Below, in pieces: positions 1 through 36,981 of a stretch of 36,981 nucleotides of DNA. Both the position numbers and the translations under genes were made by a program. The notes under the pieces are model-generated. The model made no database searches. It saw only the letters and a program-made list of their open reading frames with translations, and was not told where the DNA came from. How positions within the stretch are numbered: the stretch's first letter is position 1; each line of letters begins with the position of its first letter. The DNA is taken from positions 1 through 36,981 of the forward strand of contig CACLYO010000012.1 in NCBI GenBank assembly GCA_902611145.1. Direction: 5' to 3'. This DNA is from an uncultured Pelagibacteraceae bacterium. GTDB lineage: Bacteria > Pseudomonadota > Alphaproteobacteria > Pelagibacterales > Pelagibacteraceae.

Positions 1-1
1 T

Positions 2-550
2 AAAGAAGATGGTCACGATGATCATGGACATGAAGGCCATGCACATGGCGAGTATGACCCACATATTTGGTTAGACCCTATGAATGCAAAAGTAATTTTG
101 AAAGAAATGGCAGAACATCTAATCGAAAACGATCAGAAAAATGCTTCTAAATATAAAGATAATTTAAACAAAGCTCTAAAAGACTTAGATAAACTTAATA
201 AAAATATTAAAGCTGATTTAAATAAAGAATTTAAATCTATTGTTTTTCATGATGCTTACCAATATTTTGAAAAAAGATATAATGTTAATATATTAGGTGC
301 GTTTACGGTAAATACAGATGTACTACCTGGTGCTGAACAATTATCTGAAATTAGGGAAATAATTGAACATGATAAAGTGACTTGTATATTTTCAGAGCCA
401 CAGTTTAACCCTGATATAATAAATGCAGTAGCTAAAGATATGGACATTAAAACTGGTGTTTTAGATCCATTAGGTGCTACTCTTAACCCAGGTAAAGATT
501 TATATTTTGATTTGATTAGAAACATGTCTAAATCATTCAAGGGCTGTTAA
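2..550 (+). CDS. znuA: Zinc ABC transporter substrate-binding protein, C-terminal part (ZnuA-like)
   Basis: This is the 3' part (182 codons) of a gene that enters from the left edge; the reading frame is open from base 2, so the first in-frame ATG at 80 is internal and not the start. Visible residues begin with a His/Asp-rich stretch (residues 3-17 of the fragment) followed by DPHIWLDP. This is the usual order in ZnuA-type periplasmic proteins: a metal-capturing charged loop, then a metal-ligand His. Further on come FHDAYQYFEKRY and FSEPQFNP, both typical of cluster A-I metal-binding proteins, and a C-terminal Cys that in ZnuA forms a disulfide. The role is periplasmic capture of Zn2+ for an ABC importer. 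The partner permease and ATPase genes are not in the window. A manganese-type homologue is possible, but the His-rich loop favours zinc. Confidence 0.88.
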   Translation, partial: KEDGHDDHGHEGHAHGEYDPHIWLDPMNAKVILKEMAEHLIENDQKNASKYKDNLNKALKDLDKLNKNIKADLNKEFKSIVFHDAYQYFEKRYNVNILGAFTVNTDVLPGAEQLSEIREIIEHDKVTCIFSEPQFNPDIINAVAKDMDIKTGVLDPLGATLNPGKDLYFDLIRNMSKSFKGC

Positions 551-591
551 TTAAAATTGATCTTTTATCATAAATAATATCTAATGATGGG

Positions 592-1590
592 ATGAGTACA
601 GTTTCCCTAACTTTAGATGAAATTTTTGATTTAGCTAAAAAGACATTGTTAGCAAATGGATGTGACGATGAAACTGCATCTATATTATCTAATTTGATTA
701 AAAACGCTGAACGAGATGGTTCATTATCTCATGGCTTATTTAGATTACCTGCTTATGTAAGTGGTTTAAAAAGTGGAAAAATTAATGGCAAAGGTAAACC
801 AGAGGTTCAAAAGATTTCTTCATCAGTAATTAAAGTTCAAGGCAATAATTGTTTAGCGCCTGTTGTTTTAAATAAAGGTATTCCAGAATTAATAAAAGCA
901 GCTAAAGAAAATGGAGTAGCTGTTTTAGCAATTAATAATTCGCATCACATGGCTGCTATGTGGCCTGAAACAGAAATGATTGCAGAGCAGGGCTTAGTTG
1001 CTTTTGCATGTACATCATACAAGCCTGCAGTAGCACCTGCTGGAGCAATCAAACCATTGTTTGGAACAAATCCAATTTCATTTGCTTGGCCTAGACCTGG
1101 AAAAACTCCAGTTGTTTACGATATGGCTACAGCATCAATGGCAATGGGTGAAGTTCAAGTTGCTAAAAGAGAAGGGCATAAAGTTCCTTTAGGAACAGGT
1201 TTAACAAAAGAAGGTAAAGAGACTACTGATCCTGGTGCAATAGCGGACGGGGGAGTTTTATTACCTTTCGGTGGTTATAAAGGTTCAGCAATAGCAATGA
1301 TGGTAGAATTGATGGCTGGTGCCTTAGTTGGAGATAATTTTAGTTTTGAAACAGCTGCAAAAGATAAAAATGATGGAGGCCCACCAAGTGGGGGAGAGTT
1401 TATTTTAGCAATCTCTCCTGAAAAAACTTCAGGTACTGATTGGGCTAAGCATTCAGATGAATTTTTTAACAAGATGAAATCAATGGAAGGTGTAAGACTT
1501 CCTGGTGAAAGACGTCATAAGAACAGATTAGACAAAGGTCCAAGAAATATAAATGAAGAGTTAGTAAATAAAATTAAATCTTTAAGCTAA
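592..1590 (+). CDS. Malate/L-lactate dehydrogenase family (Ldh_2) oxidoreductase, DpkA-like
   Basis: A 332-residue NAD(P)H-dependent oxidoreductase of the Ldh_2 (malate/L-sulfolactate/ureidoglycolate dehydrogenase) fold, which is unrelated to classical LDH. The family's SHG motif is at residues 46-48, NNSHHMAAMWPETE at 115-128, and FGTNPISFAWP and the glycine-rich LPFGGYKGSAIAMMVEL segment follow. The HH-x-AA-x-WP signature resembles delta1-piperideine-2-carboxylate/pyrroline-2-carboxylate reductases more than malate dehydrogenases, so cyclic imino acid reduction (pipecolate or hydroxyproline metabolism) is a reasonable guess. The substrate cannot be fixed from sequence. The ATG at 592 lies 41 nt after the preceding gene; nearby ATGs at 584 and 587 are out of frame. 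It converges with xth, and the two genes share their last 9 bases. Confidence 0.85.
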   Translation: MSTVSLTLDEIFDLAKKTLLANGCDDETASILSNLIKNAERDGSLSHGLFRLPAYVSGLKSGKINGKGKPEVQKISSSVIKVQGNNCLAPVVLNKGIPELIKAAKENGVAVLAINNSHHMAAMWPETEMIAEQGLVAFACTSYKPAVAPAGAIKPLFGTNPISFAWPRPGKTPVVYDMATASMAMGEVQVAKREGHKVPLGTGLTKEGKETTDPGAIADGGVLLPFGGYKGSAIAMMVELMAGALVGDNFSFETAAKDKNDGGPPSGGEFILAISPEKTSGTDWAKHSDEFFNKMKSMEGVRLPGERRHKNRLDKGPRNINEELVNKIKSLS

Positions 1591-2358
1591 TTCAATTTCA
1601 ATAGGTGTGTGATCAGATGGTTTAGTTTTACCACGAGGATTTTTATTTATTTTAACTCCTTTAAGTAAATTTATTAATGAGTTAGAAATTAAAAAGTGGT
1701 CTATTCTCATACCATTATTTTTTTGCCAAGCTCCTCTCATATAATCCCAAAAAGTATAACCTTCTTTAGTTGCATGTAGATGTCGATAGCCATCTATGTA
1801 TCCCATATTAATTATTTCTCTAAGTTTTTTTCTAATTTCTAATCTATAAAGGGCATCATCTTCGAAACTTTTGACATTATAAACATCTTCAGCAGATGGA
1901 ATGATATTAAAATCTCCAGCCAAAATAATATTTTCATTCTTTTTTGCTAATATTTTTAATTGTTTTATAAGATCATCTAGCCATTTAATTTTATATGTGT
2001 ATTTATCTGTATCAACAGGGTTACCATTAGGTGTGTAAATATTAATTATTTGTATTTTTCTTTTTTTAAGAATGAATTCGCCTGATATTATTCGAGATTG
2101 TTTTAATTTATCATTAATTAAGTCAGTCCTGACATTTTCTAATTTTTTTTTAGAGATAATAGCAACCCCATTATAGCTCTTCTGTCCAAATACATAACTT
2201 TCATAATTGAGTTTTTTAAAATCATCGTAGGGAAAATTTGGATCTTCCGTTTTAATTTCTTGCATAAGCAAAATTTCTGGCGAATAATTTTTAAGATAAT
2301 CTTTGATATTATCAATTCTTGCTCTAACAGAATTTACATTCCAAGAGCTAATAATCAT
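1582..2358 (-). CDS. xth: Exodeoxyribonuclease III (AP endonuclease)
   Basis: Cuts DNA 5' to abasic sites and acts as a 3'-5' exonuclease in base excision repair. The 258-residue protein has the full EEP nuclease set: N7 (SWNVNS), metal-binding E34 (LLMQEIK), Y109 (NIYTPNG), GDFN at 148-151, D220 (RIDHFLIS) and the terminal SDH triad at 248-250. I chose the ATG at 2358, which gives the canonical MIISSWNVNS beginning. A longer frame reaching 2388 only adds residues overlapping the upstream gene. The start shares one base with the erpA stop (TAATG), so the two are translationally coupled. Its 3' end overlaps the 3' end of the convergent oxidoreductase gene by 9 nt. Confidence 0.96.
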   Translation of the reverse strand: MIISSWNVNSVRARIDNIKDYLKNYSPEILLMQEIKTEDPNFPYDDFKKLNYESYVFGQKSYNGVAIISKKKLENVRTDLINDKLKQSRIISGEFILKKRKIQIINIYTPNGNPVDTDKYTYKIKWLDDLIKQLKILAKKNENIILAGDFNIIPSAEDVYNVKSFEDDALYRLEIRKKLREIINMGYIDGYRHLHATKEGYTFWDYMRGAWQKNNGMRIDHFLISNSLINLLKGVKINKNPRGKTKPSDHTPIEIELA

Positions 2359-2675
2359 TAAAGAGAAAAAGAAACTCCACAACCGCAAGATGATTTGCTT
2401 TGTGGATTAGAAATTTTAAATGAGTCTCCTATAAGTTCAGAAACAAAATCTACCTCTGAACCTTTAAGTAATTCTGCTGATTTTTTATCGATTAATATAT
2501 TGTTGAATTTTAAATCATCTGCTTCTGGATTTTTTTCAAAAGAAAAATCATACTGAAAACCCGAACATCCACCACCTTTGATGGCGATTCTGAAGAAAGA
2601 ACCCTTATCTTTAGCTAACAACAAATTATTAATATGTTTTATTGCTTTATCTGTAAATTTAATTTCTTTATTCAT
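2358..2675 (-). CDS. erpA: HesB/IscA-family iron-sulfur cluster insertion protein (ErpA-like)
   Basis: A 105-residue A-type carrier that delivers Fe-S clusters to apo-proteins. The three invariant cysteines are visible: C37 in GGGCSGFQYDFSF and C97/C99 in the C-terminal SSCGCGVSFSL. The SGFQY context and the SFSL end match ErpA more than IscA or SufA, though subfamily assignment inside this family is uncertain. It is first in a two-gene minus-strand unit with xth, an arrangement commonly seen in alphaproteobacteria. It is divergent from dgt across a 50-bp gap (2676-2725) that must hold both promoters; that gap is almost pure A/T and I see no convincing hexamer pair. Confidence 0.93.
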   Translation of the reverse strand: MNKEIKFTDKAIKHINNLLLAKDKGSFFRIAIKGGGCSGFQYDFSFEKNPEADDLKFNNILIDKKSAELLKGSEVDFVSELIGDSFKISNPQSKSSCGCGVSFSL

Positions 2676-2725
2676 ATATCAACACTGATATTACTAATAT
2701 AATAATTTTTTTTTGATTTTAAAGC

Positions 2726-3841
2726 ATGAAAAACTTCAGCAAATTAGGTTTATTTAAAAGTAAAGGTCGCTTATTTAAGGAGCCTAGTAATAATTTTCGT
2801 ACACCTTTTCAAAGAGATAGAGATAGAATAATCCACAGTGCATCCTTTAGAAGACTAAAGCATAAAACACAAGTTTTTGTTAATACCGAAGGTGACCATT
2901 ACAGAACTAGAATTACCCATTCTATTGAAGTTGCTCAGATCGCCAGAACTATTGCTCGTTATTTAAAAATTAATGAAGAATTAGCTGAAACATTAAGCTT
3001 AGCTCATGACTTAGGACACACACCTTTTGGGCACGCAGGAGAAGATTCACTAAACGAGTCTATGGAAAACTTCGGAGGTTTTGATCATAATCTTCAAACC
3101 TTAAGAATAATAATGTTTCTTGAAAACAAATATTTTAAATTTAAAGGTCTAAATCTAACTTTTGAAACAATAGATGGTTTATTAAAACATAATGGTCCAA
3201 TTTATGATAAGGACAAGATTGACAATCTAATAGGGCTTAAAAATTTAAAAAGCAAAATAAAATTTGAAAACTTTCCAAGTCTCGAGGCTCAAATAGCATC
3301 TATTTCTGATGATATAGCGTACAACAATCATGATATTCAAGATGGTATTGGTGCTAAATTGTTTAATTTAAATGATTTGTTAGAAATTAATTTTTTTAAA
3401 AATATTTTTAAACTATATCCAAAAAATAAAAAAAAATTGAACAAAGAAATTGTAATTTATCAAATAATAAGAGACTCAATTAATTTAATGGTAAAAGATT
3501 TAATTTATAACACAGTAAAGAATATTAATAATAATAAGATTAAAAAATTAAATGATGTTTATACAGCAGATAAAAATTTAGTATGTTTTTCAGATAATTT
3601 TAATGATGTAATTGAAGAGATTAGATCATTTTTAAGAATCAACATGTACAATAATACTAATGTTCTTCAAAAAAATGAAAATGGAAAAAAAATTATCAAA
3701 AAATTATTTAATAAAATTGCGAAAAACCCAAGAAAATTTTTAAATAAAGAACAATTAAAATTTGATAAACATAGAGCAATAGCTGATTTTATTTCAGGTA
3801 TGACTGACAGATATGCAATTAACTTGTATAAGAAAATATAA
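2726..3841 (+). CDS. dgt: dGTP triphosphohydrolase-like HD-domain protein
   Basis: A 371-residue HD-superfamily nucleotidohydrolase that removes triphosphate from dNTPs. The beginning (SNNFRTPFQRDRDRII, then SFRRLKHKTQVF) is the diagnostic Dgt N-terminus. The metal site follows as H65 (ITHSIEVAQ), H94-D95 (AHDLGHTPFGHAGE) and the later ISDDIAYNNHD. The second half is unusually Lys/Asn/Ile-rich and weakly conserved. The length fits the short alphaproteobacterial type-2 Dgt rather than the 500-residue enterobacterial form. It heads the long plus-strand run, and its stop overlaps the argS start by one base (TAATG). The usual alphaproteobacterial neighbours (erpA/xth upstream, argS downstream) support the call. 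Confidence 0.95.
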   Translation: MKNFSKLGLFKSKGRLFKEPSNNFRTPFQRDRDRIIHSASFRRLKHKTQVFVNTEGDHYRTRITHSIEVAQIARTIARYLKINEELAETLSLAHDLGHTPFGHAGEDSLNESMENFGGFDHNLQTLRIIMFLENKYFKFKGLNLTFETIDGLLKHNGPIYDKDKIDNLIGLKNLKSKIKFENFPSLEAQIASISDDIAYNNHDIQDGIGAKLFNLNDLLEINFFKNIFKLYPKNKKKLNKEIVIYQIIRDSINLMVKDLIYNTVKNINNNKIKKLNDVYTADKNLVCFSDNFNDVIEEIRSFLRINMYNNTNVLQKNENGKKIIKKLFNKIAKNPRKFLNKEQLKFDKHRAIADFISGMTDRYAINLYKKI

Positions 3842-5574
3842 TGAATATTTTTGAAATTTATTTAAAAAAAATTAAAGATCTAATTATAGGACTTAGTAAA
3901 GAAGAGTTAATTCAAATTCCAAAAGATCTTAGTTCTATAAATGTTGACATTCCACCAGAGCAATTTGATTCAGACATTTCAACAAATGTTGCAATGGTTT
4001 TATCTAAACTAAACAAAACCAACCCATTAGAATTAGCTAAAATAATTGAAAGTAATTTAAAAAAAAATGATACCAATATAGATAAAATTGAAATCGTTAA
4101 ACCTGGTTTTATTAACATTAAATTTAAATCAATATTTTGGAATGATTTTTTAAAAGAAATTATTAATAACCATAAAGAATTTGGCATTAACAAAAATGAA
4201 GTTAAAAAAAAATATCTTATAGAATTTGTCTCCGCAAATCCAACTGGACCATTACACGTGGGTCATTGCAGAGGTGCTATCTTAGGCGATGTTATTTCTA
4301 ATATTCTCCAATTTAATCAGCACAAAGTATCTAAAGAATACTACGTCAATGATTATGGAAATCAAATTTTAAGTTTTACAAAGTCTGTATATTTAAGAAT
4401 AAGAGAAATTGTTAATGGTGAAAAATTTCCAGTTGACGATCCAGATCTTTATCCTGGGGATTACCTTATTGAAATTGCAAAAAATATAATTGAAGAGAAT
4501 AAAAATATAGAATTTGATAACTTTGATAATGTTTCTGCTAAACTAACTTCTTTAGCTATATTTCAATCACTAATTTTGATTAAAACCAATTTGAAAAATT
4601 TAGGCATTTCTCATGACAATTTTCAAAGCGAAACTGAAATTGTTAATAATAATGAAGTTCAAAATGTAATTGATAAACTTAAAAAAAAAAACTTTGTTTA
4701 CATTGGAAAAATAAAAGCTCCAGTTGATGAAAAAAAAAATAATTGGGTTGAAAGAGAACAATTATTATTTAGATCAACAGATTTTGGAGATGATAAAGAT
4801 AGACCATTACAGAAATCTGATAAATCTTGGACGTATTTTGCCAGTGATGTCGCTTACCATAATAATAAATTAAATAGAAATTTTGATACCATGATTAATA
4901 TTCTTGGTGCCGACCATGCAGGTTATATTAAAAGAATTACCGCATGTGTAGAGGCATTGTCAGGTGAAAAAAATAAATTAATTTGCAAAGTAAGCCAATT
5001 AGTTAAGTTAATTAAAGATGGTAAGCCTTTTAAGATGTCAAAAAGAAAAGGTGACTATATCACTATTGAAGATCTTATTAAGGAAGTTGGAAAAGATGCA
5101 ACTAGATTTATTATGCTGAATAGAAGCAGTGATGTAGAATTAGACTTTGATTTTGATAAAGTTAAAGAAAAATCAAAAGATAACCCACTATATTATGTTC
5201 AGTATTCCTATGCTAGGATTGCATCCGTATTTAGACATGTAAATAAAAATATAAATGATGAAATTAAAATTAAAACATACAATTTTAATTATTCTAATGA
5301 CGAAATAAAAATATTACAAAAAATTTCTCAATGGCCTAAGTGTATAGAAATCTCTAGTAAAAGATTAGAGCCACATAGAGTTCCCACATATTTATATGAA
5401 CTTGCTTCATTATTTCATTCTTATTGGAATATGGGAAAAGATGATGAAACAAAAAGATTTATAAATAAAGATAAAAATGTTTCAGATGAAAAACTAGTTT
5501 TTCTTAAATCAATATCCAATGTTATTAGATCAGGAATGAACATAGTTGGAGTAAGTACACCGGAAAAAATGTAA
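3841..5574 (+). CDS. argS: Arginyl-tRNA synthetase
   Basis: A 577-residue class I aminoacyl-tRNA synthetase that charges tRNA-Arg. An N-terminal Add-1-like domain precedes the catalytic core with SANPTGPLHVGHCRGA (HxGH at 139-142). FKMSKRKGDYITIEDL carries KMSK at 398-401, and a DALR-type anticodon-binding domain ends in GVSTPEKM, as usual for ArgS. The SANPTGP segment is diagnostic. A run of 11 adenines at 4681-4691 lies inside the frame and encodes Lys-Lys-Lys. The gene is coupled to dgt upstream and to the small membrane protein downstream, each by a one-base TAATG overlap. Confidence 0.98.
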   Translation: MNIFEIYLKKIKDLIIGLSKEELIQIPKDLSSINVDIPPEQFDSDISTNVAMVLSKLNKTNPLELAKIIESNLKKNDTNIDKIEIVKPGFINIKFKSIFWNDFLKEIINNHKEFGINKNEVKKKYLIEFVSANPTGPLHVGHCRGAILGDVISNILQFNQHKVSKEYYVNDYGNQILSFTKSVYLRIREIVNGEKFPVDDPDLYPGDYLIEIAKNIIEENKNIEFDNFDNVSAKLTSLAIFQSLILIKTNLKNLGISHDNFQSETEIVNNNEVQNVIDKLKKKNFVYIGKIKAPVDEKKNNWVEREQLLFRSTDFGDDKDRPLQKSDKSWTYFASDVAYHNNKLNRNFDTMINILGADHAGYIKRITACVEALSGEKNKLICKVSQLVKLIKDGKPFKMSKRKGDYITIEDLIKEVGKDATRFIMLNRSSDVELDFDFDKVKEKSKDNPLYYVQYSYARIASVFRHVNKNINDEIKIKTYNFNYSNDEIKILQKISQWPKCIEISSKRLEPHRVPTYLYELASLFHSYWNMGKDDETKRFINKDKNVSDEKLVFLKSISNVIRSGMNIVGVSTPEKM

Positions 5575-5834
5575 TGCTTAAAGAGCTTAAATACTTATTA
5601 CATTTGTTAACTATTTTTATATTCTTTTTTATTTTAATAAAATTTTATTTGTCTGATAATTATGAAAAAAAGTTTTACCGTAGTTTAAATAACTACGATG
5701 AAGTTATTAAAAAATTTTCTAAAAATTTACCTTTATTAGAAAATGACACTCAAAATGTAATTGAATATGTAGACAATAATACTGATAAATCAAAAAAAAA
5801 ATATAATTTTTGGAAATTAATTGAAAATGATTAA
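5574..5834 (+). CDS. Small single-pass membrane protein at the SPOR-protein position
   Basis: I do not recognise this 86-residue protein by sequence. It has a short Lys-containing start, one strongly hydrophobic segment at about residues 8-26 (rich in Phe, Ile and Leu), and a soluble, highly charged Asp/Asn/Lys tail with no cysteines or recognisable domain. It is coupled on both sides: its ATG overlaps the argS stop by one base and its stop overlaps nagZ by 8 nt. In many alphaproteobacteria the slot between argS and nagZ holds a membrane-anchored SPOR-domain protein. The single N-terminal membrane helix and location suggest this is a strongly reduced descendant that has lost the SPOR domain. 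That is positional inference only. Confidence 0.8.
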   Translation: MLKELKYLLHLLTIFIFFFILIKFYLSDNYEKKFYRSLNNYDEVIKKFSKNLPLLENDTQNVIEYVDNNTDKSKKKYNFWKLIEND

Positions 5835-6777
5835 ATATAGGAAGTCTTTTATAGTAGGTTTGAAAGGTATTTCTATAAGTAAAAAAGAAATTTCTTTTTT
5901 AAAAAAATATAAACCTTGGGGCGTAATTCTTTTTTCAAGAAATATTAAATCTATAGAACAGTCGCAAAAATTAGTAGCAAAAATTAAATCTATATTTAAA
6001 GATATTAATTATCCAATATTAATTGATCAGGAAGGTGGCAGAGTTTCAAGATTAGAAAAAATTATTAATGCAAAAGTTTTTTCTGCTAACTATTTTGCCT
6101 TAAAATATAAAAAAAATAAGAAAAAAATCTCTCATTACTTGGATATTTATATTAATCAAATATGTTATTTGTTACGTGAATTAGGAGTTAATATAAATAC
6201 TGTTCCAGTTTTAGATATAAGAAGAAAAAATACTAGTAAAATTATCGGTGATCGTTCATTTTCACAAAATCCTAGAATTGTAAAAAAATTAGGTAGTTTG
6301 TTTATAGAAAAGTTTCATAAAAATAAAATTGCATCAGTAATAAAACACATTCCTGGACATGGTCTCGCTTTGACGGATAGCCATTTAAAAACACCTTTAG
6401 TTAAAAAAAGTTTAAAATATTTATTAAAAAATGATTTTTCTACATTTAAAAAACAAAAATCTTTATTTGCTATGACTGCACATATTATTTACGAATCGAT
6501 TGATCCAATAAATACTGCTACACATTCAAAAAAAATAATTAGTATAATTCGTAAGACAATTAAATTTAAAAACGTAATTATTTCTGACGATATATCAATG
6601 AAAGGTTTAAAATTTTCAATTGAAAATAACACAATTAAAGCTTTTAACGCAGGTTGTAATATTGTTTTACATTGCAATGGAAGGATGTCTGAAATGATTA
6701 AGGTTGCAAAAAATTCACCTAAATTAGATAGTTTTTTAATGAAAAAAACATCAGAATTTTATAAGCTCATATCTTAA
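5827..6777 (+). CDS. nagZ: Beta-N-acetylhexosaminidase (GH3, cell-wall recycling)
   Basis: Cytoplasmic glycoside hydrolase family 3 enzyme that removes GlcNAc from anhydro-muropeptides during peptidoglycan recycling. The 316-residue protein shows PILIDQEGGRVSRL (64-76), the conserved KHIPGHG at 173-179 with the Asp/His pair D184 and H186 on the catalytic loop, and ISDDISMKGL at 252-261 containing the nucleophile Asp. I chose the ATG at 5827, since a TTG two codons earlier gives no better start. It overlaps the preceding small gene by 8 nt and ends one base before scpA. No signal peptide is present, as expected for NagZ. Confidence 0.95.
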   Translation: MIKYRKSFIVGLKGISISKKEISFLKKYKPWGVILFSRNIKSIEQSQKLVAKIKSIFKDINYPILIDQEGGRVSRLEKIINAKVFSANYFALKYKKNKKKISHYLDIYINQICYLLRELGVNINTVPVLDIRRKNTSKIIGDRSFSQNPRIVKKLGSLFIEKFHKNKIASVIKHIPGHGLALTDSHLKTPLVKKSLKYLLKNDFSTFKKQKSLFAMTAHIIYESIDPINTATHSKKIISIIRKTIKFKNVIISDDISMKGLKFSIENNTIKAFNAGCNIVLHCNGRMSEMIKVAKNSPKLDSFLMKKTSEFYKLIS

Positions 6778-6778
6778 A

Positions 6779-7516
6779 ATGACTGCTGATAAATCCTTAA
6801 ATTTTAATGTTAATTTAACATCATTCAAAGGCCCATTAGATACATTATTAGATCTTGCTAAATCACAAAAAGTAAATTTGGAAAATATTTCAATAACTAA
6901 ACTAGCAGATCAATTTTATGATTTTATTACAAAGTCTAAAGATTTAAATTTAGAAATAGCATCAGAATATTTATTAATGGCAACTTGGCTTGCTTATTTA
7001 AAGTCCAAATTGTTGTTACCTGAATCTGATGAAGAGGAATTTAAAGCTCTTGAGGTAGCAGAACAATTAAAATTACAATTAAAAAAACTAGAACTAATAA
7101 GATTATTGTCAGACCAGATGTTGAAAAGAAAACGTCTTGGTAAAGATATCTTTATGAGAGGTGTTAAAGGACAAATAAGATCTATATATAGTTCCGAATA
7201 TTCTGTTAGCTTATTTGAACTTTTAAAAACTTACTCATCTATAATAATGACTAAAGACTTTCAGAGAATTAATATTCCAAAATTGCCAGTTTTCACTACA
7301 GAAGAAGGTATAAATCAAATAAAAAGTTTTTTTGGTAAGTTAACAGATTGGAAAAATATAGATGAACTTATACCAAAAAATTTTATTACAAAAAAAAAAT
7401 ATAAAAAAACCGGCAAAGCAGGAATTTTTGCTGGATCTTTAGAATTGGTAAAAGAAGGAAATATTAAAATTAAACAAGATACTTTATTTGGAGATATATT
7501 TGTCCGAGAAAATTAA
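6779..7516 (+). CDS. scpA: Segregation and condensation protein A (ScpA kleisin)
   Basis: Kleisin subunit of the SMC-ScpAB condensin complex that organises and segregates the chromosome. The 245-residue protein begins with FKGPLDTLLDLAKSQKVNLENISI, close to the family's usual F-x-GPLDLLL-x-LI pattern. The helical EYLLMATWLAYLKSKLLLP that binds the SMC head follows. The middle is charged and the C-terminal part is winged-helix-like. It sits one base after nagZ and five bases before scpB, the normal alphaproteobacterial order. The SMC partner is not in this window. Confidence 0.95.
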   Translation: MTADKSLNFNVNLTSFKGPLDTLLDLAKSQKVNLENISITKLADQFYDFITKSKDLNLEIASEYLLMATWLAYLKSKLLLPESDEEEFKALEVAEQLKLQLKKLELIRLLSDQMLKRKRLGKDIFMRGVKGQIRSIYSSEYSVSLFELLKTYSSIIMTKDFQRINIPKLPVFTTEEGINQIKSFFGKLTDWKNIDELIPKNFITKKKYKKTGKAGIFAGSLELVKEGNIKIKQDTLFGDIFVREN

Positions 7517-7521
7517 ATTAT

Positions 7522-8214
7522 ATGAAAAAAAATAAAAAAAATAATGTTGTTAATTTCCCCGCTAATTTAAGTAGTGGTGAACGTGAGGTTGAAGCAATAT
7601 TATTTGCCGCTGCTGAACCATTGGATATTGATACAATAGAGTCAAAACTATCAAAAAATATTAATGTTGAAAAAGTTCTTAACAAATTAAAAGATACATA
7701 TTCATCCAGAGGAATTAATTTAGTCTGTATTTCAAAAAGATGGTCATTTAGAACAGCTCAAAATTTATCTAATTTAATGTCACAACAAAAAACTGTTGAA
7801 AAAAAACTTTCTAAAGCTGCAATAGAAACTTTATCAATAATAGTTTATCACCAGCCAGTAACACGTGCTGAAATTGAAGAGATTAGGGGAGTTGCATTTG
7901 GAACAAATACCCTAGATATTCTAATGGAACTAAATTGGGTAATACCTCAAGGCAGAAAAAATGTACCTGGAAAGCCAATTCAATATGGAACTACTGATGA
8001 TTTTTTAAGTCATTTTAATCTTCAAAAATTATCTGATTTACCCACCGTTGATGAATTAGGTTCAGCTGGCCTTATTGATTCAACCTCAATAGATGCTTCA
8101 GTTTTTGGTACTGGCAAGTTCTACAAAGAGAAACAAGAAGAAAAAAAAGAAAATATTTATTCTAATATTGATGAAATGTTAGGTAGTACTTTAAAAGACA
8201 AAGAAACTGACTAA
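7522..8214 (+). CDS. scpB: Segregation and condensation protein B (ScpB)
   Basis: Winged-helix dimer that binds the ScpA middle region and tunes SMC loading. Recognisable features in the 230-residue protein are REVEAILFAAAEPLDIDTIE near the start, LSKAAIETLSIIVYHQPVTRAEIEEIRGV in the centre (the second winged helix, the best conserved ScpB region) and GKPIQYGTTDDFLSHFNL. The C-terminal 45 residues are a low-complexity charged tail. It starts 5 nt after scpA. The 43 nt that follow before tatA hold a candidate promoter for the Tat genes. Confidence 0.95.
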   Translation: MKKNKKNNVVNFPANLSSGEREVEAILFAAAEPLDIDTIESKLSKNINVEKVLNKLKDTYSSRGINLVCISKRWSFRTAQNLSNLMSQQKTVEKKLSKAAIETLSIIVYHQPVTRAEIEEIRGVAFGTNTLDILMELNWVIPQGRKNVPGKPIQYGTTDDFLSHFNLQKLSDLPTVDELGSAGLIDSTSIDASVFGTGKFYKEKQEEKKENIYSNIDEMLGSTLKDKETD

Positions 8215-8231
8215 AAAGACACTTTAAAATC

Positions 8232-8237
8232 TATAAT
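8232..8237 (+). promoter_or_regulatory. Candidate -10 element upstream of tatA
   Basis: A perfect TATAAT lies 21 nt before the tatA ATG in the 43-nt scpB-tatA gap. This gap is larger than most other same-strand spacings in this run. A weak -35-like CTGACT at 8207-8212 would leave a 19-nt spacer, longer than ideal. In such AT-rich DNA a TATAAT by chance is not rare, so this is only a candidate for a separate tatABC promoter. Confidence 0.3.
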
Positions 8238-8257
8238 AAAAGATATATAAAATAAAT

Positions 8258-8464
8258 ATGAGTATAGGATTTTGGCAAATAGCAATTGTTGTAATTTTGG
8301 TAGTTTTACTTTTTGGTCGAGGTAAAATTTCAAGTTTAATGGGAGATGTTGCTAAAGGTATTAAGAGTTTTAAAAAAGGTATGGCTACAGATTCTACTGA
8401 AACTGAAGAAGGTCAGCCAAAAAATATTACTGAAAATAATCAAGACTCCGACAAAAAAGAATAA
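8258..8464 (+). CDS. tatA: Twin-arginine translocase subunit TatA
   Basis: Pore-forming subunit of the Tat pathway for export of folded proteins. The 68-residue protein has an N-terminal membrane helix (about residues 6-19), the FGRGKI hinge and the amphipathic helix ([15 protein letters not shown]), then an acidic/Asn-rich tail. FGRG-K is the TatA version of the hinge, in contrast to the GPKDFP of the next gene. First of tatABC; 5 nt separate it from tatB. Confidence 0.95.
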
Positions 8465-8469
8465 ATCAG

Positions 8470-8694
8470 ATGCCACAAATTGGCTGGTTTGAAATATTAA
8501 TCATAGTTTCATTAGCAATAATTATTATTGGACCTAAAGATTTTCCGGTAATGCTTAAAAAAGTTGGTTCTTGGATAGGTTCAGCTAAAAGATATGTATC
8601 AAATATACAAAATGAAGTTTCTTCATTAGAAAATGAAGATTTTGTAACTGATAAAAAAAAGGAAGAAAAAGTAGAAAATAATGACTCAAAATGA
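8470..8694 (+). CDS. tatB: Twin-arginine translocase subunit TatB
   Basis: Substrate-receptor partner of TatC in the Tat pathway. An N-terminal membrane helix (about residues 5-21) is followed by the TatB hinge GPKDFPVML and an amphipathic helix. At 74 residues it is very short; TatB proteins are usually 100-200 residues with a long C-terminal tail, so the tail has been largely lost here. Its last 14 nt overlap the start of tatC. Confidence 0.92.
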   Translation: MPQIGWFEILIIVSLAIIIIGPKDFPVMLKKVGSWIGSAKRYVSNIQNEVSSLENEDFVTDKKKEEKVENNDSK

Positions 8695-9451
8695 GGAGAA
8701 AACTGGTTTTATTAGTCATCTAGTAGAACTTAGAGAAAGACTAATTCATTGTTTAATATTTCTGTTTGCAACTTTTATAATATGTTATTTTTTTTCAGAA
8801 TATGTTTATGGTTTTTTAGTTGAACCTTACTCATCAGCTGTAAAAGATGATGGAGTTGAAAGAAGATTGATATTCACAGCTTTGCAAGAAACTTTTATAA
8901 CTTATATAAAAGTTTCTTTTTTTGCAGCTTTTTTTATTACCAGCCCATTCATTCTTATACAAATATGGAAATTCATTGCTCCTGGCTTGTATCAGCATGA
9001 AAAATCATCTTTAATACCGTATTTAGTCATAACACCAATACTTTTTTTACTTGGTGGAATGCTCGTTTATTATTTAATTATGCCATTAGCTATAAAGTTC
9101 TTCTTATCATTTGAAAGTTCAGGAGCTGCAACAAACTTACCAATACAATTAGAGGCAAAAGTTAATGAATATCTATCTCTGATTATGAAATTAATTTTTG
9201 CTTTTGGATTAAGTTTTCAGTTACCTGTTGTTCTTAGCCTTCTAGCAAGAATTGGATTAATTGATTCGAAATTTTTAAAAGAAAGAAGAAAATATGTAGT
9301 TATTATAATATTTACTGCTGCTGCAATACTTACACCCCCAGACCCTGTAACACAAATTGGTTTAGCAATACCACTTTTAATTTTATATGAATTGTCAATT
9401 TTTTCTGTAAATATGATTGAAAAGAAAATCAAAGAAAAAGAAAATGCATAA
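8681..9451 (+). CDS. tatC: Sec-independent protein translocase TatC
   Basis: Polytopic receptor for twin-arginine signal peptides. The 256-residue protein shows the cytoplasmic N-terminal SHLVELRERL motif, then six predicted membrane segments. The diagnostic loop ending in FQLPVVLSLLARIGLI and the late TPPDPVTQIGLAIPLLILYE are also present. It overlaps tatB by 14 nt and serS by 8 nt. A likely substrate nearby is the M48 protease at 22.5-23.3 kb, whose signal carries an RR motif. Confidence 0.97.
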   Translation: MTQNEEKTGFISHLVELRERLIHCLIFLFATFIICYFFSEYVYGFLVEPYSSAVKDDGVERRLIFTALQETFITYIKVSFFAAFFITSPFILIQIWKFIAPGLYQHEKSSLIPYLVITPILFLLGGMLVYYLIMPLAIKFFLSFESSGAATNLPIQLEAKVNEYLSLIMKLIFAFGLSFQLPVVLSLLARIGLIDSKFLKERRKYVVIIIFTAAAILTPPDPVTQIGLAIPLLILYELSIFSVNMIEKKIKEKENA

Positions 9452-10703
9452 TATTAAAGATATAAGAGATAATATAGATGATTTTATTAAACTTATATTA
9501 AAACGAAATGTTAAAATAGATAAAAATAATATTATTGATCTTGATAAGAATAATAGAAAATTAATTCACGAAAAAGAAAATTTAGAAAAAGAAAAAAAAG
9601 ATATTTCTAAATCTAAAGATAAAACTCTTTTTGAAAAATCAAAAAAAATATCTTTAGAAATAGAAAAAATAAGCAGGCTACAGTCTGATGTTAAAAAAAA
9701 ATTAGACGATATATTTTCATCTATACCAAATGTACCACTAAATGATGTTCCAGAAGGTAAAGATGAAAATTCTAATATAGAAATTGAAAAAAAAGGTATA
9801 ATTAAAAATTTTGGATTCAAACCTAAATCTCACTATGAACTAGGAAATGACCTTAATATGCTTGATTTTGATTTAGCTACTAAAACTACTGGATCTAGAT
9901 TTGTTTTTATTAAAAATAAATTTGCTTTATTAGAAAGAGCACTTTCTAATTTTATGTTAGATAATCATATTAACAAAAACGGTTATACCGAAATTTCTCC
10001 TCCTTTAATGGCTTCCGAAAGTACTATGTATGGAACTGGCCAATTACCTAAATTCGAAACTGATCAATTTGAAGTAAAACTTGATGACAAGTCTGAACGT
10101 AAATTTCTTATACCTACGGCTGAAGTAATACTAACAAATATGGTGAAAGATAAAATTTTAAATCAAAAAGATTTACCAATTAGACTAGTTGCTTCTACAC
10201 CTTGTTTTAGAAAGGAAGCTGGTAGTTATGGAAAAGATACAAAAGGCATGATTAGACAACATCAGTTTTATAAAGTTGAATTAGTAAGTATTGTTGAACC
10301 ACAAAATTGTGTCGATGAATTAGAAAGAATGACAAATTGTGCTACTGATTTATTAGACTTACTAAAAATACCTTATAGAAAAGTTATACTATCAACAGGA
10401 GATATGGGTTTTAGTGCAGAAAAAACTTATGATATTGAGGTTTGGCTACCTTCAGAAAATAAATATAGAGAAATTTCTAGCTGTTCATCATGTGGATCAT
10501 TTCAAGCAAGACGAATGAGGGCAAGGTATAAAAATGATAAAAAAGAAACTTTATTTGTTGGAACATTAAATGGTAGTGGCTTAGCTGTAGGAAGAACGCT
10601 GATAGCTATTTTAGAAAACTACCAACAAGAAGATGGTTCAATTATTGTCCCTGATGTTTTAAAACCATATATGAATAATTTAGAAAAAATCTCAAACAAT
10701 TAG
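9444..10703 (+). CDS. serS: Seryl-tRNA synthetase
   Basis: Class II aminoacyl-tRNA synthetase that charges tRNA-Ser. I start it at the ATG at 9444 (MHNIKDIRDN, the normal SerS beginning), not at an in-frame upstream codon inside tatC. Residues about 28-95 form the long antiparallel coiled coil that contacts the tRNA-Ser variable arm. Class II motif 2 is FRKEAGSYGKDTKGMIRQHQF from residue 255, and motif 3 is GSGLAVGRTLIAILENYQQ from residue 377. The tatC stop overlaps the start by 8 nt. In many alphaproteobacteria surE and pcm follow serS; here yajC comes directly after. Confidence 0.98.
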   Translation: MHNIKDIRDNIDDFIKLILKRNVKIDKNNIIDLDKNNRKLIHEKENLEKEKKDISKSKDKTLFEKSKKISLEIEKISRLQSDVKKKLDDIFSSIPNVPLNDVPEGKDENSNIEIEKKGIIKNFGFKPKSHYELGNDLNMLDFDLATKTTGSRFVFIKNKFALLERALSNFMLDNHINKNGYTEISPPLMASESTMYGTGQLPKFETDQFEVKLDDKSERKFLIPTAEVILTNMVKDKILNQKDLPIRLVASTPCFRKEAGSYGKDTKGMIRQHQFYKVELVSIVEPQNCVDELERMTNCATDLLDLLKIPYRKVILSTGDMGFSAEKTYDIEVWLPSENKYREISSCSSCGSFQARRMRARYKNDKKETLFVGTLNGSGLAVGRTLIAILENYQQEDGSIIVPDVLKPYMNNLEKISNN

Positions 10704-10747
10704 AGTTGTTTTAATAATTCATATAGTATAAAAATCCTCATAAACGT

Positions 10748-10752
10748 AGGAG
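10748..10752 (+). promoter_or_regulatory. Shine-Dalgarno sequence of yajC
   Basis: AGGAG sits 4 nt before the yajC ATG at 10757. Clear Shine-Dalgarno motifs are uncommon in this window, where many genes start by coupling to the upstream stop. yajC follows a 53-nt gap and so needs its own initiation signal, which fits with the start of the yajC-secDF unit. A TATAAA at 10727-10732 could be its -10 box, but the -35 spacing is poor. Confidence 0.55.
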
Positions 10753-10756
10753 TAAA

Positions 10757-11044
10757 ATGTCAAATTCAGGAATAGGTCAATTCATACCTTTAATATTAAT
10801 TTTTGTAATATTCTATTTTTTCTTAATACGACCACAGCAAAAAAAAGCAAAAGAACATAAAACTATGGTTGAAAATCTTAAAAGAGGAGACAAAATAATT
10901 ACGTCAGGTGGAATTGTTGGAAGAGTTGAAAGAATTATTGATAATGAAAAGGTAGAAGTAGAAATTGCAGATAATGTTAAAGTAGAAGTATTTAGATCAA
11001 CTGGAGTTCAAGGTCTATTAACTACTCAGGAAGTTAAAAAATAA
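10757..11044 (+). CDS. yajC: Preprotein translocase accessory subunit YajC
   Basis: Small inner-membrane subunit associated with SecDF. The 95-residue protein has one membrane helix (about residues 9-24) ending in FLIRPQQKKAKEHK, the family hallmark. The soluble KRGDKIITSGGIVGRVERI barrel segment and VEVFRSTGVQGLL follow. It starts with its own AGGAG ribosome-binding site and is followed after 18 nt by secD, as in most proteobacteria. Confidence 0.97.
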   Translation: MSNSGIGQFIPLILIFVIFYFFLIRPQQKKAKEHKTMVENLKRGDKIITSGGIVGRVERIIDNEKVEVEIADNVKVEVFRSTGVQGLLTTQEVKK

Positions 11045-11062
11045 ATTTCAAATAATATTCAA

Positions 11063-12631
11063 GTGCTTTATTTTTCGAGAACAAAAATAATTACTGTCAT
11101 ACTGATATCAATTATATTTTCTTTTTTTACATTATCTAATTTTACAAAATTTGATGATAATTTATTTAATAAAAAAATTAACTTAGGATTAGATTTACAA
11201 GGTGGTTCATATTTATTATTAGAAATTGACAACGATCCTGTTGTAGTTAAAGATTTACAAAATAAAGCAACATTACTAAAAAATTACTTTAAAGAAAAAA
11301 AAATTAAATTACTTAATCTAAAAGTATCAGATGAAAAAATAATTAGTTTTAATGTAGATTCAAATGATGTCGAAAACACTAATAAATTTTTAGAAGATAA
11401 AGAGGAAGGAATTAATCCATATTATGAAAAATTTAAAACTTACCAATATGATATTGTTTTAGAGGGTAATAAATTTGAATTAAAACTTTCTAAATATGGT
11501 CTAGTTCTTTTAAAGAATTCCTCACTCGATCAAGCTATAGAAATTGTTAGAAGAAGGGTTGATGAAATTGGAACTAACGAACCAAATATATTAAAAAGAG
11601 GTAATGATAGAATTTTAGTTGAATTACCTGGATTAGATGATCCAATGAGAATAAAAAATCTCTTAGGCAAAACTGCTAATCTTGCATTTAGATTTGTTTC
11701 CAAATCTTCGGAAGAAACTTTTGGAAATGAACTTCTCGAATTTGATGAAAATCCAGATGATTATGAAGACCCAGTTTTTGTTAGTAAAAGAATTATCATG
11801 AGTGGAGAAAATTTACTTGATGCTCAGCCAAGAATGGATAGTGAAACTAATCAAACAGTTGTTACTTTTACTTTAGATCGTGTTGGAGCTAAACGTTTTG
11901 GAAAAGCAACAACTACTGGTATCGGAAAACAATTAGCAATTGTTTTAGATGGTAAAATAATAAGCGCTCCTGTAATACAGGATGCAATTGTTAGTGGATC
12001 AGGTCAAATAACAGGTGGTTTTACCTTTCAAACTGCCACCGACTTAGCTTTACTTTTAAGATCTGGTGCTTTACCTGCACCTATGAATATTATTGAAGAA
12101 AGAACTGTAGGTCCTGATTTAGGAGAAGACTCAATAAAAGCAGGTTTAATGGCTTTATTAATAGGTTTCTCACTTGTTATAACATTTATGTTAGCCAAAT
12201 ATAAAATTTTTGGTTTAATCGCGAATACAGCTTTAATTTTAAATTTACTATTATTGATTGGTATTTTAACTTTATTTGAAGCGACTCTAACTCTACCCGG
12301 TATTGCGGGAATAATATTAACTGTAGGTATGGCTGTTGATGCAAATGTTCTTATATTTGAAAGAATTAAAGAAGAAAAATTAAATGAAAAAAATCAAGTT
12401 ATTGCTTTTGATACTGGCTACAATAAATCTAAAACAGCTGTTTTGGATGCTAATATTACAACTCTAATTGCAGCAGTAATTTTATTTTTTTTAGGCTCTG
12501 GTCCAATTAAAGGTTTTTCGGTTACTCTTGGTGTTGGTATTTTTACAACACTATTTTCTGTTTACTTTATTGCTAGATTATTAACTTCATTATACTTGAT
12601 GAAAAATAAAAATAAGGAAAATTTAATTTAA
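11063..12631 (+). CDS. secD: Protein translocase subunit SecD
   Basis: RND-family membrane protein that uses the proton gradient to pull secreted proteins through SecYEG. The 522-residue protein has a first membrane helix at about 8-26 and the conserved GLDLQGGSYLLLEID at 42-56. A large periplasmic domain contains AIEIVRRRVDEIG. Five more membrane helices at about 350-515 include LPGIAGIILTVGMAVDANVLIFERI. The start appears to be a GTG at 11063, because no ATG lies in a suitable place. Its stop shares one base with the secF ATG. Confidence 0.97.
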   Translation: MLYFSRTKIITVILISIIFSFFTLSNFTKFDDNLFNKKINLGLDLQGGSYLLLEIDNDPVVVKDLQNKATLLKNYFKEKKIKLLNLKVSDEKIISFNVDSNDVENTNKFLEDKEEGINPYYEKFKTYQYDIVLEGNKFELKLSKYGLVLLKNSSLDQAIEIVRRRVDEIGTNEPNILKRGNDRILVELPGLDDPMRIKNLLGKTANLAFRFVSKSSEETFGNELLEFDENPDDYEDPVFVSKRIIMSGENLLDAQPRMDSETNQTVVTFTLDRVGAKRFGKATTTGIGKQLAIVLDGKIISAPVIQDAIVSGSGQITGGFTFQTATDLALLLRSGALPAPMNIIEERTVGPDLGEDSIKAGLMALLIGFSLVITFMLAKYKIFGLIANTALILNLLLLIGILTLFEATLTLPGIAGIILTVGMAVDANVLIFERIKEEKLNEKNQVIAFDTGYNKSKTAVLDANITTLIAAVILFFLGSGPIKGFSVTLGVGIFTTLFSVYFIARLLTSLYLMKNKNKENLI

Positions 12632-13527
12632 TGATAAAAAATAAAATACAATTTAATAAATATTACAAATTTTTTAATTTGTTATCCTCGGTACTTGTTG
12701 TAATTTCATTGTGTCTATTAATTTTTAAAGGTTTAAATTTTGGAGTCGATTTTAAAGGTGGTACTTTAATTGAATTACGTGCTAATGATAAGCAAATAAC
12801 TATATCATCACTAAGAAGTGCATTTTCAAATATGAATTTAGGTGATGTTGCTATTAAAAAATTTGGTAAAGATTCTGATTATTTAATAAAGTTTGAAAAA
12901 AAAGGTAATACTAAAACATTAATTCAAGATATTAAAAATAATCTTACAAAAACACTAGGTAGCGGTTATGAATTTAGAAGGGTAGAAAATGTTGGTCCTA
13001 AAGTAAGTGCTGAATTATTAAAAGGTGGTTTAATAGCCATAGCAGCTGCTCTTGGCGCTATGCTTTTTTATATTTGGATAAGATTTGAATGGCAATTTAG
13101 TATTGGAGCAATATTAGCTTTGTTTCACGACGTGATTTTAACAATTGGAGTTTTTTCTTTATTTAGCCTTGAAATTAATCTTTCTATTGTAGCTGCAATT
13201 TTGACAATAGTTGGCTATTCAATGAATGATACAGTGGTTATTTTTGATAGAGTTAGAGAAAATCTTAAAAAATTTATGGATATTAAGATTTTTGAATTAA
13301 CAAATATTTCTATAAATGAAACATTATCAAGAACAATTATTACATCTGCAACAACTCTTTTAGCTCTTTTGTCTATATTTATTTTTGGTGGAGAAATACT
13401 AAAAGGTTTTTCTTTAGCAATGATATTAGGTGTTGTATTTGGAACTTACTCATCTATTTATATTGCCAATCCGGTATTAGTTTATTTAAAAGTTTCTTAC
13501 AAGACTGTTATTAAGGAAGATAAATAA
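12631..13527 (+). CDS. secF: Protein translocase subunit SecF
   Basis: Partner of SecD in the SecDF proton-driven translocation motor. The 298-residue protein has a first membrane helix at about 14-34, then LNFGVDFKGGTLIELR. The C-terminal membrane domain contains IVGYSMNDTVVIFDRVREN, the SecF signature, and ISINETLSRTIITSATTLLALL. It is coupled to secD by TAATG. Only one base separates its stop from the stop of the convergent membrane-protein gene at 13529, so there is no room for a terminator. Confidence 0.97.
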   Translation: MIKNKIQFNKYYKFFNLLSSVLVVISLCLLIFKGLNFGVDFKGGTLIELRANDKQITISSLRSAFSNMNLGDVAIKKFGKDSDYLIKFEKKGNTKTLIQDIKNNLTKTLGSGYEFRRVENVGPKVSAELLKGGLIAIAAALGAMLFYIWIRFEWQFSIGAILALFHDVILTIGVFSLFSLEINLSIVAAILTIVGYSMNDTVVIFDRVRENLKKFMDIKIFELTNISINETLSRTIITSATTLLALLSIFIFGGEILKGFSLAMILGVVFGTYSSIYIANPVLVYLKVSYKTVIKEDK

Positions 13528-13528
13528 A

Positions 13529-14131
13529 TTAGTATAAGTTTTGAGCTGCCACCATAGTTAGCAGCATAGGTAAAGATAGTAGTGTATTAGTTCTTGAGAA
13601 AAGCATTGCAGTTCTAGCTGATTTAGCTTTTTTTTCAGGGTCACAGTCAACAATTCCTAAAGCTCTTTTCTGGTTTGGCCAAATAACAAACCAAACGTTG
13701 TAAGCCATTATTAAACCTAGCCACATACCAATGCCAATTGCAGTGCTTTTTCCTCCACCAGAACCGATACCTAATGTCATTGCATCATGAGCATATCCAT
13801 TTAACCATGCCAGAATTAACCCCGATACTACTGTAGCTAAAGCAGCCCATCTAAAATAAAATAGTGCAGTTGGCGCAATTACTTTACCAACAGCCGGTTT
13901 CTGCTCATCAGGAATTTTAGGCATACTTGGTATTTGCACAAAATTAAAATACCATAACAATCCAATCCACATTATAGCAACTACAACATGAATAAATCTA
14001 AATAACCAACTCCAAAAAATTCTGTCTATTTCAAAACCACCATTATTAAAAAAAAGTCCAAGAAACAAAATTATAGATATAGCTAGCGATGTATGAATTG
14101 TTTTAGGTAATGATGACAGTAAATTTCCCAT
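13529..14131 (-). CDS. Urate-oxidase N-terminal-like (PuuD family) membrane protein without cytochrome domain
   Basis: A 200-residue protein with about five membrane helices (around 12-29, 44-62, 88-108, 132-150 and 178-195). FRFIHVVVAIMWIGLLWYFNFVQIP and MAYNVWFVIWPNQKRALG match the membrane domain of PuuD-type urate hydroxylases (Urate_ox_N/DUF989). Conserved His and Trp residues fall in the helices. Full PuuD proteins carry a C-terminal cytochrome c domain with CxxCH. None is present here, and no purine-degradation genes lie nearby, so urate oxidation should not be assumed; a generic redox or heme-linked membrane role is equally possible. It lies 32 nt downstream of uvrA on the same strand. 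Confidence 0.75.
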   Translation of the reverse strand: MGNLLSSLPKTIHTSLAISIILFLGLFFNNGGFEIDRIFWSWLFRFIHVVVAIMWIGLLWYFNFVQIPSMPKIPDEQKPAVGKVIAPTALFYFRWAALATVVSGLILAWLNGYAHDAMTLGIGSGGGKSTAIGIGMWLGLIMAYNVWFVIWPNQKRALGIVDCDPEKKAKSARTAMLFSRTNTLLSLPMLLTMVAAQNLY

Positions 14132-14163
14132 TATGACTTATTTTAGCATATTTTTATTTGTAT

Positions 14164-17040
14164 TTAAGCAATTTTTTTAACTTTATTTTCAAGCAAGTTT
14201 TTAAGAAATTGGCCAGTATAACTATTTTTTATATTGATAATTTCCTCTGGTTTGCCTTCAGCGACAATATTACCACCATTTACACCACCGTCTGGACCCA
14301 TATCAACAATATAGTCAGAGGTCTTTATTACATCAAGATTATGTTCTATTACTACAACAGTATTACCAGTAGCTACAAATGTGTGTAATATTTCTAAAAG
14401 CTTTTTTATATCATGTTGATGTAAACCAGTAGTTGGTTCGTCCAATATGTACATTGTTCTTCCTGTAGATCTTTTAGATAATTCTTTTGCTAATTTTATT
14501 CGCTGAGCTTCACCACCAGATAGTGTAGTTGCTTGTTGTCCTATTTTTATATATCCCAAACCTACTTTTTTGAGAGTTAAAAGTTTCGATCTTATATTTG
14601 GAATATTTTCAAAATAATCACAACCTTCATCAACTGTCATATTTAACACATCAGCTATACTTTTATCTTTAAATTTTATTTCTAAAGTTTCACGATTATA
14701 TCGACTACCCTTACATTCATCACAAGTAATATAAACATCAGGTAAAAAATGCATCTCATAGGTTATAACTCCATCACCCTCACATACTTCACATCTTCCA
14801 CCTTTAACATTGAAAGAAAATCTACCTGGTTTATAGCCTCTTGATTTTGATTCAGGTAAAGCAGTGAACCAGTCTCTTATTGGACCAAATGCTCCAGTGT
14901 AAGTAGCTGGATTTGATCTTGGTGTTCTGCCTATTGGTGATTGATCAATATTTATAATTTTATCTATTAACTCTACACCTTTAAAACTTTTAAAAGGCAT
15001 AGGAATTTTTCTTGATTTATTATTATTTAAAGTAAGATTTAAAGCATTATAAAGTGTTTGAATTATTAAAGTTGATTTTCCACTTCCTGATACTCCAGTA
15101 ATAGAAGTAAAACTACCAAATGGTATTTTTAAATTAATATTTTTTAAATTATTACCTGTTGCACCGCCAATTTCTAAAAATCTACCGTTTTTTGCCAATC
15201 TTCTTTTTTTGGGAATGGGTATAAATTTTTTATTAGATAAATATTCACCTGTTATACTTTTATCGCTTTTTAAAATATCTTCGTAATTTCCCTGGGCTAC
15301 AACTTGTCCTCCATTATTTCCTGCTTCTGGGCCCAAATCAATAATATGATCAGCACTCTCCATAGTCTCTGTATCATGTTCAACAACAATTACTGTATTT
15401 CCTAAATCTCTAAGTCTTTTTAATGCATCAATCAATTTAATATTATCTTTTTGATGTAAGCCAATAGACGGTTCATCAAGAACATAAAGCACCCCTGTTA
15501 ATCCTGAGCCTATTTGTGATGCCAATCTTATTCTTTGAGATTCTCCTCCAGATAGAGTTCCAGATTCTCTAGAAAGTGTTAAATAATCAAGACCAACATT
15601 TAATAAAAAGTTTAATCTTTCATTAATTTCTTTTAAAATATGTTGACCAATTTTTAACTGTTTTGGATCTAGACAAAGTTCTAAATTTTTAAACCATTTT
15701 TTTGCTTCAATAATTGATTTTTCTGTTACTTCACTTATATGCAAATTATCAATTTTTACACATAAAGCCTCATCTTTTAATCTATATCCTTTACAAATTT
15801 CACACTTTGTATCTGATTGATATTGTGAAATTTCTTCTCTTTTCCATTCACTATCAGTTTCAAGATATCGTCTTTCCAAATTATTAATAACACCCTCAAA
15901 GGTTTTTTTATGAGAATATTTTTCATAACCATCATCGTATGTAAATTTTATTTCTTCATCATCAGAACCATATAAAATTATATCTTTAACTTTTTTTGGT
16001 ATCCTTTGCCATTTATCATTCATTGAAAAATTATAATGCTTAGCTAAAGATGTTAATGTTTGAGCATAATAAAGAGTTGATGATTTTGACCATGGTTCAA
16101 TAGCTCCATCTGCAATTGATTTTTTTTCATTTGGCACAACTAAATTTGGATCTACATTAAGTTTTATACCGATTCCTTCACATTCTTCACAAGCACCATA
16201 AGGACTATTAAAAGAAAATAATCTTGGCTCTATTTCTTCAATTGTAAATCCACTTTCTGGACAAGCAAATTTTGACGAGAAAATTAATTTTTCAACTTTT
16301 CTGTATTTTACCGGCAAAGTTTCATTTTCATATTCTACGAATAACAACCCATTAGACAAATTTAAAGCAACCTCAATACTTTCTGCCAATCTATTTCCAA
16401 GCGAATTGTTAAGTATAATTCTATCTACTAAAATAAAAATATCATGTTTAATCTTTTTATTTAAATCAGGAGCTTTATCAATGTCATATAATTTTCCATC
16501 AATTTTAATTTTTCTAAAACCCCTTCTTTTATAGCTGCTAATTTCTTTTTTATATTCACCTTTTCTTCCTCTAACAACTGGTGCAAATAAATAAATAGTA
16601 GATTTTTTTGGTAATTCTTTTATTTTATCAACCATCTGAGTAATGGTTTGTGACTTTATTGGCTTCCCTGTATACGGTGAGTAGGGTACTCCAACTCTTG
16701 CATAAAGCACTCGCATGTAATCATAAATTTCAGTAACTGTTGCTACTGTTGATCTGGGATTTTTAGAAGTGTTTTTTTGTTCTATTGAAATAGCAGGGCT
16801 TAAACCTTCTATAAAATCTACATTAGGTTTTTTCATTTTATCTAAAAACTGTCTTGCATAAGCCGATAAGCTTTCAACATATCTTCTTTGACCCTCTGCA
16901 TAAATTGTATCAAACGCCAAGGAGGATTTTCCAGATCCGGAGAGACCAGTAATCACAACAAATTTGTCTTTTGGAATCGTCAGCGAAATATTCTTCAAGT
17001 TATGTTCTTTTGCGCCTTTAATAACTATGTTTTTGAGCAT
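14164..17040 (-). CDS. uvrA: Excinuclease ABC subunit A
   Basis: Damage-sensing ATPase of nucleotide excision repair. The 958-residue protein contains two ABC ATPase modules: Walker [10 protein letters not shown] at 32-40 and GVSGSGKST near residue 650, with signatures [12 protein letters not shown] and [12 protein letters not shown]. The insertion-domain segment [19 protein letters not shown] is recognisable. The second zinc module (CEVCEGDG ... CDECKGS) is intact. The first has C260, C284 and C287 but Ser at 263, where E. coli UvrA has its second Cys. It is divergent from ssb, the classic uvrA-ssb arrangement, across a 90-bp gap with a 30-bp palindrome. Confidence 0.98.
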
Positions 17041-17087
17041 AATTTTTGTTGCTTTAAATAAATAAAATTAATATTCACTCTTATTTG

Positions 17088-17117
17088 TGATATAAATATA
17101 TATATATATTTATATCA
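17088..17117. repeat. Perfect 30-bp palindrome in the uvrA-ssb divergent gap
   Basis: Positions 17088-17102 (TGATATAAATATATA) are exactly the reverse complement of 17103-17117, giving a 30-bp palindrome with no loop. It ends 13 bp before the ssb ATG and begins 47 bp before the uvrA ATG. It could be an operator for a dimeric regulator, could extrude a hairpin, or could be a chance product of an AT dinucleotide tract. The flanking TGATATAAAT arms are not simple repeats, which makes chance less likely. No alphaproteobacterial LexA-type GTTC-N7-GTTC box is visible in the gap. Confidence 0.6.
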
Positions 17118-17130
17118 TCATTAAAATATT

Positions 17131-17580
17131 ATGGCAGGAAGTTTAAATAAAGTATTATTAATTGGACGTTTAGGCGCAGATCCAGAAATCAAACAAATGG
17201 TTAATGGCAAAAGTGTTGCTAGATTAAGTTTAGCGACAAGTCAGTCTTGGAAAGATAAAAATACTGGTGAAAAAAAGGAAAAAACTGAATGGCACCGCAT
17301 AGTTGTATTCAATGAAGGCCTTGTGAACGTTGTAAAACAATATCTTAAAAAGGGTGCACAAATTTATGTAGAGGGCCAAATTTCAACAAGAAAATGGAAA
17401 GATGAACAATCTGGACAAGATAAGTATTCAACAGAGGTAATAATACAAGGTTATAACTCTTCTTTAACAATGCTTGGTGGCGGAGGTTCAAACAATATAA
17501 GCAATCAAGATAACACAAAACTTACTGAAGGTACTTCGCAAGTTACGCAGAACGATCTGGATGATGAAATTCCATTTTAG
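17131..17580 (+). CDS. ssb: Single-stranded DNA-binding protein
   Basis: Coats ssDNA in replication, recombination and repair. The 149-residue protein has the OB fold (about 5-110) with [26 protein letters not shown] and [20 protein letters not shown] short Gly/Asn/Gln linker leads to the acidic tip DDEIPF, which docks partner proteins such as RecG. The linker is shorter than in many SSBs. gyrA follows after only 5 nt. Confidence 0.98.
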
Positions 17581-17585
17581 ATTTT

Positions 17586-20165
17586 ATGCAAAAAATAGAA
17601 AATAGTAAAAATTTTAATATTAAACCAATAGCGATGTATGATGAGATGAGCTCATCTTATCTTTCTTATGCAATGAGCGTTATTGTAAGTAGAGCATTGC
17701 CTGATGTTAGAGATGGATTGAAACCAGTACACAGAAGAATAATTTATGCAATGTATAAAGGTGGTTTTGATTGGAGTAAACAATTTAGAAAATCTGCAAG
17801 AATAGTTGGTGATGTAATAGGTAAGTATCATCCACATGGAGATCAAGCCGTATATGATGCATTAGTTCGAATGGTGCAAGAATTTTCAATGAGCGTTCCT
17901 TTGATAGACGGGCAAGGAAATTTTGGTTCTATAGATGGAGACCCTCCTGCCGCTATGAGATATACTGAAACAAAGTTATCAAAAATTTCCCAATACTTAA
18001 TTGATGATATAGAAAAAAATACTGTAAATTTTAAAAGCAATTATGATGAAACTGAAAAGGAACCTGTTGTATTACCTGCTCAATATCCTAATTTATTAGT
18101 TAATGGTGCTGGAGGTATAGCAGTAGGTATGGCCACAAGTATTCCACCACACAATTTAGGTGAAGTGATCGATGGGACGCTTGCTTTAATAAAAAATAAA
18201 GACATTAAACTAAGTGAGTTAATGAAACATATACCAGGACCTGATTTTCCAACTGGAGGTACAATTATTGGAAAAAATATTATTAAAGAAGGTTATAAAA
18301 GTGGAAGAGGATCTTTTAAAATACGTGGGGATATTAAAATTGAACAAAGAAAAAATGGTAAAGAAAGAATTGTAATAACTTCTGTGCCTTACCAAGTTAA
18401 TAAATCATCTTTAAATGAAAGAATAGTAGAACTTATACGAGAAAAAAAAATAGAAGGAATTAGTGATATTAGAGACGAGTCTAACAGAGAAGGAATAAGA
18501 GTATCAATTGATCTAAGACGAAATGTTGAGCCAGAAACAGTTAAAAGACAGTTATATAAATATACGTCAATAGAAAGTTCATTTGGTTTTAATACACTAG
18601 CTATAGTTGATCAAAAACCTAAAACTTGCAATTTAAAAGAATTTTTAGAAAACTTTTTATCTTTTAGAGAAGATGTTGTTGTAAAAAAAACTAAATTTGA
18701 ATTAAAAAAAGCTGAAGATCGTGCACATATTTTAATAGGATTATCTGTATCAGTAGAAAATTTAGATAAGATAATAAAAATTATTAGATCATCCAAAACA
18801 CCAGAAGACGCAAAAAAATCTTTATTGTCAACTAAATGGAAAATAAATAAAACTTCTAAATTTATTAAACTAATTGAAAATAAAAATACAAAAAATGCTT
18901 ATTCGTTTAGTGAGCCACAAGTAATTTCTATTTTAGAATTAAGATTGCAAAAACTTACAGCTTTAGGCATAAGCGAAATAGAATTAGAAATTAAAAAATT
19001 ATCTGATCTAATTATTCAATATAAAAAAATAATTAATTCTAAAAAAGAATTAATGAATGTTATAAGTAGCGAATTAACAAATATAAAAGATAAATATTCA
19101 GTACCTAGAAGAACAAAAATTATCGATGCAATTTTAAATTATGATATTGAAGAAACAATTCAAAAAGAAGCAGTTTTAATTACAATTACTTTACAAGGAT
19201 ATATTAAAAGAGGTTCTTTAAGTGCAGTAAAACAACAAAAAAGAGGTGGAAAAGGGAAGTCAGGAATTAAAACAAGGCAGGAAGATTCAGTTGTACAAAC
19301 ACTTTCCGTAAGTACACACACTTCAGTACTGTTTTTTTCAACTGAAGGGCTTGTCTACAAATTAAAAGCTTGGAAAATTCCAGAAGGTACTTCTGCATCT
19401 AAAGGTAAGTCTTTATTTAATATTTTACCATTAAAAAACCATCAATCTATAAGCTCAATAATGCCTTTTCCTGATGATCAGTCTGAATTGAAAAATATGC
19501 ATATAGTTTTTGCTACTAGTAAAGGAAAGATTAGAAAAAATAGTTTAGAAGATTTTTCTTCAATTAATGCATCTGGCAAAATCGCAATGAAACTAGATAA
19601 TGACGATAAAATTATAGGAGTAGAAACTTGTAAAGATGATCAAGATATAGTCTTAAATACAAAACTTGGAAAATGTATAAGATTTGAATCTAAAAAATTA
19701 AGAATTTTCAAAGGAAGGTCATCTAAAGGAATAAGAGGAATAAACCTTTCAGATAAAGATAGTATAGTTTCTCTCTCGATTATTGACCATTATAAAAACA
19801 AACAAAATGGAAAAATTTCAAAAGATGAAAAAATTGAAGCTAAAGCAAAAGAAAAATTCATACTTTCAATTACAGAGAATGGTTATGGCAAACGAACATC
19901 TCACTATGACTTTAGGGTAACTAATAGAGGTGGCAAAGGGATAATTGGTATAGTTAACTCTTTAAGAAATGGGAATGTTTCTTCATCTTTTCCTGTTAAT
20001 GAAGGTGATGAAATAATGATTTCAACAAATACAGGTAGAGTAATCAGAGTTGCTGTTAAAGAAATTAGAATAGCAGGAAGAAATACCCAAGGTGTTAGAA
20101 TTATAAAACTTTCAGGAGATGAAAAAGTTGTTTCAGCAATTAAAATTGATGATAATTTGTTGTAA
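17586..20165 (+). CDS. gyrA: DNA gyrase subunit A
   Basis: Breakage-reunion subunit of gyrase, which introduces negative supercoils. The catalytic Tyr is Y126 in AAMRYTE. The quinolone-determining region reads [13 protein letters not shown] at 79-91, with Gln87 aligned to E. coli Ser83 and Asp91 to Asp87. The GyrA box is QKRGGKG at 551-557 (canonical QRRGGKG), supporting GyrA over ParC, and the C-terminal beta-pinwheel blades follow. At 859 residues it lacks a long acidic tail. It lies between ssb and coaD, and its stop shares one base with the coaD start. Confidence 0.97.
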
Positions 20166-20659
20166 TGAAAAATAATGCACTATACCCAGGAACATTTGAT
20201 CCGATTACTTATGGACATATAGATGTTATAAATAAAGCTCTAAAGATAGTTGATAAAGTTATAATAGCCGTTTCCGAAAATAGTAATAAAAATTATTTGT
20301 TTGATATAAATGAAAGATTAAACATTATAAATAATGCATTATTTAAAGATTTAAAAATGAAAACAAGTAAAATAAAAGTTATATCATTTAATTCATTAAC
20401 AACAGATTTGTGTAAAAAAATGAATTCAAAAATTATTTTAAGGGGATTAAGAGCAGTTTCTGATTTTGAATATGAATTTCAACTAGCGGGTATGAATAGA
20501 AAGCTAAATAATAAAATCGAAACTGTTTTTTTAATGTCAGATGTAGAAAATCAAATTATTTCCTCAAGATTTGTTAAGGAAATAATTGAATTAGGTGGTG
20601 ATGTTAGAAAATTCACTACTAAAAGTACAGTTCAAGCATTAAAAAATAAATATGCATAA
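20165..20659 (+). CDS. coaD: Phosphopantetheine adenylyltransferase
   Basis: Fourth step of coenzyme A synthesis: phosphopantetheine + ATP to dephospho-CoA. The 164-residue protein starts with LYPGTFDPITYGHID, carrying the nucleotidyltransferase TxGH motif at 15-18. RGLR is at 93-96 and the adenylate-binding ISSRFVKEI at 132-140. It overlaps gyrA by one base and the following cyclophilin by 8 nt. Confidence 0.98.
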   Translation: MKNNALYPGTFDPITYGHIDVINKALKIVDKVIIAVSENSNKNYLFDINERLNIINNALFKDLKMKTSKIKVISFNSLTTDLCKKMNSKIILRGLRAVSDFEYEFQLAGMNRKLNNKIETVFLMSDVENQIISSRFVKEIIELGGDVRKFTTKSTVQALKNKYA

Positions 20660-21209
20660 ATTTTTACTTAGTATTTTTTTTTTAATAATTTTTAACAATA
20701 ATTTAATAGCAAAGGAGAATATAATGATTTTAAAGTTAAAAGACGGTGATGTGAAAATAGAGTTATTTGAAGATGTGGCTCCTAATCATGTTAAAAGAAT
20801 TAAAGAACTAGCAGATAGTGGTCAATACGATAATGTTGTATTTCACAGAGTTATCGATGGTTTTATGGCTCAAACCGGTGATGTTAAATTTGGCAATAGT
20901 TCCAATGATAAGTTTGATTTAAGAAGAGCTGGCATGGGTGGTTCTGACTTACCTGACCTTAAGCAAGAATTTAATAATCTTCCGCATGAAAGAGGAACAT
21001 TATCAATGGCTAGATCACAAGACCCTAATAGTGCTAACAGCCAATTTTTTATATGTTTTAAAGAAGCTTCATTTTTAGATAGACAATATACAGTCTTCGG
21101 AAAAGTTATAGAAGGTATGGAAGCAGTAGATAAAATTAAAAGAGGCGATGAAAATAATAACGGTTCAGTTACAGATCCAGATAAAATTATCAGTTTTAAA
21201 TCAAAATAA
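20652..21209 (+). CDS. ppi: Cyclophilin-type peptidyl-prolyl cis-trans isomerase with signal peptide
   Basis: Catalyses proline isomerisation in folding proteins. From the ATG at 20652 the 185-residue product begins with a Sec-type signal (MHKF, hydrophobic core FLLSIFFLIIF, likely cleavage after LIA at residue 20), so it should be periplasmic. The cyclophilin domain starts at about residue 25 (MILKLKDGDVKIELFED). VFHRVIDGFMAQTGD and the SMARSQDPNSANSQFFI segment contain the active-site Arg, Phe and Gln. The start overlaps the coaD stop by 8 nt. A second in-frame ATG at 20724, with a strong ribosome-binding site, would make a form without the signal; it is listed separately. Confidence 0.95.
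   Translation: MHKFLLSIFFLIIFNNNLIAKENIMILKLKDGDVKIELFEDVAPNHVKRIKELADSGQYDNVVFHRVIDGFMAQTGDVKFGNSSNDKFDLRRAGMGGSDLPDLKQEFNNLPHERGTLSMARSQDPNSANSQFFICFKEASFLDRQYTVFGKVIEGMEAVDKIKRGDENNNGSVTDPDKIISFKSK
20711..20726 (+). promoter_or_regulatory. Strong internal ribosome-binding site and ATG inside the cyclophilin gene
   Basis: AAAGGAG at 20711-20717 lies 6 nt before an in-frame ATG at 20724, the 25th codon of the cyclophilin gene. This is one of the best Shine-Dalgarno/ATG pairs in the window, and it falls exactly where the signal peptide ends and the cyclophilin domain begins. The upstream ATG at 20652 has no such motif and relies on coupling to coaD. A second, cytoplasmic isoform is therefore plausible. 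The same bases also code for Ala-Lys-Glu-Asn, so coincidence cannot be excluded. Confidence 0.5.
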
Positions 21210-21218
21210 TAATGTTCA

Positions 21219-22331
21219 ATGTCATTAAAAAAGTTTTCTTTTAATGTCAGTAAAAAGTGTGAATTTGCAAGAACTGGACAAATAGAAACTCATCGAGGAA
21301 ATATACAAACACCAGCATTCATGCCTGTTGGTACTCAAGGAACAGTTAAAGCCACATTTATTGATGATATAATTAAAACTGGAAGTGAAATAATTTTATC
21401 TAATACTTATCATCTAATGTTAAGGCCTGGTGTTGATAGAATTATTAATGCAGGTGGTTTACATAAATTCATGAATTGCAAACTTCCTATTCTCACTGAT
21501 TCTGGTGGATTTCAAGTTATGTCATTATCAAAATTAAATAAAATTGACCGAGAAAAAGGTGCTATTTTTAAATCACATATAGATGGTAAAGAATTTATTT
21601 TGAGTCCAGAAGAAAGTATCAGAATTCAAAAAGGATTAGATTCAGACATAGTAATGGTTATGGATGAATGTCCAAAAAACAGCATTGATAAAAATATTAT
21701 AAATCAATCAATGGATCTCTCGATGTATTGGGCAAAAAGATCAAAAACTGCTTTTGGAAATAACCCACAAAAGGGCTTATTTGGAATAGTGCAGGGTGGT
21801 CTATTTGAGGATTTAAGAAAAGAATCTTTAGATAGATTGGTTAAAATTGATTTTGATGGTTATGCAATTGGAGGTTTGGCTGTAGGAGAATCTCAAAAGG
21901 AAATGTTTTCTGTATTAGATTCTCTTAAGAAACATTTACCCGAAAACAAACCTAGGTATTTAATGGGAGTAGGTACACCTTCTGATATACTTGGTGCTGT
22001 TAAAAGAGGTATAGATATGTTTGATTGTGTATTACCTACTAGATCTGGCAGAACTGGATTAGCTTTTACATGGGAAGGAAGAATTAGTATTAAAAATTCA
22101 AAATATCAGAAGGATAATCAGCCTCTAGATCCAAAATGTAATAATTTTAATTTAAACAAGTATTCTAAAAATTATTTAAACCATTTATTTAATACAAACG
22201 AAATTTTAGCATCTATGCTCCTAACATTACACAATATTAACTTTTATCAAGAATTGATGGAATCAATAAGAGAACACATTAAAAACGGTACTTTTAATGA
22301 TTTTCACGACAAATATATCGGCAAGTTGTAA
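21219..22331 (+). CDS. tgt: tRNA-guanine transglycosylase (queuosine pathway)
   Basis: Exchanges guanine 34 of GUN-anticodon tRNAs for preQ1, the key insertion step in queuosine synthesis. The 370-residue protein carries FMPVGTQGTVKA, D94 in ILTDSGGFQVMS, GIVQGGLFEDLR, YAIGGLAVGE and nucleophile D269 in FDCVLPTRSGR, matching E. coli positions with a constant +5 offset. The structural zinc site is degenerate: C307 and H338 are retained, but Asn309 and Leu312 stand where E. coli has Cys304 and Cys307. Otherwise the protein looks complete and functional. It starts 9 nt after the cyclophilin gene. Confidence 0.97.
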   Translation: MSLKKFSFNVSKKCEFARTGQIETHRGNIQTPAFMPVGTQGTVKATFIDDIIKTGSEIILSNTYHLMLRPGVDRIINAGGLHKFMNCKLPILTDSGGFQVMSLSKLNKIDREKGAIFKSHIDGKEFILSPEESIRIQKGLDSDIVMVMDECPKNSIDKNIINQSMDLSMYWAKRSKTAFGNNPQKGLFGIVQGGLFEDLRKESLDRLVKIDFDGYAIGGLAVGESQKEMFSVLDSLKKHLPENKPRYLMGVGTPSDILGAVKRGIDMFDCVLPTRSGRTGLAFTWEGRISIKNSKYQKDNQPLDPKCNNFNLNKYSKNYLNHLFNTNEILASMLLTLHNINFYQELMESIREHIKNGTFNDFHDKYIGKL

Positions 22332-22344
22332 TATTTTATACGCA

Positions 22345-22372
22345 TTGATTATTTTAAAAAAAAGTCTATAAG
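22345..22372 (+). promoter_or_regulatory. Probable promoter of tRNA-Lys
   Basis: TTGATT at 22345-22350 and TATAAG at 22367-22372 are separated by 16 nt and sit 13 nt before the mature tRNA 5' end. This is the spacing expected for a sigma-70-type promoter with a very short leader. The element matches TTGACA at 4 of 6 and TATAAT at 5 of 6 positions. Confidence 0.5.
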
Positions 22373-22385
22373 TTTTTTTGTTGAT

Positions 22386-22461
<76 letters not shown>

Positions 22462-22465
22462 ATAA

Positions 22466-23296
22466 TTACGAAATTTTAATTGGGGGATAATCAAGTATAA
22501 CTTTATTCATCCATTCATTAATTTGTTTTATTCTATTTGAGGATGATGGGTGAGTACTCATAAATTCAGGTGGTTCTTTTCCTTTATTTGCTTCTTTCAT
22601 TCTTTCCCAAATTTTTGTGGTTTCTCTAATATCATATCCTGATAATGAAGAAAAAATTAAACCTAAATAATCTGCCTCACTTTCCTGTTTTCTGGTAAAT
22701 GGATTCATTATTCCTAGTTTAGCAATAAGTCCAACAGTATCAATTCCAGGTGTAACTTTATTAACTTTGCTTATTTTGCCACCAGTAAGAATATCTGTAA
22801 TTTGGACTGTCGTTCTTAAAAGTGCAGATCTACTAGCCCTTTCAACAGAATGTTTTGCAACTGCATGAGCAATCTCATGACCCATTACAGCAGCCAATCC
22901 ATCAGTATTTTTAGTTATATCTAATATGCCAGTGTAAACAGCGATTTTACCACCTGGCATACACCAAGCATTTTTCATTTTTTTATTTTCTATTAAAATA
23001 TACTCCCATTGAAAGTTAGCAGTAGGGTCATTTAAATTTGATTGATAAAAATATTCACCAATAGAATTTTCCATTTTTTTACCTATTTCTTTTATTTGAC
23101 TTAGTGTTTTTCCATCTTTAACTAATTTTTCTTTTTCTTTAATTTTTTCATATATCTGTGCTGCTTGAGCATTGAGTTTAGATTCAGGAATTATTTTTAG
23201 TTGTTTCCGATCTGTAATGGGAACGCTTGCGCAAGAATTCATAACGAATCCACAGCAACCACAACCAACATATTGTATAAATTTTCTTCTATCCAT
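22466..23296 (-). CDS. M48-family zinc metalloprotease with Tat-type lipoprotein signal
   Basis: Membrane-attached zinc protease, probably for envelope protein quality control (YcaL/LoiP-like group). From the ATG at 23296 (276 residues) it begins MDRRKFIQYVG, a twin-arginine motif, followed by a short Cys-rich hydrophobic stretch and a possible lipobox ending at C22. The active site HEIAH is at 140-144, with the third ligand in the ESEADYLG segment. AAGGA at 23304-23308, 7 nt upstream, supports this start over a frame that reaches 23386. The Tat machinery to export it is encoded at 8.3-9.5 kb. The weak point is the lipobox, which reads MNSC rather than a classical L-x-x-C. Confidence 0.92.
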   Translation of the reverse strand: MDRRKFIQYVGCGCCGFVMNSCASVPITDRKQLKIIPESKLNAQAAQIYEKIKEKEKLVKDGKTLSQIKEIGKKMENSIGEYFYQSNLNDPTANFQWEYILIENKKMKNAWCMPGGKIAVYTGILDITKNTDGLAAVMGHEIAHAVAKHSVERASRSALLRTTVQITDILTGGKISKVNKVTPGIDTVGLIAKLGIMNPFTRKQESEADYLGLIFSSLSGYDIRETTKIWERMKEANKGKEPPEFMSTHPSSSNRIKQINEWMNKVILDYPPIKIS

Positions 23297-23414
23297 AAGA
23301 ACATCCTTGTAATACCATAATTCCAGTAAATATAAATGAAGTTTAATAAAAAATTTAAGATATTCTATCAATTTATCTATTTTCATTGTCTTTTATTCAA
23401 GTTAATAATATGGA

Positions 23415-24035
23415 ATGTCAAAATTAAAAAAAAAGAAAACTTCTTTTTTAAACAAACTTAGAAATTATTTTTTTACTGGTGTGGTAGTATTAATACCAAT
23501 AGGTATTACACTCTATTTAACTAAATTTATAATTCAAATTTCATCCAATATAATACCGAAGGAAATTAATCCAAATCATTATTTGCCATTTTCAATTCCT
23601 GGCTTAGAAATTCTTTTATCAATTTTGTTGATCACTTTAATTGGTGGTTTATCATTATCCTTTTTAGGAAAGAAAATCTTACAATTAATAGATGATTTAT
23701 TTAAAAGAATACCATTTTTAAGAACAATTTATTCTGCAATAGTTCAAATGACAGATAGTTTTGCAAATAAAAATAATGATAAAAAAAGCGTTGTACTAGT
23801 CGAATACCCTAGAAAAGGATCATGGGCTGTTGGCTTTGCTACAAAAAAAAACAGAACAGAAATTTCAAAAAAAACTGGCAAAAATTTAATAAATGTTTTT
23901 ATGCCAACAACACCCAATCCAACAAGTGGATTTTTATTGATGTTTCCTGAAGATGAAGTTGTTTATCTGGATATGACCTTTGAAGAGGCTTCTAAATTTA
24001 TTGTGTCAGCTGGCACTTCAAACCCTACAAATTAA
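23415..24035 (+). CDS. DUF502 family membrane protein
   Basis: A 206-residue inner-membrane protein of unknown function. It has two membrane segments (about 17-40 and 62-85) and then a soluble beta-rich domain. The family pattern is clear: YFFTGVVVLIPIGITLYLTKF, RIPFLRTIYSAIVQMTDSF and FMPTTPNPTSGFLLMFPEDEV. A DUF502 gene next to recG recurs in alphaproteobacteria. It is divergent from the M48 protease across 118 nt, and it converges with recG, the two stop codons sharing TTAA (4-nt overlap). Confidence 0.92.
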   Translation: MSKLKKKKTSFLNKLRNYFFTGVVVLIPIGITLYLTKFIIQISSNIIPKEINPNHYLPFSIPGLEILLSILLITLIGGLSLSFLGKKILQLIDDLFKRIPFLRTIYSAIVQMTDSFANKNNDKKSVVLVEYPRKGSWAVGFATKKNRTEISKKTGKNLINVFMPTTPNPTSGFLLMFPEDEVVYLDMTFEEASKFIVSAGTSNPTN

Positions 24036-26083
24036 ACTATATCATTTATAATATCAGCTTGATCATATAATTTTAATAATGGTCTATATCTTTTAATATC
24101 AATATTTTCTTCTTCAATTTTTCTAATTTGCTGTTCGGCTAAAATAAAAAGATCTTCATTATGTACTGGATCTGCTAATTTAAAATTTTTGATGCCACTT
24201 TGTTTAAAACCTAGAAGATCACCAAAACCTCTTAATTTCATATCTTCCTCTGATATTTTGAAACCATCGTTAGAATTCTTTAGTATATTTATTCGTTTTT
24301 TTGCATTAATACTCAAGTTTGATTTAAATAATAAAATGCAAGTAGCTTGTTTAGATCCTCTTCCAACTCTTCCTCTAAGTTGATGTAATTGAGATAAACC
24401 AAATTTATTAGAATTTTCTATAATTATGACATTTGCATTTGGGAAATCAATTCCAACTTCAATAATTGTTGTTGAAACTAAAACTAAATATTCTTTATTA
24501 AGAAACTTATTTAATATTTTTTCTTTTTCATTGTTGTCTACTTTACTGTGTATTAAACCTACTTTGTTAGGGAATAATTTATTTAAAAATCTGTATTTTT
24601 CTATAGCTGATTGATGATCTAATTTCTTAGACTCTTCTATTAAAGGGCAAACCCAAAAAGTTTGATTTCCTTCTTTAATTGATTTTTCAACAAAGTTAAT
24701 TACATCATTAATTTTACTTTCTAATTTACTATAAGTTTTAATTTCTTTTCTATGATTAGGTTTTTCTCTTATAATAGAGACATCCATATCACCATATATA
24801 GACATTGTTAATGTTCTAGGTATTGGAGTAGCAGACATTAACAAAATATCACAATTTTTACCTCCTTTGTCAGAAAGTAATTTTCTTTGTCTAACACCAA
24901 ATTTATGTTGTTCATCTATAATTATATAACCTAGGTTAGAAAATATAATTTTTTTTTGAAAGATTGCATGTGTCCCAAAAACCATTTCGATTTTATTGTT
25001 TCTTAACTCTTGAATAATTTTTTTTTTTTCAAAATTATCATTTTTACTAGAAAGTAGTTCAATTTTGGTGTTTTTTGGAAATATCTGCTTAGCTAAATTA
25101 AAGTGTTGACGTGCTAATATTTCGGTAGGCGCCATAAAAGCTACTTGGAAATTTGACTCAATAACATTTAATGCAGATATTAATGAAACTATTGTTTTTC
25201 CGCTTCCTACATCACCTTGTAAAAGTCTAAACATTTTACTCTTAGATGAAAGATCTTTGTTGATATTCTCTAAAGCATTATTTTGATCATTTGTTAGATT
25301 AAAATTTAATTTTGACATTGTATTTACGTATGGTTCGTTTGTAAAAATTTTTGAGACTTTTTTAATTTTTTTAATTTTTTTCCTTATTTCTGAATTTACT
25401 AAAAAAGATGATAGGATTTCATCATATGCAAGTCTTCTATAAAAATTTGATTTATAATTGGCTATATTAATAGGATCATGTAATTTGATAATTGAACTAT
25501 TCCAACTTTCTTTGCCAAATTTTTCTAATATTTCTTTATTATGCCATTCAACTAAAATAGGTAAATTTTTTAAAATTTGTGTAATTATTTTATTATAGAC
25601 TTTTTCACTAATTCCCTCAGTTAATGAATATTTGTTATGTACTTTTTCTATTACCGAACTGTCCTTAGAGATATAAGTTGGATTAGTAATTTGGTATTTA
25701 TTTCTAAATATACTAATCTTGCCACTTACAGTTACTTCTTCATTTAATGGTAAAATTTTTCTAATGTAGCCCTCATAACTATTAAAGAAAACACAATCAA
25801 TTTTTCCTGTTTTATCTTCACAATTTACTCTATTAGGTAAGTTTCGTACTCTGGGAAAATTATATTTTAAAGGAACAACTTTAATAGTGTGAATATTTCC
25901 AACTTGTAATTCATTTATTTTGCTTGATAAACTTCTGTCAGTGTATGATTTAGGCAATCTCCACAAAAGATCAAAAATATTATTAACTTTTTTTTTCTTT
26001 AATATTGCCATAGTTTTTTTTCCAACGCCAGTTAATTGGGTTAAATCAGACAATAAATAGTCATAATTATTTTTATTTTTCAT
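24032..26083 (-). CDS. recG: ATP-dependent DNA helicase RecG
   Basis: Reverses stalled forks and processes branched DNA. The 683-residue protein has an N-terminal wedge/OB domain (LTQLTGVGKKTMAILKK at the start), Walker A GDVGSGKT near residue 290, motif II IIIDEQHKFGVRQR near 387, SATPIPRT (motif III) and QLHQLRGRVGRG (motif VI). A 12-base T run at 25018-25029 (poly-A in the mRNA) lies within the frame. The start is only 24 nt from the divergent sdhE start, leaving little promoter space. Confidence 0.98.
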   Translation of the reverse strand: MKNKNNYDYLLSDLTQLTGVGKKTMAILKKKKVNNIFDLLWRLPKSYTDRSLSSKINELQVGNIHTIKVVPLKYNFPRVRNLPNRVNCEDKTGKIDCVFFNSYEGYIRKILPLNEEVTVSGKISIFRNKYQITNPTYISKDSSVIEKVHNKYSLTEGISEKVYNKIITQILKNLPILVEWHNKEILEKFGKESWNSSIIKLHDPINIANYKSNFYRRLAYDEILSSFLVNSEIRKKIKKIKKVSKIFTNEPYVNTMSKLNFNLTNDQNNALENINKDLSSKSKMFRLLQGDVGSGKTIVSLISALNVIESNFQVAFMAPTEILARQHFNLAKQIFPKNTKIELLSSKNDNFEKKKIIQELRNNKIEMVFGTHAIFQKKIIFSNLGYIIIDEQHKFGVRQRKLLSDKGGKNCDILLMSATPIPRTLTMSIYGDMDVSIIREKPNHRKEIKTYSKLESKINDVINFVEKSIKEGNQTFWVCPLIEESKKLDHQSAIEKYRFLNKLFPNKVGLIHSKVDNNEKEKILNKFLNKEYLVLVSTTIIEVGIDFPNANVIIIENSNKFGLSQLHQLRGRVGRGSKQATCILLFKSNLSINAKKRINILKNSNDGFKISEEDMKLRGFGDLLGFKQSGIKNFKLADPVHNEDLFILAEQQIRKIEEENIDIKRYRPLLKLYDQADIINDIV

Positions 26084-26107
26084 GATAAAAACAATATATA
26101 AAATTTT

Positions 26108-26374
26108 ATGACCATTAATATAGATGATTTAAAAAAAAAGATCGTTTACAGATCTACCTATAGGGGAACAAAAGAAATGGATAAACTTTTAAGCTCTTTT
26201 ACAAAAAAATATATTAATACTTTAAATGAAACGGAATTAAATAATTTGAATAATCTATTGAACATAGATGACGAAAATCTTTATAAATTAAATCAAGGCC
26301 AAGAAACAACAGTAAATATAAATGAAAATACAGTTACAAAGTTGTTTAAAAATTTTAAATATAAAAATGAATAA
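26108..26374 (+). CDS. sdhE: SdhE-like FAD assembly factor
   Basis: Small chaperone that helps attach FAD covalently to succinate dehydrogenase. The 88-residue protein carries the family signature RSTYRGTKEMD at 15-25 (R-S-x-x-R-G-T-K-E-M-D). A helical bundle region follows, containing LNETELNNLNNLLNIDDENLYK. In alphaproteobacteria sdhE is often beside recG, as here. The tail beyond about residue 70 is poorly conserved. Its stop codon directly abuts the CCA end of the convergent tRNA-Ser. Confidence 0.9.
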   Translation: MTINIDDLKKKIVYRSTYRGTKEMDKLLSSFTKKYINTLNETELNNLNNLLNIDDENLYKLNQGQETTVNINENTVTKLFKNFKYKNE

Positions 26375-26464
26375 TGGCGGAGAGACTGGGATTCGAACCC
26401 AGGAAAGAGTTGCCCCTTTGCCGGTTTTCAAGACCGGTGCTTTCAACCGCTCAGCCATCTCTCC
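26375..26464 (-). tRNA. tRNA-Ser (anticodon UGA)
   Basis: A 90-nt class II tRNA read on the minus strand, with encoded CCA (26375-26377). The acceptor arm GGAGAGA pairs perfectly with TCTCTCC and the discriminator is G. The anticodon stem CCGGT/ACCGG encloses CTTGAAA with anticodon TGA. A long variable arm (AAAGGGGCAACTCTTT region) and the T arm GGGTTCGAATCCC are as expected for tRNA-Ser. There is no base between it and the sdhE stop codon. Confidence 0.96.
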
Positions 26465-26541
26465 ATGCGCTAGTGTTTATCCGATTTTAAAACCTTTTCA
26501 ACTTAAAAATGGTATATAAAGAACACAATTCAAATTAATCT

Positions 26542-27420
26542 ATGAAACAATCTCAATTTAAAAAAGGAATAATTTACGCTACTGCAGGATCTTTGTGGTG
26601 GGGTTTATTAGGGACTGTATTTTTTAAATATATTTCTTCTTTAGGTGCTTTAGAAGTAACAATACATAGATTAATTTGGACAAGCTTTATTCTTTTTTTT
26701 TCAACTTTGATATTCAAAAAATTTAATGTTTTAAAAAAAATACTTAAACAAAAAAAAAATTTATTAATTCTTTTTTTTACTAGTATCCTTATTTTTCTAA
26801 ACTGGGGTACTTGGATATACGCAATTTCAATTAATAAAATTATTGATGCTAGTTATGGTTATTTTATTTTTCCAATATTAAATGTTTTCTTAGGTTATAT
26901 TTTTTTAAATGAAAAAATTAATACTCAAAGAAAAATAGCAATTTTTGCAGTTGTCATCTCATCTATATATTTACTTTTTAATTTTGACTCTTTTCCATGG
27001 ATAGGTTTCATGGTTGCTTTCTTGTGGAGTTCATACAATTTATTAAGAAAAAAAATAAGTGTGGATACTGATATAGGTTTATTTATAGAAAGCCTCTATA
27101 TTTTACCTTTTGCTCTTATTATATGGTACTTAATTTATAAAGCTGGTTTTAATAATTTCACTACAGCACAACCTGTCAATATAGTATTTTTATTCTTAGG
27201 AGGAGTTATGACAGTGATTCCTTTGTTTTTATTTATTAAAGGTTTGGAGAAAACCACAATGGCTACTTCAGGTTTAATATTTTTTTTAACACCAACAAGT
27301 CAATTTTTGCTAGGTTTTTTTTACTTTAATGAACCCTTTAACATGACTAAGTTAATTAGCTTTATTTTTATATGGATAGCTGTATTTATTTATTTAAAAG
27401 ACTTGTATGAAAATAACTAA
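26542..27420 (+). CDS. rarD: RarD-type EamA family permease
   Basis: A 292-residue inner-membrane transporter of the drug/metabolite superfamily with about ten membrane helices in two repeats. The start KKGIIYATAGSLWWGLLGTVFFKY, HRLIWTSF and NWGTWIYAISINKIIDASYGYFI identify the RarD subgroup. RarD was named for chloramphenicol sensitivity in Pseudomonas, but its substrate is unknown. The end overlaps the transglycosylase start by 14 nt. The 77-nt gap before it also holds the promoter of the divergent tRNA-Ser. Confidence 0.88.
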   Translation: MKQSQFKKGIIYATAGSLWWGLLGTVFFKYISSLGALEVTIHRLIWTSFILFFSTLIFKKFNVLKKILKQKKNLLILFFTSILIFLNWGTWIYAISINKIIDASYGYFIFPILNVFLGYIFLNEKINTQRKIAIFAVVISSIYLLFNFDSFPWIGFMVAFLWSSYNLLRKKISVDTDIGLFIESLYILPFALIIWYLIYKAGFNNFTTAQPVNIVFLFLGGVMTVIPLFLFIKGLEKTTMATSGLIFFLTPTSQFLLGFFYFNEPFNMTKLISFIFIWIAVFIYLKDLYENN

Positions 27421-28405
27421 ACTTTTTTTAACTTTTTTTGTTTTCTTTTTTACTTTTACATTAAATTCTAACTCTTCAACATTTGAGAATTGGAAAAATG
27501 ACTTTAAAAAAATTGCTATTAATCGGGGTATTTCAGAATTAACTTTTGATAAAGCTATGGCAAATGTAAAATTTTTACCAAAAGTTATTGAATATGATAG
27601 GTATCAACCAGAATTTTATGAAGATACAAAAACTTATGTATCAAAACGTACATCTCAAAAAAAGCTTAAAAAAGGATTAAGCTTTTACAATAATAATAAA
27701 AATTTAATTAATAAAATTGATAAAAACTTTAATATCGAAAAAGAATTACTTTTATCGTTGATGGGTATTGAAACAAATTTTGGAACTTATGTTGGTAAAA
27801 TGGATATACTTTCATCATTAGCCACTCTTAGTTATGACAAGAGAAGGAGTGAGTTTTTTACAAATGAACTTATTACAATTTTAAAATTAGTTGATGATGG
27901 AATTATAGATTATAAAATACTTTATGGATCCTGGGCTGGTGCATTTGGTAATTTTCAATTTATGCCATCTACTATTGAAAAATATGCTATTGATTACAAT
28001 GGAAATAAATTAATAGAATTAAAAAATAGCCATGATTCATTTGCGTCTGCTGCTAATTATTTAAAAAAAATGGGATGGAAAAAAAATGAGCCTTGTTTTA
28101 TTAAAGTCAATCTAAAACCAAATATACCTATAAAGTATTTAAATACATCAGCAAAAAAAATTATAAATAAAAAAAAGGTAGTTTTTTTTAAAAAATATTT
28201 AGAAAACTTTAATCAAAATAAAATTAATGATAATACGCTTGTGGCTATTATAACACCAGATGCTGATATAGTTGAAAACGCTGATAAACTTAATCCAGCA
28301 TATATGGTTTTTAAAAACTATGAACTAGTACTAAAATGGAATAGATCACTTAGATTTGGAATAGCTGTCTGCACTTTAAAGGATAAATTTAAAAATGAAT
28401 TATAA
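27407..28405 (+). CDS. Lytic murein transglycosylase, MltB type
   Basis: Cleaves peptidoglycan glycan strands to form anhydro-MurNAc ends. The 332-residue protein starts with an N-terminal signal (MKITKLFLTFFVFFFTFTLN) without a clear lipobox, suggesting a soluble periplasmic form rather than the lipoprotein MltB. The SLT_2 domain has catalytic Glu122 in LSLMGIETNFGTYVG, then LATLSYDKRRSEFF and the GSWAGAFGNFQFMPST substrate-groove motif. It lacks a C-terminal PG_binding_1 domain. It precedes an RlpA-like protein and dacA, so this is a wall-remodelling cluster; its products could feed NagZ. Confidence 0.93.
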   Translation: MKITKLFLTFFVFFFTFTLNSNSSTFENWKNDFKKIAINRGISELTFDKAMANVKFLPKVIEYDRYQPEFYEDTKTYVSKRTSQKKLKKGLSFYNNNKNLINKIDKNFNIEKELLLSLMGIETNFGTYVGKMDILSSLATLSYDKRRSEFFTNELITILKLVDDGIIDYKILYGSWAGAFGNFQFMPSTIEKYAIDYNGNKLIELKNSHDSFASAANYLKKMGWKKNEPCFIKVNLKPNIPIKYLNTSAKKIINKKKVVFFKKYLENFNQNKINDNTLVAIITPDADIVENADKLNPAYMVFKNYELVLKWNRSLRFGIAVCTLKDKFKNEL

Positions 28406-29162
28406 GTTATTTTTATATATTTTATTTATTTTATTTCTAAATTCCTGCATAGAAACTACAGATATAAATTATTCTACAAAACCTGTTAGAATAGAAAAAT
28501 TTTCAAATAAGGGATTTGCTTTAATTTATGATGATAATTTATTTAAGAAAAAAATTATAAACAAAAAAATTAATGAAAGGGATCTTATTATTTTTCAGAA
28601 AAATTTAGATAGAGGAACACCTGTTAAAATTTTTAACCCTACCAATAAAAAGTCACTTATTGCAAAAGTTGGAAAAAATTCGATTTATCCAAATTTCAAT
28701 AATTCAGTTGTATCAAAAAGAATTTTTGATGAATTGGAACTTGATTTAAATGATCCATATATACATATTATTGAAATTATTGAACAAGACACATTTATTG
28801 CTAAAAAATCGAAAACTTTTGATGCAGAAAAAAAAGTTGCTAATAAAGCTCCAGTTGAAAGTATAAGCGTTAATGACTTAAATGAATCAAATATAAAAAC
28901 CAAAAAAGATAAAAAAAAAAATAAGAAAAAATTTATTTATAGTGTAAAAATTGCTGATTTTTATTTTAAAAAAACTGCTATTACAATGGTTAATAGAGTT
29001 AAAACTGAAACATTGATAAAGAATGCAAAAATTAAGGAAGTGTCAAAAAATAAATTTAGGGTATATATAGGACCATATTCCAATTTAAAGGCATTACAAA
29101 AAGCATATAATAGTGTAGAAAAACTTAAATTTGAAAATATTGAAATTTTAAGACATGAGTAG
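28395..29162 (+). CDS. RlpA-like lipoprotein with degenerate DPBB domain and C-terminal SPOR domain
   Basis: A 255-residue lipoprotein: signal with lipobox LNSC (Cys18), a region resembling the RlpA double-psi beta-barrel (about 35-135), a Lys-rich linker, and a SPOR-type domain at about 175-255 (KFIYSVKIADFYFKKTAITMVNR ... RVYIGPYSN). RlpA proteins bind denuded septal glycan through SPOR, and some cut it. Here RGTPVKIFNPTNKKSLIAKV fits the barrel strands, but the expected DRGPF catalytic stretch reads GKNSIYPNF, so enzymatic activity is doubtful. The position between MltB and DacA genes supports the RlpA call. It overlaps the upstream gene by 11 nt and dacA by 8 nt. Confidence 0.75.
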   Translation: MNYKLFLYILFILFLNSCIETTDINYSTKPVRIEKFSNKGFALIYDDNLFKKKIINKKINERDLIIFQKNLDRGTPVKIFNPTNKKSLIAKVGKNSIYPNFNNSVVSKRIFDELELDLNDPYIHIIEIIEQDTFIAKKSKTFDAEKKVANKAPVESISVNDLNESNIKTKKDKKKNKKKFIYSVKIADFYFKKTAITMVNRVKTETLIKNAKIKEVSKNKFRVYIGPYSNLKALQKAYNSVEKLKFENIEILRHE

Positions 29163-30315
29163 ATTTATTAGAAGAAAAATAATTCCGTTTTTATTTTTTA
29201 TTTTCCTTATTCAAGGAAATGCAAATTCATTTGAAATAAAAGCGTCTACTGCAATTTTACAAGATTTTTTATCTGGTAAAATTTTGTATGAAAAAGAGGC
29301 AGATAGTTCAATTTATCCCGCCTCTATGACAAAAATAATGACTTCGATCATAGCTTTCGATTTAATAAAGAGTGGAGAACTTAGTTTAGATGATAAATTT
29401 TTAATTTCAGAAAAGGCATGGAGGCTTTCTAAACCAGGAAACTCCTCTATGTTTATAATGCTTAATGATGAAGTTTCAGTTGAAGATTTATTAAGAGGGA
29501 TAATTATAGTTTCTGGAAATGATGCCTGTGTAGCTTTAGCAGAAGGAATTGCTGGAACAGAAGAAGCATTCGCAGAACTTATGACTACTAAGGCAATAGA
29601 AATAGGTATGACAAATACTAATTTTTCAAATTCTTCTGGTCTTAATGATCCAGACAATTATTCAACGGTTAGAGATATCTTAGTTATGTCTAACTATTTA
29701 ATAAAAAATTATCCCAATTTTTATGAATATTTTAAAGAATTAGAATTCACGTGGGATCGAACAGGTGGTGATCCAATTACTCAACCAAATACGAATAGTT
29801 TATTATTAAAAAATCGATTAGTTGATGGAATTAAAACTGGTTATCTAGCTGTGGAAAAATATTCATTAGCTTCATCAATGTCCAAAAATGAAAGAAGATT
29901 AATTGCTGTTGGTAGTGGTTTTAAAAATAAATCAAGTAGATCTCGACAATCTAACAGGCTATTAAATTATGGATTATCACATTTTGATACTATTAAAATA
30001 GCAAAAAAAAATGAGGTTATAGTCGAAATAGATACTTGGCTAGGTAAAGAAAAAGTAGTTGGTGGTTATCTTAAAAATGATGTCTATAAAACAATTAAAA
30101 AAACCAAAAAAAAAAATTTAAAAGTAATAGCTGAATATAATGGACCAATAGAGGCACCAGTTAAAAAAGATCAAAAAATTGGCATCATAAGAATTTTTTA
30201 CAAAGAAAATTTTTTATCAGAACACAATATTTATGCATCTACTGATATAAAAAAAGTAAATTTATTATCAAGACTTATCCAATCAATTAATTATTTAATA
30301 TGGGGCGATGTATAA
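29155..30315 (+). CDS. dacA: D-alanyl-D-alanine carboxypeptidase (PBP5/6 family)
   Basis: Removes the terminal D-Ala from peptidoglycan pentapeptides, limiting cross-linking. The 386-residue protein has a signal peptide (core FLFFIFLIQ, cleavage near NANS). The three penicillin-binding motifs are SMTK at 57-60, SGN at 120-122 and KTG at 227-229. A C-terminal beta-rich PBP5_C-like domain and a final amphipathic helix follow for membrane association. It overlaps the RlpA-like gene and tmk by 8 nt each. Beta-lactams would be expected to bind Ser57. Confidence 0.96.
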   Translation: MSRFIRRKIIPFLFFIFLIQGNANSFEIKASTAILQDFLSGKILYEKEADSSIYPASMTKIMTSIIAFDLIKSGELSLDDKFLISEKAWRLSKPGNSSMFIMLNDEVSVEDLLRGIIIVSGNDACVALAEGIAGTEEAFAELMTTKAIEIGMTNTNFSNSSGLNDPDNYSTVRDILVMSNYLIKNYPNFYEYFKELEFTWDRTGGDPITQPNTNSLLLKNRLVDGIKTGYLAVEKYSLASSMSKNERRLIAVGSGFKNKSSRSRQSNRLLNYGLSHFDTIKIAKKNEVIVEIDTWLGKEKVVGGYLKNDVYKTIKKTKKKNLKVIAEYNGPIEAPVKKDQKIGIIRIFYKENFLSEHNIYASTDIKKVNLLSRLIQSINYLIWGDV

Positions 30316-30919
30316 AAAGCCCATAATAGTTTTTGAAGGTATTGAATGTTCAGGAAAGTCGCATCATATTAAAAATGTATCAAATTATTTAAAAAAAAAG
30401 AAAATTAAATTTATCAAAATCCGTGAACCTGGTGGATCACAAAATTCAGAAATAATAAGAAAATTAATTTTAAACAAAAAATCAAATTTTGACAAAATGA
30501 CTGATCTATTAATGTATATGGCAAGTAGAAACGAAAATTTTCATCATATTCTGTTAAAGAACTATAAGAAAAAAATTATTTTAATTGATCGTTTCATAGA
30601 CTCAACTATTGCTTATCAACATTATGGAATGGGTGTTAATCTAAAAATCATAAAATATATAAATAATTTCATTTTAAGAAACATTAAAGTCAATTTTACA
30701 TTTTTAAATACTGTGAACAAAAAAAATTTGATTTTAAGATTAAAAAAAAGAAAAAATTTAAATAGATATGACAAATTTAATTATAACTTTTATTCTAAAG
30801 TACAAAATGGATTTCTAAAATTATCTAAAAGTAAAAAAAAATATTTAATTATAAATTCCAATTTACCTATTTCACAAAATAAAAAAATAATAATAAACAA
30901 ATTAAAAAAATTAATTTAA
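30308..30919 (+). CDS. tmk: Thymidylate kinase
   Basis: Phosphorylates dTMP to dTDP for DNA synthesis. The 203-residue protein has the P-loop FEGIECSGKS at 9-18 (GxxxxGKS), REPGGSQNSE at 39-48, the DRF variant of the DRY motif at 94-96 with STIAYQHYG, and a Lys/Arg/Asn-rich lid (RKNLNRYDKF). Cys14 inside the P-loop replaces the more usual Gly or Asp. It overlaps dacA by 8 nt and is one base from holB; a tmk-holB pair is widespread in bacteria. Confidence 0.95.
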   Translation: MYKKPIIVFEGIECSGKSHHIKNVSNYLKKKKIKFIKIREPGGSQNSEIIRKLILNKKSNFDKMTDLLMYMASRNENFHHILLKNYKKKIILIDRFIDSTIAYQHYGMGVNLKIIKYINNFILRNIKVNFTFLNTVNKKNLILRLKKRKNLNRYDKFNYNFYSKVQNGFLKLSKSKKKYLIINSNLPISQNKKIIINKLKKLI

Positions 30920-30920
30920 C

Positions 30921-31856
30921 ATGAATTTAGATCCAAGAAATCAACAAAAGCTACTAGGTTTTAATAATTTGTTTAATCATTTTGCTAAATTATTGGATAG
31001 TAAAAAATTTCCTAATAAAATTATAATTTCTGGACCTAAAGGCATAGGAAAGTCTACCTTTGCATATCATTTTATTAATTATATTTTTTCAAAAAATGAA
31101 ACAAATTCTTATGATATTAATCAATTTAAAATTAAAAGTGATAATAAATCCTTTAATTTAGTAAAAAATTTATCACATCCAAATTTTTATTTAATAGATT
31201 TATTGGATGGAAAAAAAATAATTGAAATTTCACAAATAAGGAAAGCAATTGCATATTCACAAAAATCTTCTTTTAATGATAAATATAGAATCGTATTAAT
31301 TGATAATATTGAAACTCTGAATTTATATTCTGCAAATGCTCTTTTAAAAATTATTGAAGAACCTAATGAAAAACTTTTTTTTATATTAATTCACAATAAT
31401 TCAAAAAAAATTATTAAAACAATACAATCAAGGTGTATAATTTTTAAAAAAAATTTTACTTATGATGAAAATTTGTCGATAGCTAGTGATTTATCAAGTG
31501 TTAATTTAAAAAATTTTTTCAATGAGAGTATAATTAATCATTATTTAACAATAGGTGATTTGCTTTATTTATATAACTTTTCAATTAATAACAAATTTGA
31601 TATTAAAAAATTATCATTAAAAGACTTATTATTACATTTAATTAATTTTAAAATTTATAAAAATAATTATGATTTAACAAATCTAACTTTTAAATTAATC
31701 GAGTCATATTTCTATTATTCTTTTTTACATAATAAAAATTTAGATATTTATAAACTTTATGAATATTTTATAAAAAAAATTGATTATACCAATAAATTTA
31801 ATCTTGATATTGAAAGCTTATTTTTAGAATTTAAAAACAAAGTTACAAATGAATAA
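30921..31856 (+). CDS. holB: DNA polymerase III delta' subunit
   Basis: Clamp-loader subunit that helps place the sliding clamp on DNA. The 311-residue protein shows a Walker A-like GPKGIGKS at 38-45, YRIVLIDNIETLNLYSANALLKIIEEP (AAA+ Walker B region and helix) and TIQSRC, the sensor/SRC motif. No zinc-binding Cys cluster is present. The C-terminal third is highly divergent and Asn/Ile/Lys-rich. Position between tmk and metG matches other alphaproteobacteria. It overlaps metG by 8 nt. Confidence 0.92.
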   Translation: MNLDPRNQQKLLGFNNLFNHFAKLLDSKKFPNKIIISGPKGIGKSTFAYHFINYIFSKNETNSYDINQFKIKSDNKSFNLVKNLSHPNFYLIDLLDGKKIIEISQIRKAIAYSQKSSFNDKYRIVLIDNIETLNLYSANALLKIIEEPNEKLFFILIHNNSKKIIKTIQSRCIIFKKNFTYDENLSIASDLSSVNLKNFFNESIINHYLTIGDLLYLYNFSINNKFDIKKLSLKDLLLHLINFKIYKNNYDLTNLTFKLIESYFYYSFLHNKNLDIYKLYEYFIKKIDYTNKFNLDIESLFLEFKNKVTNE

Positions 31857-33387
31857 AAATTTTTACATTACAACGCCAATATATTATCCATCTGGAAAAC
31901 CACATATGGGACATGCTTATTCAAGTATAATTGCTGATTTTTTCGCTAGAATTAAAAGAATTCAAGACTCAAAAGTTTTTTTCTTAACAGGAACTGATGA
32001 GCATGGTTTAAAAATCCAACGCGCTGCTGAAGCTAAGGGTATGAAGCCAAAAGATTTCTGTGATGAAATAAGTAAAACTTTTAAAAATTTATCCAAAGTG
32101 TTGAATCTTTCTAATACTGATTTTATTAGAACAACAGAAGAGAGACACTCAAAATCAGTGATTAATCTTTGGAACATTTTAGAAAAAAAAAATGAAATTT
32201 ATTTGTCTAAATATTCCGGATGGTATTCTGTTTCTGATGAAGCTTTTTATTCTGATAATGAAGTTGAAGATGTTGATGGAGTTAAAAAATCTAACATATC
32301 TGGTTCACTTGTAGAATGGGTGGAAGAAGAATCTTTTTTTTTTAAATTATCAAAATGGCAAGAACCTTTACTTAAATATTATGAAGATAATCCAAAATTT
32401 ATTTTACCAGAATCAAGAAAAAATGAAGTGATAAGTTTTGTTAAAAGTGGTTTAAAAGATCTGTCTGTTAGTAGAAAATCTTTTTCATGGGGAATTAAAG
32501 TTCCTTCAAACAAAGACCATGTTATATATGTATGGTTAGATGCTTTAACTAATTATTTAAGTGCGCTCAACTATCCAGATGCATCTAGTAAACTACTCAA
32601 AGATTTTTGGCCAGCAACATTACACTTGATAGGTAAAGATATATTGCGATTTCATGCTGTTTATTGGCCAGCATTTCTATTAGCAGCCAACATACCACTT
32701 CCTGAACGTGTGTATGGTCATGGATGGATATTATCTGGTGAAGAAAAAATGTCAAAATCAAAAGGAAATATATTGGACCCTTTAGAAATTATAAAAAAAT
32801 ATGGACTAGATCCTTTAAGATATTATTTAATAAAGGAAGTCTCTTTTGGCAATGATGGTAATATATCTCAAGATAAATTAGAAAGTTGTATTAATAGTGA
32901 TTTAGCTAACAATTTTGGAAATTTATGTCAAAGAGTTATTGCGTTTAATGAAAAAAACCTAAATCTTAAAATTCCTGATAAAATTAAGTTTACAGATAAT
33001 GACATGAAAGTTCTGGATATTTTTAAAAAAGATTATGAAAAAATTTTTAAATGTATAGACGATCAAGATATTAACTCTTATATGAATTTTATAGTAGAGC
33101 AGCTGTTTGCTGCTAACAAATATTTCAATGATGAAGAACCCTGGAAGAAAAAGTCTGATATTTTAAGATTAAATACAATAATATATGTTGCAATGGAGTT
33201 AATAAGAAAAATTACAATTATGTTATATCCCGTCATACCCACTAGTTCATTAAAAGTTTTGAATATTTTTGGTATTAAAGAAAATGATATTAAATTTGCT
33301 TCAATTCAAAATCATGAAACTCTACAAAAAGGTGCAAAAATAAATAAAATAAATATATTGTTTAATAAGATTGAAAAAAATGATTGA
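31849..33387 (+). CDS. metG: Methionyl-tRNA synthetase
   Basis: Class I synthetase that charges initiator and elongator tRNA-Met. The 512-residue protein has HMGH at 19-22 (YYPSGKPHMGHAYS), FLTGTDEHGLKIQRAA, VYVWLDALTNYLS, GKDILRFHAVYWPAFL and KMSKS at 300-304 (GEEKMSKSKGNILDP). No Cys-based zinc knuckle is present in the connective peptide, and there is no C-terminal Arc1p-like domain; the length fits the compact alphaproteobacterial type. It overlaps holB and tatD by 8 nt each. Confidence 0.98.
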   Translation: MNKNFYITTPIYYPSGKPHMGHAYSSIIADFFARIKRIQDSKVFFLTGTDEHGLKIQRAAEAKGMKPKDFCDEISKTFKNLSKVLNLSNTDFIRTTEERHSKSVINLWNILEKKNEIYLSKYSGWYSVSDEAFYSDNEVEDVDGVKKSNISGSLVEWVEEESFFFKLSKWQEPLLKYYEDNPKFILPESRKNEVISFVKSGLKDLSVSRKSFSWGIKVPSNKDHVIYVWLDALTNYLSALNYPDASSKLLKDFWPATLHLIGKDILRFHAVYWPAFLLAANIPLPERVYGHGWILSGEEKMSKSKGNILDPLEIIKKYGLDPLRYYLIKEVSFGNDGNISQDKLESCINSDLANNFGNLCQRVIAFNEKNLNLKIPDKIKFTDNDMKVLDIFKKDYEKIFKCIDDQDINSYMNFIVEQLFAANKYFNDEEPWKKKSDILRLNTIIYVAMELIRKITIMLYPVIPTSSLKVLNIFGIKENDIKFASIQNHETLQKGAKINKINILFNKIEKND

Positions 33388-34132
33388 TTCACATTGCCAC
33401 CTAGATCACGAACCATTATTTTCAAATTTAAATCATGTCTTATTGCGATCTAAAGAAATTGGTATTGAAAAAATACTAACAATTTGCACAACAAAGGAAA
33501 GTTTTAAGAATATATTAAATATAATTCAATCTGATAGCATGATTTATGGAACTTTTGGGATACACCCACATGAGTCAAGTAAAAATATTTTAACAAAAGA
33601 AGAAATTTCAAAAGAAATATCTTTAAATAAAAAAATAATAGGGGTAGGAGAAACTGGCTTGGATTTTTATTATAATAATAGCGATAAAGACTCACAAATT
33701 AAAAGTTTCAAAAGTCATATTGATGCGGCAGTTCAATTAAATATACCTTTAATAGTACATAGCCGTAATGCTGAAAATGAAACTTATGAACTTTTAAAAA
33801 AATCAAAGTGTCTAAAAATTTTAATGCATTGTTTTACTGGGTCAGATTCTTTTGCTGAAAACCTTATACCTTTAGGAGCTTATTTTTCTGCAAGTGGTAT
33901 TATTACATTTTCTAATAGCAAAAGTTTACAAGAAACATTTAAAAAAATACCATTAGATAAACTATTAATTGAAACTGATAGTCCTTTTTTAGCGCCTGTT
34001 CCTATGAGAGGTAAAAAAAATGAGCCTAGCTATATACAATATACACTAAATAAATTAGCCGATTTAAAAAATATCAACAAATCCAAACTAGACAAAATAA
34101 CTACTGACAATTTTAATAAGTTGTTTTTTTAG
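33380..34132 (+). CDS. tatD: TatD-family metal-dependent DNase/hydrolase
   Basis: Amidohydrolase-fold protein implicated in DNA degradation and repair. I start it at the ATG at 33380 (MIDSHCHLDH) rather than a TTG three codons earlier. Metal ligands are visible: H5 and H7, the Glu in VGETGLDF, His in PLIVHSRNAE, His in LMHCFTG and Asp in LIETDSPFLAP. The 250-residue length is typical. Despite its name it is not part of the Tat machinery. It overlaps metG by 8 nt, and the MBL gene follows after 2 nt, the usual order. Confidence 0.95.
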   Translation: MIDSHCHLDHEPLFSNLNHVLLRSKEIGIEKILTICTTKESFKNILNIIQSDSMIYGTFGIHPHESSKNILTKEEISKEISLNKKIIGVGETGLDFYYNNSDKDSQIKSFKSHIDAAVQLNIPLIVHSRNAENETYELLKKSKCLKILMHCFTGSDSFAENLIPLGAYFSASGIITFSNSKSLQETFKKIPLDKLLIETDSPFLAPVPMRGKKNEPSYIQYTLNKLADLKNINKSKLDKITTDNFNKLFF

Positions 34133-34134
34133 TA

Positions 34135-34908
34135 ATGAGTATTAAGTTTACAATATTAGGTTGTGGAAGTTCTTTAGGAGTACCTCGTATTGATGGGAAT
34201 TTTGGTAAATGTAATCCGAAAAATAAAAAAAACTATCGAACAAGATGTTCTGCTCTAATTAGTTCATCTCAAAGAAATATTCTTATAGACACATCACCAG
34301 ACATTAAATTTCAATTATTAAAAAATAAGATTAAAAATATAAATAATGTTTTTTATACACATGCACATGCTGATCAAACACATGGCATTAACGAAATGAG
34401 AGCTTTTTATATAGTAAATAAGAAAAAATTACCTGTTTATGGTGATAAAATAACTAAAAAACTTTTATTTTCAACTTTCAAATATTGTTTTAAGGGTACA
34501 AGATCATATCCAGCAACTTTAAAGTTTAACAATTTATTTAGAATTCATAAATTTGATAGTGGTAAAGATAAAATTGTTATAAAAAATATTACAGTTGAAC
34601 ATGGTTTAATTAATAGTAAATGCTACATAATTAATAATATATGTGCTTATGTAAGCGATGTAAGTAAAATTTATAGTAAAGATATAATTAAATTAAAAAA
34701 TCTTAAATATTTTGTAGTTGATTGTTTGAGATTTAAACAACATCCATCACATTTTAATTTATCTGATGTTATTGAAATAACAAAAAAAATAGAACCAAAA
34801 AAAACTATTTTGACTAACCTTCACAGTGATATTGATTACAAACATTTAAAAAAAAAATTACCAAAAAATATTATTCCAGCATATGATGGATTAAGTTTCT
34901 TAATTTAA
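34135..34908 (+). CDS. MBL-fold metal hydrolase (PhnP-like)
   Basis: A 257-residue metallo-beta-lactamase-fold hydrolase related to PhnP phosphodiesterases. LGCGSSLGVPRIDG near the start, RTRCSALI, NILIDTSPD and the metal motif THAHADQTHG (H76, H78, D80) are seen, with later ligands in VEHGL, AYVSDVS and LHSDIDY. The position of the last His of HxHxDH is Gln81. I believe this variant recurs in alphaproteobacterial members. The substrate is unknown; cyclic phosphate or phosphodiester hydrolysis is plausible. Its last 9 nt overlap the convergent glutathione peroxidase gene. Confidence 0.88.
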   Translation: MSIKFTILGCGSSLGVPRIDGNFGKCNPKNKKNYRTRCSALISSSQRNILIDTSPDIKFQLLKNKIKNINNVFYTHAHADQTHGINEMRAFYIVNKKKLPVYGDKITKKLLFSTFKYCFKGTRSYPATLKFNNLFRIHKFDSGKDKIVIKNITVEHGLINSKCYIINNICAYVSDVSKIYSKDIIKLKNLKYFVVDCLRFKQHPSHFNLSDVIEITKKIEPKKTILTNLHSDIDYKHLKKKLPKNIIPAYDGLSFLI

Positions 34909-35457
34909 TATTTTTTCAATTTTTAAAATAACTTTCTTAGACATAGGATTTGTAAATGAAGCAAATGTATCTACAATAATTCCTTCATTATTAATTAATA
35001 TTTTGTGAAAGTTCCATTTAGGAATTGCACTTTTTCCATATGAGATTTTAGCCCATTTATAAATTTCATGAGCATTATCACCTTTAACATCATGCTTTGA
35101 AGTCATTAAAAAATTAATATTAAAATTTGTTTCACAAAAATCTTTAATTTCTGTATTTGATCCGGGTTCTTGACCACCAAACTGATTTGAAGGCATTCCA
35201 ATAACAATTAAATCTTTTTCTCTATATTTTTCCCAAAGATTTTGTAAATCAGCATATTGTTTAGTAAATCCACAATTACTAGCTACATTTACTAAAAATA
35301 TAGTTTTACCCTTATATTTACTTAAACTAATTATTTCACCAGTTATAGATTCTATTTCAATGTCATATAATTTTTTATTTTCCATCGAATTTACCTTTAT
35401 ATTGAAATTAAAAATTACCGCTAAAATAATTATTAAAAGATTAATTATTTTTTTCAT
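34900..35457 (-). CDS. Glutathione peroxidase family protein, Cys type, exported
   Basis: A 185-residue thiol peroxidase that reduces hydroperoxides. An N-terminal signal (MKKIINLLIIILAVIFNFNI) suggests a periplasmic location; many bacterial homologues are cytoplasmic. The catalytic tetrad is visible: C62 in NVASNCGFT (Cys, not selenocysteine), Q96 in NQFGGQEPG, and W148-N149 in KWNFHK. In the periplasm, thioredoxin-like reductants are more likely than glutathione. The ATG overlaps the nhaA stop by 4 nt (ATGA), so it is probably co-transcribed with nhaA. Confidence 0.94.
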   Translation of the reverse strand: MKKIINLLIIILAVIFNFNIKVNSMENKKLYDIEIESITGEIISLSKYKGKTIFLVNVASNCGFTKQYADLQNLWEKYREKDLIVIGMPSNQFGGQEPGSNTEIKDFCETNFNINFLMTSKHDVKGDNAHEIYKWAKISYGKSAIPKWNFHKILINNEGIIVDTFASFTNPMSKKVILKIEKILN

Positions 35458-36626
35458 TTTTTAGAAGTACTTAATATCAAAAAATATCCAAATAAAGTGG
35501 ATAAAAGTGACCCAGATAAAACTCCTAATTTAACTCCATCTATATATTGCGTATTATCTATAAATGCTAAATTTCCTACAAATAAACTCATAGTAAAACC
35601 AATCCCAGTTAATACACCAACACCGTAGAGTGTAAACCAATTGGAATTATTTGGCATTTGTGCAAATCCAAATTTTATAGCTACATAAGAAAATAAAAAA
35701 ACACCTAATTGTTTTCCAAAAAAAAGTCCTAATAAAATACCAAAAGGGACTGGCAAGAGAAGAGATGAAAAAGAAATCCCTTCTAAGGAAACACCGGCAT
35801 TCGCAAATGCAAATAGCGGCATTATACCAAATGCAACATATGGACTTATAGCATGTTCAATTTTTACTAATAAAGAGAAATCTTTCTCTTTTTTTCTATG
35901 AGGTATTGTACATGCAAGCAATACACCTGCAATTGTAGCATGTATCCCTGACTCATGTGTAAAATGCCAAAGAGCAATACCAATTATTAAATAAGGAAAA
36001 AATGTTTTAAAACCAAATTTATTTAAAACTAATAATGCTATAAATGATAAAAGCATCATAGTTAAATAGAATATACTTAAGTCTCCAGAATAAAAAAAAG
36101 CGATAATAACTATAGCGCCCAAATCATCAATAATTGCTAATGCTGTTAAAAAAACTTTTAATGAAATAGGCACTCTAGAGCCCAATAATGATAATATACC
36201 TAGTGAAAATGCTATATCTGTAGCCGAAGGTATTGCCCAGCCATTTAAAGTTTCACTATTACCTAAGTTTATATAAATATATATTAAGGCTGGTACCAAC
36301 ATTCCACCAACAGCTGCTATTATTGGCAATATAGCTTGTTTAATATTGGAAAGTTCACCTTGTATAAATTCTCTTTTAATTTCAAGTGTTACAAAAAAGA
36401 AAAATATCGCCATTAAAACATCATTTATCCAATGTAAAACTGATAGTTTTAAACCAAAATTATTTAATCCAAAAAAAATATATTTTTCTAAAGTTTCAAA
36501 ATATAAATAAGATAATGAGCTATTACTAATTATTAGAGCTAGAATTGCACTTATTAATAAAACTAATCCGCTAGCAGCTTCTAATTTAAAGAACCATCTA
36601 AAAGGTTTGGATATGTAGTCAATCAT
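35454..36626 (-). CDS. nhaA: Na+/H+ antiporter NhaA
   Basis: Exports Na+ in exchange for protons; important for pH and sodium balance in seawater. The 390-residue protein has about twelve membrane helices. The ion-binding residues are recognised by context: D137 in AIPSATDIAFSLGILSLLG (E. coli D133) and D167-D168 in ALAIIDDLGAIVI (E. coli D163-D164), along with the FAFANAGVSLEG and TGIGFTMSLFVGNLAF segments. It lies one base after the upstream partial gene and overlaps gpx by 4 nt. Confidence 0.97.
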   Translation of the reverse strand: MIDYISKPFRWFFKLEAASGLVLLISAILALIISNSSLSYLYFETLEKYIFFGLNNFGLKLSVLHWINDVLMAIFFFFVTLEIKREFIQGELSNIKQAILPIIAAVGGMLVPALIYIYINLGNSETLNGWAIPSATDIAFSLGILSLLGSRVPISLKVFLTALAIIDDLGAIVIIAFFYSGDLSIFYLTMMLLSFIALLVLNKFGFKTFFPYLIIGIALWHFTHESGIHATIAGVLLACTIPHRKKEKDFSLLVKIEHAISPYVAFGIMPLFAFANAGVSLEGISFSSLLLPVPFGILLGLFFGKQLGVFLFSYVAIKFGFAQMPNNSNWFTLYGVGVLTGIGFTMSLFVGNLAFIDNTQYIDGVKLGVLSGSLLSTLFGYFLILSTSKK

Positions 36627-36627
36627 A

Positions 36628-36981
36628 CTATTTTGTCAAATCTTTAAAAAACAAAAATAAGTCTTTTAATGTCTCATAAAAATTATCAAGCATAAAATTA
36701 AACCCAGGTAATATACTTTCTATTGGGTTTTTGAATGTATCAAGCAAAATTATAAATGCTGAAAAACTTATTAAAATTACTATTAACAAATTAAAAAAAG
36801 CAATCCTATCGACTTTTTTAGCAGAAGCATTATTTAAATTGTCATTATTTACTTCTGTTTTTTCAGCATCTATAATTATTCTTTCTACTTCACTTGGAAT
36901 TTCATTTTTAGATAATTCATCAGGTTTATTTTTGACATCGTTTTTTTTATACTCATTTTCTAAATTTGTATTATCTAACTT
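36628..36981 (-). CDS. Membrane-anchored protein, C-terminal part (edge-truncated)
   Basis: An open frame of 117 codons on the minus strand runs in from the right edge and ends in TAG at 36628-36630, one base before the nhaA start. It has a hydrophilic Asn/Lys/Glu-rich part (about fragment residues 1-60), one membrane helix (about 64-84, FFNLLIVILISFSAFIILL) and a short tail, PIESILPGFNFMLDNFYETLKDLFLFFKDLTK. The arrangement resembles the C-terminus of alphaproteobacterial MJ0042 zinc-ribbon membrane proteins, whose zinc ribbon would be beyond the edge. That identity is a guess. It is likely first in a transcript with nhaA and gpx. Confidence 0.7.
   Translation of the reverse strand, partial: KLDNTNLENEYKKNDVKNKPDELSKNEIPSEVERIIIDAEKTEVNNDNLNNASAKKVDRIAFFNLLIVILISFSAFIILLDTFKNPIESILPGFNFMLDNFYETLKDLFLFFKDLTK

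Follow-up and report, generated by a model that had tools for sequence, protein, structure and literature searches.

The window analysed here is a 36,981-nucleotide stretch of a contig from an uncultured Pelagibacteraceae bacterium. It carries a tgt gene (tRNA-guanine(34) transglycosylase, 370 aa, positions 21219..22331, + strand) with part of the structural zinc site missing. PMC6165067 describes the zinc-binding domain as one of the two hallmarks of this enzyme family, alike in bacteria and humans. The locus raises the question of whether a bacterial Tgt can do without its structural zinc, and how widespread such a loss is.

The gene is identified by its translation and by profile matches to TIGR00430 (465.9 bits against a cut-off of 306.75, an equivalog match) and PF01702 (485.9 against a cut-off of 26.3). 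A profile search shows a single PF01702 match across the window's own genome, which is 83.8% complete. The catalytic residues are intact, as an earlier note on this DNA had stated. D94 (21498..21500, + strand; Z. mobilis D102) and the nucleophile D269 (22023..22025, + strand; Z. mobilis D280) align to Z. mobilis TGT and are Asp in 111/111 distinct Pelagibacteraceae CDS, and D149 is also unvaried in these CDS. Residues 218-223 form the substrate-pocket motif GGLAVG (21870..21887, + strand) and do not match the queuine-type pocket GG[LS][AS]G; the rule that separates queuine-inserting Tgt from the GGLAVG, or preQ1, type is given in PMC11570991. In family score, in the two catalytic aspartates and, in the structure model, in a TIM-barrel fold with a C-terminal subdomain, the window protein is a bacterial Tgt.

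The zinc site departs from this picture. Pairwise alignment, gapless in the region, places C307, N309, L312 and H338 of the window protein opposite C318, C320, C323 and H349 of Z. mobilis TGT (PDB 1ozm), and the CxCxxC...H ligand set of zinc-containing Tgt reads CxNxxL...H. Two of the four ligands are replaced, as the earlier note had claimed. C307 (codon TGT, 22137..22139, + strand) is the sole Cys left of the motif and is Cys in 95/112 related rows of the alignment. N309 (codon AAT, 22143..22145, + strand) and L312 (codon TTA, 22152..22154, + strand) stand in place of the other two, the latter being Leu in 110/111 distinct gapless Pelagibacteraceae CDS. The remaining zinc-site His, H338 (codon CAC, 22230..22232, + strand), is Asn in 13/112 related rows.

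When 85 columns conserved at 97% or more in 85 zinc-intact Tgt rows are considered, the window departs from three: W87C, C309N and C312L. Two of the three departures are zinc Cys, thus the loss goes beyond chance and is not random drift. The third, C87 (21477..21479, + strand), stands where zinc-intact Tgt has a Trp with 98.8% conservation, and the residue is Cys in 112/112 related rows. C87 aligns to Z. mobilis W95, near the dimer interface, and W87C may be a matched change at that interface.

The window also contains a UvrA gene (14164-17040, − strand). Its first zinc module, CPES...CEEC, is one Cys short of CxxC and the second module looks complete. Absence of the first-module Cys is common in alphaproteobacteria.

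Zinc ligands in and outside Pelagibacterales

Of the 112 related rows, 32 come from genomes that carry the code of the window's genus. The other 80, with 77-84% identity, come from named contigs taken at family level as Pelagibacteraceae, and there is overlap between the two sources. With the window these rows make the 113 rows of the window's group. Group names of the coded genomes follow from the window's nearest named relatives, uncultured Pelagibacteraceae and Candidatus Pelagibacter, which place the window in SAR11. A further 17 rows from other Pelagibacteraceae genera and 12 rows (11 genomes) from the sister family, the second family sampled, bring the Pelagibacterales rows to 141, with 13 genera sampled.

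The complete CCCH site is found in 0/141 of these rows and in none of the 13 genera (0/112 related rows, 0/17 from other Pelagibacteraceae genera, 0/12 from the sister family). The earlier note had proposed this alignment as a way to learn if the Asn/Leu replacement is clade-wide. The loss of the site is clade-wide, but Asn/Leu is just one among many replacements; all four ligands are gone in 8/113 rows of the window's group and in 1/17 rows of the other Pelagibacteraceae genera. At positions 307-309-312-338, rows near the window read mostly C-N-L-H or C-K-L-H, with variants that include V-K-L-N, V-I-L-N, M-K-L-N, A-I-L-H, S-N-L-H and T-N-L-H; exactly the pair C307 and H338 is retained in 91/113 rows. 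Genera g2, g3, g4 and g8 display V/I-C-S-H (7/7 rows), g5 and g6 C-I/L-L-H (6/8 rows), g7 L-I-L-N and g9 V-L-L-H (one row each), and the sister family S-N-C-H in 12/12 rows. Loss of the His at 338 within the order is always to Asn (15 rows).

Each of the three zinc Cys survives in a different lineage of the order. If Cys was not regained, these different remnants imply at least two breaks of the site within the order, and that the family ancestor kept C307 and C309 and the order ancestor C312 as well. On the same proviso, the residues suggest that the site kept eroding within the order after the first breaks. If true, the lineage-specific remnants are a natural step series of a protein outgrowing a structural metal.

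Among 397 genomes of the order, 348 have a tgt match. The match is single in 345 of these, and G262, G348 and G282 show two weaker matches each. A second, zinc-bearing Tgt paralogue was considered and rejected on these counts and on the single match in the window's genome.

Rows from outside the order were taken among the matches listed, 60 loci from one listing, picked by score, small genome and family spread, and 40 from another, with class matches to about E 1e-120. The full site is found in 51/66 sampled rows from other Alphaproteobacteria and in 34/34 sampled rows from other classes of the phylum. The 15 zinc-lost rows read S-C-A-N (6), L-C-S-H (2), S-C-S-H (2), L-L-S-H, C-C-L-H, C-C-S-H and S-W-T-I, and one, L187, is gapped at the zinc site and was scored as lost. 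L191 and L197, which appear zinc-lost in tblastn ('CGAH'), were rejected as gap misplacements and are CCCH under MAFFT. The S-W-T-I row, L260 (G754), belongs to an alphaproteobacterium of 8 Mb whose Tgt has lost all four ligands.

A quickly built tree of 119 Tgt proteins, with the zinc columns left out, contains 15/113 rows of the window's group, 17/17 of the other Pelagibacteraceae, 9/12 of the sister family, 66/66 of the other alphaproteobacteria and 12/34 of the non-alphaproteobacteria. On it, the state of the site switches between intact and lost at least six times, and positions 307, 309, 312 and 338 need 11, 4, 6 and 9 changes, respectively, loss and gain being indistinguishable in all these counts. 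AT-rich rows are flagged for composition, so attraction may explain why Pelagibacterales group with L159, L167, L186 and L187.

Why the site was lost can be read in more than one way. Zinc economy, i.e. selection for loss in a zinc-poor surface ocean, agrees with a loss that is order-wide in SAR11 and with the strongly minimised metal uptake of SAR11 described in PMC4771312. However, the same paper names high-affinity zinc uptake as the exception to this minimisation, and outside the order 5/18 sampled genomes of 1.5 Mb or less against 10/48 larger ones have lost the site, which is no clear difference. Zinc economy is a possible but unlikely cause. Since genomes of 3 to 8 Mb also lack the site, streamlining is not a sufficient cause. 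Nor is the loss, which the earlier note set in a streamlined organism, peculiar to one such organism: every Pelagibacterales genus sampled and 15/66 other alphaproteobacterial rows, those of 3 to 8 Mb genomes included, are without the site. A neutral route, by which alphaproteobacterial Tgt would hold the loop without metal and so tolerate its loss, accounts for such a recurrent and diverse pattern no less well than zinc economy.

The zinc loop, the dimer helix and a possible substitute site

The loop that carries the Cys motif and the helix that follows it differ sharply in conservation. Over 111 distinct Pelagibacteraceae CDS, the zinc loop (304-312) has the highest mean entropy of seven blocks, 1.36 bits, and the helix right after it (313-344) the lowest, 0.23 bits. 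Within this helix, Y315-H322 (22161..22184, + strand) is the aligned counterpart of W326, Y330 and H333 of Z. mobilis TGT, residues that PMC5395182 assigns to an aromatic hot spot at the homodimer interface. Across 141/141 Pelagibacterales rows Y319 and H322 are invariant, with either Tyr or Phe at position 315. Thus the dimer-interface residues are frozen while the loop varies, and the job of the subdomain seems to be kept with only the metal clip gone.

A first AlphaFold model, with 36 similar rows, was poor (pLDDT 69.6). The final alignment combined the window protein with 26 from Pelagibacteraceae and 9 more distant Tgt from viral contigs, 36 sequences in all, and gave a mean pLDDT of 86.4, with 88-98 in the blocks spanning 291-370 and less than 50 at 98-104. 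This model aligns to Z. mobilis TGT 1pud over 366 residues (VIA-align Z 49.8, rmsd 1.8) and displays a predicted short helix at 309-314. The model points to a normal Tgt fold with a C-terminal subdomain predicted at high confidence; it does not prove that the subdomain is stable without zinc.

One alternative keeps a metal in place, held by C307 and H338 together with other groups such as N309, H322, the partner subunit's C87, or water. The frequent joint presence of C307 and H338 speaks for this, as does the invariance of H322 and C87 in the 112 related rows. But rows that lose C307 and H338 retain C87 and H322, which places C87 outside any conserved three-ligand site; H322 is invariant in zinc-intact Tgt too, so it is not a new ligand; and some rows lack every one of the three Cys (such as V-K-L-N, V-L-L-H, L-I-L-N). 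A comparison of Cys/His columns across the groups found no new conserved column near the loop able to complete the site, and hence no nearby Cys/His pair of the kind that the earlier note had said would refute the loss. Continued metal binding is therefore improbable, and the retention of C307 and H338 together could reflect some residual function of the pair. Judging from these residues, the window Tgt presumably binds no metal.

Sequence and model together make it quite probable that the window protein is a functional bacterial Tgt without the structural zinc of its C-terminal subdomain. The short loop that once wrapped the metal would now be held by packing. The nearly fixed Leu312, and the Ile, Leu or Val found at the other Cys places in some lineages, suggest packing instead of zinc. 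His338, near the end of the last long helix, can turn to Asn, and its remaining role may be structural, e.g. a polar cap. The subdomain would still place the homodimer-interface helix, and the enzyme would still swap G34 for an imported 7-deazaguanine base, probably preQ1. E. coli Tgt Cys mutants reportedly lose zinc and activity, thus compensating changes would be needed.

The queuosine pathway and the state of the gene

A search of 197 genomes of the order for queA showed 41 matches, all in the sister family and in all four of its genera, and none in the six other genera sampled. queG is found in 4/5 genomes of the sister family and 0/25 Pelagibacteraceae genomes, and neither queH nor queC above the cut-off is found in any of 30 genomes of the order. 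QueC matches below the cut-off are present in 28/30 genomes, mostly partial and inside longer frames, and are probably other enzymes. The TIGR00697 precursor transporter is found in 30/30 genomes. The window's genome, G000 (83.8% complete), is among these and shows the transporter and tgt without queA, queG, queH or queC over the cut-off, which is the gene set of Bartonella-like preQ1 salvage. The 24 other Pelagibacteraceae genomes agree with it on the absence of queG and queH.

In the sister-family genome G002 the gene order is gyrA-coaD-cyclophilin-queA-tgt. The window shows gyrA-coaD-cyclophilin-tgt, and a g2 genome shares this order, likewise without queA. The order being otherwise the same, this slot, which in the window is the 9-base cyclophilin-tgt junction (21210..21218, + strand), seems to have lost its queA. 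A sister-family QueA query against the window, L218, L219, L220 and L263, with the queA of L217 as positive control, gave only two matches, both at chance level (E = 8.3 and 9.6), and thus no queA remnant. A search of the window and L215-L219 with Rfam at gathering thresholds shows tRNAs only and no preQ1 riboswitch.

The gene content of Pelagibacter, its GGLAVG pocket and a proposed preQ1 salvage are already reported in PMC11570991, whose main text does not use the word zinc. A later sentence there says that, Bartonella apart, every alphaproteobacterium analysed had tgt, queA and queG, which disagrees both with the paper's own statement on Pelagibacter and with the queA and queG counts given above.

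Outside the order, the queA search covered the genomes behind every zinc-lost alphaproteobacterial row (15) and behind 25 of the 51 zinc-intact ones, and queA is present in 12/15 and 24/25, respectively. Because queA is present in many zinc-lost genomes, the loss of zinc is independent of the loss of the pathway. Zinc loss as a by-product of queA loss is rejected, queA being kept in the sister family and in the 12 zinc-lost genomes outside the order.

These counts bear on another alternative, that Tgt is itself on the way to loss, with constraint relaxed after the queuosine pathway was shortened and the zinc site as the first sign of decay. The absence of queA, queG, queH and over-cut-off queC from the Pelagibacteraceae genomes searched agrees with it. 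So does the absence of a tgt match from 10 of 151 high-quality genomes of the order, including G099, G105, G107, G112 and G141. Among the 49 genomes without a match, the 20 listed all carry the code of the window's genus. Genomes without a match represent either assembly gaps or real tgt loss, and with 10/151 Tgt may be dispensable in some genomes of the order.

Selection was measured on 111 distinct, gapless and near-full-length Pelagibacteraceae CDS, a set in which g2, g3, g4, g8 and the sister family are not represented. It shows no internal stops; gapped or incomplete matches and exact copies were left out beforehand, a filter that would also have removed broken copies. The median NG86 dN/dS is 0.048 and the maximum 0.13 (403 pairs of 73 sequences; pairs less than 16% different, dS 0.05 to 1.2). 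tgt is under strong purifying selection. A dN/dS of about 0.05 with zero stops stands against decay, as do the sister family, which is zinc-lost yet has queA and, in 4/5 genomes, queG, and the queA of 12/15 zinc-lost alphaproteobacteria elsewhere. Decay is thus very improbable, and with the catalytic aspartates unvaried as well, the earlier note's reading of site loss rather than decay is borne out. Its interpretation is supported in part: the loss is real and clade-wide in a gene that is not decaying, and the zinc independence that it raised is probable, but the Asn/Leu pair is not general and the loss extends well beyond a single streamlined organism. A fault of assembly or sequencing, or contamination, has a negligible chance of being the explanation, as 0/112 related rows carry the two Cys, so that this refutation named in the earlier note is not seen, and the same residues are found in many separately assembled genomes.

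Significance and comparison with known systems

With a working Tgt that has lost its structural zinc as the preferred reading, a broader one is somewhat favoured: zinc is dispensable in bacterial Tgt and has been dropped repeatedly by alphaproteobacteria, and the Tgt of SAR11 is zinc-free, with the subdomain rebuilt around packing and the dimer helix frozen. Searches of open-licence PMC listings turned up no paper on a Tgt that has lost its zinc site. The shortened queuosine pathway of Pelagibacter (transporter and Tgt, without queA) has been published before. If a conserved enzyme has lost the site repeatedly, the metal must be replaceable, and nature provides variants for testing how. It would also be a caution to annotators and inhibitor designers that a zinc-held dimer interface is not to be assumed.

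A Bartonella-like case is found in G842, a genome of 1.5 Mb in a family that also includes genomes of 6 to 7 Mb. In its Tgt the zinc-site residues are S-C-A...N, and GGLAVG lies at residue 217 (216 from the second Met); there is no queA and an MFS transporter gene adjoins tgt. Features published for Bartonella henselae in PMC11570991 (no queA, GGLAVG pocket) match G842, and an MFS gene beside tgt in B. henselae is described in PMC11130926. G842 would then be a Bartonella-type genome. The MFS transporter gene at L263:6893-8089 immediately follows a tgt that lacks the zinc site; the genome has no queA, and the gene resembles the published second preQ1 transporter of B. henselae. PMC11570991 also reports that B. 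henselae Tgt partially complements an E. coli mutant with preQ1, down to 10 nM. The Bartonella-type Tgt reported to work in E. coli may thus be a zinc-site-less case; if B. henselae Tgt shares the G842 residues, a Tgt without the zinc site is already known to work.

The window Tgt shares with the zinc-containing Z. mobilis Tgt (TIGR00430) the fold, the catalytic aspartates, the GGLAVG pocket and the dimer-interface helix. It differs from the zinc-containing Z. mobilis and E. coli enzymes in the replacement of 2/4 ligands and in the altered composition of the loop. With Bartonella, as described in PMC11570991, it has in common a Tgt and a queuosine-precursor transporter without queA or queG, and the GGLAVG pocket. 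The Tgt of the Bartonella-like G842 also lacks zinc ligands, but it lies elsewhere on the tree and carries other residues at the site, and its gene has the MFS gene beside it.

The queuine-inserting Tgt of Chlamydia and eukaryotes (QTRT1) resemble the window in the lack of later tRNA-side enzymes, queA, queG and queH not being found in the Pelagibacteraceae searched. QTRT1 retains the zinc site, according to PMC6165067, and the window Tgt does not. The pocket differs as well, GG[LS][AS]G in the Chlamydia and eukaryote enzymes against GGLAVG in the window. C-minus ribosomal protein paralogues have lost a structural zinc site and are still used, and a zinc-bearing paralogue usually exists. The window Tgt is like them in the loss of the zinc site with continued use, but unlike them in that its genome shows no second Tgt.
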